Below the pieces are notes generated by a model, which did no database searches, was not told where the DNA came from, and saw nothing but the letters and a program-made list of their open reading frames with translations. From Bacteroidota bacterium (lineage in GTDB: Bacteria > Bacteroidota > Bacteroidia > JAFLBG01), in the NCBI GenBank assembly GCA_017303975.1, contig JAFLBG010000004.1, forward strand, positions 62,001-126,000: a DNA stretch of 64,000 bases, written 5' to 3'. Positions 1-64,000 of the stretch are shown here, in pieces. A program made the translations under genes and the position numbers. Position 1 is the first letter of the stretch, and each line of letters starts with the position of its first letter.

Positions 1-1616
1 ATTATTTTAACAATATACACGCCTTCTGAAAATGTTGATAAATCAAGCTGTGTAGCGCTAGAGGTAATAGAAATGGTATTTAACCGTTTTCCATTGGCAC
101 TGAATAGTTCAAGCGTTGTTGTGTTTTCCTTGGAATACGAAGGGATATAAACTGTTGTGACCCCCTCTGTTGGATTTGGGATAAGTACTATGCTACCTTC
201 GGATAAACTTGTTGTAAATGAGTTTACCCAAACTGCATTGGCGTGCTTACTGGCCGATTTAGCAGACTGATTGTCAAAGCTGCTAACCGTGTAGTAATAG
301 CCGGAAGAAGCCGGAGCAGAAAAATCATCGTAATACGTGTTTGTAGTGGTGCCTATGTATTCCCAGTATCCTTCGTTGGTGGCAGAGCGGTACACTCTAT
401 ATCCGCCAAGTGGAAACGAGCCTGCGGTGCTTGCCTGCCACGATAGTGAGTAGTGGTCTTGAAAAGCAGTTGCTTGCAGCGAAGTGGGCACGGAGGGTGT
501 AAAAATGTTTGTACCTCGCCCGGCTACAAGCTCTGCAAAACCATTACCGCTCACGGGTTTTCCTCCTATCGTGCCTTTTAAAGATGTTCCCCCCTCCCAA
601 AACTTAAACAATACAACATTCGTCAACTGGTTTAGAATTAGGGGTGTCATTTCTACATTTATTCCACGCAAGGGATTGATAAATCGCCAACCGCTAGAAT
701 AATATTTATTATTCACTTGATCGTGCCAATAGCCCGTTCTTTCGAATATAAAAGTAGAACAGGTATCTTGTGAATCATCATCATACATAGCACTTACAAG
801 TCGTGACGATGGTGTGCTTGGAATACTGTTGGTATCTGAAAATATCTGCCAAATATTAAACTCCGATGGGGTTTGCGGAATGCCCGGTGTAGTGCCCGGT
901 TTATCGAGTTGAAGTGAAAACCACTCATAGTAATTGTCAGGATTAATACCTACTGTAAATGGTCCGTATTGCCTGTCTATCCAAGCAATGCCCGATGATA
1001 TAGTATCTACTACACCGGCAAATTTAATCGTACCGGTTACTTTCATGTTGGAGTAAGAGTAGTAGTAAGAAGAATCGCCTTGCTCACCAATAGCTATAAA
1101 CCCATCTTCTCCAACAATTAAAGGCGCTCTGTTACTTATCACATTTACATTCAGCTCATCGTTGTATATAATAGATTTTGCACGTGAATTGTAACTAAAT
1201 GTTTTGCCATCTGTGGGGTATGTCCACTTGGAGTAGTCGCTAATAAAGGGCGGTATGGTGTATGTAAAATCCCACTTGCCGGTTTGTTGCGAAAACACAA
1301 ACTGAGTAATATTTACATCGGTATGAAAAGTACCATCATTGGGCGTTGCAATATTAAAAATACGCATGGTAGCAGGTTTGGAAAAATAACACAACATCAC
1401 ATCGTACACCTTGTAATTAGGAGCCGAACCAATAATGTGCAAATTTAAATACCACCATTCCGTAGAGGTACTGGAACTTGTATGTTTACCATCATCAATG
1501 GGAAACGAGATTTTGCAATTGGGTGGTGTGTAGGGATAAGTTTGCCAGCTCTGTGCAAACATAGTTGCTGTAACAGCAAAAAAAATAAGCAAAGAGAAAA
1601 AGTGGTTATGTCGCAT
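1..1616 (-). CDS. Secreted AttH/CrtC-like lipocalin-fold protein with FN3 and T9SS type A sorting domain (3' end cut by window)
   Basis: The reading frame is open from ATG at 1616 to the window edge (538 codons), so the last few residues are missing. An N-terminal signal peptide ends at about residue 21 (TMFAQ). Residues about 30-360 carry hallmarks of the AttH/CrtC (hydroxyneurosporene synthase-like) family: EWWY at 53-56, WIDRQYG at about 212, and a late FWEGG...GFAELV stretch. A fibronectin type III domain follows (about 380-465), then the start of a type A T9SS sorting domain from about residue 470 (IPNPTEG, then SEGVYIVKI at the edge). By family it may be a hydratase/hydrolase-like lipocalin; the substrate is unknown. 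The T9SS tail implies export across the outer membrane. Family call is from motifs read by eye. Confidence 0.82.
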   Translation of the reverse strand, partial: MRHNHFFSLLIFFAVTATMFAQSWQTYPYTPPNCKISFPIDDGKHTSSSTSTEWWYLNLHIIGSAPNYKVYDVMLCYFSKPATMRIFNIATPNDGTFHTDVNITQFVFSQQTGKWDFTYTIPPFISDYSKWTYPTDGKTFSYNSRAKSIIYNDELNVNVISNRAPLIVGEDGFIAIGEQGDSSYYYSYSNMKVTGTIKFAGVVDTISSGIAWIDRQYGPFTVGINPDNYYEWFSLQLDKPGTTPGIPQTPSEFNIWQIFSDTNSIPSTPSSRLVSAMYDDDSQDTCSTFIFERTGYWHDQVNNKYYSSGWRFINPLRGINVEMTPLILNQLTNVVLFKFWEGGTSLKGTIGGKPVSGNGFAELVAGRGTNIFTPSVPTSLQATAFQDHYSLSWQASTAGSFPLGGYRVYRSATNEGYWEYIGTTTNTYYDDFSAPASSGYYYTVSSFDNQSAKSASKHANAVWVNSFTTSLSEGSIVLIPNPTEGVTTVYIPSYSKENTTTLELFSANGKRLNTISITSSATQLDLSTFSEGVYIVKI

Positions 1617-1681
1617 TTTAAAAAAGTTGAGCAAAGATATTGATAATTCTATTTCTCACAAGGGAGCCACTTTTTATAACA

Positions 1682-1712
1682 CCACCCTAACCCTCCTCAA
1701 GGAGGGAAAACA
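1682..1712. repeat. Dispersed hairpin repeat, copy 1
   Basis: CCCTCC-TCAA-GGAGGG (1691-1706) forms a 6-bp stem with a 4-base loop and is preceded by ACCACCCTAA. The reverse complement of 41541-41570 has the same layout (CACCCCTAG, then CCCCTCTCAAGAGGGG) with compensated differences in the stem. It lies between the start of the AttH-like gene and the end of the M42 peptidase gene. It resembles the small intergenic hairpin repeats common in Bacteroidota genomes; only two copies are visible here. Confidence 0.55.
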
Positions 1713-1761
1713 AAATTTAGTAATAGAACTAATCTTGTTTTTAAAATTCAATATTCACATC

Positions 1762-1775
1762 CCGATAGCTATCGG
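1762..1775. repeat. 14-bp perfect palindrome CCGATAGCTATCGG
   Basis: The sequence is a perfect palindrome just beyond the 3' end of the M42 peptidase gene. Very similar palindromes occur scattered through many Bacteroidota genomes. It is not followed by a T-run on the minus strand, so it is not a classical terminator. Its function is unknown. Confidence 0.4.
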
Positions 1776-1783
1776 CACAACAC

Positions 1784-2794
1784 TCAATATTGGCTTTTTA
1801 TATACGCCAAGCACAAGTCAATGGTGGCTTCTATACCTTTTTTGTGTGTACGCTCCACTCCGTGAGAAGCTGCTACCCCCGGACCAATTAGTGCTACACG
1901 AAAATCTTTTCCGGCTCTTAATGCAGCGGATCCGTCAGATCCGTAATAGGGATACACATCTAATTTGTAAGGAATTTTGTTTTTGTCTGCTAATTCTACC
2001 AATGTTTTTCTAAAGTGGAAATCGTATGGTCCACTGCTATCTTTCACACAGATAGAGCACGATACCTCGTTTCCTTCGCACGCGTTGCCCAACACACCCA
2101 TGTCAATTACTAACAACTCTTCAATAGTAGGAGCGTAGCCAGCGGTGCCGCCATGTCCAACTTCTTCGTAGGTGGAGAAAAATAATTCTACAGGTAACGA
2201 TTTTTTCTTTGCTGCCAAACGCCTTGCTAATTCAAATAAAACATAGCACCCGGCTTTATTATCCATAAAGCGTGATTTTATAAATCCACTTTTCAATTCT
2301 TGGTAACGAGGCTCAAAGCAAATAAAATCGCCCGTTTTTATGTCTAATTTTTCTACATCTTTTTTTGAATACACTTCTTCGTCAATACGTATGTGCATGT
2401 TTGAAACATCCCGTTTTTCTGTTTCTCTGGTGTTGTTGGCATGTGAAGAAGGGTTGTTTAATAACAATGTTCCGGAAAATTTTTTTCCATCCATGGTGAT
2501 TATTTTTACATATTCTCCTTCCGCACTGGTAAGTGAAAGTCCACCAAGCAATGAAATAGCAAGAGTTCCGTTTGCATTTATTCCAGATACTATTGCACCA
2601 AGTGTGTCAACGTGCGCTGCAATAGCTAATTTGGGGTTTTCTCCTAACTTGCATTTTACGGCTCCTTTGTTGGTGTACTCGGGTTTGTAGCCGTAGCTTT
2701 TTAATAAATTAAAAATATATTTTGATGCTTCGTGCGTATATCCCGTTGGAGAGTCAATATTTACAAGCTCTTCCAGAGTTTTATAATTGTTCAT
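1784..2794 (-). CDS. M42 family metallopeptidase (glutamyl aminopeptidase / endoglucanase M type)
   Basis: The 336-residue protein is a di-zinc aminopeptidase of the M42 family, cytoplasmic by lack of a signal peptide. Metal and catalytic motifs are all visible and in order: AHVDTLG (H61, D63), FMDNKAG (bridging Asp), TYEEVGHGG (catalytic Glu pair), VIDMG, and SHGVERTH near the C-terminus (last His ligand). Length agrees with the family. It removes N-terminal residues from peptides, but the exact specificity cannot be read from sequence. It lies 22 bases downstream of the SPFH lipoprotein gene on the same strand, so the two are probably co-transcribed. Confidence 0.88.
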   Translation of the reverse strand: MNNYKTLEELVNIDSPTGYTHEASKYIFNLLKSYGYKPEYTNKGAVKCKLGENPKLAIAAHVDTLGAIVSGINANGTLAISLLGGLSLTSAEGEYVKIITMDGKKFSGTLLLNNPSSHANNTRETEKRDVSNMHIRIDEEVYSKKDVEKLDIKTGDFICFEPRYQELKSGFIKSRFMDNKAGCYVLFELARRLAAKKKSLPVELFFSTYEEVGHGGTAGYAPTIEELLVIDMGVLGNACEGNEVSCSICVKDSSGPYDFHFRKTLVELADKNKIPYKLDVYPYYGSDGSAALRAGKDFRVALIGPGVAASHGVERTHKKGIEATIDLCLAYIKSQY

Positions 2795-2816
2795 GTTCTA
2801 TTAATTAGTGAAAAAC

Positions 2817-3587
2817 TTATTTTACCGATTGGAAAAGCACGGGAGAGTTGCCATACAACGGAGTATGTCCATCCCACTTTTCAATAAACATTTGTTGAAT
2901 AAGCATTGGTGTTAAGGATAGTTGTTTTAATTGATTAGCAGTTTTTTCAGCTTCAGCTTGTACAATTAGTTTTTTGGCTTGTGCCTCTGCAACTCGCAAT
3001 TCGTTTTCAACTTTCATGGCTTCTTGTACTGCTTTATTCTTCGCATTAACAGCATCTACAATTGTTTGGGGATATTTTAATCCACTTGTTAATTGTTCTA
3101 ACTTAAAACCCTCAGCCGATAACACATCGGATAGTGTTCTTTGTACATCTGTCTCGAATTTCTCTCTATTACTAACAATCTCGTCTGTGGTATATTTATT
3201 CATTTGTAAACGGAATGCATCTTTTACATAGTTTAAAATGGTGGTTCTACTTACTTCATCCAAATCTTTTCTATACTTACGAAATATATTTGGAGAATTT
3301 CCCGGTACTATATTAAAGGAGAGTGTTGGGTCAACAATAAATTCACTACCATCTTTTGCGTTTACATTAAATGCTTCGTAATCCACTGTTTGAATAAATG
3401 TTGCATACTGCGCTACATCTTCTGTCCATGGGTTGTACCAAACACGCCCGGTAACAAGCGATACATCTTGCACACCTTTTTCGCTACCATATTGTTTTAT
3501 TAAAATGCCTTCGTGCCCAGCGTCAATGCGCGTGCAGCTTGCAAGAACAAGTGTTAATAGGCTAAGCGTTAGGATTCTTTTTTTCAT
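2817..3587 (-). CDS. SPFH/Band 7 (prohibitin-like) domain lipoprotein
   Basis: 256 residues. The N-terminus is a lipoprotein signal with lipobox LASC (Cys18). The body is an SPFH/prohibitin-type domain (about 20-190: AGHEGILIKQYG at the start, DGSEFIVDPTLSFNI, then RDxL-like segments) followed by an Ala/Glu/Lys-rich helical stretch (about 185-225, AVQEAMKVENELRVAEAQAK) typical of the flotillin/prohibitin coiled coil. SPFH proteins form large membrane-bound rings or scaffolds and often control proteases; most are anchored in the inner membrane by a helix, so lipid anchoring is notable. It starts 26 bases inside the end of the upstream small membrane protein gene. Confidence 0.82.
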   Translation of the reverse strand: MKKRILTLSLLTLVLASCTRIDAGHEGILIKQYGSEKGVQDVSLVTGRVWYNPWTEDVAQYATFIQTVDYEAFNVNAKDGSEFIVDPTLSFNIVPGNSPNIFRKYRKDLDEVSRTTILNYVKDAFRLQMNKYTTDEIVSNREKFETDVQRTLSDVLSAEGFKLEQLTSGLKYPQTIVDAVNAKNKAVQEAMKVENELRVAEAQAKKLIVQAEAEKTANQLKQLSLTPMLIQQMFIEKWDGHTPLYGNSPVLFQSVK

Positions 3588-3786
3588 CTTTTTTTCTGTT
3601 TTTAATTAATAGTACGATATAGCGTATTAAAAAATAGTTTCCAATGGCAAAGACACAAAATAGAGCCACACCTGCTAATACAGCTGAGTCGGACTGTTTG
3701 CTTAATAGCTCTGCTATCCAAGAGAATAAATAAAACTCTGCAAAAATAATTAGAGGGGATGCAAAAATAAGATACTTTGGTTGCAT
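3562..3786 (-). CDS. Small two-helix membrane protein, unknown function
   Basis: I place the start at ATG 3786 (MQPKYLIFASPLIIF), giving 74 residues; the frame is open further upstream to 3912, but that stretch (MNWSKMIYCCVKHAY) is poor in ordinary coding character. Two hydrophobic helices are visible (about residues 4-22 and 32-56), followed by a Lys-rich tail (NRKKDEKKNPNA). Its end overlaps the start of the SPFH lipoprotein gene by 26 bases, suggesting translational coupling and a shared role at the membrane. I do not recognise the family. Confidence 0.55.
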   Translation of the reverse strand: MQPKYLIFASPLIIFAEFYLFSWIAELLSKQSDSAVLAGVALFCVFAIGNYFLIRYIVLLIKNRKKDEKKNPNA

Positions 3787-3994
3787 GTGTGATTTTTTAA
3801 GTATTCTTAAAGATATAGTAATCTTGCTAAAGTGTATACAGTTAAAATGCAAAAAATCTAACTTGCTGTAAGCGTGTTTAACACAACAATAAATCATTTT
3901 AGACCAATTCATTTATGGCTATTTCAAGTGGATTTGCGTTCAAATAATTATTAACTTATAGTAGCTGATTTAGACCTAATTCTTTCAGCTGTGA

Positions 3995-6900
3995 ATGAAC
4001 AAGAAGCTGCTTTTATTAGTTGGCTTGTTGATAGGCTTCTGTAGGTTTGTACTAGCACAACTTGTCGTTACAAATCAGGGAGCTACCGCAAGTACTATTG
4101 TTACTGGTTTTGCCGGTCAGGGACTTATTATCTCAAATGCAACGATTTCTTGCCCCTCCAACGCTTACGGAACATTTAGCAACGGAGGTACCACCAATCT
4201 AGGCATTGCCAGTGGAATACTTCTTACAACAGGTAGCGCATCGAATACGGCATTTGCAGCGGTAAACAATAGCGATATAAGTAACGGCACAAGCTGTAAC
4301 GACCCACAACTTTTAACATTAGATCCCGCTGCAACGTTTGATTGTTGTGTGCTAGAGTTTGATGTTGTGCCTCAATGCAGCCAAGTGGCAATTCGCTTTG
4401 TATTTGGTTCGGAAGAATACCCAACCTACGTTAATGCTACATTTAACGATGCTTTTGGCTTTTTCATTTCCGGTCCTAACCCTACAGGAGGATCTTATAC
4501 AAACTATAACATTGCCAGAATCCCAAGCACATCTACGATTGTTAGTATAGATAATATTAATGCTATTACCAATAGCTCTTATTTTGTAAATAACGCAACC
4601 GGTACAACTATTGTATATAATGGATTTACTACCGTTTTAACACAAAGTATAAGCGTTATCCCTTGTCAAACATATCACTTTAAATTGGCCATAGCCGATG
4701 CTTCTGATAGATGGTTTGATTCCGGTGTATTCATCGATTTTTTACAGTGTAGTAATCTTATGTCGCTCAATATGTTGAGTACGCCCACTGCTTGCGGTAA
4801 TACGAATGGTACCGCTAGAGTAATGGTGTCTAACAATACCGGACCTTATACGTATACATGGTCCCCCATGCCTACTGTAGGGCAAGGTACGGACAGCATT
4901 AGTGGACTTTCACCTGCTACTTATTCTGTTACCGTGGATGATAGTTATACTTGTATTTCCCCCATCACAGGCACTGTTGTTGTGGGTTCCGTAGCAACAA
5001 CAACCGTTAGCATAAATTCGCCCACTATCTGTGTCGGACAAACCACAACGCTCACAGCAACTCCATCAAGCGGAGGCGGAATCTATTTGTGGCAGCCCGG
5101 TGGCGCTACAACGCAGAGCATAAGCGTAAATCCGACCACAGCAACAAATTATACAGTTAGTTATACTTTATTTGGGTGCATCAGTTCGGAAGTTGCGAGT
5201 GTGTTTGTAAATCCGCCACCTACAGTAGCGGTAAACTCAACCTCTATTTGCGCGGGACAAAGCGCAGTACTTTCTGCAACAGGCGCAACATCGTATAATT
5301 GGAGCACGGGCGCTACATCTACTAGTATTGTTATTTCTCCAAGCACAAGTACAAATTACACGGTTACGGGTACTGCACTGGGCTGTAGTCAGCAAGCCAT
5401 AACTACCGTAAGTGTTGTGCCACTGCCTGTTGTTGCTGTAAATTCGACTTCTGTTTGTGCGGGACAAAGCGCAGTACTCTCTGCAACAGGCGCAACATCG
5501 TATAATTGGAGCACAGGCGCTACATCTTCGAGTATTTCTATTTCTCCAAGCACAAGTACAAATTACACGGTTACGGGTACTGCACTGGGCTGTAGTCAGC
5601 AAGCCATAGCTACTGTAATTGTTGTGCCACTACCTGTTGTTGCTGTAAACTCAACCTCTATTTGCACAGGACAAAGTGCAACCCTCTCTGCAACAGGCGC
5701 AACATCGTATAATTGGAGCACAGGCGCTACATCTTCCAGTATTTCTATTTCTCCAAGCGCGAGTTCGAATTACACAGTTACCGGTACTACATTAGGTTGT
5801 TCGGCTAGTACTATTGGGGTAGTTTCTATAACTCCACTGCCAATTATTAATGTTAATTCACAAGCGGTATGCATTGGACAATCTACTACACTGAGCGCGA
5901 GCGGAGCATCATCATATCTTTGGAGTACAAGCGAAACAACCTCAACTATTTCTGTATTACCAACCGCAACCACTAGCTATACCGTCACAGGAGCTCATTT
6001 GGGATGCAGTGATTTTGCAATAGCCACGGTAACCGTTAGTGCCAACCCTCCTGTAACTGCTAGTTCGGCACTGATTTGCGCGGGGCAAAGTGCTATACTG
6101 TCTGCAACAGGTGGAAATACGTATAATTGGAGCACTGGTGCAAGCACATCTGCCATTAGTGTTTCCCCAAGTATTACTACCAACTATACCGTTACAGGGT
6201 TTTTAACAGGCGGATGTTTTACTACAGTTGTAGCAACTGTAAGTGTAGTGCCGTTACCTATTGTTACAGCAAACTCAACATCTATTTGCTCGGGGCAAAA
6301 TGCTGCACTAACTGCTACCGGAGCTACTTCGTATGTATGGAATAATGCGTCTACTACCCATGTTATTATCGTAGCACCTACAACCACCACTAGCTATACT
6401 GTTACAGGAACTCAAGCAGGATGTTCTGCTACATCCGTAGCAACGGTAAGTGTAGCTCCACTGCCAATAGTATCTGTGAGTAGCACTACAATATGCGCGG
6501 GACAAACAGCTATACTTTCTGCTGCAGGAGCTACTGATTATAGTTGGAATACAGGAGCTACTTCCTCGGCTATCAATGTATCTCCTAGCACAACTACTTC
6601 CTATACAGTTGTAGGTGCTCATGTAGGTTGCTCTGCAACTAGCACCGGAACGGTATTTGTAGAAGCTGTCCCAAGCAGCACGGCCACAACTGCCTTACAA
6701 ACCATATGCAGTGGACAGAATGTAAATATAACACTTAACTCTGCTACAATCGGAACAGCCTTTGCGTGGCTTGTTTCACAAAGCAATACAATCGGTGCGA
6801 GTTCTGGTGCAGGAAATCTAATTCAACAACAACTCTACACAACAACAACTAATCTTGGAACGGCCACATACACTATTGTACCATCAGCCAATGGTTGTGT

Positions 6901-8194
6901 TGGACTACCAACTATTTTAACAATAACCGTTAATCCAACTCCAGTTATAACAACAACAGGTGATACAGCAGTTTGTAGTGGGAACACAGTATTACTAACC
7001 GCTAATCTACTTTCCAACACTACCTACAACTGGGTTGGGCCGAATGGATTCACGAGTTCTTTGCAACAAAATATTTTTACAAATATTTCTACTTCTGCTT
7101 CAGGTGTATACACGCTAACGGTAGCAGATGCAAACAATTGTTTTGATACGGCCTCTGTAAGCATTGTTGTAAATGCACTTCCCGTGGTTACTATTTCTTC
7201 GACTTCTCCTGTTTGTGAAGGTGGCATTATTGCTTTGTCTGCTAGTGGGGGCGCTAATTACAGTTGGACAGGAATCAATAGCTTTACCAGCGAATTATCG
7301 AACCCTGTAATTGCTAGTGCAACAGCAGCGGATAGTGGAATGTATAACGTAACTGCATCGGATAGTAACGGTTGCGTTAGTACAAATACGGTGTTAGTTA
7401 TAGTAAACCAAAAGCCACTTATAGCCCTTTCGGCAAATGCTACTTCCGGCTGCACTCCTTTGTGTGTAACCTTTTCAAACACATCTGTTGCCACTAACTA
7501 TGTATGGAATTTTGGTGATGGAACAACACTAACCACAAGTACTACTACTCAACATTGCTATAACACAAGCGGACTGTACGATGTAGCATTAGTAGCTACA
7601 AACGCAGCGGGGTGCTCGTCATCTTTAATCAAACAATCTTTTATTGATGTATTTCCCTCTCCAACAGCCAATTTTACTGCGACACCGGGATCTGCCAGTA
7701 TTTCAAATCCACACATTCAGTTTACAGATGGCAGTATAAATGCAACTTGGTGGAAATGGGATTTTGGGAATACTTCAAATGCCCAATCATCAGATCAAAA
7801 TCCATTTTACGTTTATCCGGATACAGGAACCTACACTATTGAGTTCATAACCGGTAATCAATTTGGCTGTACCGATACTGCCTACAAAGAAATTTATATA
7901 TTCTCTGATTTCACATTTTATATTCCTAACTCTTTTACTCCTAACGATGATAATTTAAATGATGTATTCATGCCTAAGCTGATGGGGGTTTTAGAAGGGG
8001 CCTACGAATTTCTAGTCTTCGATCGTTGGGGGAATGTCATTTTCAGAACGACTACTACTAATATTGGATGGGACGGCAAAATAGATGGAACTGACGGTGC
8101 AGCACAAATAGATGTATATATATGGAAAATTAACATCACCGATTTATTCGGGATTAAGCATAAGCTTGTGGGGCATGTAAATGTTATTAAGTAG
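3995..8194 (+). CDS. Giant cell-surface adhesin: choice-of-anchor L domain, tandem Ig-like repeats, PKD, T9SS type B sorting domain
   Basis: 1399 residues with a signal peptide (cleavage near FVLAQ, residue 22). Residues about 25-255 match the choice-of-anchor L domain (GIASGILLTTGSA, VFGSEEYPTYVN, FGFFISGP). A SprB-like Thr/Ser-rich stretch follows. Seven Ig-like repeats of 69-70 residues run from residue 410 to 893 (each ICxGQ...LSATGATSYxWSTGATS...TTNYTVTG...GCS...VPLP). Further Ig-like units lead to a PKD domain (about 1150-1215, WNFGDG). The last ~95 residues are a gliding-motility-associated, type B T9SS sorting domain (IPNSFTPNDDNLND, FDRWGNVIF, GWDG). It is likely displayed on the surface or released and used in adhesion; the ligand is unknown. 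Confidence 0.9.
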   Translation: MNKKLLLLVGLLIGFCRFVLAQLVVTNQGATASTIVTGFAGQGLIISNATISCPSNAYGTFSNGGTTNLGIASGILLTTGSASNTAFAAVNNSDISNGTSCNDPQLLTLDPAATFDCCVLEFDVVPQCSQVAIRFVFGSEEYPTYVNATFNDAFGFFISGPNPTGGSYTNYNIARIPSTSTIVSIDNINAITNSSYFVNNATGTTIVYNGFTTVLTQSISVIPCQTYHFKLAIADASDRWFDSGVFIDFLQCSNLMSLNMLSTPTACGNTNGTARVMVSNNTGPYTYTWSPMPTVGQGTDSISGLSPATYSVTVDDSYTCISPITGTVVVGSVATTTVSINSPTICVGQTTTLTATPSSGGGIYLWQPGGATTQSISVNPTTATNYTVSYTLFGCISSEVASVFVNPPPTVAVNSTSICAGQSAVLSATGATSYNWSTGATSTSIVISPSTSTNYTVTGTALGCSQQAITTVSVVPLPVVAVNSTSVCAGQSAVLSATGATSYNWSTGATSSSISISPSTSTNYTVTGTALGCSQQAIATVIVVPLPVVAVNSTSICTGQSATLSATGATSYNWSTGATSSSISISPSASSNYTVTGTTLGCSASTIGVVSITPLPIINVNSQAVCIGQSTTLSASGASSYLWSTSETTSTISVLPTATTSYTVTGAHLGCSDFAIATVTVSANPPVTASSALICAGQSAILSATGGNTYNWSTGASTSAISVSPSITTNYTVTGFLTGGCFTTVVATVSVVPLPIVTANSTSICSGQNAALTATGATSYVWNNASTTHVIIVAPTTTTSYTVTGTQAGCSATSVATVSVAPLPIVSVSSTTICAGQTAILSAAGATDYSWNTGATSSAINVSPSTTTSYTVVGAHVGCSATSTGTVFVEAVPSSTATTALQTICSGQNVNITLNSATIGTAFAWLVSQSNTIGASSGAGNLIQQQLYTTTTNLGTATYTIVPSANGCVGLPTILTITVNPTPVITTTGDTAVCSGNTVLLTANLLSNTTYNWVGPNGFTSSLQQNIFTNISTSASGVYTLTVADANNCFDTASVSIVVNALPVVTISSTSPVCEGGIIALSASGGANYSWTGINSFTSELSNPVIASATAADSGMYNVTASDSNGCVSTNTVLVIVNQKPLIALSANATSGCTPLCVTFSNTSVATNYVWNFGDGTTLTTSTTTQHCYNTSGLYDVALVATNAAGCSSSLIKQSFIDVFPSPTANFTATPGSASISNPHIQFTDGSINATWWKWDFGNTSNAQSSDQNPFYVYPDTGTYTIEFITGNQFGCTDTAYKEIYIFSDFTFYIPNSFTPNDDNLNDVFMPKLMGVLEGAYEFLVFDRWGNVIFRTTTTNIGWDGKIDGTDGAAQIDVYIWKINITDLFGIKHKLVGHVNVIK
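5222..6673 (+). repeat. Seven tandem 207-210 bp coding repeats inside the adhesin gene
   Basis: Units begin at 5222, 5429, 5636, 5843, 6050, 6260 and 6467; six are 207 bp and the fifth is 210 bp. The first three are nearly identical at the DNA level over long stretches (for example the segment encoding SATGATSYNWSTGATS), while the last four have diverged. This gradient suggests recent duplication at the 5' side of the array. Such identity allows copy-number change by recombination or slippage. Confidence 0.85.
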
Positions 8195-8219
8195 AGCGCT
8201 TTGGCTCTAATACAAAAAA

Positions 8220-9380
8220 CTACACCTTTCCCAGCGCTTGTTCTAAATCCGCTATCAATACATCTACATCTTCAATTCCAATATAAATACGAACTAAATT
8301 CCACGGCAACGGTGTTTTATTAAAACTAACAGAATCAAAAAGCGCACATACCGGAAATGCCAACGACTCGTATCCACCCCACGAACAAGCCAACAGAAAG
8401 TATTTTAAATTGTCGCAAAATACATCTACCTGCTTTATGTCGGTTGCTTTTAGTTGAATAGAAATCAACCCACTTCCTTGTTTCATCTGCTTTTTAGCCA
8501 ATGCCAATTGTGGGTTTGATTTAGCAAATGGGTACAATACCTTTTCTACTTTGGGGTGTTTTTCTAGAAAAGCTAACACCTTCAACGCACTTTCGGATGA
8601 TCGATTTACTCGGAGCTCCATGGTTCTAAGTCCACGCAATAGCAACCATGCATCATGCGGAGAAATAATACTGCCGATGGTCATGTATTCAACAGCAAAC
8701 AATTTATCGATTATTTTTTTGCTTGAGCATACAGCTCCTGCCACTACATCACTATGTCCGCCCATGTATTTGGTTGCGGAATGCACTACTATATCAATCC
8801 CTAGCTGAATAGGCGATTGATTTAAAGGAGAAGAATAGCTATTATCAATTATGGTGATAATATTTTTTTCCTTTGCAATCTTGCAAACTGCTTCTATGTC
8901 TTGCATTTCGAAGGTCATCGAATTGGGCGACTCTAGAAATATCAGTTTTGTGTTTGGCTTTAATGCATTGCTAATATTGCTGGTTTCGGTTCCGTCAACC
9001 ATGGTATATTCTACACCATATTTCGGCAAATAACTTGTAAGCAGGTTGTTTGTCCAACTATACGGCTTCTGTACGCATACGGCATGGTCTCCACTTTTCA
9101 AAACCGACATTACAGCAGCAGCTACAGCAGCACTACCGCTCGAAAAAATGAGCGCATCTTCTGCTCCCTCAAGTGCCGCTACCTTCTTTCTAAGTATTGC
9201 TACTGTTGGGTTGTATCCTCGTGTATAAAAAGGTTGTGTTAATTCGTTCTTTAATCCTTCCCGCATTTTCGCCACATTCTTAAAACAAAAATTGCTACTC
9301 TGAATAATAGGAGGAGAAACTGCGTTAAAATAATTTTCTCGCTCTTCGCCCAAATGATTTAGTATGTAGGAGGTGTTCAT
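8220..9380 (-). CDS. PLP-dependent trans-sulfuration enzyme (cystathionine gamma-synthase / beta-lyase family)
   Basis: I choose ATG 9380 (MNTSYILNHLGEE), giving 386 residues; an upstream in-frame start at 9437 would add a basic, low-complexity leader that overlaps the divergent gene. The Cys/Met metabolism PLP fold is clear: SSGSAAVAAA (cofactor phosphate loop), DNSYSSP, and HSATKYMGGHSD with the Schiff-base lysine. Family members interconvert cysteine, homocysteine, cystathionine and methionine-related substrates; which reaction this one does cannot be decided from sequence. It lies 25 bases from the adhesin end (convergent) and is divergent from the DUF5684 gene. Confidence 0.85.
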   Translation of the reverse strand: MNTSYILNHLGEERENYFNAVSPPIIQSSNFCFKNVAKMREGLKNELTQPFYTRGYNPTVAILRKKVAALEGAEDALIFSSGSAAVAAAVMSVLKSGDHAVCVQKPYSWTNNLLTSYLPKYGVEYTMVDGTETSNISNALKPNTKLIFLESPNSMTFEMQDIEAVCKIAKEKNIITIIDNSYSSPLNQSPIQLGIDIVVHSATKYMGGHSDVVAGAVCSSKKIIDKLFAVEYMTIGSIISPHDAWLLLRGLRTMELRVNRSSESALKVLAFLEKHPKVEKVLYPFAKSNPQLALAKKQMKQGSGLISIQLKATDIKQVDVFCDNLKYFLLACSWGGYESLAFPVCALFDSVSFNKTPLPWNLVRIYIGIEDVDVLIADLEQALGKV

Positions 9381-9436
9381 TTTTTTCTTTTTGTTTAAAA
9401 TAGTATATATTGTACGTAAACCAAAACTAAAAAACA

Positions 9437-9832
9437 ATGGCAGCGTTTCTTTTAATTTTTACCGGTATTATTTTGGTATTTGTATTCCTTATGCTTATTA
9501 CCATGTGGAAAATTTATGCAAAAGCCGGAAAGCCTGGATGGGCTTGTTTAATTCCAATCTACAATTATGTGGTTTGGTTAGAAATTGTTGGAAAACCAAC
9601 ATGGTGGGTAATTTTATTACTTATTCCAATTGTAAATATTGTTGTAGGTATAATGCTTGTACATCAGCTTTCATTGGCGTTTGGAAAGGATGTTGGCTTC
9701 ACACTAGGGTTGATATTTTTACCATTTATATTTTTCCCAATGCTTGCTTTTGGTAGCGCTACGTATGTAAGAGGAGCTATTATTGCAGATTCGGCAACAT
9801 CCACTATTTTAGATGCCAACCTAACAAAATAA
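9437..9832 (+). CDS. DUF5684 family membrane protein
   Basis: 131 residues with about four hydrophobic helices. The stretch YAKAGKPGWACLIPIYNYVVW, broken here by segments, is characteristic of the DUF5684 family: KAGKPGW, LIPIYN, and later GKPTWW. The same module is found fused to or next to signal peptidase I in Bacteroidota, but the signal peptidase is not in this window. The start at 9437 is 56 bases from the divergent start of the trans-sulfuration gene. The SpmAB gene follows 19 bases downstream, so the two probably form an operon. Molecular function unknown. Confidence 0.75.
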   Translation: MAAFLLIFTGIILVFVFLMLITMWKIYAKAGKPGWACLIPIYNYVVWLEIVGKPTWWVILLLIPIVNIVVGIMLVHQLSLAFGKDVGFTLGLIFLPFIFFPMLAFGSATYVRGAIIADSATSTILDANLTK

Positions 9833-9851
9833 TTGCCGTAACTAAGCTTAA

Positions 9852-11084
9852 ATGATCTTAAATTATATTTGGGTAGGTTTTTTTCTGCTTGCCTTTGTTT
9901 GGTGTTGTTATCAGTTTTTTATACTTGGCAATGCAGATGTATTTGCAGCGGTAATTGAGGGCATTTTTTCATCTGCTAAAACAGGCTTTGAAATTTCTAT
10001 TGGCTTAACAGGTGTAATGACGCTTTGGTTGGGGCTAATGAAAATTGGGGAAAAGGCCGGGGCTGTGAATATGTTGTCACGTATTGTAGGTCCATTTTTT
10101 AGCAGGTTGTTTCCGGAGCTTCCCAAAAATCATCCTGCATTGGGAAATATGTTGATGAACTTTTCGGCAAATATGTTAGGACTTGATAATGCCGCTACGC
10201 CATTGGGTTTGAAAGCAATGAAGAGTTTGCAAGAGGAAAATAGAACTCCCGATACTTCGTCCAATGCGCAAATCATGTTCTTGGTACTGAATACTTCGGG
10301 CCTTACCATAATACCTATAAGTATTATGGTGTATCGAGCACAACTTGGTGCAGCCGACCCGTCCGATATTTTTATACCCGTTTTAATTGCTACTTTTTTT
10401 TCTACCCTTGTAGGGCTTATTAGTGTTGCTATTTGGCAACGAATCAACTTGTTTAATAGAGTGGTTTTGTCTTGGCTGGTTGGAATTACTACATTAGTTG
10501 GAATTATTATTTGGTATTTTTCGTCCCTTCCAAAAGACCAAATAGCAAGAGTTTCAAGCATATCCAGCAATTTTATTTTATTCAGTATTATAATCGCTTT
10601 TATTTTAGGCGGGCTTTGGAAAAAAATAAATCTGTACGACTCTTTTATCGATGGCGCAAAAGAGGGTTTTGAAACATCCATAAAAATTATTCCCTATCTC
10701 ATTGCTATGTTGGTTGCTATTGCAGCTTTCCGAGAATCTGGTGTAATGCACGCTTTTATAAGAGGTGCGGAAATAGCTATTGGCGCAGTGGGCATGCCAA
10801 CTGATTTTGTGGGTGCATTACCTACGGCTATCATGAAACCTTTGAGTGGCAGCGGTGCCCGTACGATGATGGTTGATGCCATGAAAACATATGGAGCCGA
10901 CTCTTTCGTGGGAAGGTTGTCTTGCATGATACAAGGATCGGCAGATACAACATTTTTTATTGTAGCACTTTATTTTGGTTCTGTTGGTATTAAAAAAACT
11001 CGTTATGCTATCACCTGTGGTTTAATTGCAGATTTGGCAGGACTTATAGCGGCAATTCTTACCGCATATGTGTTTTTTAGTTGA
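9852..11084 (+). CDS. SpmA-SpmB fusion: nucleoside-recognition (Gate) domain membrane protein
   Basis: 410 residues. The N-terminal half (about 1-195) matches SpmA (GLMKIGEKAG, SRLFPELPKNHPALGNM, NMLGLDNAATPLGLKAM) and the C-terminal half (about 240-410) matches SpmB (DGAKEGFETSIKIIPYL, SGSGARTMM, QGSADTTFFI). In Bacillus these are separate spore maturation proteins affecting spore-core dehydration; the Gate fold is also found in nucleoside transporters. Multiple hydrophobic helices indicate an inner-membrane location. The organism shows no sign of sporulation, so the role is probably transport-like. It follows the DUF5684 gene by 19 bases. Confidence 0.85.
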   Translation: MILNYIWVGFFLLAFVWCCYQFFILGNADVFAAVIEGIFSSAKTGFEISIGLTGVMTLWLGLMKIGEKAGAVNMLSRIVGPFFSRLFPELPKNHPALGNMLMNFSANMLGLDNAATPLGLKAMKSLQEENRTPDTSSNAQIMFLVLNTSGLTIIPISIMVYRAQLGAADPSDIFIPVLIATFFSTLVGLISVAIWQRINLFNRVVLSWLVGITTLVGIIIWYFSSLPKDQIARVSSISSNFILFSIIIAFILGGLWKKINLYDSFIDGAKEGFETSIKIIPYLIAMLVAIAAFRESGVMHAFIRGAEIAIGAVGMPTDFVGALPTAIMKPLSGSGARTMMVDAMKTYGADSFVGRLSCMIQGSADTTFFIVALYFGSVGIKKTRYAITCGLIADLAGLIAAILTAYVFFS

Positions 11085-11263
11085 TAATTCGCGAAAAGTA
11101 TCTAGATAGCACTAGTCATGACTTAGCATTTATTTATGGAGGCGAACGAGACTCCTGCACGCTGAGGCATTTGAAAGGTATAGAGCAAAGTACCGTTTTT
11201 CATATACTATCGAATTTTTATAATTAATACTTATATTTAATACACACTCTCACAAACTAAAAA
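11085..11263. other. Intergenic stretch with a locally GC-richer core, no recognised feature
   Basis: 179 bases between the SpmAB and DUF4153 genes, both on the plus strand. The core at about 11135-11190 is richer in G and C than the flanks and contains only a ten-codon open frame (ATG at 11136). I see no tRNA, clear terminator or TAnnTTTG promoter. It could be a decayed repeat or a small RNA. Confidence 0.3.
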
Positions 11264-13309
11264 ATGGCACTCCAATTCCCTTCTTTATCAGTAGTTGTTA
11301 CAGGTGTACAAAACACAATTAAACGATTTCCGTTTGTACTTGCTTCTGCAATTATTGCAAGTGCGGTTTCCATGTATATGCTTGAACTGAAAGGAGCTGA
11401 AGAGTACAACCATGAATATCTTTGGAAAATTGTGATGTGCTGTTGGCTCGGGTTGAACTTGTTTCTGTCCATATCTCTGATTGCGGAACAGGGCAACCAT
11501 AGTACGACCCAAAAGTATGCAGCACAATTTTTTGGAATTACAATTCTTATCGTCTATTATTTTATCCTTCCCGAATTTGGAAGAATATCTATTTCCGATG
11601 GGACCCGATATTTTCTTTTCAGCTTAGGACTACACTTGCTCGTTTCATTTTCACCTTTCATCGCACGCGGATGGATAAATGGCTTTTGGCAATTCAACAA
11701 AACACTGTTTCTGCGTTTTCTTCTTTCCGCATTTTATTCGGCCGTACTTTATCTTGGCATTGCTCTTGCTGTTTTTGCAATTGATCAGTTGTTTAGTGTT
11801 CATATAAAAGGCCACCGCTATGCGCAACTTTGGTTTTTTATTGCAGGCGTTTTCAATACCTGGTTGTTTCTTGCGGGAGTTCCAAAAAATTTGGAAGAGT
11901 TGGAAAATGTTACTGATTATCCGAAAGGATTAAAAATGTTTACTCAGTTTGTTTTGCTTCCGTTGGTGGCTATTTACCTTGCCATTTTGTATGCATACGG
12001 AATAAAGATTAGCATTCATTGGGAGCTACCAAAAGGTTGGGTGTCGTGGTTGGTAAATGCATTTTCAGTTTTCGGAATTCTTTCATTGCTTCTTATTTGG
12101 CCTTTGCGTAACGATGAAGGCAACAAATGGATTAGCACATTCTCGCGTTGGTTTTACCGCGCGCTGTTTCCTTTACTTGTTTTACTTGGAGTTGCAATCG
12201 GAAAAAGGGTACTACAATATGGAATTACAGAAAACCGGTATTTTGTGTTGGTGGTAGCGCTCTGGCTGACGGGTATTGCCGCTTATTTTCTACTAAGTAA
12301 GGCAAAAAATATTAAAGTAATTCCAGTTACACTTTTCTTTATAGCTTTTCTTTCTTCGTTTGGGCCATGGGGAGCATTCAGTATCTCAGAAAAATCACAG
12401 GTAAATAGATTGAAAAAGCTGCTGACAGAAGAAAAAATACTGGTGGACGGAAAAATCAAGAAAGCTGCCAATATTAATTCTAATAAAAATCAGATTAGTT
12501 CGATTGTGCATTATTTGGCCAAACACCATCGTTTCGATGCCATTAAACCTTGGTTTAACGAAAATCTTGATTCTATTTTTGCACCAATTACCAATTATAC
12601 CTACTATACAAGAAGGTATAATTATCGACATGATGCAGAAAAAATTCTTGCGCTGATGGGAGTGGGAGATAATTATTCTGGTTACAACTATAATGAAGGG
12701 GATGATAAAGGGGATATACAAAGAAATGCAGAACCCGTACATACCCTCAGAGACTCGAAGGATACAGAGAAAAGTGCAGAAATCCATACACCAGATGTAA
12801 ACACGGTGGCGATGAAAAGATTTAATTACTATTCGGATGATATTAAAAAGCGGGAAGCAATTTCAGTAAGGGGGTTTGATTATTCCTTCAACTTCAGCAG
12901 TGCCTTTTATGATAGCGATGATAAATATTCTTATGACGAAACGTATAGTCAGATTTATTTCGGAAAAGATTCTGGTTTCGTGAGATATTCAAAGGATAAC
13001 AAAGGGTATGTTTTTATGATGAACGGAAAAGAAATTCTTCAGTTGGATTTGAAAGAGCAAGTGAAAAAAATTTCCGAGTATGTAATGAAACATAAAGAAC
13101 ATCAATACGTCCAATATATTCCCACGACAATGATAACTTACGAAGGTCAAAATGATTTTGTTCGGGTAAAAATATATTTTTCTAGCATCCAGGGAGAAAT
13201 ATCGAAAAAAGAAACAACAGTTACGCAAATGGGAGGGGTTATGCTTTTGAGAATCAACTCACCAACAGATTCTATTAATCAGGCTGCGACTCCCAAACAC
13301 CAACAATAA
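11264..13309 (+). CDS. DUF4153 domain-containing membrane protein
   Basis: 681 residues. The first ~390 residues hold about ten to twelve hydrophobic helices with family features of DUF4153 (AEEYNHEYLWK, LWFFIAGVFNTWLFLAGVP, PKGLKMFTQFVLLPLVAIYLA when read in pieces). The remaining ~290 residues are soluble, rich in Tyr, Asp and Lys, and include a region around 480-580 of low complexity. Function of the family is unknown. It stands alone between a 179-base and a 137-base gap. The ssb gene downstream is a separate unit. Confidence 0.8.
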   Translation: MALQFPSLSVVVTGVQNTIKRFPFVLASAIIASAVSMYMLELKGAEEYNHEYLWKIVMCCWLGLNLFLSISLIAEQGNHSTTQKYAAQFFGITILIVYYFILPEFGRISISDGTRYFLFSLGLHLLVSFSPFIARGWINGFWQFNKTLFLRFLLSAFYSAVLYLGIALAVFAIDQLFSVHIKGHRYAQLWFFIAGVFNTWLFLAGVPKNLEELENVTDYPKGLKMFTQFVLLPLVAIYLAILYAYGIKISIHWELPKGWVSWLVNAFSVFGILSLLLIWPLRNDEGNKWISTFSRWFYRALFPLLVLLGVAIGKRVLQYGITENRYFVLVVALWLTGIAAYFLLSKAKNIKVIPVTLFFIAFLSSFGPWGAFSISEKSQVNRLKKLLTEEKILVDGKIKKAANINSNKNQISSIVHYLAKHHRFDAIKPWFNENLDSIFAPITNYTYYTRRYNYRHDAEKILALMGVGDNYSGYNYNEGDDKGDIQRNAEPVHTLRDSKDTEKSAEIHTPDVNTVAMKRFNYYSDDIKKREAISVRGFDYSFNFSSAFYDSDDKYSYDETYSQIYFGKDSGFVRYSKDNKGYVFMMNGKEILQLDLKEQVKKISEYVMKHKEHQYVQYIPTTMITYEGQNDFVRVKIYFSSIQGEISKKETTVTQMGGVMLLRINSPTDSINQAATPKHQQ

Positions 13310-13446
13310 GCGCCCGTTGTTAATATTTTTATTTGGAACAAACCCCTTTTCACAGTAGATTTACAGAAATATAAGGTCTAGAATTAATCTTTAAAAAAAC
13401 TGTATTGTTTTTCAATTTATTTTGTAATCAATAAAATCAAATTAAT

Positions 13447-13887
13447 ATGGCAGGAGTAAACAAAGTAATTTTAGTAGGAAACTTAGGAAAAGATCCTGAA
13501 GTTCGTTATTTAGAGGGCGGAACAGCGGTTGCTAATTTTTCATTAGCTACTACCGAGTCTTACAAAGACAAAACAGGTAAACGTGTAGATCAAACAGAGT
13601 GGCACAATGTGGTTGCTTGGAGAGGTTTGGCAGAAGTTGCAGAAAAATATTTGCGTAAAGGAATGCAAGTATTTATTGAAGGGAAAATTAGAACCCGTAA
13701 ATGGCAAGATAAAGAAGGGAAAGACAGATATACAACAGAAATACTGGCTGACAACCTTACTATTCTTGGAAAAAAAGAAGATAATGGAGGAGGCCAAGCC
13801 AGTGGTTCTTCTATGAGTTCGTCTAATGTATCTGCTGAGGCTCCAATAACAGCTGATGACGGAAGTGTAGATGATCTCCCTTTTTAA
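13447..13887 (+). CDS. ssb: Single-stranded DNA-binding protein
   Basis: 146 residues. The OB-fold core covers about 1-112 ([69 protein letters not shown], when read in short pieces). A flexible Gly/Ser linker leads to the acidic tip DDLPF, the docking tail that recruits repair and replication proteins. Both the length and the tip are normal for SSB. It is followed directly by a strong intrinsic terminator, indicating a single-gene transcript. The start ATG at 13447 is preceded by an A/T-rich leader with no Shine-Dalgarno sequence. Confidence 0.97.
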
Positions 13888-13904
13888 ATAGAAACTGAAT
13901 AATT

Positions 13905-13944
13905 AAAAGAGCTCGAAAATCAATGGTTTTCGAGCTCTTTTTTT
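13905..13944 (+). terminator. Intrinsic terminator of ssb
   Basis: A perfect 15-bp inverted repeat (arms 13905-13919 and 13927-13941, core GAGCTCGAAAA) with a 7-base loop runs into a T-tract. It lies 18 bases after the ssb stop codon and just upstream of ispG. Confidence 0.9.
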
Positions 13945-13993
13945 ATGCAACAACCGAACTTTTTTGCAACTTAGCGATTGTATAGATCATACT

Positions 13994-15970
13994 ATGGACA
14001 CTACAAATTTTAAATACTGCAATAGTCTAACAAGCTATTCACGCTTTGTTACGAGAGAAGTTAAGGTTGGGGATATTGGTATTGGTGGAAACAATCCAAT
14101 TCGGTTGCAATCCATGACCACCACTGACACAATGGATACTATAAAAACGGTAGAACAATCTATTCGCATGATTGAGGCGGGGTGTGAATTGGTGCGTATT
14201 ACAGCTCCAAGTTTGAAAGAGGCACAAAATCTATTAGAGATTAAAAACGAATTGCGCAAGCGTGGATATAAAACACCCTTAGTTGCAGATATTCATTTTA
14301 CACCCAATGCCGCAGAGCTTGCTGCACGTATTATTGAGAAGGTGCGTGTGAATCCGGGAAACTATGCCGATAAGAAAAAATTTGAACACATTGATTATAC
14401 TACCAATGAGTATGAAGCTGAATTAGAGCGTATTCGCGAGCGTTTTACCCCATTGGTTAAAATTTGTAAGGAGTATGGTACTGCTATGCGTATAGGTACA
14501 AATCATGGTTCGTTGAGTGATCGAATTTTGAGTAGATATGGTGATACTCCTTTGGGCATGGTAGAGTCGGCTTTTGAGTTTTTGAGAATATGTGAAGATA
14601 ACGACTATAGAAACATTGTTATTTCTATGAAAGCAAGCAACCCGCAAGTAATGGTACAAGCGTATCGTTTGTTGGTGGCTAAAATGATAGAAACAAATAG
14701 AAATTATCCTCTGCATTTGGGTGTTACAGAGGCGGGCGATGGAGAAGATGGAAGAATAAAATCTGCGATAGGAATTGGAACCTTGCTAGAAGATGGCTTG
14801 GGAGATACGGTTCGCGTATCACTTACTGAAGAACCAGAGTTTGAAATTCCTGTAGCAAGAGCATTGGTTAGCAGATATACAAATCGGATCAATACGAATC
14901 AAATTCCCAGAACCGAAATCTCGAATTTGACATTTTCTCCCTTGGAATATAATAGGCGCGAAACCATTGCTATTTCCAATATTGGCGGTAAGCACGCACC
15001 AGTAGTAATAGCTGATTATAGCAGATTCGAGATAATTACCCCAACAGATTTGACGCACATAGGATATAACTATAGCGAGGAGCTGGATAAATGGAATATT
15101 ACCGACATGGCTGCTGATTATGTTTATTCCAAGCATTTATTAGATTTTCAGTTGCCTGGATTATTAAAGGTAATTACAACACCTGCTGTATGGTCAACAG
15201 CAGCAGATAAGTCAAAGTACTTTCCCCTATATGAAGCAGATGAATATCTAAAAGCAACTGAGAAATCGCATGTAATGAATTTTGTGATGTTGGATTGCTT
15301 TACAAAGGAAGATGCGAATTATGATAGTTTATTAACTACACTAAGTAAAGATAAAACGGTTGTATTGTGTTTGAGCAGTCAAAATAGCCATACCATGCCG
15401 GCTGTAAGAAAAATGTTTTTTGAGTTGTTGCAACGTACTATTAAAAATCCTGTCGTAATTATTTCAGATAGTAATTATACGAACATGGACGATACCTTGA
15501 TTAATTATTCGATTGAGTCGGGTGCATTGTTATTGGATGGTTTTGGCGATGGTGTTTGTTTTGGTTGGAGTAATTTATTTACCTCAAAAGAAGAATTACT
15601 CAAGAAGACAAATGATGTTGCCTTCGGGATATTGCAGGCTACACGTACACGTATTTCAAAAACAGAATATATTTCTTGTCCTTCTTGCGGCCGCACGTTG
15701 TTTGACTTACAAGAAACAACCGCTAAAATACGCTCCAGAACCGACCATTTAAAAGGAGTTAAAATTGGTATTATGGGATGCATCGTAAATGGGCCAGGGG
15801 AGATGGCAGATGCAGATTATGGATACGTAGGAACAGGAATTGGGAAAATAACATTGTATAAAGGCAAAGAAGTTGTAAAAAGAAATATTGCTTCGGAGCA
15901 AGCGGTAGATGCGTTGATTGATTTGATTAAGCAACATGGAGATTGGGTAGAGAAGACAAGTGTGGAATAG
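13994..15970 (+). CDS. ispG: 4-hydroxy-3-methylbut-2-en-1-yl diphosphate synthase, long Bacteroidota form
   Basis: IspG (GcpE) reduces methylerythritol cyclodiphosphate to HMBPP, the sixth step of the MEP isoprenoid pathway, using a [4Fe-4S] cluster. I choose ATG 13994 (MDTTNFKYCNSLTSYS), giving 658 residues; an in-frame TTG at 13964 would add ten residues. The TIM-barrel part (about 1-280) has PIRLQSMTTTDT, VADIHF and RVNPGN. A long insertion domain (about 290-550) follows, as in plant and Bacteroidota/Chlamydia IspG. The C-terminal ferredoxin-like part has cluster ligands C562, C565 (SCPSCGRT) and C596 (GCIVNGPGE). The SRPBCC gene begins directly after the stop. The pathway's dxr lies at 48.3-49.4 kb. 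Confidence 0.95.
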   Translation: MDTTNFKYCNSLTSYSRFVTREVKVGDIGIGGNNPIRLQSMTTTDTMDTIKTVEQSIRMIEAGCELVRITAPSLKEAQNLLEIKNELRKRGYKTPLVADIHFTPNAAELAARIIEKVRVNPGNYADKKKFEHIDYTTNEYEAELERIRERFTPLVKICKEYGTAMRIGTNHGSLSDRILSRYGDTPLGMVESAFEFLRICEDNDYRNIVISMKASNPQVMVQAYRLLVAKMIETNRNYPLHLGVTEAGDGEDGRIKSAIGIGTLLEDGLGDTVRVSLTEEPEFEIPVARALVSRYTNRINTNQIPRTEISNLTFSPLEYNRRETIAISNIGGKHAPVVIADYSRFEIITPTDLTHIGYNYSEELDKWNITDMAADYVYSKHLLDFQLPGLLKVITTPAVWSTAADKSKYFPLYEADEYLKATEKSHVMNFVMLDCFTKEDANYDSLLTTLSKDKTVVLCLSSQNSHTMPAVRKMFFELLQRTIKNPVVIISDSNYTNMDDTLINYSIESGALLLDGFGDGVCFGWSNLFTSKEELLKKTNDVAFGILQATRTRISKTEYISCPSCGRTLFDLQETTAKIRSRTDHLKGVKIGIMGCIVNGPGEMADADYGYVGTGIGKITLYKGKEVVKRNIASEQAVDALIDLIKQHGDWVEKTSVE

Positions 15971-16384
15971 ATGAAACAAATCAGCCCAATACACCATATA
16001 AACAAACCCATCGAAGAGGTATTTGATACTATTTCAAACATAACATTATTTGCAGAGCATCATCCCTTGATGCGTAAGGCGGAATGTGTAGGAGAAAATA
16101 AATATGTGATGTATGAGAATATGAAGTTATTTCAGGGAGTAATGATTCCTTTTTCATATAACGCAGAAATAACGCAATTGGAAAAGAATAGAAAAGTAGA
16201 AATTGTTGCGAAGCCGAATTTTTTGATGTCTATTCTATTGTCGTTTAGCTTTATTGAGTTGAAGGGAAAAACGGAGGTACGCGAACTAGTTACTGTTAAA
16301 GGACCGTGGCCCTTTTCAACTATTTTGATAAATCTAATTCGCACCACACATTTGCAATTGATAGAATCAATTCGTAAATCTTAA
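15971..16384 (+). CDS. SRPBCC (START/Bet v1-like) family protein
   Basis: 137 residues. The start (MKQISPIHHINKPIEEVFDT) is typical of the polyketide cyclase/SRPBCC superfamily: a first strand, then the INKPIEEVFDTISN helix pair, then HPLMRKAE. These proteins form a helix-grip pocket for hydrophobic ligands. No ligand can be inferred. The ATG touches the ispG stop codon, so the two are almost certainly translated from one message, which hints at a lipid or isoprenoid ligand, but that is inference. Confidence 0.7.
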   Translation: MKQISPIHHINKPIEEVFDTISNITLFAEHHPLMRKAECVGENKYVMYENMKLFQGVMIPFSYNAEITQLEKNRKVEIVAKPNFLMSILLSFSFIELKGKTEVRELVTVKGPWPFSTILINLIRTTHLQLIESIRKS

Positions 16385-16408
16385 GTGGCATTGATCGTTT
16401 ACAAATGA

Positions 16409-16465
16409 GTTCTCGACTCCGCTCGAACCAGCTTCTGATTAACTGATTCAAACAAAGTCGAGAAT
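16409..16465. repeat. Dispersed inverted-repeat element (TTCTCGACTCC family)
   Basis: GTTCTCGACTCCGCTCGAAC (16409-16428) is a sequence type seen scattered in intergenic regions of many Bacteroidota genomes. Its first nine bases after G (TTCTCGACT, 16410-16418) are repeated inverted at 16456-16464 (AGTCGAGAA), giving a 9-bp stem and 37-base loop. It sits between the convergent SRPBCC and T9SS-cargo genes. Confidence 0.5.
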
Positions 16466-16486
16466 ACAGTATTGAAATTATTTATA

Positions 16487-18052
16487 CTACTCCTTTACAA
16501 ATCGAACGATGCTTTCTTGGTTATTTGTGCTTTTTACTTTTGCAAAATAAACACCGGCACTAAGGCTTTGAATATCTATTTCATTGCTTTGTGTGTGTTG
16601 TACACTAAGTACAGTATTCCCCAAAACATCTATGATTTGTATGCTTTCAATTGCTGAATTTATTTTTACAGAAAGCTTGTTGGTAGCAGGATTTGGGAAT
16701 ACACCAATTGAAATTTTTGGTTTATTGACATTTCCAACTGAAGCAAGATTGTTACAGGTAGGAAGCAAACCACTATTATAAAAAGCTTGTATCTGCTGTG
16801 CTCTTTGTTTTAGTAATCCAACACTTGCCCCATTGTTTTGCCCTGCGGCTGCTCTAGAGAATACAAATGCAATATCTAAATCTATAATTCCTCCGGCAAG
16901 CAAGGTGTCTATATCTACACTCCCTAATCCTCTTCTATCGCCTGGAGTTACAGTTTCTATCCAACCTGCCGGCACTTCCGGAAAACCGGAAAACATGTAA
17001 GGTGTTGGTGCATTGCCGCCTCTTCCGTTTCCTCCATAGGTTATTGGTAAACCGTCTCTCCATTTTGCATTCATGTAGTTGTAATAATCACTTGCGTTTG
17101 TCGGGTTCCCAGCTAGCGTATTGTCGTTGTTATAGTACGTGAAACCGCTCATTTGTTTATTCAAGAATACAATCCCTTCTGCGCCAAGCGCTGTGCCATA
17201 TCCCACAATTCCTCCCGAAGAAGCATCATTGTTATCTCCATTGTATCCATAGTACATATTTAGTGTGCTATCACAACCTATATAATCATCAAATGGTCCG
17301 CCAATATCTAAATCGCTCCATAAACCAACCTTTGTGTTATGTAGGGTTAACGATGATTTATTTATTATTTTATAGTTTAAGAAAATCGTATTGTTTAGTG
17401 CGGTATCGGAGTAGCATTTGTAGGCGTATGCCATTCCATGAATCTCCAAACCTATTTGAGCAGAGCTTGTTTCGGTATGTGCATGTAGTTTATCGTTAAA
17501 AATAAAGTAAACCGCTTGATCTCCTTTAATGATAGGATAATCACCGTTTGCGGGATCGTAAATAGTATTTCCGTTAAAGTCAAAAAATGGAGTCATATCA
17601 CTACTGAACGAACTACCACCCTTTCCCGGCCAATCGATAATTTCCTGCGGAATAGTTGTAAATAAACCAAGTTTAAAGCTATCAATCGTTGATTTGTTTA
17701 TTCTCCACACTTTATCGTATTGGACAGATGTAGCTGCATCAATAGAATCGGTGATAGGATCTAGTGGTCCCGGCCAAAAGTCAGAGCCTGTTTGTTTATA
17801 AGTTTGACAAGCCGTTCTAAGGTTTCCACCAGCATCCAAACCACCTATCCATAATTGGCTAACAAACATGGTTGATGAGCCGGATCCTTTTGGCGCTTCA
17901 AAGTGACTTACTTGCCCGTTACTAAAGAGTCCACCGTCTGAATAGAATGCTGCTTTTATACTGTTTAAATCTAAATAAGCGCTGTCTTGCGCCTTTGTAT
18001 CAAACGTTTTTCCTAGAAAAGCAAATGATAAAATGAGTAGTTCTTTTTTCAT
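16487..18052 (-). CDS. Secreted protein with T9SS type A sorting domain, unknown function
   Basis: 521 residues with a signal peptide (cleavage near KAQD, residue 21). The body (about 22-430) begins YLDLNSIKAAFYSDGGLFSNG and includes many Gly, Asn and Asp residues; it resembles secreted Bacteroidota proteins that carry a calcium-like DFNGNTIYDPANGDYP segment. The last ~80 residues form a type A T9SS sorting domain (IGVFPNPATNKLSV, IIDVLGNTVL, LSAGVYFAKV). I do not recognise a catalytic motif. It is a single-gene unit on the minus strand between convergent and divergent neighbours. Confidence 0.8.
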   Translation of the reverse strand: MKKELLILSFAFLGKTFDTKAQDSAYLDLNSIKAAFYSDGGLFSNGQVSHFEAPKGSGSSTMFVSQLWIGGLDAGGNLRTACQTYKQTGSDFWPGPLDPITDSIDAATSVQYDKVWRINKSTIDSFKLGLFTTIPQEIIDWPGKGGSSFSSDMTPFFDFNGNTIYDPANGDYPIIKGDQAVYFIFNDKLHAHTETSSAQIGLEIHGMAYAYKCYSDTALNNTIFLNYKIINKSSLTLHNTKVGLWSDLDIGGPFDDYIGCDSTLNMYYGYNGDNNDASSGGIVGYGTALGAEGIVFLNKQMSGFTYYNNDNTLAGNPTNASDYYNYMNAKWRDGLPITYGGNGRGGNAPTPYMFSGFPEVPAGWIETVTPGDRRGLGSVDIDTLLAGGIIDLDIAFVFSRAAAGQNNGASVGLLKQRAQQIQAFYNSGLLPTCNNLASVGNVNKPKISIGVFPNPATNKLSVKINSAIESIQIIDVLGNTVLSVQHTQSNEIDIQSLSAGVYFAKVKSTNNQESIVRFVKE

Positions 18053-18118
18053 AGTAATTATTTTTAATAAGTTATATCATCTAACAATGCAACACCAGTA
18101 CCAATGTATTAGTGGTTA

Positions 18119-18152
18119 TTGTGAAACTATAAACGGTATTATTTTACCTTTG
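18119..18152 (+). promoter_or_regulatory. Bacteroidota-type promoter upstream of the GNAT gene
   Basis: TTG at 18119-18121 and an exact TAnnTTTG box (TACCTTTG, 18145-18152) are 23 bases apart. The predicted transcription start, four to five bases beyond the box, coincides with the ATG at 18157, so the message would be leaderless. Confidence 0.6.
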
Positions 18153-18189
18153 AAACATGGAACTCATTAAAATAAACGACTCAATTTAA

Positions 18190-18690
18190 TTGTCAGCACT
18201 CACAATGGCTGATTGCCCTGCATTGGTGGAGCATTTAAAGGATAAAGAAATTTCTGATTTCACATTAGCAATCCCTTTCCCTTATCAATTAAGCGGTGCA
18301 GAGTGGTTTGTAAATTTTACGCAACAACGCAAAGAAAAGCTAAAGCACAATAGAGATTGGGCTATTCGAAAGGCAGATGGCGAATTAATTGGTGTTATTA
18401 GTTTTGTAGGCGATGTATCAAGAAAAAATATATACTCGGCCGAAATAGGCTATTGGTTAGCAAAAAAATATTGGGGAGTAGGTATTATGTCTAACAGCGT
18501 GAATGCGTTGTGCAGCTTGGCTTTTAAAGAACACAAGTATGTAAGGTTGGAAGCTCCAGTGTTTGCGCACAATATTGGTTCTCAACGTGTACTTGAAAAG
18601 TGTGGCTTTGAGTTGGAGGGGCGATTAAAAAGGGCGTACTATAAAAACGAAAATTTTTTTGATTCACTATTGTATGCAAAAGTAATTTAA
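18190..18690 (+). CDS. GNAT family N-acetyltransferase (RimJ/RimL-like), start uncertain, possible nonsense mutation
   Basis: The open frame after the last stop codon gives up to 166 residues from TTG 18190, or 161 from ATG 18205. The GNAT fold is clear: TLAIPFPYQLSGAEWFV, GELIGVISF, AEIGYWLAKKYWGVGIM (acetyl-CoA-binding strand and loop), RLEAPVFAHNIGSQRVLEKCGF. It probably acetylates an amine, perhaps a protein N-terminus. Directly upstream and in frame, ATG 18157 opens ten codons (MELIKINDSI) and is then stopped by TAA at 18187-18189. Read through, the peptide would supply the missing first beta strand of the fold, so a CAA, AAA or GAA codon may have mutated to TAA, or this may be a sequencing error. 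Confidence 0.7.
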   Translation: MSALTMADCPALVEHLKDKEISDFTLAIPFPYQLSGAEWFVNFTQQRKEKLKHNRDWAIRKADGELIGVISFVGDVSRKNIYSAEIGYWLAKKYWGVGIMSNSVNALCSLAFKEHKYVRLEAPVFAHNIGSQRVLEKCGFELEGRLKRAYYKNENFFDSLLYAKVI

Positions 18691-18710
18691 TAGATTACTA
18701 TCAATTATTT

Positions 18711-18742
18711 TTTGGCACAGTCTTTGCTAACATATACCTTTG
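18711..18742 (+). promoter_or_regulatory. Bacteroidota-type promoter of the tyrosine-rich protein gene
   Basis: TTTG at 18711-18714 and an exact TAnnTTTG box (TACCTTTG, 18735-18742) are separated by 20 bases. The ATG at 18759 is 16 bases beyond the box, leaving a leader of roughly ten bases without a Shine-Dalgarno sequence. Confidence 0.65.
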
Positions 18743-18758
18743 AAAAAATTACACCAAA

Positions 18759-19952
18759 ATGAAAAGAAAAATACTAATTACTTTTTGCCTAATTGCAGTA
18801 GGCTTTCTGTTTGAATTGAAGGCTCAAGCGTATTATTATTACCCAAAGAGCTACTACTACTACAATAGATATTACGGTTATTACTCTTACGAAACGTATG
18901 ATTATACACCCTATTACTTTAGCCAAACCTTGGGTTTTGTTTCCGGCATATACAATGACTATATGAGAGATAAACAAAAGAAAGAGGAAGAAGCAAAAGC
19001 TGCAGAGCAAATGAAACAGCGTATTACCCAAATGAAAGACTATTATGCAAGCATAGGTAAATATGCAGAAACGGTGCGTGATGGTTGGCACGAAGTAACA
19101 ATTATTGGTGGTGGCGAGTTTATTGATACCAGAAAAGTATATGTGCAAAATAATAGAGTAACGAAAATGTATGCCGATGAATGGATTGAAAATCCTATTG
19201 CTTCTGCAGGACCAATTGTAAATTGCCGCACAGGTGTTCAATTGAAAGGAAAAGATGCAAGTCAGGTTTTGTTAGATGTGTATTTTATAAATTATTTGGG
19301 AGATCAAAGTGTGCTTGCGGAGCCTCCGTTAACTCCCGGAAAAGTTGTTTTTTCTGCCATTAACAAAGCATATGGAGAGTATTATATTCAATTTCAAGAC
19401 GCTCTTTTTGGTCCATTTAAAAACAAATTCAAGTATAATTATTTGGTTGGTTGTAATGAAGAATCTGCAATGAATATATCTTGCAAACCCGGTAGATATA
19501 AAATAAAAGCTGTGGTAAAACGTGGTGGTGCCGATAATGGCTATCAGTCGGTATTTGAAATAGATGTTAAAGTAGGGGAGGGGGAATGTCGTACTATTCA
19601 GTTAAATGAATTTGGATTGAAAAACACTACACCTTTTTTGAAAAGTGCTGATGAGTATAAAAAGGGGAAAGTCGCATTTTGTACAAACATAAAAAAGTAT
19701 AACATGCTCTATGTAGAAATTGATGGAAATGTAGTAGGTCCGTTTGTAAAAAAGTATTCGAAAAAAATGACTTCGGCACAACTACTTGAGTGTGCTGTTA
19801 AGATTGAATATAAACCGGGTACTTATACATATCGTATTTTAAAAGACAAAGGATATAGCTACACAACTGCTACCGAGCTTTATCAAGAAATTAAATCCGG
19901 AGAAATAACTATAAAGGAAGGGGATTACGAAATAGTGCCGATACTTAAATAG
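18759..19952 (+). CDS. Secreted tyrosine-rich protein, unknown function
   Basis: 397 residues with a signal peptide (MKRKILITFCLIAVGFLFEL, cleavage near KAQA, residue 24). Residues about 25-55 are strikingly rich in Tyr (runs such as YYYYPKSYYYYNRYYGYY). A charged helical stretch follows (about 68-92, DKQKKEEEAKAAEQMKQ). The remaining ~300 residues look globular, with two similar halves: FKNKFKYNYLVGCNEESAMN...KPGRYKIK and VKKYSKKMTSAQLLECAVKI...KPGTYTYR. I do not recognise the family. It has its own promoter and terminator, so it is a single-gene unit. Confidence 0.75.
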   Translation: MKRKILITFCLIAVGFLFELKAQAYYYYPKSYYYYNRYYGYYSYETYDYTPYYFSQTLGFVSGIYNDYMRDKQKKEEEAKAAEQMKQRITQMKDYYASIGKYAETVRDGWHEVTIIGGGEFIDTRKVYVQNNRVTKMYADEWIENPIASAGPIVNCRTGVQLKGKDASQVLLDVYFINYLGDQSVLAEPPLTPGKVVFSAINKAYGEYYIQFQDALFGPFKNKFKYNYLVGCNEESAMNISCKPGRYKIKAVVKRGGADNGYQSVFEIDVKVGEGECRTIQLNEFGLKNTTPFLKSADEYKKGKVAFCTNIKKYNMLYVEIDGNVVGPFVKKYSKKMTSAQLLECAVKIEYKPGTYTYRILKDKGYSYTTATELYQEIKSGEITIKEGDYEIVPILK

Positions 19953-19968
19953 TATTTTTTATATTCTG

Positions 19969-20004
19969 AAAGCCTCTATAAACAAAGTTTGTAGGGGCTT
20001 TTTT
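19969..20004 (+). terminator. Intrinsic terminator after the tyrosine-rich protein gene
   Basis: Arms 19969-19983 and 19987-20001 pair over 15 bp (two G-U pairs) with a three-base loop, core AAAGCCTCTA/TAGGGGCTTT, and run into a T-tract. Confidence 0.85.
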
Positions 20005-20031
20005 GTTTTAAGGAATTACTACCTATTTTAG
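20002..20031 (+). promoter_or_regulatory. Possible promoter of the acyl-CoA carboxylase gene
   Basis: TTTG at 20002-20005, inside the T-tract of the preceding terminator, and TATTTTAG at 20024-20031 (one mismatch to TAnnTTTG) are 18 bases apart. The ATG at 20049 lies 17 bases downstream. Confidence 0.35.
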
Positions 20032-20048
20032 CCTTATATATTGAAATT

Positions 20049-21590
20049 ATGCAACCGAAAATAACCGAACTAGAAAATAAAATAAAAGAAGCTCATTTGG
20101 GTGGTGGAGAAAAGCGTATTGAATCTCAACACAAAAAAGGAAAGCTTACAGCACGCGAACGAATTCATTTTTTGTTGGACGAAGGAACCTTTGAAGAGAT
20201 CGGGATGTTTGTTACACACCGCTCCACAGATTTCGGATTGGATAAAGAAAAATATTTAGGAGATGGTGTGGTAACCGGCTATGGCAATATCAATGGGCGA
20301 TTGGTGTATGTGTTCTCTCAAGACTTTACCGTATTTGGAGGATCGCTTTCAGAAACGCATGCAGAAAAAATTTGTAAGATAATGGATTTGGCCATGAAGA
20401 ATGGTGCTCCTGTTATAGGTTTGAATGACAGTGGGGGAGCGCGTATTCAAGAGGGTGTTGTTTCTCTGGGTGGATATGCTGATATATTTTATAGAAATAC
20501 CTTGGCTTCCGGAGTTGTTCCTCAGCTTAGCGCTATTATGGGCCCGTGTGCAGGTGGTGCGGTGTATTCCCCGGCAATTACAGATTTTATATTGATGGTT
20601 GAGAATACTTCATACATGTTTGTTACCGGTCCCAATGTGGTAAAAACAGTAACACATGAAGAGGTTACATCAGAACAATTAGGTGGAGCGTCCGCACACT
20701 CAACTAAATCAGGTGTTACACACTTTGCATGTGCCAACGAAATTGATTGTATTAATCACATAAAGCAATTGTTGAGTTACATGCCATCTAACTGTGAGGA
20801 AGATGCACCTGTAGTTGAATACAAAGCAGGTAATGAAAAACGAACAAAATTAAATTCTATTATTCCCGACAACTCTAATCAGCCGTATGATATACGAGAT
20901 GTGATTACCGAAGTTGTTGATGGTGAAACATTTTTAGAGGTACACAAAAATTTTGCGGAGAATATTGTAGTAGGCTTTGCGCGTATTGCAGGACGCAGTA
21001 TTGGTGTGGTTGCAAATCAACCGGCTTTTTTAGCCGGAGTATTGGATATTCACTCTTCAACGAAAGCAGCTCGATTTGTGCGCTTTTGCGACTCTTTTAA
21101 TATTCCACTGCTTGTGTTCGAGGATGTGCCTGGCTTTTTGCCTGGTACCGACCAAGAGTGGAATGCAATTATTACAAACGGAGCTAAATTACTATATGCT
21201 TTCTGTGAAGCTACGGTGCCGCGTATTACAGTAATTACCCGCAAAGCATACGGTGGTGCGTATGATGTAATGAACTCCAAGCACATTGGTGCTGATATGA
21301 ACTATGCTTGGCCATCAGCTGAAATCGCGGTAATGGGAGCAAAAGGAGCCGCTGAAATTATTTTCAAAAAGGAAATTAGTGAAGCAAAGAATCCGGAAGA
21401 AAAATTGAAAGAGAAAGAACAAGAGTATATTAAAACATTTGCAAATCCTTATCGTGCAGCTGAAAGAGGGTTTGTTGATGAAGTAATAAAACCGGAAGAT
21501 ACTCGTGAAAAATTAATCAAAGCATTTAAAATGCTGGAGAATAAGGTTGCTAAATTACCAAAGAAAAAACACGGAAATATTCCGTTGTAA
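20049..21590 (+). CDS. pccB: Acyl-CoA (propionyl-CoA) carboxylase carboxyltransferase subunit beta
   Basis: 513 residues, the usual length for PccB-type chains. It carries the carboxyltransferase fold in two halves: [19 protein letters not shown] at the start, GGARIQEGV and [12 protein letters not shown] (oxyanion-hole glycines) in the first half, [15 protein letters not shown]-like [15 protein letters not shown] and [16 protein letters not shown] in the second. The enzyme moves CO2 from biotin to propionyl-CoA to give methylmalonyl-CoA; a methylmalonyl-CoA decarboxylase alpha chain is the close alternative. No biotin carboxylase or carrier gene is adjacent. A free-standing B12-binding domain of the methylmalonyl-CoA mutase type lies at 56.2 kb. 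Confidence 0.88.
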
Positions 21591-21622
21591 TTTGGCAAAT
21601 GAAGTTTGATGTTTTGTGTGTG

Positions 21623-22291
21623 TTACACCACTTTTCCATCACTCAATGTAATTATTCTATCTGTTTTGTTGGCAAACCCCATGTCGTGGGTAACAACTAG
21701 AATGGTTTGTTTGAATTCTTCTTTTAGTGTTTTAAATATATCGAATACCAAATCACTGTTTTTTGTATCTAAGTTTCCGGTGGGCTCATCACCCATAATG
21801 ATGAGAGGGTCGTTAATAAGCGCTCGCGCAATAGCTACACGTTGCTGTTGTCCTCCGGATAATTTGTTTGCTTTTTTTAAGGCTTGATCTCTTAATCCGA
21901 GCATGTCAAGTTTTTGGTAGGCGCGTTCTTGTATTTCTGCTTCGGAATATTTTGCCAATTTTATAGCGGGTAATGAAACATTCTCTAACACTGTAAACTC
22001 GGGTAATAGATAATGAAACTGAAAAACGAATCCTATTTTTTGATTGCGAATTTCTGCCAATTCATTTTTATTTTTCTTACTTAAATCTTCTCCATCAAAA
22101 AAGATTTGTCCCTCGTAGTCTGTATCTAATGTACTTAGCACATAAAGTAATGTAGATTTTCCACTGCCCGAAGATCCAATAATAGAAACAAATTCTGACT
22201 GATCAATGCTAACATTAATAGAATTAAGGGCTTGAAAATCTACCGGATCTCTAAACCATTTACTTAAATTTCTTGTCTCAATTAATGCCAT
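21623..22291 (-). CDS. ABC transporter ATP-binding protein, LolD/MacB type
   Basis: 222 residues, a single nucleotide-binding domain. Walker A is GSSGSGKST (39-47), the signature is LSGGQQQR, Walker B is LIIMGDEP and the switch His lies in VVTHD. Sequence style (NINVSIDQSEFVSIIGSSG, LFQFHYLLPEF-like FQFHYLLPEF) fits the LolD/FtsE/MacB group that powers FtsX-type permeases. Its ATG overlaps the stop of the upstream permease gene (TAATG), so the two are translationally coupled. It is the last gene of the efflux operon. Confidence 0.9.
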   Translation of the reverse strand: MALIETRNLSKWFRDPVDFQALNSINVSIDQSEFVSIIGSSGSGKSTLLYVLSTLDTDYEGQIFFDGEDLSKKNKNELAEIRNQKIGFVFQFHYLLPEFTVLENVSLPAIKLAKYSEAEIQERAYQKLDMLGLRDQALKKANKLSGGQQQRVAIARALINDPLIIMGDEPTGNLDTKNSDLVFDIFKTLKEEFKQTILVVTHDMGFANKTDRIITLSDGKVV

Positions 22292-23556
22292 TATTTCCCT
22301 CTAATTATATCAATTGCATCTACTTTAGAAGCTTTTCTGGCTGGTAAATACCCAGCCACAGCAGTTACAACGATGCCAAAAACAAATGCGGTAATAAAAA
22401 AATAAGGAGAAGAATTAAAGGTGAGGTGGTCTGAAGATATAAACCCTTTTATATCCATTTTGATACTACCAATAATTTTTTGTAGTAAACCACCTAGTAT
22501 AAGTCCTAGTATTCCACCAATAAAGCCTATTACCAGCGACTCGGTTAAAAATATTTTTCTAATGTCTTTGTCTTTATAACCAATTGCCTTTAAAATAGCT
22601 ATGTCAGGCATTTTTTCATAAATAATCATTGTCAAAATATTGAAAATACCAAAACCGGAAACGACCAAAATGGAGGCAATTACCAAGTAGGTAACCATAT
22701 TTTGTATTTTAAACACCCCAAATATGTTAGCGTTAGCGGTAACCCAGTCGGTAGCTTTGTATCCAAATTTTTCTTCGTAAAGCAGAGCGAGATGTTGTGC
22801 CTTGTCTATATTCTTTAGTTTAATATTAATGTCGGTAATGTAAGAACCATCCACATTAAGCAGCTTTTGAGCGTTTCTAATATTAATGTATGCTCGAGAT
22901 TTGTCTACCTCTGTTAACCCGGACTTGTTAACACCAACAACTTTCATTTCTAGTGTAACACCGGTGGGAGAAATAACATACATGTTGTCATTTATTTTGG
23001 CGCCAAGCAATTCGGCCAATCCTTCACCTAAAATAATTCCATTATTAATGGTTTGTAGCTTAAGTATATTTCCTTGTGTCATGTACTTTTCTACATTAAA
23101 CAGCATGTTTTCCTTAATAATATCAACACCAGCAACCCTTCCCGAAACTTGTGCTAAACCCAATTTGAATATTGCTTGAGATCCTAGAAAAGGCGATACC
23201 CCAATAACTTCAGGGTCTTTTTCAAGAATGGAAATAATTTGGTATCCATTTTTTATTTTAGGTTGTTCTTCTTTCGGTTTTTGATTTCGTACTACGATCC
23301 ATTTGTTGGAAGCGGTATCTATTCTTGAAACAATAGAAGGTCTATTTTTGTTGGCTTCGTTATAGATTCTAATATTGGCAGTTGTATTTATTGTTTGGTC
23401 AATAAAAGTGCTTTGAAATCCTGACATTAAGCCGGCTTGAAAAATAAACATGGCAATGCCGAATGTTACTCCTAACATGGCAACTAATGTTTGTCGCTTT
23501 TTAGAAAGCAAGTGTGTAATAGCAATTCGGACTGTGGGCGATTTTGTATTTATCAT
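22291..23556 (-). CDS. ABC transporter permease, FtsX/MacB/LolE type
   Basis: 421 residues. One N-terminal helix (about 17-40, QTLVAMLGVTFGIAMFIFQAG), a large periplasmic domain (about 45-275), then three C-terminal helices (about 285-310, 335-360, 380-410) with the FtsX-family segment ILKAIGYKDKDIRKIFLTESLVIGF, read in parts. Permeases of this kind do mechanotransmission rather than classical import or export. The gene overlaps the adaptor gene upstream (ATGA) and the ATPase gene downstream (TAATG), so adaptor, permease and ATPase form a MacAB-like unit. Confidence 0.88.
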   Translation of the reverse strand: MINTKSPTVRIAITHLLSKKRQTLVAMLGVTFGIAMFIFQAGLMSGFQSTFIDQTINTTANIRIYNEANKNRPSIVSRIDTASNKWIVVRNQKPKEEQPKIKNGYQIISILEKDPEVIGVSPFLGSQAIFKLGLAQVSGRVAGVDIIKENMLFNVEKYMTQGNILKLQTINNGIILGEGLAELLGAKINDNMYVISPTGVTLEMKVVGVNKSGLTEVDKSRAYINIRNAQKLLNVDGSYITDINIKLKNIDKAQHLALLYEEKFGYKATDWVTANANIFGVFKIQNMVTYLVIASILVVSGFGIFNILTMIIYEKMPDIAILKAIGYKDKDIRKIFLTESLVIGFIGGILGLILGGLLQKIIGSIKMDIKGFISSDHLTFNSSPYFFITAFVFGIVVTAVAGYLPARKASKVDAIDIIRGK

Positions 23557-24650
23557 TTTTTCTCCAACTCTGTATCTTCATCAATACCAGATAGAATCTC
23601 AACAAATTCCAAGTCTTCCGCACCTTTTGTAATTGTTATTAAATCCTTAGTGCCCCTTACTTTTACTTTATTGTTTTCAATAATAAATTCGCGGGGAATA
23701 ACAAGTGCATTTTCTTTTCGTTCAATAATAATATTTGCCTCTACGGATAGTCCGGAGAATGCAGCAATATCGTTCTTTAATTGGATGGAGCCTATAACTT
23801 TAGATGTTTTATTACCTTGACTTATTCGTGGATACGCTTCAACAACAACGCCTTTGTATGTCTCATTTTTAAAGGCATCTATCAAATACACAATTTCTTG
23901 ATTCTTCTTTACAAGACCGATGTCTGTTTCATCTACACTAAGCTCAACTTCAAAATTTTTATTGTCGCCAACCTCCATCAACACCAATTGCGAATTTGCT
24001 AAATCGCCCTCCTTTACTGCAATGTCATATACTCTTCCTTTTATAGTAGAGGAAATAATATAATCTCCTTTATTACTCAGTTGAGCTTCGTATTGAATTT
24101 TTGCATTTTCGTATTCTGTATATAATCTATCTTTTGTACTTAAAAAAGTGCTATAAGCCTTTAAATATGTCTGTTTAGAAACATCAAATGTTGTTTTGGC
24201 AATATCTAACTGTTGTTTGCTAATTGCATTTTCCTTAAAAAGATTGGAGTAACGAGCATAGTTGGTTGAGTCTAGCTCGTATTTTGTTTTGGCAGAGGCT
24301 ACTTCTTGTTTAACAGAAGTTAACATGGGTGAATTTTCACTTACGTTTTTGCTTGCTAGTTCAAGTAGGTTTTTCGCAGTATTTACGTTGTAATCACTTA
24401 TCTCACTTTTAATAGTAACCAAAGGTTGATTAACACCTACGGTATCACCTACCTTCACATGTATGTGTGCCACATAGCCGGGAAGTTTACTATATACTTT
24501 ATAATGATTAATTGGAAATAACTTTCCGGAAGCATAAACGGCTTGTGTTAAGCTTTTGCGTATGGGTTTAGTAGAGTTAGTGTTATTTTTACACGAAGCA
24601 ATAACAACAAGCAATGTGGCTACTAGTCCAATACGAATTAAGTTTTTCAT
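23553..24650 (-). CDS. HlyD/MacA-type periplasmic adaptor lipoprotein
   Basis: 365 residues with a lipoprotein signal (lipobox VIASC, Cys20). The biotinyl-lipoyl-like hairpin is seen at YVAHIHVKVGDTVGVNQPL and again after a long coiled-coil stretch (about 85-190), followed by a beta-barrel domain (SVDETDIGLVKKNQEIVYLIDAF in parts). Adaptors bridge inner-membrane pumps to TolC-type outer-membrane channels. Because it overlaps the FtsX-type permease gene by four bases, it is most likely the partner of the ABC pump, not of the RND pump, which has its own adaptor. Confidence 0.88.
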   Translation of the reverse strand: MKNLIRIGLVATLLVVIASCKNNTNSTKPIRKSLTQAVYASGKLFPINHYKVYSKLPGYVAHIHVKVGDTVGVNQPLVTIKSEISDYNVNTAKNLLELASKNVSENSPMLTSVKQEVASAKTKYELDSTNYARYSNLFKENAISKQQLDIAKTTFDVSKQTYLKAYSTFLSTKDRLYTEYENAKIQYEAQLSNKGDYIISSTIKGRVYDIAVKEGDLANSQLVLMEVGDNKNFEVELSVDETDIGLVKKNQEIVYLIDAFKNETYKGVVVEAYPRISQGNKTSKVIGSIQLKNDIAAFSGLSVEANIIIERKENALVIPREFIIENNKVKVRGTKDLITITKGAEDLEFVEILSGIDEDTELEKK

Positions 24651-27600
24651 TAGTTGAATTTAGATACTAGTTTCTGTTTAAGATTATACGAAATTAAATA
24701 CATTACAGGTACCAAAATTAAGGTCAAGAAAGTTGCAAAACTTAATCCAAATATCATTGTCCATGATAAAGGACCCCAGAAAGCAACGTTATCTCCACCA
24801 AAATAAATGTGCGGATTAAACTCTGTAAAAATGGTAACAAAATCAATATTTAAACCAACAGCCAAAGGAATCAATCCTAGTATGGTAGCAGATGCTGTAA
24901 GTATAACTGGTGTCATACGTGTTCTGCCAGCTTCAACCAATGCATCCCTTACACTCATTCCTTGTTCTAGCATTAAATCTGTAAACTCTACCAACAGAAT
25001 TCCATTTCTAACAACAATTCCTGCAAGCGCGATAATACCAACACCTGTCATTACAATAGACATTTCCATTCCTGTAATTCCTATTCCTAAAAATACTCCG
25101 ATTATGCTAAAGAAAATTTCTGCTAGAATAATTATAGGTTTGCTTACGGAATTAAACTGTGTTACCAAAATTATTAGGATTAAGCCCAATGATACGAGCA
25201 TAGCTGTTCCTAAGAAACTTGCTGTTTCTTTTTGCTCTTCTTGTTCTCCGGTCATTTGGATAGTTACTCCCTCCTTAGCTTTAAAGGAGCTAATGTTTTT
25301 CTGTATTGCAGCAACAACTTCGTTAGGGTTGTAATCACTCAATACATTTGATGAAAGAGAAATAATTCGTTTTTGATTTTTACGTTTAATTCCACCATAC
25401 GTGTTTTCGTAACGTATATCCGCAAAAGATGAAAGTGGCACTTGGCGCAACATTCCTTGCATAGCAAAATCTTGGAATGTAATTTTCATATTTTTAATTT
25501 GCTCAATATTATTGCGCTGCTCTTCTTTGTATCTAACCTGAATAGGATATTCATCTTCATCATCTCTAAATTTAGAAGCTTTGTCTAATCCGAAAACGGC
25601 TTTTCTTATTTCCATTCCAACTTGCCCCATCGAAATACCTTCTCTATTAGCACGTTCACGGTTTATATCAAATACAATTTCCGGTTTGTTATTTTGAAAA
25701 TCCGACTTTAATTCTTCAACACCATCAATTTGTAGCTTGTCTAAATATGTTTTTAGTTCAGTAGAAGTTTCCACAAGATCTTCTAAATTATCGCCTGTAA
25801 TTTCAATATTAATTGGCTTGGGAACCGGTGGCCCTGCTTGTTCCGGAGCAACTGTAATTTCCGCTCCCGGAATACCTTTTACAGCATCACGTATTTTAGT
25901 TAAGTATTGTGCCGTAGAAACGCCTTTACGCTCTCCAAAAGGAACAAAAGCAACTGCAATTTTCCCTCTGTTTGCATATTGTCCTTGATCTTCGTCTTGA
26001 GGATCGGTTACGCCAATAGTAACATTTGCAATTATAGAAGATACAACAGCGTTTGGTTGTCCGTTTGGATATACAACAGAATTTACGCGTTTCTCTACTT
26101 CCTTTAATACATCATTCGTATAGGCTTGGTCTGTTCCAACAGGTAAGCTCAAATACACATACACAAAGTTTGGATCCGACTGTGGAAAGAATACAACTTT
26201 AGGTTTGCTAACTACAAAAATGAATAACGAAAGAAAAAATAATCCAATGGTATAAAACACCATTCTCCATGGTCTATTCAATGACCAATTTAAAAATTTT
26301 GTGTATCCGGTTACAAACTTAGGCCAAACTTTATTTTGAAAACTTGCTACCCACTTTACAAGCACATATTTATTGAGTAAATAAACCCCTAAGCAGAATA
26401 GTAAGAAATTACCCATTCCAAAATTTCCACTTAAGTAGAATAGCACTGCAAGTGCAATAAATATAATAGACACCACTTTATTTCCTCTTGTAAAACCATT
26501 ATTCTTTGTATGGCTTTCATCGTGAGGTTTCATAAAGGATACTGCAAATACCGGATTAATTATGTACGCAACAAGCAACGATGCTGTAAGTGTTATAATT
26601 AGGGTAATAGGTAGATAAAACATGAACTCTCCAATTACACCATCCCAAAATGCAAGTGGTACAAATGGAGCTAACGTAGTGAGGGTTCCGGAGAGTACCG
26701 GGAGGAAAACCTCTCCGGCTGCCATTTTCGCAGCTTCTTTTATGTTTTTCTTTCCGTTATCAAAAATTCGGTGGGTATTTTCTATAACAACAATAGCATC
26801 ATCAACTACAATTCCAAGGGCAAGTAATAATCCAAATAATACAATCATGTTCATGGTAAAGCCAATTGATGGCATAAACAAGAATGCTAAAAACATGGAA
26901 AGTGGAACAGATAGTGCAACAAATATAGCGTTGGTAGCACCCATGAAGAACATCAATATTATAGTTACCAAGATAAATCCTATTATAATTGTGTTAATTA
27001 AATCATGAAGTGTGATGCGTGTTTGATCCGATTGATCTCCTGTAATAACAACGGTAAGGTCTTTCGGTAGTTTGTCAGATTGCATCTCTTTAATCAATAC
27101 ACGAATCTTGTCTGAGGCATCTATCAAATTCTCTCCCGCTCTTTTTACTACGCTCAGCGTAATTACATTTTTTCCTCCCAATCGTGCATAACTGGCTTGC
27201 TCCTCAAATGCATCTTTAACATCCGCTATTTCTTTTAGGTAAATTGGAGATCCAACCGGAGAACGTATAATTATATTTTGAATTTCTTCAACACTTTTAA
27301 ATTCCTTTTTTATGTTAATGGTTCTTCGCATTCCATCCATCTTTACTGTACCTCCTGAAATGGTAAGATTGCCGTAGCCGATAGCTCTTTCAACATCGCC
27401 AATAGAAATTTTTGCAGCTTGAATTTTGTACATATCCAAATTTATCTGAATCTCTCTATCTAGCGCTCCAATCATATCAACACGAGTAATTTCTTTCATT
27501 GATTCGATTTGGTCTTTAATTTGTTCGGAATAATTTTTTAGTTTATTCAAATCAAAATCGCCCGAAACGTTTACGTACATAATTGGCAATTCGGAAAGAT

Positions 27601-28018
27601 TAATGTCAATCACATTTGGCTCTTGTGGCAAATCGGTTGGCAAATCGGCTTTTGCTTTATCTATCGCATCTTTTACTTTCTGTTTCGCAATTGGAATATC
27701 AACATCGGTGTTAAATTCAACTATTACATTCGAATAATCTTGGTAAGAATTACTTGTGATTTTCTTTACACCTGCAATAGACTTTACTTGCTTTTCAATA
27801 GGTTTAGTAACCAAGTTCTCCATATTAGCAGGAGATGTACCGGGATAAATAGTACTTACAAATATTTTAGGAATAACAATTTCCGGAAAATTTTCTTTCG
27901 GTAAATTATTATACGCCATTAATCCCGCAAGGGTAATAATTATTGTAAGTACGTATATAGCCGTTTTGTTATCAATCGACCAGCTAGACGGCTTAAACTC
28001 TTTTATAATATCTTTCAT
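24650..28018 (-). CDS. RND efflux transporter permease (AcrB/MdtC-like)
   Basis: 1122 residues, inner-membrane proton-driven pump of the RND superfamily. TM1 lies at about 20-36 and is followed by the first porter domain (ENFPEIVIPKIFVSTIYPG). The proton-relay Asp pair is in TM4 (GIVVDDAIVVIENTHR). TM2-TM6 fall at about 335-495. Before TM7 there is an insertion of about 80 residues with extra hydrophobic segments (VSIIFIALAVLFYLSGNF and following), as in several Bacteroidota RND pumps. The second porter domain and TM8-TM12 follow (about 640-1110). Its stop overlaps the next adaptor's ATG (TAATG). Substrates are unknown. Confidence 0.93.
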   Translation of the reverse strand: MKDIIKEFKPSSWSIDNKTAIYVLTIIITLAGLMAYNNLPKENFPEIVIPKIFVSTIYPGTSPANMENLVTKPIEKQVKSIAGVKKITSNSYQDYSNVIVEFNTDVDIPIAKQKVKDAIDKAKADLPTDLPQEPNVIDINLSELPIMYVNVSGDFDLNKLKNYSEQIKDQIESMKEITRVDMIGALDREIQINLDMYKIQAAKISIGDVERAIGYGNLTISGGTVKMDGMRRTINIKKEFKSVEEIQNIIIRSPVGSPIYLKEIADVKDAFEEQASYARLGGKNVITLSVVKRAGENLIDASDKIRVLIKEMQSDKLPKDLTVVITGDQSDQTRITLHDLINTIIIGFILVTIILMFFMGATNAIFVALSVPLSMFLAFLFMPSIGFTMNMIVLFGLLLALGIVVDDAIVVIENTHRIFDNGKKNIKEAAKMAAGEVFLPVLSGTLTTLAPFVPLAFWDGVIGEFMFYLPITLIITLTASLLVAYIINPVFAVSFMKPHDESHTKNNGFTRGNKVVSIIFIALAVLFYLSGNFGMGNFLLFCLGVYLLNKYVLVKWVASFQNKVWPKFVTGYTKFLNWSLNRPWRMVFYTIGLFFLSLFIFVVSKPKVVFFPQSDPNFVYVYLSLPVGTDQAYTNDVLKEVEKRVNSVVYPNGQPNAVVSSIIANVTIGVTDPQDEDQGQYANRGKIAVAFVPFGERKGVSTAQYLTKIRDAVKGIPGAEITVAPEQAGPPVPKPINIEITGDNLEDLVETSTELKTYLDKLQIDGVEELKSDFQNNKPEIVFDINRERANREGISMGQVGMEIRKAVFGLDKASKFRDDEDEYPIQVRYKEEQRNNIEQIKNMKITFQDFAMQGMLRQVPLSSFADIRYENTYGGIKRKNQKRIISLSSNVLSDYNPNEVVAAIQKNISSFKAKEGVTIQMTGEQEEQKETASFLGTAMLVSLGLILIILVTQFNSVSKPIIILAEIFFSIIGVFLGIGITGMEMSIVMTGVGIIALAGIVVRNGILLVEFTDLMLEQGMSVRDALVEAGRTRMTPVILTASATILGLIPLAVGLNIDFVTIFTEFNPHIYFGGDNVAFWGPLSWTMIFGLSFATFLTLILVPVMYLISYNLKQKLVSKFN

Positions 28019-28084
28019 ACAATTTAGTTTGCAGTTAAAACTTAGCAGTTTGCAAATTGCTAACTGTCAATTCCCAACTTATTT

Positions 28085-29221
28085 TTATAGTATCGCTTTC
28101 TCTACTTTTACCGGCTCGCCTTCATTTAAGTCTTGGTATCCACCAGTTATCAGCTTGTCCGAAGCTTTTAAGCCCGATAAAATTTCAGCTTTCCCATTAT
28201 ACATTTTCCCTGTTTTCACAAGAACCTTTTTTGCTTTATTGCCCTCTTCAATAAAAACAAAATCTCCTTCGTTTGCATGTTGAATAACTTTTACCGGAAC
28301 TACGATGGCGTTATTATTAGAGTAGTCAACTATTTTAAGAATACTTACCATGTTTGGATGATACTCTCTTTTGTTGTCTAAATTTACTTGTACCTCAAAA
28401 GTTCTATTTACTGCATTAATTACCTTTGCGCTAAACGTAACGCTTGTCTTAATAGTGTCTTGCATATCAGGAAAAATAACCATTACGGGATTTCCCTTCT
28501 TTACTCTGCTAGCGTAGGTTTCCGGAACATCTGCTTCTACTTTTAAATTGCTAAAATTAACAACTCGCACAATAGGGTACCCGGGAGCAGCTATTTGTCC
28601 TATTTTTGTATCAACCGCATCTACAACTCCATTTATAGGCGATTTAACTCTGGACATTTCTAGCTGTTCATTTAGTGTCGCCAATTTTTTTTCTAAACTT
28701 TCTTTTTGATTTTTTGCAGATAAAAACTGTATCTCGGTTCCAATTTTTTGGTCCCACAGATTTTTTTGTTTTTCATAAACGATAGTTGCAAGCTCCAATC
28801 CGTTTTTTAATTCAGCAATTCCATTTACAATCATTTTGTTATCAAGCTCTACTAGAATTTGACCTACAGACACTTCGTCTCCAACCTTAACATAGATGCG
28901 CTCTACAGAGCCTCCCATTTCAGGACTTAGGGATACATTTTCATCGGCATCAACTTTCCCTTGCACTTCAATATAGTTTAGAAAAGTATCTTGCTTAATA
29001 GATTCAACACTAACAGTTTTAATTTTTTCGTTTGATATCGAACTGGTATCTGTGCTAGCAATTTCAGATTCTAGTTTTTCTATCTGAGATTTTAGCTCAA
29101 TAGCTTGTTTTTTTAATGCCTCCAACTCTGCCTTTTTATCGGGAGATGAGCAGCTTATAATACCTGTTGCGAGTAGCACAACAACGAATAACTTTTGCAT
29201 AGTATATTTATTTGAGTTCAT
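28085..29221 (-). CDS. RND efflux periplasmic adaptor lipoprotein (MFP)
   Basis: 378 residues from ATG 29221, which has AAAGAG upstream on the coding strand; ATG 29200 (MQKLFVVV) is the alternative start. Lipobox IISC follows the hydrophobic signal. A coiled-coil (about 32-60, KKAELEALKKQAIELKSQIE) precedes the lipoyl-like halves: GGSVERIYVKVGDEVSVGQ and SPINGVVDAVDTKIGQIAAPG. The beta-barrel and membrane-proximal domains follow. It lies between the tolC-like gene (21 bases upstream) and the RND pump gene (66 bases downstream), so it is the RND pump's adaptor. Confidence 0.9.
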   Translation of the reverse strand: MNSNKYTMQKLFVVVLLATGIISCSSPDKKAELEALKKQAIELKSQIEKLESEIASTDTSSISNEKIKTVSVESIKQDTFLNYIEVQGKVDADENVSLSPEMGGSVERIYVKVGDEVSVGQILVELDNKMIVNGIAELKNGLELATIVYEKQKNLWDQKIGTEIQFLSAKNQKESLEKKLATLNEQLEMSRVKSPINGVVDAVDTKIGQIAAPGYPIVRVVNFSNLKVEADVPETYASRVKKGNPVMVIFPDMQDTIKTSVTFSAKVINAVNRTFEVQVNLDNKREYHPNMVSILKIVDYSNNNAIVVPVKVIQHANEGDFVFIEEGNKAKKVLVKTGKMYNGKAEILSGLKASDKLITGGYQDLNEGEPVKVEKAIL

Positions 29222-29242
29222 ATAATTCTCTTTATTTTATGT

Positions 29243-30607
29243 TTATTTTACTAGTCCTCCAATAGCTTTATCAAAATCTATTTTAGCTACAAGAGCGTCA
29301 AATAGTGCATTGTAATAATTTGTTTGCGATTCTTTTAGTGATGTTTCAGCAGTTAGCACCTCTAGGTTGGAGCCAACACCTTGTTCGTATTTCAATTTAG
29401 AAACACGATAAACTTCTTCGGCTAGTTCTATATTTTTTTTCTGCATATCTAGTGTGGCGGTTGCATTTTGCAAATTCGTCTTGCTGCTTGCTAGTTCTAA
29501 ATCAATAGACTGCTCCATAAATTGCAAGTTATTGTTTGCTTTGGCTACTTCAATTTTAGCTTGTTGAATTTTATAATGTTTTTGTAGCCCACTAAATATG
29601 GGAACATTAACAGTTCCACCTACTAGGATAGTTGGATACCAGCCCATTTTTGTATCAAACACATCAAATTTATTTCCCATTCTATTGGCACTTGCATTTC
29701 CATACAAGAAAATACTTGGCATGTGCGCGAATCTTTCGCTTTTTAGTTTAAGCTCTGCTGATTTGCGCTGTGACTCGAACAACGAGTATTCTATGCGAGA
29801 AGAGTAATTAAACTTTTCGTTAGCAATAGTAGTGGTTGGCTGAAATTTAATATCCGATATTTTTTCGGTTAGTGTAAGTTGTACACTTTGGTTCATTCCC
29901 ATTTGGTACTTTAGTAAATGGGTTGATAATTCTAGCAAACGTTTGATTTTTTCTTTCTCAACAACTAAATTATTATAAGCCACAGTTATTCTATCCAAAT
30001 CTATTTTCTCTACAAACCCATTGTCATTTAAGGCTTTTGTGTCGTCTGCCAATTTTTTTATGCGCTCTACGTTAGCATCTAATAATTTCATGCGCTCATC
30101 ATTTACCAATACAGAATAGTACGCCTTAGCCACTGCTGTTGCAGCTTCTATCTGTGTTCTTTTAATAGCTTTTTGAGATAATTCTACATACGTTTTGGAT
30201 GCTTGTAAGCCTACAATATAAGTTCCATCAAATAGTAGTTGCGATGCCGTAACGCCCGCAGCAGTATTGTATTTTGTGCCAAACTGCACAGCAGCAAAGG
30301 ATCCTGGAGGGCCACCAAAAAAATCTGCTGGTACTAACTGTGTAGGAATTTCAATGAAGTATTTAGAGTCGAAACTTCCACTGATTTGAGGAAGTCCAAT
30401 TCCGGTAATTTCCTTCACCTTGTTTTTTGCTATTTGCTCATCTAACAATGCATTGGCAACATCCGTTTTGTTTTTTAACGCATAGTCAATTGCTTGTTGT
30501 AAGTTGAACGAAAAAGTCTCCTTGGTTGGAGTAGCTTGTTGTGCCTTGGTTTCAAAGATGCTTACAATAAGCAAGAGCACTAGTGTACGCACATATATTT
30601 TGTTCAT
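29243..30607 (-). CDS. TolC family outer-membrane efflux channel
   Basis: 454 residues with a signal peptide (cleavage near TKAQQ). The internal repeat of the OEP fold is visible: a first half with LQQAIDYALKNKTDVANA and a second with EVYRVSKLKYEQGVGSNLEVL, each leading into a long helical hairpin. It forms the trimeric outer-membrane duct. It is the only such gene in the operon, so it may serve both the RND and the ABC pump. It is 18 bases downstream of the tetR gene. Confidence 0.9.
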   Translation of the reverse strand: MNKIYVRTLVLLLIVSIFETKAQQATPTKETFSFNLQQAIDYALKNKTDVANALLDEQIAKNKVKEITGIGLPQISGSFDSKYFIEIPTQLVPADFFGGPPGSFAAVQFGTKYNTAAGVTASQLLFDGTYIVGLQASKTYVELSQKAIKRTQIEAATAVAKAYYSVLVNDERMKLLDANVERIKKLADDTKALNDNGFVEKIDLDRITVAYNNLVVEKEKIKRLLELSTHLLKYQMGMNQSVQLTLTEKISDIKFQPTTTIANEKFNYSSRIEYSLFESQRKSAELKLKSERFAHMPSIFLYGNASANRMGNKFDVFDTKMGWYPTILVGGTVNVPIFSGLQKHYKIQQAKIEVAKANNNLQFMEQSIDLELASSKTNLQNATATLDMQKKNIELAEEVYRVSKLKYEQGVGSNLEVLTAETSLKESQTNYYNALFDALVAKIDFDKAIGGLVK

Positions 30608-30625
30608 AGAGTAGGTATTTTATTT

Positions 30626-31246
30626 TTATTCTTCTTCAATTATTTCTTTGTATTTATTAATTAGCTTGTGTCCTTTAATGGTGTATATTCCATGCAAAAA
30701 ATGGTCGGTTAGCGCCAATTGTACTTGTAATGTTTGAAATTGATCTGGCGGGAATAGATCCATGTTAAAAGCCATCTCTATTTCATGAATACGCAACCTA
30801 GACAAGACTTTAGAATCAACATCAACCCGAACCAAACCTTGTTTCTTCCCTTTCTCAATAGAATCCTCAACCATCTTTTCTACGCATTTCTTTTTAAAGT
30901 CATCCAGCAACTTCCAAGATTGCGGGTGGTATTTTTGAATATCGTAAAATAAATTAGGGTTAATGGAGCTAAACATTTTAGTCATATGCTTCATCATCTC
31001 CATCACTTCCTCAATTACATTGTTCGATTCTTTTTTTATACACTCTATGTCGCGCTGATCACTTGCTAACGTGTGTTTCATTAGCATGTGCACAACCTCG
31101 TTTTTATCTTTAAAATATTGATAGATGGTTTTTTTGGACATGCCTAAATGCTTGGCAATATCATCCATGGTAATACTTTTGATTCCATGACGAAAAAACA
31201 ATTCTTTTGCTCCGGCTAAAATTTTATGTGTTGTTTCGTTCTCCAT
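30626..31246 (-). CDS. TetR/AcrR family transcriptional regulator
   Basis: 206 residues. The N-terminal DNA-binding domain (about 5-52) shows the TetR helix-turn-helix: FFRHGIKSITMDDIAKHLG followed by MSKKTIYQYFKDKNEVV. The C-terminal ligand-binding domain is variable and its inducer unknown. It is the first gene of the efflux operon and a near-palindromic site lies 15 bases before its start, so it most likely represses its own operon. Confidence 0.92.
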   Translation of the reverse strand: MENETTHKILAGAKELFFRHGIKSITMDDIAKHLGMSKKTIYQYFKDKNEVVHMLMKHTLASDQRDIECIKKESNNVIEEVMEMMKHMTKMFSSINPNLFYDIQKYHPQSWKLLDDFKKKCVEKMVEDSIEKGKKQGLVRVDVDSKVLSRLRIHEIEMAFNMDLFPPDQFQTLQVQLALTDHFLHGIYTIKGHKLINKYKEIIEEE

Positions 31247-31261
31247 TTACGGAACAAAACT

Positions 31262-31293
31262 ATGGAAACTATTTTTGATTTCAAAGTTTCCAT
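31262..31293 (-). promoter_or_regulatory. Probable TetR operator
   Basis: A perfect 9-bp inverted repeat, ATGGAAACT (31262-31270) and AGTTTCCAT (31285-31293), with a 14-base spacer, sits 15 bases upstream of the tetR ATG. Position, symmetry and total length (32 bases) fit an operator for the adjacent TetR-family protein. The link is inferred. Confidence 0.65.
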
Positions 31294-31317
31294 TAAAAGA
31301 ATTCTAAAAATGCAGTA

Positions 31318-32169
31318 TTATCGAACTTTTTGAGACTTACTCTTTTCTTGCTGCTTCTTTTTTAGCTCATCCGGAATAAGCGAAGTTTCTATAGAATTGG
31401 AAAGTTGACGTCCAATTTCCGAGAAATGATTTTTTGCAATTTTTTCCGGGTCGTTTAGATTGGATGAAAAAGAGGTGTTTGCCGTTCCAAAATTTAAGTA
31501 ATTCCCTTTGGTATCGAACACAGAAAAGTGTACTGTAACATCTCGACTATAGCTATCGGTATTAATATCAAAACTTTCGGGATTGCTGCGAATGTCTAAT
31601 TCGTTTATAAAAACAAAAACAGTTGCGTTGTATTTATTAGCGAGATAAGTAAGTATTTCTTTGTTTTGTATTTCAGCATTCATAAACTTCTTTTGCTGGT
31701 TAACCTCAACCTGCAATTGGCCGTTTACAATTTTGGGCTTGTTATCTGATTTTTGTGGTTTGGTGTTCTTTTTGGTTGTGTTGTCTGCCGGAGCTAAATC
31801 ATAGGAGTAGCCTATGTTTTCATGCACATACGCAACATCTTTTTTGTTTTTCAGCGAATCCATTAATAGCGAATACACATTAAATTTTTTCTTCAGTGCA
31901 AAATAAATTTCTTCATCAACTCCCGCCCGCATTGCATTCCGCACTTGATAAAAATTCATGTTATTGGTTGTTCCAATTTTTTTATCTACATCCGACAAGT
32001 ACATTTTAGGGTCGAACGGAATGATTAGAAGTTTTTCTTTTCTTAAAATAGCCTCAATACTCATCATATCGTCCTGTGTTTTGGATGGATTGATGGTAGT
32101 GTTTTGAGAAAAGAAGCTACTGTTTGCTAGTAGTATAATTGCAGATAGAAGTAGGTGTTTCACACGCAT
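31318..32169 (-). CDS. Secreted protein of unknown function, downstream of rseP
   Basis: 283 residues with a signal peptide (cleavage near FFSQ, residue 22). A low-complexity Lys/Asn-rich linker (about 130-150, TTKKNTKPQKSDNKPK) separates an N-terminal part (LLIIPFDPKMYLSDVDKKI) from a C-terminal part (ATVFVFINELDIRSNPES, VHFSVFDTKGNYLNFG). The C-terminal part resembles secreted proteins that generate a stress or export-related signal only in broad terms; I do not recognise the family. It is the third gene of a minus-strand unit with rseP and a small membrane protein (15-base gap upstream). Confidence 0.7.
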   Translation of the reverse strand: MRVKHLLLSAIILLANSSFFSQNTTINPSKTQDDMMSIEAILRKEKLLIIPFDPKMYLSDVDKKIGTTNNMNFYQVRNAMRAGVDEEIYFALKKKFNVYSLLMDSLKNKKDVAYVHENIGYSYDLAPADNTTKKNTKPQKSDNKPKIVNGQLQVEVNQQKKFMNAEIQNKEILTYLANKYNATVFVFINELDIRSNPESFDINTDSYSRDVTVHFSVFDTKGNYLNFGTANTSFSSNLNDPEKIAKNHFSEIGRQLSNSIETSLIPDELKKKQQEKSKSQKVR

Positions 32170-32184
32170 GTTTTTAATTAAAAT

Positions 32185-32571
32185 CTACTTTTGTTCAGAA
32201 ACGGGAACGGCTTTACTAAAAAGTGTTGAGCCGTTTACACTTTTTATATCCACCGGCAATCCTGACGATCCGGTAGAATACCCATTTATTTCTTTGATGT
32301 TTACCGGGATTGCGCTGCTGTTTTTTAGTTGCACCGAAATTTCATCATTGGTGCTCCAGTCTGTAATTTTTGTTTTTACTTCATCACTTGTGCTCCAGCC
32401 TACCACGCGCACATCCATTGTATTTGCCGAATTCATATTTACCCAACGACCAGTTGTGGTTTCCTTTGAGGCAGAAACACTAGGTATTAGCTCTATGTTT
32501 TTTAGTGCAATGATGCTTAATGCGATTGCAATAACCGTTAAAATGAATTTAGTATATCCGTCAATCCTCAT
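32185..32571 (-). CDS. Small single-helix membrane protein, unknown function
   Basis: 128 residues. One hydrophobic helix (about 9-24, FILTVIAIALSIIALKNI) directly after MRIDGYTK, then a polar part with repeated short strands (VVGWSTSDEVKTKITDWSTNDE, in parts, then NSSAIPVNIKEINGYS and LPVDIKSVNG). It looks like a family of small anchored periplasmic proteins found in Bacteroidota and Proteobacteria, whose role is unknown to me. It lies 12 bases downstream of rseP, so it is probably in the same transcript. Confidence 0.65.
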   Translation of the reverse strand: MRIDGYTKFILTVIAIALSIIALKNIELIPSVSASKETTTGRWVNMNSANTMDVRVVGWSTSDEVKTKITDWSTNDEISVQLKNSSAIPVNIKEINGYSTGSSGLPVDIKSVNGSTLFSKAVPVSEQK

Positions 32572-32583
32572 CAGTATAAAAAT

Positions 32584-33903
32584 TTATTTAGTAAATAGTC
32601 GAATGATGTCGTTACCATTGGCATACAACAATAATGCCAAAAGAAGTATCATTCCTGCGTATTGGGCATATTCCAATACTTTTTCGTGCGGCTTACGTCC
32701 CGTAATAACTTCATACAACAAGAACATTACGTGTCCGCCATCTAGCGCAGGAATTGGTAGAATATTCATAAATGCTAATACGATAGATAGAAATGCGGTA
32801 AATGTCCAAAAGCGTTGCCAATTCCACACCGTATCGTATGCTTTTCCAATAGAAATAAATCCTCCCAAGGATTGGTGAGCGTCTTTGGTGGTAAATAATA
32901 CTTTAAATTGTTTTACATATCCATCTATGGTTTCAATGCCTCTTTTTAATCCAGCAGGAAATGCTTCAAAAAAGCCATACTTGCGCACATTAAATTCCAT
33001 ATAGTCGCTTGCAGGCTTGGGCGAAAATCCTAACATTCCCGCTTCGTTCACATTGGCGGTAAGCGTATCAAATATCGTGTTGCGCTCTACAACTAATTGT
33101 ACTTCTTTGTTTTTATTGGCACGCAGGTTTTTAACTACATCTTGAAAATATTTGGCACTATTTCCATTTATGGAAACCATCTTGTCGCCCTTTAGTAATC
33201 CAGCTTTCAGTGCTTGACTTTCCGGCAATACAGAATCAATTACACACGGGAAACGTACATCTAAAAATCCATTTTTCCCTTTTATAAGAGAAGCAAAAAT
33301 TTCTTCTTTCATCTCTACATCCATCTTAAAGCCCTCACGCTCTACCTGCACGGTTTTAGCTTTATTCAGAAGTATTTCGATCGTTATTTTATTAAAATCG
33401 GTTACAGGATTGTTATCCACAGATAGTATTTTATCGCCATCTCTAAATCCTGCTTGCAGCGCCAACGAATCGCAAGCAATACCGTATTTTACATTTGCAT
33501 TGGGCAGATATTTTTCGCCCCAAACAAATGCAACCATTGCGTAAATAAGAATACCTAAAATTAAATTCACCGTAACCCCACCTACCATTATTATCAAACG
33601 TTGCCATGCCGGTTTTGCTCTAAATTCCCAAGGTTGCGGAGGTAGCTTCATTTGCTCTTTATCCATCGACTCGTCAATCATTCCTGATATTTTTACATAT
33701 CCGCCCAGCGGTAGCCAGCCAATACCATATTCGGTATCGCCTTTTTTAAATTTAAACAGTGAAAACCATGGATCGAAGAATAAATAAAATTTTTCTACCC
33801 GTGTCTTAAATAAACGTGCAGGTATAAAATGCCCCATCTCGTGCAACACCACTAGTATAGAGAGACTTAGGATTAATTGTAAGGCTTGTGTTAGAACTTC
33901 CAT
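32584..33903 (-). CDS. rseP: RIP metalloprotease (site-2 protease)
   Basis: 439 residues. The zinc motif HEMGH (H21, E22, H25) lies in the first helix, and the second metal motif NILPIPALDGGH lies in the penultimate helix. Two PDZ domains lie between (about 130-205 and 210-290), with SVLPESQALKAGLLKGDKM clear in the second. The protein cleaves membrane-spanning anti-sigma factors or signal-peptide remnants within the membrane. In many Bacteroidota rseP follows dxr; here dxr is 14 kb away and two unknown genes follow rseP. Confidence 0.93.
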   Translation of the reverse strand: MEVLTQALQLILSLSILVVLHEMGHFIPARLFKTRVEKFYLFFDPWFSLFKFKKGDTEYGIGWLPLGGYVKISGMIDESMDKEQMKLPPQPWEFRAKPAWQRLIIMVGGVTVNLILGILIYAMVAFVWGEKYLPNANVKYGIACDSLALQAGFRDGDKILSVDNNPVTDFNKITIEILLNKAKTVQVEREGFKMDVEMKEEIFASLIKGKNGFLDVRFPCVIDSVLPESQALKAGLLKGDKMVSINGNSAKYFQDVVKNLRANKNKEVQLVVERNTIFDTLTANVNEAGMLGFSPKPASDYMEFNVRKYGFFEAFPAGLKRGIETIDGYVKQFKVLFTTKDAHQSLGGFISIGKAYDTVWNWQRFWTFTAFLSIVLAFMNILPIPALDGGHVMFLLYEVITGRKPHEKVLEYAQYAGMILLLALLLYANGNDIIRLFTK

Positions 33904-34066
33904 AAATATCTAAAATAGCCTTAAATATACTAAATACATGATACTTATTTGTTTTTGGCCCCGGCAAAACTGATTTTGGTTGGTTTTTCTAGTGCTTGTG
34001 GGCTTTATGACAATTTAATGACAATCTTTTTTAGGGTTCATTGCATTTTTACGGTGTTAATTACTT

Positions 34067-35305
34067 GTGGATAAACTTAAACTAATAGCATTTACGCATA
34101 AAAACTATCCGGGCGAAGAACTTGGAAAGTTGCATATTGAAGATACCGAAGCGCAAGAAAAACTTACGCAATTGAAAGTATCTCTTCAATTGGATGAATT
34201 ATTGTTTATTTCAACCTGTAATCGGGTCGAATTTTTGTTTTCTACAGAAGAAGAGTTAACAGCTTCGTTTGTAAAAAAATTCATTTCTACTTTTTACGAG
34301 AACCTTGATGCGCACACGCAAGCAAAATTGAGCAAGTTGGCGTTGTGCTTAGAAAACGAGGATGCTCTTAGGCATTTATTTTCGGTAGCATCTTCCTTAG
34401 ATTCGTTGGTGGTGGGAGAGCGTGAAATAATTACGCAAGTGCGAAGTGCATACGAACAATGCAAAAAGATGGGATTGACAGGTGATTCGATTCGGTTGGT
34501 TGTTCAAAAAACAATTGAGAACGCAAAAGAAGTTTACACCAAAACAAACATTGCTAGAAACCCGGTATCTGTGGTGTCTCTAGCGTATCGTAAATTGCGC
34601 GAACTGAACTGCAAATTGGATTCACGCATATTAATTATTGGCAGTGGTGTTACAAATACAGCTATGGCGCAGTATTTAAAAAAGCATGGCTTCAAAAATT
34701 TTACAGTTTATAATAGAACCCTTGCCAACGCAGAGAATTTAGCAACTGATTTGAGCGGAAAAGCGTTTGCCCTTTCCGATTTAAAAAATCACACTACCGG
34801 ATTTGATGTATTGGTAGTATGTACAGGAGCTACGCAAGCAATTATTACTCCCGAGCTATACACCACTTTAGTAGCAAACGAAACCGGCAAAAAAGTAATT
34901 GTTGATTTGGCAATGCCGCACAATGTAGAAGACGCTGTGGTTAAAGCGTTCCCAACAAATTATATTTCTATAGCCGAATTAAAAGACATTGCAGAAAAGA
35001 ATCTACAAGAGCGCGTAAGTGAATTGAAATCGTGCGAACAGATTATAGAAAATAATATTGCCGCCTTTAAAGAAGGCTATCGTGCCAGAAGAGTAGAAAG
35101 AGCTATGGGTTTTGTGCCTCAAAAAGTAAAGGAAATAAAAGAGACGGCACTCAACGAAGTTTTTGCAAAAGATATTGAACAACTAGACGAAAAGTCGAAA
35201 GAAACCCTTGATAAGGTGTTGAATTATTTTGAAAAAAAATACATCAGCGTTCCAATGAAAATGGCTAGAGAGATTATCTTAGAAGAGATACAGGCCAATA
35301 AATAG
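34067..35305 (+). CDS. hemA: Glutamyl-tRNA reductase
   Basis: 412 residues from a GTG start (MDKLKLIAFTHKNYPGEEL). The catalytic Cys is C51 in STCNRVE. The NADPH domain starts around 180 (ILIIGSGVTNTAMAQYL) and a dimerisation helix region ends the protein. It reduces glutamyl-tRNA to glutamate-1-semialdehyde, the first committed step of C5-pathway tetrapyrrole synthesis. The next genes are the hemC-hemD fusion (25 bases downstream) and then gltX, which makes its substrate. Confidence 0.95.
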   Translation: MDKLKLIAFTHKNYPGEELGKLHIEDTEAQEKLTQLKVSLQLDELLFISTCNRVEFLFSTEEELTASFVKKFISTFYENLDAHTQAKLSKLALCLENEDALRHLFSVASSLDSLVVGEREIITQVRSAYEQCKKMGLTGDSIRLVVQKTIENAKEVYTKTNIARNPVSVVSLAYRKLRELNCKLDSRILIIGSGVTNTAMAQYLKKHGFKNFTVYNRTLANAENLATDLSGKAFALSDLKNHTTGFDVLVVCTGATQAIITPELYTTLVANETGKKVIVDLAMPHNVEDAVVKAFPTNYISIAELKDIAEKNLQERVSELKSCEQIIENNIAAFKEGYRARRVERAMGFVPQKVKEIKETALNEVFAKDIEQLDEKSKETLDKVLNYFEKKYISVPMKMAREIILEEIQANK

Positions 35306-35330
35306 TATTTATCTGCACCCGATACATTAA

Positions 35331-36911
35331 ATGAAAGCTCCCAAAATAATCATAGGTTCAAGAGGTAGTGATTTAGCGTTGTGGCAGGCCAATTTTATTT
35401 TGAAGAAGCTAGAAGAGGCCGGTGTAATCGCAGAAATTAAAATCATTAAAACCAAAGGTGATAAAATTCAAGACTTATCATTTGATAAAATCGAAGGAAA
35501 GGGTTTTTTTACCAAAGAACTGGAAGATGCCTTATTGAACAATGAGATTGATTTAGCGGTTCATTCATGCAAAGATTTACCAACCGCATCGCCTAAAGGG
35601 CTTTCTATTGTTGGGTATTCATACCGAGAAAATCCCGCTGATTTATTATTAATCAACAAGGAGGCGGTTGATGAAAAACAAAAATTCAATTTAAAAAAAG
35701 AAGCCGTTGTTGGCACTTCATCATCTAGAAGAAAGTCGCAATTGCTTGCATTTAGGGGTGACTGTAAGATTGAGGATTTAAGAGGAAATGTTCCAACACG
35801 CATTCAAAAATTAAGAGAAAAAAAATACGATGCCATACTTCTTGCTGCTGCAGGCATAGAGCGATTGAATATTGATTTAACCGATGTGTGGGTAGAAGAG
35901 CTTTCGCCTAAAGAGTATATTCCCGCAGCTGCGCAAGGTGTGTTGGCCTTGCAAACCAGAAGCAATGATAAAGATCTTATTGCTATTGTTCGGAATAAAA
36001 TTAACGAACCAGAAGTAGAAGATATTGTGAGTATAGAGCGAGAATTGCTGGCCTTGTTTGACGGTGGGTGCCAAATTCCTTTAGGAATTTTTGCTGAAAA
36101 ATTCGAGAATGAACACGAAGAGCTTATATACTGCGTACGAGTAGCGCATTCAAAAACATGGGACGCAACACCGGCTTATTATTATTACGAATCTAAGAAG
36201 CGAGAGAATTTTTCGGATCGTTTTATGGATAAAATAAAATCCATAAAACCGGTTTCCGTTTTTATTACAAGAGATGTTAACGAAAAAGGATTGTTCTATA
36301 AATCCTTGTCAGCAAAAGGATTTACGGTGCAGGGGCGAGCATTGATTGATATTAAAAAAATCCCTCTTCGTCCTACACCACCTACTGAATGGATATTTTT
36401 CTCTAGCAAAAATGCCGTAAAATATTTTTTTGACCAAAAGCCTCAATTGGCATCGGATGTACGATATGCTGTAGTAGGCAAAGGTACGGGAGATGAATTA
36501 AAAAAATACGGTAAACGTGCTGAATTTATTGGCTATTCAACAGATACACGTTTAACCGGCAAACAATTTGCTGCGTTGGTAGGCAGCAGAAAAGTACTAT
36601 TCCCACAAGCAAAGGGAAGTTTTAAAACAATACAAAAACAATTTACCAAACCCGGACAAGCTATTGATTTGATTGTGTACGAAAGTATTAAACGAAACGA
36701 AGAAGAAATCCCAAATGCGGATATCCTTGTATTTACAAGCCCTTCCAATGTAGAAGCCTTTTTCGAAAAACACAAAATAAAAGAAAATCAAAAAGTAATT
36801 GCTATGGGTGATGCAACAGCCAATGCGCTAAAGGAACACCGAGTAGTTATAAACAAAAAGCCGGCAACGTTTGATGATATAGGTCTAGTGCAATCTGTGT
36901 TGGGTGTTTAG
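35331..36911 (+). CDS. hemC-hemD: HemC-HemD fusion: hydroxymethylbilane synthase and uroporphyrinogen-III synthase
   Basis: 526 residues with two enzymes in one chain. The N-terminal part (about 1-300) is HemC: IIGSRGSDLALWQAN, FTKELEDALL, HSCKDLPT, GTSSSRRKSQL, and the dipyrromethane-cofactor Cys247 in FDGGCQIPLG. The C-terminal part (about 305-526) is HemD: VFITRDVNEKGLFYKSL, IFFSSKNAVKYFF, AVVGKGTGDELKKYG, VFTSPSNVEAFFEKH. Together they turn porphobilinogen into uroporphyrinogen III, passing the unstable hydroxymethylbilane between domains. hemB, hemL and hemE are not in the window. Confidence 0.93.
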   Translation: MKAPKIIIGSRGSDLALWQANFILKKLEEAGVIAEIKIIKTKGDKIQDLSFDKIEGKGFFTKELEDALLNNEIDLAVHSCKDLPTASPKGLSIVGYSYRENPADLLLINKEAVDEKQKFNLKKEAVVGTSSSRRKSQLLAFRGDCKIEDLRGNVPTRIQKLREKKYDAILLAAAGIERLNIDLTDVWVEELSPKEYIPAAAQGVLALQTRSNDKDLIAIVRNKINEPEVEDIVSIERELLALFDGGCQIPLGIFAEKFENEHEELIYCVRVAHSKTWDATPAYYYYESKKRENFSDRFMDKIKSIKPVSVFITRDVNEKGLFYKSLSAKGFTVQGRALIDIKKIPLRPTPPTEWIFFSSKNAVKYFFDQKPQLASDVRYAVVGKGTGDELKKYGKRAEFIGYSTDTRLTGKQFAALVGSRKVLFPQAKGSFKTIQKQFTKPGQAIDLIVYESIKRNEEEIPNADILVFTSPSNVEAFFEKHKIKENQKVIAMGDATANALKEHRVVINKKPATFDDIGLVQSVLGV

Positions 36912-36957
36912 GGGATATCCCTTTAAAATTATACATTTACTTTCATTTTAAATTACT

Positions 36958-38529
36958 ATGGAAAACAGAAGAGTTCGTGTTCGTTTTGCACCAAGCCCAA
37001 CAGGTGGTTTACACATGGGTGGTGTGCGCACTGCGTTGTTTAATTATTTATTTGCAAAAAAACACGGAGGCGATTTTCTACTTCGTATCGAAGATACCGA
37101 TCAAACCCGCTATGTAGAAGGCGCGGAGGAATATATAGTTGCAGCTCTTACTTGGACAGGAATTAAAATTGACGAAGGAGTAAGCGTTGGAGGGCCTTAT
37201 GCTCCTTACCGTCAGTCGGAGCGAAAAGAATTGGGAGTCTATAAAAAATATGCAGATCAGCTAATTGCAAGTGGTCATGCTTATTATGCATTTGATACAG
37301 CCGAGGAGTTAGATGCAATGCGCAAACGCTTGGAAGCGGCTAAGGTAGCTGCTCCGCAATACAATGCGGTAAGCAGGCAAACCATGAAAAATTCGTTGAC
37401 ATTATCCGAGGACGAAACTAAAAAACTATTAGATGCCGGAACTCCTTATGTAGTGCGCTTAAAAGTGCCCCGCAGCGAAGAAATTCGTTTTCACGATATC
37501 ATTCGTGGATGGGTGGTTGTTAATTCGGCACAGGTAGATGATAAGGTATTATTAAAATCTGATGGTATGCCAACCTACCATTTGGCGCACATTGTAGATG
37601 ATTATGAAATGAAAATTTCTCACGCTATTCGTGGGGAGGAATGGTTGCCTTCCGCGCCTGCGCATATTCTTATTTATCGTTATTTAGGATTAGAAGATGT
37701 AATGCCTCAATACGCCCATTTACCGCTTATTTTGAAGCCTGATGGGAAAGGAAAACTTTCTAAAAGAGATAAGTCCGGATTGCCAATGTTTCCGCTTAAT
37801 TGGCACGATAAGTCAACCGATGAACATTATGTAGGTTACAGAGAGATTGGTTATTTTCCTCAAGCATTTGCGAATATGCTTGCACTAATTGGATGGAATC
37901 CGGGCACTACGCAAGAAATTTTTTCTATGCAAGAATTGTGTGATGCATTTTCATTAGAGCGAGTAAACAAAGCGGGTGCGAAGTTTGATCCAGATAAAAC
38001 CAAATGGTTTAATCAGCAATATTTGCGAATGCAATCGGATGCTGAATTAGCAGCATTGTTTCTTCCAATTTTAAAAGAAAAGATAAAAACAATTCCTGCA
38101 GAGGAACAACCTAAGGCAGAGCAATTGAGCAACAACAAACATTTTGTAGAACAAGTATGTAGGTTGGTAAAGGAAAAGTCACATTTTGTTTCTGAGTTTT
38201 GGGATTTTGGTAGTTACTTTTTTATGTTGCCTGCGCAATACGATGCCGAAGTTGTTAAGAAAAGAGCGACTCCCCAAACAATAGGATTTGTGGGCGAAAT
38301 GAGAACAGCCTATGCATCATTAACAGGCTTTTCTGCAGTAGCAACAGAACAATTATTTAAACAAGTAGCCGAAAAGGTTGGTGTTGGGCCGGGACAAGTA
38401 ATGCAATTATTTAGAGTGTGTATTAGTGGCGCAGCCGGTGGTCCTGCATTGTTTGAGATGATGGAATTGCTAGGTAAAGAAGAAGTCTTGAAACGCTTAG
38501 ATAAAGCACTGTCCAGCCTGTCGAATTAA
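36958..38529 (+). CDS. gltX: Glutamyl-tRNA synthetase
   Basis: 523 residues, class I aminoacyl-tRNA synthetase. The HIGH-type motif is HMGG (19-22) in FAPSPTGGLHMGGVRTALF and the KMSKS-type motif is KLSKRDKSG at about 265. A C-terminal anticodon-binding domain follows (about 320-523). It charges tRNA-Glu for translation and supplies the substrate of HemA, whose gene is two upstream. A 46-base gap separates it from the hemC-hemD gene, and a strong terminator follows. Confidence 0.96.
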   Translation: MENRRVRVRFAPSPTGGLHMGGVRTALFNYLFAKKHGGDFLLRIEDTDQTRYVEGAEEYIVAALTWTGIKIDEGVSVGGPYAPYRQSERKELGVYKKYADQLIASGHAYYAFDTAEELDAMRKRLEAAKVAAPQYNAVSRQTMKNSLTLSEDETKKLLDAGTPYVVRLKVPRSEEIRFHDIIRGWVVVNSAQVDDKVLLKSDGMPTYHLAHIVDDYEMKISHAIRGEEWLPSAPAHILIYRYLGLEDVMPQYAHLPLILKPDGKGKLSKRDKSGLPMFPLNWHDKSTDEHYVGYREIGYFPQAFANMLALIGWNPGTTQEIFSMQELCDAFSLERVNKAGAKFDPDKTKWFNQQYLRMQSDAELAALFLPILKEKIKTIPAEEQPKAEQLSNNKHFVEQVCRLVKEKSHFVSEFWDFGSYFFMLPAQYDAEVVKKRATPQTIGFVGEMRTAYASLTGFSAVATEQLFKQVAEKVGVGPGQVMQLFRVCISGAAGGPALFEMMELLGKEEVLKRLDKALSSLSN

Positions 38530-38530
38530 T

Positions 38531-38578
38531 AAAAAAAAGAGCACGAGTGATTTTAAAATTTCACTCGTGCTCTTTTTT
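38531..38578. terminator. Bidirectional terminator between gltX and the M16 peptidase gene
   Basis: Arms 38533-38550 and 38561-38578 pair over GAGCACGAGTGA/TCACTCGTGCTC with flanking A and T runs, so it can stop transcription from either side. The two genes converge here. Confidence 0.9.
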
Positions 38579-38591
38579 AATTTCAGTTATT

Positions 38592-41501
38592 TTAGTACCC
38601 AAAAATATCTTTAAGTGTTAGGTAGTTAACCTTTCCGTATTTCTCAAGTGTTTTAATATCTAAAAGATCTTTTTTCCCTAAAACCAGAATGGTATAATTT
38701 TTACCTTTTATGTGTTGGTTAAAAAATTCTTTTGTGGTTTGCAAGTTTAATGCCGGTAAAGCGGCATATATATCCTTGTTTATATCGTACTCGTACCCTA
38801 ATTTTTTTGCAGCCAAATAGTTTGGAATAATACTCTGGCGCGGCATTCTGTTGGTTCGAATTTGTTGTAAAATAGATTCTTTAGACGCGCTGAATGTATT
38901 TTCTGCTTCAGTCATATTGGTAAGTAATTCCATCATAGACGACATTGCCTCTGGAAGCTTATCTGCCTGTGTTCCTAGGCGTGCCGAAACATAATGGTGT
39001 TTATCCAACTCTCTTGGCATGGTATATCTTGCTCCTGCTGAGTAAGCAAGCGCTTTAGATTCTCTTATTTCTTGAAAAACAATAGACGACATGCCTGCAC
39101 CGTAATATTCATTAAACATAGAAATAGCAGGAATATTTTCTTTAGAGAATTTTAAGTCTCTATTTAGAAAAACAATCTCTGCTTGTTTCATGTCATAATC
39201 AATCACGAAAACTTCTTTTTCGCTAGGCTTTTCTGTAAACGCAACTGTTGGGGCTGGAGCATCCTTTTTTTGAGCGGTGGTGCCGTGTATTTTGGTTACA
39301 ACAGGAAGAAAAATGTTTTCTTCTGAAGGACCGAAATAGCTAATGGTGTGTTTGTACGAAGTTAGATTTTTTATTAGTGTTGTAAGTTCTACAGCATCAA
39401 GCTTTTTTAGTTCTTCTTCAGATAGAATATTTGTAAATGGGGATTTTGGACCATATACACCATAGCTGCGAAGTGCATTTTGTGCAATAAATCCTTTGTC
39501 AAGCTTATTGTCTTCACGCACTTTTAGTAAGTCAAGCACCAAGTTGTCAAGTGCTTCTTTGTCCGGCTTACAGTCATTCAGCGTTGTTTCAAACAATGTT
39601 AGTGCTTTCTCAAAATACTTGTTTAGTCCACTTACCGAAATGATTACCTCATCCTCTGTACAAGCCATGTTATAAGTGCACGCAATTTTATAAAACTCTT
39701 CTTGTAGTTGCTCTGCAGTATATTTAGTTGTACCTAGATAAGAAAAATATCCTGCTGCAATTGGCAATCGCTTGTCGTGCATCTGTCCCATTGGAATTCG
39801 GTAGGAGAGAGAAAATAAATCATTCTCTGTGTTTTTACACGACAAAACCTCTAGTGTATTGAGCGAAGATTTTTTTATTTCTTTTTTAAAGTCAACAAAT
39901 TCGGGTTGTATAGTTTCTATAGAAGCGCTTAAAATAGTTTTAACAAAAGGAGATTGATCGTTTCTGTTTACCTCAACCGGTGTAATTTGAGGCTTTACAA
40001 CCTTTTCGTTGTTTTTACTTTCTCCAGTTTTTTTGTAAACAGCTACATAGTTATTGCTAAAATATTTTTTAGTAAAATCCATTATTTGCTGTTTAGTAAT
40101 TTTCTCTAATCTATCATACGTATTTACTTCTTGCGCCCAATTGGTGTGGGTTACAAAAGAGTTTACCATGGCTTCTGTACGAACCATGTTGCTTCTTACT
40201 TTGTCCATTTCTTCGGCCTTCAAGTTGTTTACAATAGCGTTTGGAAGCCAATCAGGGAATTCTCCCTTTTTTAGTTTTTCAATTTGTTCTAAAAGCAGCT
40301 CCTTTACTTGATCTAATGTTTGTCCTTCTTTTGGACTCCCACCTAGTATCATGCAAGAGTAATCTTTCATTACCATTGGCATACAGTTTCCACCCAATAG
40401 TTTTTGTTTTTGATTTAAGTTCAAATCGATTAATCCTGCTGCATCATTGCTTAATATTTTGGATACTAGTAACGCTAGGTCTGCATCCGTTGTTCCTGCT
40501 CCTCCGGCAATTCTGTAGCCAAGCATTATGTTTTCGGCATTAGGGCCATAAACAGTTTTTACGATTGGTGCCTTTATTTCATCTTCGGGTGAGAATGTAA
40601 AACTAGGTACAGGCTTTGGTGCATACGAGCCAAATTTCTCATCAATTAAACGAATTGTTTTGTCCGGATCAATATCGCCCGAAAGGCAGATTGCCATATT
40701 GTTAGGCACGTAGTGTGTGTTGTAGTATTTTTTAATTTCTGTTATGGATGGATTTTTAAGATGTTCTACAGTGCCTATGGTTGTTTGTGTTCCGTAGGTG
40801 TGTTTTTGCCACAATCCTTCCAACAAAGCTTCAAATGCTTGGTTTCCGTCATTATCCATTCCAATGTTTTTTTCTTCATACACTGCTTCTAGCTCAGTGT
40901 GAAAGATGCGCAGAACGGGCTGTCTAAATCTTTCTGCTTGAATAGCAAGCCAGTTGTTTAGTTGATTTGATGGGATGTCGGTTATATAAACCGTTTGTTC
41001 AACCCATGTGTAGGCGTTGTCTCCTTGACCGCCAATGGCGGCAGTCATTTTATCGTATTCGTTTGCAATAGCGTATTTAGCAGCAATGCCGGATAGGCTA
41101 TCAATTGTGCGGTAGATGGCTTTACGTTTTTTTTCGTCAGTAGTTTTTCTATATACCTCAAATGTTTTTTCTATTTCATCTAGATATTTTTTTTCAGTTG
41201 CATAATCTTTTGTTCCAAATTGACTGGTTCCTTTAAAAAGCATATGCTCTAAATAGTGCGCCAATCCTGTTGCATCTTTAGGGTCGTTTTTACTTCCTGC
41301 ACGCACAGCAATAGCTGTTTGAATACGAGGCTCGGCTTTGTAAATACTCATGTACACCGTAAGCCCGTTCTGCAATTGGTAAATTCGGACATTTAGGGGG
41401 TCGTTTGGAACAGAGCTGTAGGTATATGTTTTAGGCGCTGTTTGTGCAAACGAAATTTGGATACTTGCACAAAGTAGATAGAGTAATACTAGTTTTCGCA
41501 T
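38592..41501 (-). CDS. M16 family metallopeptidase (pitrilysin/insulinase-like), periplasmic
   Basis: 969 residues with a signal peptide (cleavage near SFAQT, residue 20). The inverted zinc motif HYLEH (82-86) lies in LAHYLEHMLFKGTSQFG; the distal Glu ligand is in ELEAVYEEKNIG. Two M16 repeats are visible: an active N-terminal half (about 30-500) and a C-terminal half (about 520-960) lacking the HxxEH motif, which closes the substrate chamber. It degrades short peptides, probably in the periplasm. It stands alone on its strand. Confidence 0.9.
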   Translation of the reverse strand: MRKLVLLYLLCASIQISFAQTAPKTYTYSSVPNDPLNVRIYQLQNGLTVYMSIYKAEPRIQTAIAVRAGSKNDPKDATGLAHYLEHMLFKGTSQFGTKDYATEKKYLDEIEKTFEVYRKTTDEKKRKAIYRTIDSLSGIAAKYAIANEYDKMTAAIGGQGDNAYTWVEQTVYITDIPSNQLNNWLAIQAERFRQPVLRIFHTELEAVYEEKNIGMDNDGNQAFEALLEGLWQKHTYGTQTTIGTVEHLKNPSITEIKKYYNTHYVPNNMAICLSGDIDPDKTIRLIDEKFGSYAPKPVPSFTFSPEDEIKAPIVKTVYGPNAENIMLGYRIAGGAGTTDADLALLVSKILSNDAAGLIDLNLNQKQKLLGGNCMPMVMKDYSCMILGGSPKEGQTLDQVKELLLEQIEKLKKGEFPDWLPNAIVNNLKAEEMDKVRSNMVRTEAMVNSFVTHTNWAQEVNTYDRLEKITKQQIMDFTKKYFSNNYVAVYKKTGESKNNEKVVKPQITPVEVNRNDQSPFVKTILSASIETIQPEFVDFKKEIKKSSLNTLEVLSCKNTENDLFSLSYRIPMGQMHDKRLPIAAGYFSYLGTTKYTAEQLQEEFYKIACTYNMACTEDEVIISVSGLNKYFEKALTLFETTLNDCKPDKEALDNLVLDLLKVREDNKLDKGFIAQNALRSYGVYGPKSPFTNILSEEELKKLDAVELTTLIKNLTSYKHTISYFGPSEENIFLPVVTKIHGTTAQKKDAPAPTVAFTEKPSEKEVFVIDYDMKQAEIVFLNRDLKFSKENIPAISMFNEYYGAGMSSIVFQEIRESKALAYSAGARYTMPRELDKHHYVSARLGTQADKLPEAMSSMMELLTNMTEAENTFSASKESILQQIRTNRMPRQSIIPNYLAAKKLGYEYDINKDIYAALPALNLQTTKEFFNQHIKGKNYTILVLGKKDLLDIKTLEKYGKVNYLTLKDIFGY

Positions 41502-41540
41502 ATTTCTTATTTATAAATTATTTTTAAATAGTTCAAAACA

Positions 41541-41570
41541 ATTCCCCTCTTGAGAGGGGCTAGGGGTGTG
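41541..41570. repeat. Dispersed hairpin repeat, copy 2
   Basis: CCCCTCT-TG-AGAGGGG (41544-41559) followed by CTAGGGGTGTG. The reverse complement matches the repeat at 1682-1712 in layout and sequence. It lies between the M16 gene start and the end of the propeller/SpoIIE gene. Confidence 0.55.
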
Positions 41571-41626
41571 TAATATATACAATTTGAGAAGAATTATCAA
41601 TAAATGAATACCGTCAATCCTTTGAG

Positions 41627-44600
41627 TTAAATCACCTTTATGCCCATTACCAACACATCGTCCACAGCTTCGTTTGCGCCTTGCCAGCTTTCTAACTCTG
41701 TTTTAACTGCAAATTCTTGCTCTTTCATGGGTAGATGTTGTATTGAAAGTAGTAATTTTTCTAAATTTTTGGTCATAAATTTTTTGTCTTTAGGTCCGCC
41801 AAATTGGTCGGCATAACCATCTGAAAAAAGGTAGAAACTGTCGTTTTTATTTATCTGAATGGTGTGACTGGTAAATGCTTTCGATTCATCATAAAAACCA
41901 CCAATAGCGTTGCTGTTGCCTTTTATTTTTATCAGCTCGTTATTTTTAAGGTAATACAATGGTCTGTTAGCGCCTGCAAATGTAAGTTCGTTTGTTATGT
42001 GATTTATTCTGCACAGCGCAATGTCCATTCCATCGCGTGTTTCGGAGGTTAGTACACTTTGTTTTAATGTGCTGGTTACCAAATTGTCCAACTCTTTAAG
42101 CATTTGCGATGGTTCGTATATTTTCTTTTCGTTTACAATTTGATTTAACGAAGAGTTACCCACCATAGAAACGAATGCTCCGGGAACGCCATGTCCGGTG
42201 CAATCTACCATAGCTATAAATGAAAAGTTTTCTTTTTTTGTGAACCAATAGAAATCCCCACTTACAATATCTTTTGGGCGATAGTAAATAAAAAAATCTT
42301 TGTAAGCTCTGCCAATATCGTATGTTAAAGGAAGTATCGCTTCTTGAATTTTTTTTGCGTACGAAATACTATCGGTAATGTCTTTATTTTTTTGCTCAAT
42401 TACTTTTTTCTGTTCTACCACCTCTGTGGTGCGCTCTTTTACTTGCTTTTCGAGTATCTCTGATTTTTTTTGAAGTCGATAAGTACGGTAGCGAATAAAT
42501 AAAAAAATGCTGATGCCTATGCAAGTAGCTACTAAAAGTAAAAACCAAGAGCGCTTGTAGAATGGTGGAGTGATAATAAAATGAAACTTTGCAGGTTCTT
42601 TATTCCAAATACCATCGGCATTACAAGCCTTTACTAAAAAAGTGTATTCTCCGGGAGCAAGGTAATCGAACGTTTTTTTTATGTCTTTTGTTGGCATTGA
42701 CCAATTCTCATTTTCAGAGCCTTCTAGTTTCCATTGGTAAAGCACCTTTTTGGGGTCGGTTAAACTAATGCCGATGTAATTGAACGTAATATTGTTTTGT
42801 GAGTACGAAAATTCAGTTTGTGTTGTCTTTGTTGAATCGCCTAAAGTAACATCTGTAATATACGTTCTGGGTTCGTACGGATTTGGAACATCTTTCTCCG
42901 GATAATATTTCATTACTCCGTTTACGGTACCAAACCACAAGTGTCCTTCGGAGTCTTCGTAAGCAGCATTTAGGTTGGTTTCTATGCCCATAAAACCCTC
43001 TGCTTTTCCGTAATGTTTAAATGTATTAGCAACTTGGTCGTATTTGTCAACACCTTTGCTGCTGCCAATCCAAATGTTGTTGTTTTTATCACAAAGCACA
43101 AAATAGGCGTCATCAGAGGTAAGTCCATCTGCTGTTGTAAAGGAAATAAATTTATGTCCGTTGTATTTATATATACCACCACTTTGTGTGCCAATCCATA
43201 TATTGCCTACTTTGTCTTCGCAGATGGAGTTGATGTTGTCGTGTTCTAGATTGGTAGTTCTATTAAAACGAGTATAACCTTTGCCGTCTATCTTTAACAA
43301 GCCACCTTGTGTTCCAATCCAGGTGTTTTTCTTTGAGTCGATAAACACTTTGTTTACCATTAAGTTGTCGATACCGTATTTTGAATTTAAGGTATCAACT
43401 TTATTGGTTAGTGTGTTGAACAAAAAAGCACCACCTCCCCAACTGCCTATTACTAAGTTGTTTTCAGCGGTTACGCAAATAGTGCTAATAGTTTTAGTAA
43501 ACGAACCAACTTTTTCAAATTTATTTTTTGTGCTATTAAAATAAGAGAGTGTTCCATTGTTCCCACCAACCCATAGTTTCCCGTTTTTATCAATGGCAGA
43601 TGCCATTAGGGTTGTTTGTTTAAACTCTTTTAAATCGTAGTAGTGTTTATATGAAACAGGAGCGTTGCTGTTTTCAGAAATCTCTATAAGCCCGTTATCT
43701 GTGCATGTCCATATTTTTTTATCGGCAGTTTGTATAACAGACCAACTGTTTTTCAAAACATTTTTAATAGTAGAAAAATTATGCAACTCAAATTTTTGTT
43801 GTGCAGCATTTATTTTACAAACACCATTTAGGGAGCCAATCCAGATGTTGCCTTCTTTGTCTTCGAGGAGGGATAAGATTTGCGACCCTAGTAAACCATT
43901 TTTTTCTGAAAGTGTTTTCTTGTGCTTATTTGTCTTTAAGCTTACAATATATATATCCCCATTATTTGCACCTGCTATAATTTCTCCTTTTTGAGTTTCC
44001 AAAATGGAGGTTATTGTATTATAATCTGGGATGAAAATTAGATTCAAAAACATTTTTTCCTCTATTGTTTTCAATCTCAAAAGACTATTGGTTGTGGCTA
44101 CTACATAATTATCTTTTGATTTAATCAAGCCAAATACAGATAGAGTTAAATCTGAATAAAAAATCTTTGTGAAGTCGCTAGAATAGACAAATAACCCCCC
44201 AAAGCTACCTAAAATTATATTTCTGTTGCTGTCGAGTAATAAAGAAGAAATGTTTTTTATACTGTTTTTAAGTTTTATTTTTTTAAGAGAATTGTTGAAT
44301 ATATTCAAACTCCATAATCCATTTTCGTTTGTTGCTATGAGTAATTCTGATTTGTTTCTTTTGATGATGCTATTAATTCTTGTTATTATATCTGGATGTT
44401 TGATTGTAGATTCAATTTGACCATTATTAATATTTAAACAACTTATTTCCCCAGACTGATGGCCAATAAAAAGTACACTGTCTATTATGTTAAGGGTAGA
44501 TATAAAATTTGTGGCTAATCCATTTTTTCGAGTATATACTTCAGAGTAATTTCCACCTAATTTAAGAAGACCATCTGCTGTCCCAATCCATATAAATCCC

Positions 44601-44776
44601 TTTGGGTCTTCCGCCATTGCAATCCCATAGTTTTGGGGTAGCTTGTTTTCTATCGAATACTTTTCAAAATTATAAATCTGAGAAGAAGAGTTCGAAAGGC
44701 TAAACAGAAAGAGTAAAACGGGTAAACTCGCTCTTAAAAGAGAATTGTTTTTTTTATTAATATTAGGCGTTTTCAC
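41627..44776 (-). CDS. Beta-propeller sensor with SpoIIE-type PP2C phosphatase domain
   Basis: I choose GTG 44776 (VKTPNINKKNN...), giving 1049 residues; a TTG at 44794 is the alternative, and no in-frame ATG precedes the signal peptide. After the signal peptide (cleavage near SSSQI) come two-component-regulator propeller repeats (many IWIGT/LWFGT blocks, about 40-640), a Y_Y_Y domain (about 675-735), a transmembrane helix (about 745-765), a short coiled coil and a SpoIIE phosphatase domain (about 835-1049). Phosphatase metal residues are visible in SGDFYW, VDCTGHGVPGAF, FSDGYADQFGG and DDVLVMGI. It probably senses something in the periplasm and dephosphorylates an anti-sigma-factor antagonist-like protein; no partner is adjacent. 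Confidence 0.88.
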   Translation of the reverse strand: MKTPNINKKNNSLLRASLPVLLFLFSLSNSSSQIYNFEKYSIENKLPQNYGIAMAEDPKGFIWIGTADGLLKLGGNYSEVYTRKNGLATNFISTLNIIDSVLFIGHQSGEISCLNINNGQIESTIKHPDIITRINSIIKRNKSELLIATNENGLWSLNIFNNSLKKIKLKNSIKNISSLLLDSNRNIILGSFGGLFVYSSDFTKIFYSDLTLSVFGLIKSKDNYVVATTNSLLRLKTIEEKMFLNLIFIPDYNTITSILETQKGEIIAGANNGDIYIVSLKTNKHKKTLSEKNGLLGSQILSLLEDKEGNIWIGSLNGVCKINAAQQKFELHNFSTIKNVLKNSWSVIQTADKKIWTCTDNGLIEISENSNAPVSYKHYYDLKEFKQTTLMASAIDKNGKLWVGGNNGTLSYFNSTKNKFEKVGSFTKTISTICVTAENNLVIGSWGGGAFLFNTLTNKVDTLNSKYGIDNLMVNKVFIDSKKNTWIGTQGGLLKIDGKGYTRFNRTTNLEHDNINSICEDKVGNIWIGTQSGGIYKYNGHKFISFTTADGLTSDDAYFVLCDKNNNIWIGSSKGVDKYDQVANTFKHYGKAEGFMGIETNLNAAYEDSEGHLWFGTVNGVMKYYPEKDVPNPYEPRTYITDVTLGDSTKTTQTEFSYSQNNITFNYIGISLTDPKKVLYQWKLEGSENENWSMPTKDIKKTFDYLAPGEYTFLVKACNADGIWNKEPAKFHFIITPPFYKRSWFLLLVATCIGISIFLFIRYRTYRLQKKSEILEKQVKERTTEVVEQKKVIEQKNKDITDSISYAKKIQEAILPLTYDIGRAYKDFFIYYRPKDIVSGDFYWFTKKENFSFIAMVDCTGHGVPGAFVSMVGNSSLNQIVNEKKIYEPSQMLKELDNLVTSTLKQSVLTSETRDGMDIALCRINHITNELTFAGANRPLYYLKNNELIKIKGNSNAIGGFYDESKAFTSHTIQINKNDSFYLFSDGYADQFGGPKDKKFMTKNLEKLLLSIQHLPMKEQEFAVKTELESWQGANEAVDDVLVMGIKVI

Positions 44777-44781
44777 TTGTG

Positions 44782-44811
44782 CAAATATAACCAAGAATGG
44801 GGTAATCGCAA
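44782..44811 (-). promoter_or_regulatory. Bacteroidota-type promoter of the propeller/SpoIIE gene
   Basis: On the minus strand TTG (44811-44809) and an exact TAnnTTTG box (TATATTTG, 44789-44782) are 19 bases apart. The GTG start at 44776 follows the box after five bases, so transcription would begin at or next to the start codon. Confidence 0.6.
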
Positions 44812-44991
44812 TCGATTTGTTTACTAGCGCTCATTCGATTGTATTTAAAGCTCGCAGGCTTATACACACATAAATATTCAATCGTGTTCTTACAAAATTT
44901 AACTTTTCATATTTCGATATATTCAGAATAAAATTCGACTGAATATTTAATGAGAAAGATTTTTGTATTAAAATTGTGCAAGAGCTCTGCG

Positions 44992-47900
44992 CTACTTAAC
45001 TATTGAAACTTTAGAGATAATTGTTTTGTTTCCTGGATTGGCAGTATTGTTCCAATACAAGAAATAAATTCCGTTAGGAAGCGTGTTTACTCCAAATGTA
45101 ATTTTGTTAACACCCTTTGTTGTAATAAATGGAGCGGTAGAAAATTGCTCTCTGCCCATTACATCAACCAATTGTATTCTTTTAGTTTCATTAGCCTCTT
45201 GCTCTGTTGCCGTGTACTCAATTGTAATGTATTCCTTTGCAGGGTTGGGATAAACGGTAACTCTATTCTCGCTCACTGTACTAGAAGAAACACTGGTTCC
45301 TAAGTTCATGTATATTAAGTTAGAGTCTAAATACACGTTAACATTCGTAATGTTGGTATCGCTTGGGGATATAGTAAATGTAGTACCACTCATAGACACA
45401 TCAATAGGCATTCCTGCAATATCTACATGAATACCATACACCCCAAAGGGAAGTTTTTCGAATATAAATTTTCCCTCATTAGGTCCTTGTGTGGTATCGC
45501 TGGTTGTGCTTACTACAATGGCTCCACCGGGCTTTTTAGATAGGTTTGTTGGAGCCCCGCCAATTGGACTTCCCGGCCCCATCATTTTTCCGTAAGCGTT
45601 GCCTTCTAAAACAAATCCCTCAATTCTACCCGGGCAAGACGATGCAGGGCATGGGTCTTGCAGTACTTTGCATGTAATATCAATTAACGAATCGAATCCA
45701 ACATGATGATATATTTGCGCTCCCGTCCAGAACATAGTGTCGCCATAATAGGTGTTTACTGCCATTGGGTAAACCGTGCTGGTGGTAGGTGCTGCAAGCA
45801 GTAAATATTTATCTATTGGTACATTTTGAAAGCTGTATTCGCCTTTGCTATCAATAGTTGTAGTGTCAACTAAATCCATAGCTACATTATTTGTAAGGTC
45901 GTATTTGAATAAAAACACAACTCCCGATTTCACGGTATCTAAACCGTTGTTTTTAAATATGTGACCGGAGAAGTTTGAGACTACGGTAACCCTCATGGAG
46001 TCTATCACAGGGCATGATGTGTTAAATCCGGAGCCTAATTCTACATTGGTTACTTCTAAGTAATAAGTGGTACTTACGGATGGTGTTACTAACGTGTTAG
46101 GGGAGGTATTGTTAGGGATTGAATCTCCCAATGAAGAAGTCCAGTTATACAGTCTGTACCCGTAATTGTATTGTCCTATTTGTCCGCTTGCAGCTCCATT
46201 TAATTGAATGGATGTGCCGATTTTAATAATAGTGTCTTTGCCTGCATATACTGTGGGAGTAGGATGTACAGTTACATTTTGATTGTATAAATCGTAGTAA
46301 TTGGCAGTATCTGATATTCCACAATTATTGGTAATAATCAAATAAATATCGTATTCATAGCTTCCGTAGTTAGTGTATACGTGTTTAGGGTTAGAGCTAG
46401 TAGAGGTAGTTCCATCTCCAAATGTCCAGTAATAATTTGGGTACGAAATATTATTGGGTAAAAAGTGAAGAGAGTCTCCTAGGCAGGAGTTAACAATAGC
46501 ATCGTCATTGGGTTGCACAGTAAATATTGCTTCTGATTTTTTGTTACCAACTGCAGCAATACTATAATAAGCTGTATCTTTTGTATTGCAGGCATTTTCA
46601 GTGAATAATGTTACTGTATAATTGCCGGTTGCTGTGTAGGTATGTTTTATCGTGTGTTCTAAGCTTTGCGGAGAGCCGTCTCCAAAGTCCCATGTAAATT
46701 TATTGGCTTGTTGTATGTTATTTAAATAAAAACTAAACTCTATACTATCACCGCGGCAAATCGTGTCTAGGGAAGCATATATGTTGTAATCCGATTTTCT
46801 TCCGTTACCAATATGTACCATATCATTAGGCGAAGGAGAATATGTTTCGGAATCTCCACAGCCGTTGGTTGCAGTAACAGATACGGGGTATGTTCCTGTA
46901 AACAAATACGAGTATTGAACTTGAGCTCCGGGTAGCTGTCCTCCATCGCCAAAATTCCATAAAAACGTGTATTCCGGGTACCCATATACTTCAAAATTAA
47001 TAGGTGTTTTAGGGCAAAGGGTGTCGTTGTTTTGTAATGGATAATTGTTTGCCACCATATATATGCTGCTGGTAGATGTTATATTTACCTGCTTGTTTGT
47101 ACTTACCTTTATAGGTGTAAGGGTGTAGCTTTGGCTAGCTCCACAAAAATTGAAAATGGTAAGAGTTGGAGTGTATAATGAGCCTCCGTTGTAGCTGTGT
47201 GGAATGCTATATGATGTATCAGGTGCTGTGTTGCCATCTCCAAACTGCCAAGTAAAGTAATGATTGGGGTAGTTGTATTTAGATAGGTAGAAATATACAG
47301 GAGTGTTAATACAAATAGAGTCGCTACCGCTAAGAGATGTTGAGTAGTCTATAGGCGAAACTGTAGGAAGTGATGTTACCCCATTAGTAACATGAATTGG
47401 AGACAAATGTAGTGTATCGCTATTCCCACATGAGTTGGTAACTACAACAAAAGGATAATACCAGCCAAGTGTTGAGTAGGAGTGTTGTTCGCTTATGTTA
47501 AATATTTGCATACTTGTACCATCTCCAAAATGGCACGTAACTACTTCGTAGTTTGAACTGAGCCTATTGAAGTTAAAATTAGCGTATGCGCCTGGGCATA
47601 TAGCGCTATCGGATGTGTTTATGTTGGCATCCCATTGATACATTATGGGGTGTATTGTATCTGTTATATTAACCTGAGTAGTGCTTGTAAAGATACCGCA
47701 AGGCCTTTCTGCAAGAAGGGTTATTGTTTTATTTCCGGGGCTAGTATAATAATGCTCTGGGTTATCTAAAAGGTTGTAGGTTATTGCGCTGTCTCCATCA
47801 CCAAAGTACCACCTGTATTTTGTGGCGGAATAGTAGGTAGTACACTTTACCATTGTATATGGGCATATTGGGCTATATATACCTGTCGTGATGCCCATGG

Positions 47901-48207
47901 ATGTGTCTACTACTGTTATGGATGTATTGTATTGATTTGTATAACCAGTACAGCTTGCCGGACCTCCCCAAACTTGTACATAAAAAGTTCCTGCCCAACC
48001 ATAGGTGTAAGTTGTGTCGTTTTTACTAGTCGTAAAATTTACCCCATTTCCCATATCCCAGCTGTAGCATTGGTCAGTTGCTCCTGCTATGGTTAATGAA
48101 ACCACCGCACCCAAACATACCGTATTGCTTGGCGCAACAAGGATTGGATTAGCGTTGGTAAAAAGTGCAATTGAAAGTATTGTTAAAAGCGAATAAATTT
48201 TTTTCAT
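44992..48207 (-). CDS. PKD-repeat secreted protein with T9SS type A sorting domain
   Basis: 1071 residues with a signal peptide (cleavage near LFTNA, residue 19). Seven PKD-type repeats are marked by WDMGNG, WYFGDGDS, CHFGDGTS, WQFGDGN, WNFGDGG, WDFGDGS and WTFGDGT (about 45-640). A further Ig-like domain and a SdrD B-like domain follow (about 655-860, SGHIFKNNGLDTVKSGVVF). The last ~85 residues are a type A sorting domain (VTVYPNPAKEYITIEY, LVDVMGREQF, LPNGIYFLYW). No catalytic domain is seen; it is a probable surface or matrix structural protein. Confidence 0.87.
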   Translation of the reverse strand: MKKIYSLLTILSIALFTNANPILVAPSNTVCLGAVVSLTIAGATDQCYSWDMGNGVNFTTSKNDTTYTYGWAGTFYVQVWGGPASCTGYTNQYNTSITVVDTSMGITTGIYSPICPYTMVKCTTYYSATKYRWYFGDGDSAITYNLLDNPEHYYTSPGNKTITLLAERPCGIFTSTTQVNITDTIHPIMYQWDANINTSDSAICPGAYANFNFNRLSSNYEVVTCHFGDGTSMQIFNISEQHSYSTLGWYYPFVVVTNSCGNSDTLHLSPIHVTNGVTSLPTVSPIDYSTSLSGSDSICINTPVYFYLSKYNYPNHYFTWQFGDGNTAPDTSYSIPHSYNGGSLYTPTLTIFNFCGASQSYTLTPIKVSTNKQVNITSTSSIYMVANNYPLQNNDTLCPKTPINFEVYGYPEYTFLWNFGDGGQLPGAQVQYSYLFTGTYPVSVTATNGCGDSETYSPSPNDMVHIGNGRKSDYNIYASLDTICRGDSIEFSFYLNNIQQANKFTWDFGDGSPQSLEHTIKHTYTATGNYTVTLFTENACNTKDTAYYSIAAVGNKKSEAIFTVQPNDDAIVNSCLGDSLHFLPNNISYPNYYWTFGDGTTSTSSNPKHVYTNYGSYEYDIYLIITNNCGISDTANYYDLYNQNVTVHPTPTVYAGKDTIIKIGTSIQLNGAASGQIGQYNYGYRLYNWTSSLGDSIPNNTSPNTLVTPSVSTTYYLEVTNVELGSGFNTSCPVIDSMRVTVVSNFSGHIFKNNGLDTVKSGVVFLFKYDLTNNVAMDLVDTTTIDSKGEYSFQNVPIDKYLLLAAPTTSTVYPMAVNTYYGDTMFWTGAQIYHHVGFDSLIDITCKVLQDPCPASSCPGRIEGFVLEGNAYGKMMGPGSPIGGAPTNLSKKPGGAIVVSTTSDTTQGPNEGKFIFEKLPFGVYGIHVDIAGMPIDVSMSGTTFTISPSDTNITNVNVYLDSNLIYMNLGTSVSSSTVSENRVTVYPNPAKEYITIEYTATEQEANETKRIQLVDVMGREQFSTAPFITTKGVNKITFGVNTLPNGIYFLYWNNTANPGNKTIISKVSIVK

Positions 48208-48274
48208 GTACTTGGAATTAATAAACGTAAATATAGTAGATGAGAAGTGTGAAATAAAATAATGGCAGTGTTTT

Positions 48275-49438
48275 TTAAATTAATTCTTCTGCTTTTATTC
48301 TAGCTTCTTTGTCGCTGTTTACATAATCATCATACGAAGGTTCCCTTACAAATTGAGCTTTTTCCATGCACTTTTCAATTACGGTACTCATTTTTAGAAA
48401 AGAAATTTTGTCGTGCAAGAATGCATCTACTACCACCTCGTTAGCGGCATTTAGAACACAAGCAGAGTTTCCACCTTTTTTCATTGCTTCGTAGGCCAAT
48501 GATAAATTTCTAAATGTTTTGGTGTCTGGCTTTTCAAAGGTTAGTTGTGGATAATCTAAAAAATTAAATCGTGTAAAATTATTTGTCAGCCTATTGGGAT
48601 ATCCCAGCGCAAACTGAATAGGCAAGCGCATATCCGGCAGCCCTAGTTGGGCTTTCATAGAGCCATCGGTAAATTGAACCAACGAATGAATAATGGATTG
48701 AGGGTGTACAATAACATCTATTTGTTCGGGTTTTAAATTAAACAACCACTTTGCTTCAATAACCTCTAATCCTTTGTTCATAAGTGATGCAGAGTCAATA
48801 GTTATTTTGGCTCCCATCGTCCAATTAGGGTGTTTTAGCGCTTGTTCTTTAGTAGCTTTTTCTACAAACGATTTATCTTTTCCTCGGAATGGCCCTCCGG
48901 ATGCGGTTAAATATATTTTTTCAATTGGATTGTGAAATTCGCCCACCAAACATTGAAATATGGCAGAGTGCTCGGAATCTACCGGATAAATGTTCACGCC
49001 CTTTTCTTTAGCAAGTTTTGTTACCAATTCGCCTGCTACAACCAACGTTTCTTTATTTGCCAAGGCAATTGTTTTTCCTGCATTAATAGCAGCAATGGTA
49101 GATTGTAACCCAGCATAACCAACAATGGAAGCCAATACAACATCTATGCTAGCCATTTCCACTATTTGCGCAACAGAATTTATTCCCGCAAACACCTTAA
49201 TATCATAGGGTTTTAGGATATTTTTTACGTGGGTGTATTTTTTTTCGTCAACAATTACAACCGCATTGGGCTTGTATTTTATTGCCTGCTCAATTAATAA
49301 ATCAGCATTGCTTCCTGCTGTTAAAACTTCCACCACAAATTTGTCGGGGTGTTGGTCAACCACTTGTAGTGCTTGTGTGCCAATACTTCCGGTGCATCCT
49401 AAAATAGCAATGTGTCTTCTTTCTTTTTTCTTCTTCAT
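48275..49438 (-). CDS. dxr: 1-deoxy-D-xylulose-5-phosphate reductoisomerase
   Basis: 387 residues. The NADPH loop is GCTGSIGTQALQVV near residue 14, metal-binding residues lie in VDSEHSAIFQCL, and the active-site loop is SASLMNKGLEVIEAKWLF. The C-terminal domain has LNAANEVVVDAFL. The enzyme makes methylerythritol phosphate, the second step of the MEP pathway; ispG is at 14-16 kb. It starts four bases after the end of the M23 peptidase gene and is probably co-transcribed with it. Confidence 0.96.
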   Translation of the reverse strand: MKKKKERRHIAILGCTGSIGTQALQVVDQHPDKFVVEVLTAGSNADLLIEQAIKYKPNAVVIVDEKKYTHVKNILKPYDIKVFAGINSVAQIVEMASIDVVLASIVGYAGLQSTIAAINAGKTIALANKETLVVAGELVTKLAKEKGVNIYPVDSEHSAIFQCLVGEFHNPIEKIYLTASGGPFRGKDKSFVEKATKEQALKHPNWTMGAKITIDSASLMNKGLEVIEAKWLFNLKPEQIDVIVHPQSIIHSLVQFTDGSMKAQLGLPDMRLPIQFALGYPNRLTNNFTRFNFLDYPQLTFEKPDTKTFRNLSLAYEAMKKGGNSACVLNAANEVVVDAFLHDKISFLKMSTVIEKCMEKAQFVREPSYDDYVNSDKEARIKAEELI

Positions 49439-49442
49439 AGGG

Positions 49443-50312
49443 TTAAAATACCATGTAGTCCTGCGGATTAATTGGATTTCCGTTTAACCACAGTTCAAAA
49501 TGTAAGTGAGGCCCGGAGGTTAGTTCGCCCGAATTACCAACAATAGCAACAACTTCACCTGCTTTAATAAATTCGCCAGCTTTTTTTAAAAGAGCAGAGT
49601 TGTGTTTATATACAGAAATTAAGTTGTTGGCATGTTGTATGTAAATTGTATAACCGGATTCCAAAGTCCAATCGGCACTTATTACGGTTCCGTCTAGTGC
49701 TGCTTTTATGGCTTCATTTTCTTTAGCTAAAATATCAACTCCCAAATGGTTTTCTTTTATATCGAAAGATGCCGAAACAAGGCCATTGAGCGGAGTAAAG
49801 AAGAAAACGCTACTAAGCATGTTTTTGCCGGTATTATCTGCTGTTTGCAGCGAATATTGATCTTGCGATTCAATTTCTTGCCTTAACTCCAAATCCTTTT
49901 CTGACGGTTGTGTGTTTACCTGTTGATACTTTTGGGTGCTATCCGAACCCGGAGCGGAGCCTTTTTCTTCTGATAAATTACCCGTTACAATATTGTTGAT
50001 GTTGGTAATGTATTTACTCTTCAAGTCTAACTCGTTTTCAAGCGAATCGACTTTAAATAAGATAGCCATTAATTCTTTGCGGGTATTTACATCTGCGTAT
50101 CCGGGTATGTATTCGCGCAGTGGGGTAAACGCCACTAAACTTATCACCAGCGCAATCAAAGCAATACTAACAATTCCTACTAACGTAAATAGGTTTAGCG
50201 GGGTTAGTTTTAAAGAAAAATTTTCTTCAAAAGTGCTATCGTTGAGCACCACAAGCCTATACTTGTTTTTAAGCTTGGTAAGTATTTTTTTCTTTTTAGG
50301 TATTTCCGCCAT
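49443..50312 (-). CDS. M23 family peptidase, membrane-anchored
   Basis: 289 residues. One N-terminal transmembrane helix (about 40-62, LVGIVSIALIALVISLVAF) and a coiled-coil-rich middle lead to the LytM/M23 domain (about 175-289). Zinc ligands are visible as HLGVDI (His and Asp) and the final His in GPHLHFELW; the last line of the fold reads NGNPINPQDYMVF. It probably acts on peptidoglycan cross-bridges in the periplasm. The start at 50312 is divergent from porW. Confidence 0.88.
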   Translation of the reverse strand: MAEIPKKKKILTKLKNKYRLVVLNDSTFEENFSLKLTPLNLFTLVGIVSIALIALVISLVAFTPLREYIPGYADVNTRKELMAILFKVDSLENELDLKSKYITNINNIVTGNLSEEKGSAPGSDSTQKYQQVNTQPSEKDLELRQEIESQDQYSLQTADNTGKNMLSSVFFFTPLNGLVSASFDIKENHLGVDILAKENEAIKAALDGTVISADWTLESGYTIYIQHANNLISVYKHNSALLKKAGEFIKAGEVVAIVGNSGELTSGPHLHFELWLNGNPINPQDYMVF

Positions 50313-50326
50313 TTTCTATAGTCTGG

Positions 50327-50334
50327 CAAATATA
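50327..50334 (-). promoter_or_regulatory. -7 promoter box of the M23-dxr unit
   Basis: TATATTTG on the minus strand (50334-50327) matches TAnnTTTG exactly and lies 14 bases before the ATG. I do not see a well-spaced -33 TTTG partner. Confidence 0.4.
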
Positions 50335-50370
50335 CTCAAAGCACATAAATTCTTTGGTTAAACAATAAAT

Positions 50371-50403
50371 TTTGATAATTTTTGTTAATTATCTGTAATT
50401 TAG
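50371..50403 (+). promoter_or_regulatory. Possible promoter of the porW unit
   Basis: TTTG at 50371-50374 and TAATTTAG at 50396-50403 (one mismatch to TAnnTTTG) are 21 bases apart. The GTG start at 50410 follows after six bases. Confidence 0.4.
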
Positions 50404-50409
50404 ACAATA

Positions 50410-53070
50410 GTGCTTAAAAGCCTCATAAAATATCTTCTAGTTTATATACCTATTTGTTTAGTTGTATCGTGTTCTACTAAAAAGAACAAATTTGTAAATA
50501 GACAGTACCATAATCTTACTTCGCATTACAATGGGCAGTATTGGGCAGAAGAAAGCATAAAAGACGGTGTTTTTAAAATTGAGCAATCGCATAAGGACAA
50601 TTACAACAGGTTGTTGCCCATTTTTATTCATCCCAACGAAGAGGAGTCGAAAAGCATTTATTCAGAGATGGATAGAGCCATTAAGAAATCCTCTACTGTT
50701 ATACAGCGCCATGCTATAACAGATAAAAAGGGCAAAGAAATTCCAGGGGCTGTGCGTTGGATTGACGAGAACTACATGGTTATTGGGAAAGCTTATTTTT
50801 ACAAGCGAGACTTTTTTTCTGCGATAGAGGTGTTTGATTATGTTTCAAAAGTATATGTCAAAAGCCCTACTCGTTACCAAGCTATGTTGTGGCTTATTCG
50901 CACGTATAATGAGATGGCAAGCGTTTCCATGTCTCAACAAGTAATTGATTATATAAACGCAGATAAAAATTTCCCCAAAAAATGGCAAGGAGAATTTTCT
51001 GCACTTACGGCAGATTATATGATTAAGCGCGGTATGTATGCCGATGCAGCTCAACAACTAACCAAGGCTATAATTTTGTCGCACGGAAAAAAAACAAAAT
51101 CTAGGTATGCCTTTGTGTTGGCACAGTTATATGAAAAGTTAGAGGATAATAAGAAAGCTGCACAGTACTATGATTATGTAATAAAGCAAAACCCTCCGTA
51201 CGATATGTTGTTTGCTGCCAAAATACACCGTGCAAAGTTGTATGATGCAGATAGCAAAGATGGCAAACACATAAAGAATGTGTTGTCTAAAATGGCTAAA
51301 GACCCCAAGAACAAAGAATACCTAGACCAAATTTATTATGCCATGGCAGGTATTGAAGAAAAAGAAAACAACTTGCCGGGAGCAATAGACTATTTGCAAA
51401 AATCGGTTAGAGTTAGTGTGTCTAACAACAATCAAAAAGCATTTTCGTTTTTAAAATTGGCCGATATTCATTTTGAAAAACCTGATTATGCCAAAGCCGA
51501 TAAGTATTACGATAGTACTGTGGTTTTCTTAGAGAAAGATTATCCTAATTATGATTTTATTGTAAGTAAGAAAAAAAGTTTGAATAGTTTGATTGCCAAT
51601 TTGCAAACTATTTTATTGGAAGATAGTTTACAAAAGTTAGCAAAAATGAGCGAACTGGACCGTAATGCCGTAATTGCCAAAATAATTGCAAAAGTGCAGG
51701 AGGACGAGAAAAAAAGACAAGAAGAGCAAGAAAAAATGGCTAGCGAACTTAGTAATCAATTATTGAACTTGAATTCCAATGCCACCAACACAAGCACAAA
51801 TCCAACATTGGGTGGTAATGGAATGTGGTATTTTTACAATCCGATAACTGTAAATTTAGGATTAGGCGAATTTTCAAAAAAATGGGGAAATAGAAAATTA
51901 GAAGACAATTGGCGAAGGTCTAATAAAGAATCATCCGATTTTGGCGGAGACCAAGCATCCGGGAATTCTTCTGAAAATGCAACAGCTCCAACCGCAAATG
52001 TTGTTTCTACAAAAAAAGAATTGAAGTCGAAGGAGTATTATTTGAAAGATATTCCGCTAACTGCAGAGAAAATGGATGCTTCTAACAAAAAGATTGTAGA
52101 GGCTTTTAATAACGCAGGAGCCATTTATAAAGAAGAATTGTTGAACAATAAAAAGTCAATTGAAATGTTTGAAGAGCTCATCAAACGTTATCCTAAAAAC
52201 AAGTACGAGCTGTCTTCTTATTACCAATTGTATCGGTTAAACTTGGCTGTAAATAATAGCGATCGAGCCAACTATTATAAAAACCTGATTCTTACAAATT
52301 ATTCGGATTCTGAATACGCGCGTATCATTAAAAATCCGGATTATGCTAAAACGGCTAATGCAAACAAAAATATTATTGAGCGCTACTACAGCGAAACATT
52401 TGATATGTACAATTCCGGAAATTATGCAGCAGTTATAAGTAGGTGCGATTATGCCGATACTGCCTATTTTAAAAATGCACTTATGCCAAAGTTCGATTTG
52501 TTAAAGGCAATGGCAATAGGCAGAACAAAGGATTTAAAATCGTTTGAAATGGCGCTAACGGCTGTAATTGTTAGGAACCCCAAAGAGTTAGAGGTAAAAG
52601 CGAAAGCGCAAGAGTTGTTGGATTATATCAGCCAGAAAAGAGCAACAGCAAGTGGAGATACACTAAATAAACCAATTAAGCTGGATAGTACGCTAAATGT
52701 AAATGCAGCCTACGTTTTGGAGGAAAGCGCATCTCATTACTGGGTTTTAGTGGTAAAAAACAATAAAGGGAATGTTGCAAATTTTAAAGTGGCACTTTCT
52801 AATTTTAATGCAACAAATTATAGCCTCGATAATTTGCAAATAACATCCACCTTTTTGGATAACGATAACCAATTGGTGTATGTAAAGCAATTCGCTGATA
52901 AAGACAAAGCGTTAGATTACTATTCATTTACCCAAAATGAAGCGGAGTTATTTGTCGATTTGGAGGAAAATACATTTTCTTCGTTTATTATATCAACAAA
53001 TAACTTTCAGGCACTGTTTAAAAATAAAAAGTTGGATGACTATTTAACTTTTTTCTCTGAAAACTATTAA
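50410..53070 (+). CDS. porW: T9SS-associated TPR lipoprotein PorW/SprE
   Basis: 886 residues from a GTG start. The lipoprotein signal ends at LVVSC (Cys21). The start of the mature part (STKKNKFVNRQYHNLTSHYN) and the many TPR-like helix pairs (about 100-420) match PorW of Porphyromonas and SprE of Flavobacterium, which are needed for type IX secretion and gliding. A Lys/Glu-rich segment (about 430-460) and another TPR-like block (about 555-760) follow. Its presence fits the T9SS cargo genes in the window. Core T9SS genes such as porL or porM are absent here. Confidence 0.85.
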   Translation: MLKSLIKYLLVYIPICLVVSCSTKKNKFVNRQYHNLTSHYNGQYWAEESIKDGVFKIEQSHKDNYNRLLPIFIHPNEEESKSIYSEMDRAIKKSSTVIQRHAITDKKGKEIPGAVRWIDENYMVIGKAYFYKRDFFSAIEVFDYVSKVYVKSPTRYQAMLWLIRTYNEMASVSMSQQVIDYINADKNFPKKWQGEFSALTADYMIKRGMYADAAQQLTKAIILSHGKKTKSRYAFVLAQLYEKLEDNKKAAQYYDYVIKQNPPYDMLFAAKIHRAKLYDADSKDGKHIKNVLSKMAKDPKNKEYLDQIYYAMAGIEEKENNLPGAIDYLQKSVRVSVSNNNQKAFSFLKLADIHFEKPDYAKADKYYDSTVVFLEKDYPNYDFIVSKKKSLNSLIANLQTILLEDSLQKLAKMSELDRNAVIAKIIAKVQEDEKKRQEEQEKMASELSNQLLNLNSNATNTSTNPTLGGNGMWYFYNPITVNLGLGEFSKKWGNRKLEDNWRRSNKESSDFGGDQASGNSSENATAPTANVVSTKKELKSKEYYLKDIPLTAEKMDASNKKIVEAFNNAGAIYKEELLNNKKSIEMFEELIKRYPKNKYELSSYYQLYRLNLAVNNSDRANYYKNLILTNYSDSEYARIIKNPDYAKTANANKNIIERYYSETFDMYNSGNYAAVISRCDYADTAYFKNALMPKFDLLKAMAIGRTKDLKSFEMALTAVIVRNPKELEVKAKAQELLDYISQKRATASGDTLNKPIKLDSTLNVNAAYVLEESASHYWVLVVKNNKGNVANFKVALSNFNATNYSLDNLQITSTFLDNDNQLVYVKQFADKDKALDYYSFTQNEAELFVDLEENTFSSFIISTNNFQALFKNKKLDDYLTFFSENY

Positions 53071-53105
53071 TAAGTTTGCCCATTCAGCACTATTGTTTTT
53101 TACCC

Positions 53106-53113
53106 TACATTTG
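53106..53113 (+). promoter_or_regulatory. -7 promoter box of the HMA-domain gene
   Basis: TACATTTG matches TAnnTTTG exactly and lies 16 bases before the ATG at 53130. Candidate upstream TTTG sites have poor spacing (10 and 27 bases), so only the -7 box is called. Confidence 0.4.
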
Positions 53114-53129
53114 TGTCAAAATTAAAATT

Positions 53130-53456
53130 ATGATAAACAAATTAGTTGTGTGTTTGCTTTTAGTAGCTAGCACAGTTTCTTTTGCACAAAAAAGCAAGCA
53201 AGAAATAAGAATTAAAACTTCTGCACAATGCGAAATGTGTAAGAAGAAAATAGAGAAAGCCGTTAAAGCTGTTGATGGTGTAGGTAAAGCGACACTAAAT
53301 TTGAGCGACAAAGTAATTACTGTAAAATTTAATTCTTCCAAAACCAACGCAGATGCAATTAGGAAAGCAATAAATGCCGTTGGTTACGATGCTGATGATA
53401 CCAAAGCGAGTATGGAGGCGTATGATAAACTGCCGGGTTGTTGTAAGAAAAACTAG
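53130..53456 (+). CDS. Periplasmic heavy-metal-associated (HMA) domain protein
   Basis: 108 residues from ATG 53130, chosen over an open upstream extension because a signal peptide then begins directly (MINKLVVCLLLVASTVSFAQ). The HMA fold covers about 23-92, with the metal-binding pair C34 and C37 in SAQCEMCKKKIEKAVKAVDG. The C-terminus ends in a second Cys pair, C104-C105 (LPGCCKKN), beyond the usual fold. It probably binds Cu(I) or a similar soft metal in the periplasm. It follows porW by about 60 bases with its own promoter box. Confidence 0.82.
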   Translation: MINKLVVCLLLVASTVSFAQKSKQEIRIKTSAQCEMCKKKIEKAVKAVDGVGKATLNLSDKVITVKFNSSKTNADAIRKAINAVGYDADDTKASMEAYDKLPGCCKKN

Positions 53457-53461
53457 CTTTT

Positions 53462-53974
53462 ATGGCACTAATTAAGGAGGTAAAAGGCATTTCGCCCAAA
53501 ATGGGCTCTAATTGTTATTTAGCAGAAACAGCAACATTAATAGGAGACATTGAAATGGGAGATGATTGCAGTGTGTGGTTTAATGCGGTAGTTAGGGGTG
53601 ATGTGAATGCCATTAGAATGGGTAACAAAGTAAACATTCAAGACGGGGCAATTATTCATTGTACTTATCAAAAGGCTGCAACAACAATAGGCAATAATGT
53701 TTCCGTTGGGCACAATGCCATCGTTCATGGATGCACCATACACGATAATGTATTAATTGGAATGGGTTCTATTGTAATGGACAATGCAGTTGTCGGCAGC
53801 AACTCAATTATTGCAGCGGGCTCTGTTGTGCTTGAAAATACAGTAGTTGAGCCTGGGGCGGTTTATGCGGGAGTGCCTGCAAAAAAAGTAAAAGAAATAA
53901 ATCAAGAATTAATTAACGGGGAGATAAACAGGATAGCCAACAACTATGTAATGTACTCCGGTTGGTTTAAATAA
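53462..53974 (+). CDS. Gamma carbonic anhydrase-like (left-handed beta-helix) protein
   Basis: 170 residues of hexapeptide repeats (LIGDIEMGDDCSVWFNAVVRGDVN in parts). Three His residues at the expected places (IIHCTY, GHNAIVHGC) match the zinc site of gamma carbonic anhydrases, as in YrdA/PaaY proteins. The zinc site argues for hydration of CO2 or a thioesterase-like role; many members of the family have no measured activity. It lies 5 bases after the HMA gene. Confidence 0.85.
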   Translation: MALIKEVKGISPKMGSNCYLAETATLIGDIEMGDDCSVWFNAVVRGDVNAIRMGNKVNIQDGAIIHCTYQKAATTIGNNVSVGHNAIVHGCTIHDNVLIGMGSIVMDNAVVGSNSIIAAGSVVLENTVVEPGAVYAGVPAKKVKEINQELINGEINRIANNYVMYSGWFK

Positions 53975-53983
53975 AAGGAAAAC

Positions 53984-55219
53984 GTGGAACAACCAAAGCC
54001 TCTCGTGGATGCTCTTACCGGGTATCAAAAATTTATTGTAGTAGTTTTAGCATTGTTACAATTTACTGTAGTGCTCGATTTTATGATACTTGCTCCGCTA
54101 GGAGATATTTTAATAAAAGCACTGCAAATGACGCCAGCAAACTTTGGTTGGGTGGTTTCTGCTTATGCCTTTAGTGCGGGGTTGTCCGGCATACTGGCTG
54201 CAGGGTTTGCCGATAAATACGATAGAAAGAAAATATTGTTGTTTTTTTATACGGGTTTTGTGTTGGGTACGTTATTTTGTGGGCTGGCCAATACCTATTG
54301 GCAACTATTAACAGCGCGTATTGTTACAGGAGTTTTTGGGGGTGTAATTTCTGCAGTTGGTATGGCTATCATTACAGATTTGTTTACCATCAATCAACGT
54401 GGACGTGTGATGGGTTTTGTGCAAATGGCTTTTGCTGCTAGCCAAGTTCTTGGAATTCCAATTGGGTTGTATCTAGCTGCTAAATGGGATTGGCACGCAA
54501 CCTTTTTTATGATTGTTATTTTGGCTACAGTAATTGGGATTGTAGTTGCTATTAAAGTAAAACCAATAAACGAACATTTAAAACTACAATCTACCAAAAG
54601 CCCTTTCTTGCATTTGTGGCATACTGTTAGCAACTCGTCCTACCAAGTTGGGTTTTTGGCAACAGCCATGTTGTCTATAGGCGGTTTTATGTTGATGCCT
54701 TTTTCCAGTGCTTTTTTGGTAAACAACATCGGAATTACACACCATGATTTGCCCTTAGTTTTTATGTTTACAGGTATATCTTCTATTATCATCATGCCAA
54801 TTATTGGAAGAATTAGCGATAAGATAGATAAGTTTAAATTGTTTGCTATTGGCTCTGTTTGGGCAACTATTATGGTGGTGGTTTATACCAATATATCTGT
54901 GATGCCTTTGTGGCAGGTGGTTGTAGTTAATATGCTTTTGTTTATGGGAATTATGAGCAGAATGATTCCTGCAACAGCATTAGCAACTCAAATTCCGGAA
55001 ATGAAAGATAGGGGCGCTTTTATGAGCATTAACTCTTCGCTACAACAAATGGCGGGAGGAATAGCAGCTATTTTTGCGGGACTTATTGTAAAACAAGAAA
55101 CAGAAACAGCGCCATTGCAGCACTATGATACGCTTGGATACATTGTGGCTGCCGTAATTTTAATTTGCATTTATTTTGTATATCGAGTAAGTGTGCTTGT
55201 AAAAAGCAAAAACAACTAA
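53984..55219 (+). CDS. Major facilitator superfamily transporter
   Basis: 411 residues with twelve predicted helices. The MFS loop 2-3 signature is ADKYDRKKILLFF and a similar motif SDKIDKFKLF lies between helices 8 and 9. A GTG start at 53984 is preceded by AAAGGAA (53974-53980), one of the few Shine-Dalgarno-like sites in this window. Sequence style fits the DHA1 drug-proton antiporter group, but the substrate is unknown. It follows the carbonic anhydrase-like gene by nine bases. Confidence 0.88.
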   Translation: MEQPKPLVDALTGYQKFIVVVLALLQFTVVLDFMILAPLGDILIKALQMTPANFGWVVSAYAFSAGLSGILAAGFADKYDRKKILLFFYTGFVLGTLFCGLANTYWQLLTARIVTGVFGGVISAVGMAIITDLFTINQRGRVMGFVQMAFAASQVLGIPIGLYLAAKWDWHATFFMIVILATVIGIVVAIKVKPINEHLKLQSTKSPFLHLWHTVSNSSYQVGFLATAMLSIGGFMLMPFSSAFLVNNIGITHHDLPLVFMFTGISSIIIMPIIGRISDKIDKFKLFAIGSVWATIMVVVYTNISVMPLWQVVVVNMLLFMGIMSRMIPATALATQIPEMKDRGAFMSINSSLQQMAGGIAAIFAGLIVKQETETAPLQHYDTLGYIVAAVILICIYFVYRVSVLVKSKNN

Positions 55220-55235
55220 GACAATATTAAAAAAT

Positions 55236-56090
55236 TTATTTTCGCAAAGCCAAGTGTTCGCACAATTGAGCGCACTCCTGTAAAATAGCCTTTATTCGGA
55301 ATGGCTTAATTCCAAGGTTATCTAGTAGATTGTGATTGTCATTAAGGTCCTTACATAAAACAATTGTTTTGTCTAACAATTGTTTTTTTTCCGGTTTTGT
55401 TAGCGATGTAAGGCATGTGATAGGGTATAGACCGTAGGTATCAATAAGGTCTTTCAATCCGTTTTTTATTGGATAATCCCAACCCAATAAATGTAATCCA
55501 GCGCAAGTGCCATATTTCATAGCATCTTCGGAGAAGCGCGTATTTGTTGCAACCCAGCCGGCATACAACTTGTTTGCTAGTTCGGGCTGTTTTTTCCATT
55601 GCCCAATAACATCTAAAAATCTTGACTGAATGTATAGCGGTATTTTTACATCGCAGAAAACTCCTGACTGATTATGGTATTTACATTCTACCATAATATA
55701 GTTGTTTCCCTTTTCTGCAATTACATCAATTTCATGACTAACACACAAACCTTGAGTGGTAACACCTACCGTTGTTTTATAGCCCTGGTAATTTAAAATT
55801 TCGGCAACAAATTTTTCGAATGGATAACCCGATGGCCCAAGACTCATGATAGCTTTCTTTAAATGATATCTTGCGGCTAGATGCCTGGATGTATCTCGCA
55901 ACAAACCAAATGCAATTTGATAAATTTTTTTTGTAGAAATACCTTGATACAATTTAGCATACACCTCACTTAAAATATAATCTATCTGTTCTGTGGTAGC
56001 TCCAGACTGCTTTAAAGAATGGTGTAGTTTTTCTTCTGAAAAATTAGCCTTATCTCCGGAAGCTTTTGTAACAATAAAATTTGTGGTCAT
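55236..56090 (-). CDS. ATP-cone domain fused to a PD-(D/E)XK (Mrr-like) restriction endonuclease domain
   Basis: 284 residues. Residues 1-88 match the ATP-cone nucleotide-sensing domain (FIVTKASGDKANFSEEKLHHSL, in parts, then ISTKKIYQIAFGLLR, as in NrdR and ribonucleotide reductases). Residues about 90-205 match the Mrr/restriction endonuclease type IV fold: the helix FEKFVAEILNYQGY, the metal residue D122 (HEIDVIAEKG) and E135-x-K137 (MVECKYHN). The last ~75 residues look like a helical partner domain. It probably cuts DNA in response to nucleotide state. No methyltransferase or recognition subunit is adjacent. It is convergent with the MFS gene (16 bases) and divergent from the B12-binding gene. 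Confidence 0.82.
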   Translation of the reverse strand: MTTNFIVTKASGDKANFSEEKLHHSLKQSGATTEQIDYILSEVYAKLYQGISTKKIYQIAFGLLRDTSRHLAARYHLKKAIMSLGPSGYPFEKFVAEILNYQGYKTTVGVTTQGLCVSHEIDVIAEKGNNYIMVECKYHNQSGVFCDVKIPLYIQSRFLDVIGQWKKQPELANKLYAGWVATNTRFSEDAMKYGTCAGLHLLGWDYPIKNGLKDLIDTYGLYPITCLTSLTKPEKKQLLDKTIVLCKDLNDNHNLLDNLGIKPFRIKAILQECAQLCEHLALRK

Positions 56091-56224
56091 GTAATGTTTT
56101 TGAACGAGCTAAATATAAGTATCCTAAAAATACGGATTAAAAGGTACACTTTATTTGATTTATCGAACGTTTGGTTGTTAAATACAAATAAGATTATTTG
56201 TAAATTGTAGTAAAATAATTGGAC

Positions 56225-56632
56225 ATGAACAGACCCATACGAGTATTAATTGCAAAAGTAGGATTAGATGGTCATGATAGAGGTGCAAAGGTAATTGCTT
56301 CTTTTTTGCGTGATGCAGGGATGGAGGTTATTTACACCGGATTGCGACAAACGCCCGAGATGGTTGTAAATAGCGCATTGCAGGAAGATGTAGATGTAAT
56401 AGGTGTAAGCATTTTGTCGGGAGCACACATGACTGTTTTCCCAAAAATAATTTCATTAATGAAAGAGAAAGGTTTGACCGATGTGCTGCTTACCGGTGGT
56501 GGAATAATTCCGGAAGATGACATGAATGTATTGAAAAAACAAGGTGTTGGAGAGTTGTTCGCGCCTGGTACCGAAACAAAAATAATTATAGAGTACATTT
56601 CTACTTGGGTAAAAACCAATCGTAAAATATAA
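56225..56632 (+). CDS. Free-standing B12-binding domain protein (methylmalonyl-CoA mutase C-terminal type)
   Basis: 135 residues from ATG 56225 ([20 protein letters not shown]); a TTG at 56219 is also in frame. The DxHxxG motif is DGHDRG, which donates the lower His ligand to cobalt; SILSGAHMT and [11 protein letters not shown] complete the Rossmann-like cobalamin pocket. Proteins of this size are the small subunits of acyl-CoA mutases such as isobutyryl-CoA mutase. The catalytic partner is not in the window. The crotonase gene follows 46 bases downstream. Confidence 0.9.
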
Positions 56633-56678
56633 TATAGCTGCTACAAGACTCCTTTTTATAAACATCAAAAGAATAGAC

Positions 56679-57458
56679 ATGAACTACGAAAATATTTTAA
56701 TGAATAACGAAAATGGAATAACTACAATTACCATTAATCGTCCCGAAAAATTAAATGCACTCAACAAAAAAACGATACAAGAAATTGGTCATGCTATTGC
56801 AGACTCTATAGCAAATACAGCTGTTTCGGGGATTATTATTACGGGCGCAGGACCAAAGTCTTTTGTGGCCGGGGCTGATATTTCTGAATTTTTAGGACTT
56901 ACTGTTGAGCAGGGAAAATACCTGGCACAAGCTGGACACGATGTGTTTGATAGTATTGAAAATTCAACTAAGCCTGTAATAGCTGCTATAAATGGCTTTG
57001 CGCTGGGTGGAGGGTGCGAGTTGGCAATGGCTTGCCATATGCGTATTGCCAGCAACAATGCAAAGTTTGGGCAGCCCGAAGTAAACCTTGGGCTAATTGC
57101 AGGATACGGAGGCACACAACGATTAACACAATATATAGGCAAAGCAAAATCAATGGAATTGCATTTAACGGCCGATATGATAACAGCCGATGAGGCTTTA
57201 CGCTTAGGATTGGTAAATTATGTTACTACCCCGGAAGAGCTTATTAATAAGGCAAAAGAGATGCTTGAAAAAATAAAAACAAAATCTCCGGTAGCTGTTT
57301 CTAGTGCAATTGCAGCTATTAATTACTATTACCAATCTCACAAAGTAGGGTACAAGAAAGAAGTAGAAGAGTTTGGGAAATGTTTTGGCACCGAAGATTT
57401 TAAAGAAGGAACGCAAGCGTTTTTAGAAAAACGAAAAGCTAATTTTAAGGGGAAGTAG
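56679..57458 (+). CDS. Enoyl-CoA hydratase/isomerase family protein (crotonase)
   Basis: 259 residues. The oxyanion-hole segments are KSFVAGADISEF and FALGGGCELAM. Both catalytic Glu positions of enoyl-CoA hydratase are filled (CELAMAC and GQPEVNLG), followed by GGTQRL, so hydratase activity is likely. Substrate chain length cannot be read. It lies between the B12-binding and asparaginase genes. Confidence 0.9.
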   Translation: MNYENILMNNENGITTITINRPEKLNALNKKTIQEIGHAIADSIANTAVSGIIITGAGPKSFVAGADISEFLGLTVEQGKYLAQAGHDVFDSIENSTKPVIAAINGFALGGGCELAMACHMRIASNNAKFGQPEVNLGLIAGYGGTQRLTQYIGKAKSMELHLTADMITADEALRLGLVNYVTTPEELINKAKEMLEKIKTKSPVAVSSAIAAINYYYQSHKVGYKKEVEEFGKCFGTEDFKEGTQAFLEKRKANFKGK

Positions 57459-57473
57459 ACGTGTTTTAATAGA

Positions 57474-58538
57474 ATGAAAAAACTAGCACAATCTATAAAG
57501 GATAAACGAAAGCCATCTGTACTTCTTGTATATACAGGCGGAACGATTGGCATGATAGAAGACCCCAAAACAGGGCAATTAAAGCCATTTGATTTTCGAA
57601 ATTTAACGACACAAATTCCGGAGCTTAGTAAATTCAATATTACACTAACACCTGTATCGTTCGAAAAACCTATCGATTCCTCTAACATGCATCCCGATGT
57701 TTGGGTGATGTTGTGCAAGTTAATAGAAAAGAATTACGAAAAGTACGATGGTTTTGTAATCTTACATGGCTCTGATACCATGGCTTATACAGCATCTGCA
57801 TTAAGCTTTATGTTAGAGAATATTGCTAAACCGGTTATTCTTACCGGCTCACAACTACCCATTGGGATTATTAGAACAGATGGAAAAGAAAATTTAATTA
57901 CAGCCATAGAAATTGCGTCTTCTCAAAAGGATGGATTACCAATTGTTTCGGAGGTTTGTATTTATTTTGAATACCAATTGTACCGAGGCAATAGAACCAA
58001 TAAGTTTAATGCAGAGCATTTTCAGGCATTTCAGTCGCCCAATTATCCTATATTGGCTGAGGCGGGAGTGCATATAAAATATAGTACAGCCTATTTGCAA
58101 AAACCATCTAATAAGCCATTGCGCATTCATTACAAATTGGATGCTAACATTGCTATTCTAAAATTATTTCCCGGAATAACACAATCAGTAGTAAATGCCA
58201 TACTATCCTCTAAAGGACTAAAAGCGGTTGTGTTAGAAACCTTTGGAGCCGGTAATGCACCAACAGATGCATGGTTTGTAAAAGAGCTCAAAGAGGCAAT
58301 AGACAAAGGCATTATTATTTACAATGTTACACAATGCAGTGCCGGAAGCGTGGAGTTGGGACGATACGAAACAAGTGCACAATTGAAAGAGATAGGCGTT
58401 TTAAGTGCCTTTGATAGCACTACCGAAGCTGCTGTTACTAAACTTATGCATTTATTAGCCAATTATAATTCTAAGTCCGAGATAAAAAAATTACTCGAAA
58501 AAAGTATAAGAGGGGAACTTACGGAAAAATGGAATTAA
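57474..58538 (+). CDS. ansA: Type I L-asparaginase
   Basis: 354 residues without a signal peptide, so cytoplasmic. The two catalytic Thr motifs are YTGGTIGMIED near the N-terminus and HGSDTMAYTASAL; GSQLPIGIIRTDGKEN lies further on. It hydrolyses asparagine to aspartate and ammonia. The start is 15 bases after the crotonase stop, so it may be in the same transcript. It is convergent with murI. Confidence 0.92.
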   Translation: MKKLAQSIKDKRKPSVLLVYTGGTIGMIEDPKTGQLKPFDFRNLTTQIPELSKFNITLTPVSFEKPIDSSNMHPDVWVMLCKLIEKNYEKYDGFVILHGSDTMAYTASALSFMLENIAKPVILTGSQLPIGIIRTDGKENLITAIEIASSQKDGLPIVSEVCIYFEYQLYRGNRTNKFNAEHFQAFQSPNYPILAEAGVHIKYSTAYLQKPSNKPLRIHYKLDANIAILKLFPGITQSVVNAILSSKGLKAVVLETFGAGNAPTDAWFVKELKEAIDKGIIIYNVTQCSAGSVELGRYETSAQLKEIGVLSAFDSTTEAAVTKLMHLLANYNSKSEIKKLLEKSIRGELTEKWN

Positions 58539-58539
58539 C

Positions 58540-59346
58540 CTACTTCCAAATAGCAGCTTCTTTCAAGCTGATTTTATTTTTGAAAAAATAGTTGGTGCTT
58601 TGCTCAAACGATTGTGTATAGTCGGATACAAAGAATTGATGAACAGGTTTTTTGGTAGTAGTAAGCATTTTCTTTTTGCTTAAATAATTGTGTACATGTT
58701 TGGCTACAACACCTGCGGAATCAATTATATCAATGTTGTTTTTGTAGTATGCTTCCACTTCTTTTTTAATAAGCGGATAATGTGTGCACGCTAAAATAAG
58801 CGAGTCGATATTTTTTAATTTAGGGCGAGATAGGTAAGAATTAATAATGGTTTGGCTTATTTTATTGTTAAAAAAACCCTCTTCAATCATAGATGCCAAC
58901 AGCGGTGTAGCCAAAGAAGCTACTTGCAGACTTTTATCTTTTAAATGGATTTTTTGCGCATACACATTTGATTTGATAGTGCCTTTGGTGCCAATTACTC
59001 CAATATGTTTGTGCTTTTTGTTTCTGGTAACCTCTTCCACCACCGGGTCAATCACATTTATTACGGGAATTTTAGATCCCACAAAATCTTTAATAGTTTC
59101 GTAAGCCATTGCTGATGCGGTATTGCAGGCAATAACAATCATCTTGCATTTTTTTTGCAATAAAAACTGACTTATTCGAATGGCGTAATACTTAATAGAA
59201 TCGGGAGACTTATCTCCATATGGAAGATGAGCTGTATCACCAAAATAAATCAACTTTTCGTTTGGCATTAGCTTTACAATGGCATTTGCCACCGTCAGTC
59301 CACCAATACCGGAATCGAAAATACCTATGGGATTGTTGTTTGCCAT
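58540..59346 (-). CDS. murI: Glutamate racemase
   Basis: 268 residues. The two catalytic Cys residues lie in VIACNTASA and LACTHYPL; DSGIGGLTV at the start is the substrate loop. It makes D-glutamate for peptidoglycan precursors. It is downstream of two ompH genes and bamA on the same strand, but a terminator lies in front of it, so it may be transcribed in part from its own promoter. Confidence 0.95.
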   Translation of the reverse strand: MANNNPIGIFDSGIGGLTVANAIVKLMPNEKLIYFGDTAHLPYGDKSPDSIKYYAIRISQFLLQKKCKMIVIACNTASAMAYETIKDFVGSKIPVINVIDPVVEEVTRNKKHKHIGVIGTKGTIKSNVYAQKIHLKDKSLQVASLATPLLASMIEEGFFNNKISQTIINSYLSRPKLKNIDSLILACTHYPLIKKEVEAYYKNNIDIIDSAGVVAKHVHNYLSKKKMLTTTKKPVHQFFVSDYTQSFEQSTNYFFKNKISLKEAAIWK

Positions 59347-59364
59347 GAGTTGGTATAGCTGTAT

Positions 59365-59398
59365 AAAAAAACAAGACCCTTCTGGGTCTTGTTTTTTT
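59365..59398 (-). terminator. Terminator between the second ompH gene and murI
   Basis: Arms 59365-59379 and 59384-59398 (core ACAAGACCC/GGGTCTTGT) with a four-base loop. It has A-runs on one side and T-runs on the other and lies just after the ompH stop at 59407 on the minus strand. Confidence 0.85.
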
Positions 59399-59406
59399 AT
59401 GGAAAT

Positions 59407-59985
59407 TTATTTTTTAGGCTCTTCCTTCGGTTTTGGCATAGTGCCTTGTGTAGCAGGAGTTGCTGCTTTTGCAGCTTTGCTTAATCCTAGTTTGTCCGAT
59501 ACGCTGCTTAACAAATCATCTGCAGGGTCAGAAAAAAGGACATTTCCTAAGCTTGTATCCAATACATATTTGTAGCCTTTGTCTTTGGCAATTTGGTCAA
59601 TTGCTTTTTTTGCTTTGTCGTAAATTGGTTTTGCCAATTCTGTTTTTTTTCTATTTACTTCTTCTTGCGCAGACGCTTGAAATTCCTGTATGCGTTGATT
59701 TAAATCTTGCAATTCTTTTTCTTTTGTTTGTTTTACCAAATCAGAATATTTGTCTTGGTTGGCCATATAATCTTGGTACTTGGTTTGCAATTCGCCTTGC
59801 ATAGTACCAATGCTTGTTTCCAATTCTTTTATAAACGCCATGCTTGCTTTTTCGGCTTCTTTCGATTCTGGCATTAATCCTATTAACGAATCAAGGTTAA
59901 TGTGTCCTATTTTTTGAGCACTTATGTTAAGTGTAGATAGAAATAAGCAAGCAATAAGTGTAATTTTAAATGTAGTGGTTTTCAT
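59407..59985 (-). CDS. OmpH/Skp family periplasmic chaperone, copy 2
   Basis: 192 residues with a signal peptide (cleavage near ISAQK). The OmpH fold is a small core plus a long helical hairpin: QKIGHINLDSLIGLMPE, then charged coiled-coil tentacles (about 50-130), then YKYVLDTSLGNVLFSD. Skp-type proteins shield unfolded outer-membrane proteins in the periplasm. It has a Pro/Lys-rich tail (about 175-192). It is one of two tandem paralogues downstream of bamA. Confidence 0.88.
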   Translation of the reverse strand: MKTTTFKITLIACLFLSTLNISAQKIGHINLDSLIGLMPESKEAEKASMAFIKELETSIGTMQGELQTKYQDYMANQDKYSDLVKQTKEKELQDLNQRIQEFQASAQEEVNRKKTELAKPIYDKAKKAIDQIAKDKGYKYVLDTSLGNVLFSDPADDLLSSVSDKLGLSKAAKAATPATQGTMPKPKEEPKK

Positions 59986-60011
59986 ATGTAGATTTTTAAT
60001 TTTTTATTGTC

Positions 60012-60073
60012 ATATGGTATAGCTATGTTATCTAAATTCTTGTTTGCTTTTAGGAAACATAGCTATACCATAT
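60012..60073. repeat. 18-bp perfect inverted repeat between the ompH paralogues
   Basis: Arms 60012-60029 (ATATGGTATAGCTATGTT) and 60056-60073 are exact reverse complements around a 26-base spacer. The element lies in the 148-base gap between ompH copy 1 and copy 2. It is followed by a T-run only on the plus strand, so it does not look like a terminator for the minus-strand operon. Confidence 0.8.
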
Positions 60074-60133
60074 CAATTTTTTTTACAAAAATAAACTTAA
60101 TAATGTGATAGCAAGTAATAATTTAAAAAATGT

Positions 60134-60691
60134 TTACTTGGTTGTTTTAGCTTTGTTTTGAGTACCCGTGGATGCTCCTTGTTTATATCCTAATGCTATC
60201 AATACTTCATCGCTAAAATCTTTTTTAGGATTGGTGTATAACATAGTTAAGTCGCTTGCTTTGTCAAAAACCACATCGAGTGTTTTTTTCTCTGCAATTG
60301 TTTTTACGGCAGTATATACCTTGTCTTGAATTGGTTTTACTAGGTCTTGGCGTTTTTTAAACAATTCGCCATCTACCCCAAATTTTGCTTTTTGAATGTC
60401 TTTTGCTTCTTTTTCTTTCGCAATAATTTCGTTTTCGCGCTTTTTACGCATTTCGTCTGTTAGCAATATTTGCTCAGCTTGGTAGGCTTTATATAACTTA
60501 TCAATTTCGGCATATTTAGCTTCAATTTCCTTTTGCCAGTCGGCAGATACTTTATCTAAATCTTGTTGTGCGCTTTTGTACTCAGGTATTTGAGCTAAAA
60601 TGTATTCTGTATCCACAAATCCCCATTTTTGGGCTATTGAAATACTTGTGGTAAGTACAAGTACAAAAAGTGATAAACTAATTCTTTTCAT
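60134..60691 (-). CDS. OmpH/Skp family periplasmic chaperone, copy 1
   Basis: I choose ATG 60691 (MKRISLSLFVLVLTTSISIA), which starts a signal peptide and gives 185 residues; the frame is open upstream to 60724. The fold begins QKWGFVDTEYILAQIPEYKSAQ, then a long charged coiled coil (about 45-135), then VVFDKASDLTMLYTNPKKDFS. It lies 104 bases downstream of bamA, whose product folds the client proteins of Skp, so a joint function is likely. Confidence 0.88.
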   Translation of the reverse strand: MKRISLSLFVLVLTTSISIAQKWGFVDTEYILAQIPEYKSAQQDLDKVSADWQKEIEAKYAEIDKLYKAYQAEQILLTDEMRKKRENEIIAKEKEAKDIQKAKFGVDGELFKKRQDLVKPIQDKVYTAVKTIAEKKTLDVVFDKASDLTMLYTNPKKDFSDEVLIALGYKQGASTGTQNKAKTTK

Positions 60692-60795
60692 AGTATTCGT
60701 TTTATTGGTAGTTAATCTAGTCAATTACAAATAAAGTGCCAAAAATTTATTATTGTACTAAATTCCTGCATTTTTCATTTTTAATTCTTCATTTC

Positions 60796-63369
60796 TTACA
60801 ATTCGCCCATATTTGCTCCAATAGTAAAGTGGAACTGTCCTTGTGGTTTACCGGTTTGTATATTGCGCCCTGAACCATAATTATCATTAGGGTTGTAGTC
60901 GAAGCCCCAACCATAGTCAAAGCCAATCAAGCCAAACATGGGTAAAAATATTCTAACTCCCAATCCTGCAGAGCGTTTTAGCTCAAATGGACGGTATTTT
61001 TGAATACTATTCCAGGTGTTTCCGGCTTCTGCAAAGGCTAAGCAGTAAATAGTTGCTTGCGGATTTAATGAAATAGGGAAACGCAACTCTGTTGTGTATC
61101 TATTTACCATTGGCGACCCACCTGCGCTTGAAATGCTGGCATCGTTGTATCCTCTAAGTGCAACAATTTCATTTCCTAAAATTCCATTGAACCCAGTCAT
61201 ACCACTACCACCAACAACAAATCGTTCAAATGGAGAGCGCCCTACTTTCGAATTGTACATGCCTAAAAAACCGTATCCTACCTTGGTGTAAAGCACTAAA
61301 TTTCTTGCTTCTTTACCCTCTGCTGCTTTCTTATTGGTTAATTGGGTAAACCATGCAGCTGTAAATTTATATTTTTGGTATTCGATAAATTTGAATCGTT
61401 CTTGTGCGGTAGCAGTAGAATAATCTAACTTGTTGAATAAGGAGTAGGGTGGAGTAAGTTGCGCTGAAAACGAAATATTACTTCCTCGTGTTTCGAAAAT
61501 AGGTTTGTCAACTGAGTTTCTGGATATACTGAATCTGTAGCTAATATTGTTTGCAAAGCCCGAAGAAAGCGAAGGAATTACCGAACCAAAATTATTTACT
61601 TGGTAATACTGGTAGTTCAACTCTTGGTACAAAACAAAATAGTCATCGGGCTTACGCAGTCTGTTCCCTAGACCGACAGAAGCTCCGGTTATTTTTAAGA
61701 AATTCCAATCACTTTTTGCTCTATTTTTTCCATCGCTCCCTAAAATCCCACTGTTTTGAACGGTGTGATATGCCGAAAAACTTAATGAATTTGGTCTTTT
61801 CCCGCCTAACCAAGGTTCTGTAAACGACATGTTATAGCTTTGAAAAGGAAGCCCGTTGGCTTGTGCTCGCAAGCTTAAACGTTGTCCATCTCCGGTAGGT
61901 AGAGGTCTCCAAGCTTCTTTCTTGAAAAAGTTTTTCGTAGAAAAGTTATTAAAGGTAATTCCGAGTGTTCCTACAACACTTCTGTTTCCCCATCCACCGG
62001 ACAGTTCAATTTGGTCGTTTGGTTTTTCTTCAACTGCATAATCAATATCAACGGTTCCGTTTGCTGGATTTGGAATAGGATTCGGAACCGTTTTTTCTGG
62101 GTCGAAATAGCCTAGTTGGGCTAGTTCTCGTGTGGTACGAATAATATCTGCACGGCTAAATAGCATTCCCGGTCTGGTGCGAATTTCTCGCATAATAACG
62201 TGGTCGTTGGTTTTTGTATTTCCGCTTACCGTTACCTTATTGATGGTGGCCTGCTTGCCTTCGTACATGCGTATTTCCAGGTCTATGGAGTCGTTTTCTA
62301 CATTTATTTCTACCGGAGTTATTTGAAAAAATAAATATCCATCGTCCATGTACAAAGAGCTAACATCAATGCCGTTGGGGTTCATATTCAACTTTTGGCT
62401 TAATAAATCTTGGTTAAAAATATCGCCCTTTTTTATTGCCAATACATTTGATAATTCTTTAGCTGTGTATTTGGTATTGCCCATCCAGCTTATGTTTCTG
62501 AAATAGAATTTTTTTCCTTCTGACAAGGTAATCTCTATATTTACACGCTTCTTTTTTCTGAAAGGAACTTTGTAAACTGTGTCTTTTAAAATTTTAGCAT
62601 CGCGAAATCCTGTGGTATTGTATTTTGTAATAATTCCGGGCAAATCTTTTTCTAAATTCTCTTCTAGGTATTTGCCATTGTTGAAAGGGTTGTACCACAC
62701 TTTTTCTTTTGTTTCTTTCAATGCTTTTTTAAGTTTCATTTTAGAAAACGAAGTGGCATTGTGGAAAATGATTTTATTTACCTTGTATTTTCCTCCCTTT
62801 TTAATGTTGATATATAGTGTTACCGAATTAGATAACAGCGAGTCTTTTTCCGGTCTAATGGTTACTTCTGTATCCATAAAACCCTTGTCTATAAAGAAAT
62901 TTTTGGTTATTGCACTTGTTGATGCAATTAAATGATCGGTAATTACTTTTCCTTTTACCAGTTTTATTTTTTCTCGTAAATCATCTGCTTCTCCTTTTTT
63001 GATTCCCTTAAAAGTAAATTTAGAAAGTCGAGGTCGTTCTACTAAAGAAATTTCCAAGAAAACAGTATTACCAACCAATTTGGTAATAGTTATTTTTATA
63101 TCATCAAAAAGTCCTTGTTTCCAAAGGTTTTCAATTGCATCAGAAATTCGTTCGCCAGGAATAGAAACTTTATCACCTACAGATAGTCCGGAAACAGTAG
63201 CAATAATTCCTTTATCTAAAAATTGCGGTCCGGTAACGGTAATACCCCCAATTTCAAACTCTTGCGGAGTTTGATAATTTATAGCAAAGCTATCTGTTTG
63301 CAGCGCTACTTGTGCATTGTAGGCGCTATAGGTTACACATAAGATAAAAAATAAAACTATTCTTTGCAT
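60796..63369 (-). CDS. bamA: Outer-membrane protein assembly factor BamA
   Basis: 857 residues with a signal peptide (cleavage near YNAQV). Five POTRA domains cover about 35-450 (FEIGGITVTGPQFLDKG, FTFKGIKKGEADDL, ISWMGNTKYTAKELSNVL, INKVTVSGNTKTNDHVIMREI, in order). The 16-strand Omp85 barrel covers about 460-857, with the conserved VGGSGMTGFNGILG segment and a late FGLIGFDYGWGFDY. It inserts beta-barrel proteins into the outer membrane. It starts five bases after uppS ends. Confidence 0.95.
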   Translation of the reverse strand: MQRIVLFFILCVTYSAYNAQVALQTDSFAINYQTPQEFEIGGITVTGPQFLDKGIIATVSGLSVGDKVSIPGERISDAIENLWKQGLFDDIKITITKLVGNTVFLEISLVERPRLSKFTFKGIKKGEADDLREKIKLVKGKVITDHLIASTSAITKNFFIDKGFMDTEVTIRPEKDSLLSNSVTLYINIKKGGKYKVNKIIFHNATSFSKMKLKKALKETKEKVWYNPFNNGKYLEENLEKDLPGIITKYNTTGFRDAKILKDTVYKVPFRKKKRVNIEITLSEGKKFYFRNISWMGNTKYTAKELSNVLAIKKGDIFNQDLLSQKLNMNPNGIDVSSLYMDDGYLFFQITPVEINVENDSIDLEIRMYEGKQATINKVTVSGNTKTNDHVIMREIRTRPGMLFSRADIIRTTRELAQLGYFDPEKTVPNPIPNPANGTVDIDYAVEEKPNDQIELSGGWGNRSVVGTLGITFNNFSTKNFFKKEAWRPLPTGDGQRLSLRAQANGLPFQSYNMSFTEPWLGGKRPNSLSFSAYHTVQNSGILGSDGKNRAKSDWNFLKITGASVGLGNRLRKPDDYFVLYQELNYQYYQVNNFGSVIPSLSSGFANNISYRFSISRNSVDKPIFETRGSNISFSAQLTPPYSLFNKLDYSTATAQERFKFIEYQKYKFTAAWFTQLTNKKAAEGKEARNLVLYTKVGYGFLGMYNSKVGRSPFERFVVGGSGMTGFNGILGNEIVALRGYNDASISSAGGSPMVNRYTTELRFPISLNPQATIYCLAFAEAGNTWNSIQKYRPFELKRSAGLGVRIFLPMFGLIGFDYGWGFDYNPNDNYGSGRNIQTGKPQGQFHFTIGANMGEL

Positions 63370-63374
63370 CTTTC

Positions 63375-64000
63375 CTATTGTGTGGTTAGTTGCTCGCTTG
63401 TTTTTCCAAATCTGCGTTCGCGATTTTGGTAATCATAGATGGCTTCAAAAAAGTCTTCTTTTCTAAAGTCCGGCCAAAATTTATCGGTAAAATAAAATTC
63501 GGCATACGACAGTTGCCAAAGTAAAAAGTTGCTAATTCTATGTTCGCCACTGGTACGAATCATTAATTCAGGATCCGGCACATTTCGAGTGGTTAAGTAG
63601 GAAGAAAATAGCGTCTCGTCAATATTTTCGATGGTAATTTTATTGTTAGAAACATCTCCGGCAATTTTCTTCACGGCATCAATAATTTCCCATTTAGAGC
63701 TATAGCTTAATGCAAGAACTAAGTTGGTTCTTGTGTTTTGAGATGTGTTTTTAATTGCTTCGTTTAGTTCGTTTAAACAGTCGGTAGGCAGCGATTTTAG
63801 GTTGCCTATGGCGTGCAAGCGAATATTGTTTTTATTCAATGTTGGTGTTTCTGCATTAATGGTGTGTACCAGTAAACTCATCAATGCATCTACTTCTTCT
63901 TTAGGTCTGTTCCAGTTTTCGGTCGAGAAGGCATAAAGAGTAATATATTCCACCCCAATTTCGGCAGCAGCCTCAACAGTTTCTCTTACCGATTTAACGC
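63375..64000 (-). CDS. uppS: Isoprenyl (undecaprenyl) diphosphate synthase, 5' end cut by window
   Basis: The frame is open from the window edge to the stop at 63375 (208 codons visible). EIGVEYITLYAFSTENWNRP is the conserved cis-prenyltransferase segment, and RTSGEHRISNFLLWQLSYAEFYF is the conserved C-terminal part with the substrate-binding Arg. The N-terminal ~40 residues with the catalytic Asp are outside the window. The enzyme makes the undecaprenyl carrier for cell-wall synthesis. It is the first visible gene of the uppS-bamA-ompH-ompH unit. Confidence 0.95.
   Translation of the reverse strand, partial: VKSVRETVEAAAEIGVEYITLYAFSTENWNRPKEEVDALMSLLVHTINAETPTLNKNNIRLHAIGNLKSLPTDCLNELNEAIKNTSQNTRTNLVLALSYSSKWEIIDAVKKIAGDVSNNKITIENIDETLFSSYLTTRNVPDPELMIRTSGEHRISNFLLWQLSYAEFYFTDKFWPDFRKEDFFEAIYDYQNRERRFGKTSEQLTTQ

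Follow-up and report, generated by a model that had tools for sequence, protein, structure and literature searches.

An ATP-cone fused to an AF1548-type nuclease: a conserved, under-described family of Bacteroidota with a probable role in energy stress

Introduction

The closest described relatives of the protein considered here are AF1548 of Archaeoglobus fulgidus (1y88), for which the catalytic residues D38, E51 and K53 and an endonuclease role are both predictions (PMC1821046), and the ATP-cones of NrdR and ribonucleotide reductase (RNR). In NrdR, mutation of K50 or K62 weakens nucleotide binding (PMC9110341). A third point of reference is the Bradyrhizobium gene set bll3117-bll3116-bll3115 (thymidine phosphorylase, PRPP synthetase and metallo-beta-lactamase, MBL), which is induced in micro-oxia (PMC6515984) and depends on FixK2 (PMC9104804).

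The window is a stretch of 64,000 nucleotides from a Bacteroidota genome, and the gene under study is a full-length ORF within it (Table 1). Its domains are known, but we found no description of their combination, and it represents a real, conserved and under-described family. Our literature search found neither a paper describing an ATP-cone/nuclease fusion nor biochemical work on any member; an earlier mention is possible, for example in the founding paper on the ATP-cone, which is reportedly that of Aravind, Wolf and Koonin (2000).

Results

Domain architecture and fold

The first-pass annotation had read the gene as an ATP-cone and an Mrr-like nuclease in a single chain, a reading confirmed by Pfam across 46 relatives and by Foldseek; the cone and nuclease of its two-domain architecture are present, but it missed a C-terminal AF1548-like_C domain (PF22357). 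On the window protein Mrr_cat (PF04471) scores 26.0 bits over residues 87-141, above its curated cut-off of 21, while the ATP-cone profile (PF03477) falls just under its cut-off of 25.8 over residues 7-69, with 22.4 and 24.8 bits in two Pfam searches. AF1548-like_C, with a cut-off of 23.9, scores 21.4 bits in the full protein and 24.8 bits for the C-terminal piece alone. Among the relatives, matches at E<=0.01 are obtained for the ATP-cone in 46/46 (best 2.5e-9), for Mrr_cat in 45/46 and for AF1548-like_C in 35/46, and since the domain matches recur in this way the three-domain architecture is not a product of chance. A search of the C-terminal domain for a DNA-binding family (e.g. helix-hairpin-helix) gave nothing except AF1548-like_C. 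The NrdR Zn-ribbon has no Pfam match in the window protein, whose cone begins at about residue 5.

Table 1. Features of the nuclease locus, in window coordinates
Feature	Position	Strand	Evidence
ATP-cone / AF1548-type PD-(D/E)XK nuclease gene, 284 aa, ATG start	55236..56090	-	ORF, Pfam, AlphaFold model, Foldseek
ATP-cone domain, residues ~5-80	55851..56078	-	PF03477, RNR R1/NrdR fold match, column counts
PD-(D/E)XK (Mrr_cat / AF1548-type) core, residues ~87-166; E92, D122, E135-C136-K137	55593..55832	-	PF04471, 1y88 match
AF1548-like_C domain, helical, residues 222-275	55266..55427	-	PF22357
Intergenic leader, common to the nuclease gene and a divergent cobalamin-binding-type gene	56091..56218	.	

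Structure prediction, which had been proposed as a check along with the profile searches, gave a confident AlphaFold2 model of the window protein (mean pLDDT 91.6, pTM 0.86) with a nuclease core that matches 1y88. AF1548 is the top match of the nuclease half in a Foldseek search of the PDB (E 2.9e-15, TM 0.80 by target length), and the ATP-cones of E. coli RNR (R1) and NrdR are matched as well (E ~4e-4 to 3e-3). The sequence profile of the nuclease family likewise reaches 1y88 over profile positions 92-276 with an E-value of 1.7e-47. The nuclease half is a member of the AF1548 (1y88) family, and the ATP-cone is the added part.

Catalytic and ligand sites

The nuclease residues named at the outset, D122, E135 and K137, occupy alignment columns that are invariant in 46/46 relatives, as does E92, a fourth invariant residue that is acidic. 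The spacing in the window protein (13 residues from D to E and 2 from E to K) is the same as in the predicted AF1548 site. In the cone, Lys9, a lysine of the phosphate-binding type, is found in 46/46 relatives, Lys21 in 44/46 and Thr53 in 42/46 (alignment columns); by motif position Lys9 is the equivalent of NrdR K50 and Lys21 that of K62. Conservation of these three residues comes close to that of the catalytic site and so points to a ligand site under selection, which from the conserved columns is probably a nucleotide site. The NrdR R51 equivalent is Ala in 28/46 relatives and the equivalent of the adenine-contacting E56 is variable among them, so that ligand specificity is not transferable from NrdR and the ligand, even binding itself, is uncertain.

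The loss of two NrdR ligand positions from a fold that is otherwise kept could mean that the nuclease answers to some other ligand (ppGpp, c-di-AMP or similar), or that the cone is structural and senses nothing. The retention of Lys9, Lys21 and Thr53 speaks against both and we regard them as distinctly unlikely. With Lys9 kept throughout and Lys21 nearly so, the nucleotide-gated nuclease of the original proposal would be the best idea so far.

Family distribution

At least 535 relatives are encoded in the GTDB species genomes scanned. The best 80, chosen by closeness to the window protein and used here as the close-relative set (76 with a clean anchor), are nearly all from Bacteroidota, with some from Balneolota and Chlorobiota. 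Even sampling covered Bacteroidota and its neighbours: the gene occurs in 73/395 evenly drawn genomes of the phylum, in a patchy and chromosomal distribution, and 58 loci from evenly drawn genomes were counted. Relatives are ~50-60% identical across families. Three loci (L025, L029 and L087) carry close nuclease genes across families, with ~0.17 changes per site between Sediminibacterium and Cyclobacterium and with Kaistella in the same clade, a kinship that hints at horizontal transfer. A plasmid scan gives three matches, of which two are full length (Pontibacter and Criblamydia) and are both annotated 'ATP cone domain-containing protein'. No relatives were found in scans of viral contigs and phage records.

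This distribution bears on whether the protein might be a nuclease of phage defence or restriction (Mrr-like, type IV or abortive-infection), triggered by nucleotide changes during infection. The patchiness, the Mrr_cat match above cut-off and a Foldseek resemblance to MspJI and to the ligand-gated CARF nucleases Can2/Cdn1 speak for such an enzyme, but the phage and viral collections hold no match, plasmid copies number only three, PADLOC hits are weak, and identity across families stays at the level given above. When neighbours were clustered, no restriction or defence partner (methyltransferase, defence genes) was recurrent, the recurrent neighbours being metabolic, stress and metal-efflux genes. 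We therefore consider an antiviral role very unlikely, and the phage response suggested by the first-pass annotation is not upheld.

The beta-CASP partner

The most frequent companion of the nuclease is a beta-CASP metallo-beta-lactamase gene, which occupies position +1 or +2 and shares the nuclease's strand in 41/76 of the closest relatives. Because the best 80 had been picked for closeness to the window protein the count was repeated in the even sample, where the gene lies downstream on the same strand, overlapping or no more than 55 bases away (in most cases no more than 45), at 34/58 loci and has no such counterpart at 24/58; the loci are related and neighbour counts are not independent events, yet at least 10 changes on well-supported tree branches are required to account for the 'stress' label. 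An intact HxHxDH motif is present in 74/75 of these neighbours (41 + 34), and the adjacent genes often overlap. From the even-sample counts, the nuclease/beta-CASP pair is the general unit and metabolic genes are accessory. A first impression, that a four-gene nuclease-MBL-phosphorylase-PRPP cassette was the rule, was dropped, the pair alone being general in the even sample. The picture of a lone gene is thus true for the window and untypical of the family, and a lone housekeeping gene, the alternative offered with it, fails at family level, where presence is patchy and a beta-CASP partner is usual. In Flavobacteriaceae a conserved protein of ~84 residues without a Pfam or NCBIfam match (L040:10892-11146 and relatives) is often encoded between the two genes.

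The partner carries Lactamase_B, Beta-Casp and RMMBL domains (Pfam, NCBIfam). The models closest to it are those of the Cas14 and aCPSF1 ribonucleases, whose cut-offs it does not reach; it also weakly matches a ligase-associated exonuclease. Beta-CASP proteins include DNA nucleases, and the last match would suit a nuclease for DNA repair or replication stress, in which the cone reads ATP/dATP balance as in RNR/NrdR, the enzyme trims damaged or branched DNA, and the partner acts on DNA (SNM1/Artemis-like). ATP-cones of known function do read dATP/ATP, and Mrr_cat and Hjc are families of DNA nucleases. Two observations make this reading unlikely: the partner's RMMBL domain is an 'RNA specificity' domain and its closest models are ribonucleases, and no ligase, helicase, polymerase or SOS gene recurs as a partner in the neighbour surveys.

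Stress and salvage neighbours

Of the 76 closest relatives with a clean anchor, 34 have a UspA-type gene upstream of the nuclease, at -1 or -2, and phosphorylase and PRPP synthetase genes are each nearby in ~25/80. The even sample of 58 loci has Usp at 7 and the phosphorylase/PRPP pair at 1; a salvage step is thus accessory, its genes being frequent only among close relatives. Partners in the stress clusters comprise UspA, AMP/thymidine phosphorylase, PRPP synthetase, PPK2, phosphoketolase and acetate kinase. The phosphorylase scores above the thymidine phosphorylase subfamily cut-off and below that of AMP phosphorylase, and the PRPP synthetase above the cut-off of its subfamily model. On the Criblamydia (chlamydial) plasmid all four genes are contiguous and overlapping in one operon, flanked by genes for phosphoketolase, glycogen phosphorylase and acetate kinase.

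Two further associations were observed. Just downstream of the ATP-cone nuclease, three loci (L098:8351-9886, L099:1241-2776 and L100:9002-10531) encode a second ATP-cone joined to a putative glucoamylase domain (PF10091), as if cones had spread into another enzyme of the same cluster. At three others (L105:9558-12260, L106:8578-10234 and L109:7016-9928) a nuclease copy is near a LOG-type gene (Lysine_decarbox, PF03641), twice accompanied by an ABC-exporter-like operon; the Lysine_decarbox/LOG family includes nucleotide phosphoribohydrolases.

A leader palindrome

When intergenic regions from loci rich in stress genes were searched without bias for palindromes with 4-base halves, TGAT-N4-ATCA came out on top, with 13 occurrences against 1.3 expected from order-1 Markov shuffles, from which all expected counts derive. 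The motif is found in 36/439 intergenic regions (2.6 expected) and 8/66 operon leaders (0.53 expected), and in the independent even sample it recurs in 6/58 leaders (0.47 expected, about 13-fold). The full FNR palindrome TTGAY-N4-RTCAA has a single intergenic match, at chance level; the form that is enriched, TGAT-N4-ATCA, has looser flanks. As this motif resembles the FixK2 boxes given in PMC9104804, we infer a Crp/Fnr-type site, and the palindromes probably mark a Crp/Fnr-type regulon of Bacteroidota. In the intergenic regions of loci L018-L097 the motif often has AC..GT-like flanks and also occurs upstream of Usp and other genes. The family's gene neighbourhoods and this Crp/Fnr-type palindrome support the stress-response role first suggested.

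The window copy

In the window genome no beta-CASP protein is found, with control genomes positive in the Pfam search, and no AMP/thymidine phosphorylase of this type, again with positive controls; its PRPP synthetases are distant only. TGAT-N4-ATCA is found neither in the nuclease leader nor elsewhere in the window. In a maximum-likelihood tree the window copy groups (97/88) with L018, L019 and L020, all of which adjoin Usp and/or beta-CASP genes. It is best read as a solitary offshoot that may have left, or outlived, the stress/beta-CASP context, and as this context is absent there the partner-based inference holds less firmly for the window copy. The divergent neighbour (56219-56632) appears to encode a stand-alone cobalamin-binding subunit of the methylmalonyl-CoA-mutase type; by eye its listed TTG start is probably wrong, an ATG 6 bases on being likelier.

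Discussion

The family is probably an energy-controlled stress-response nuclease rather than an antiviral weapon, since relatives usually adjoin stress genes or another nuclease, of RNA type. Our specific proposal, to which we give about an even chance, is that the enzyme is gated by ATP/dATP and serves to turn over nucleic acids during energy or oxygen stress. Its N-terminal ATP-cone would sense adenine nucleotides and, in the energy-replete state, hold the nuclease off or keep it as an inactive oligomer; a shift in ATP/dATP state under oxygen or energy stress would then release it. The released enzyme might cleave RNA, which is favoured by the beta-CASP/RMMBL ribonuclease-like protein as the usual operon partner, or less probably DNA, which is favoured by the Mrr/Hjc similarity of the nuclease itself. 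Where the stress clusters are larger, the products may be salvaged by a phosphorylase / PRPP / phosphoketolase route, and the window copy would act without Usp and beta-CASP partners.

Should the cone gate the nuclease, the protein would provide a direct biochemical link between ATP/dATP level and the destruction of RNA or DNA, without transcription or a second messenger. ATP-cones would then have a role outside ribonucleotide reduction, and the hundreds of genes now named merely 'ATP cone domain-containing protein' would gain a function. A micro-oxia gene set that is poorly understood (beta-CASP, phosphorylase, PRPP synthetase) would also become linked to the turnover of nucleic acids. The repeatable beta-CASP partner makes this a concrete hypothesis that can be tested.

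Compared with described systems, the protein shares with AF1548 the nuclease core, the C-terminal domain and the catalytic D/E/K spacing, whereas the crystallised AF1548 chain begins with the nuclease domain and lacks the ATP-cone. With the cones of NrdR and class I RNR it has in common the fold and the Lys9/Gly12/Phe17/Lys21 pattern, but neither Zn-ribbon nor reductase barrel accompanies its cone, the R51 and E56 equivalents are not kept, and the effector is a nuclease. The Bradyrhizobium bll3117-bll3116-bll3115 set comprises the same partner genes as the stress clusters of the family, although it is without the ATP-cone nuclease, as are the proteobacterial plasmid examples inspected. Finally, the CRISPR ancillary CARF nucleases of the Can2/Card1/Cdn1 type likewise combine a small-molecule sensor with a PD-(D/E)XK nuclease and are weakly matched in fold, while the sensor here is an ATP-cone in place of CARF and no CRISPR context was seen. 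A broader and more tentative view, which we think rather less probable than the proposal above, is that the ATP-cone nuclease and the beta-CASP ribonuclease form a widespread two-nuclease unit in which energy charge would directly switch on nucleic-acid breakdown under oxygen or energy limitation, making it a non-CRISPR counterpart of the cyclic-oligonucleotide-gated nucleases and its sensor the first ATP-cone known to gate a nuclease.
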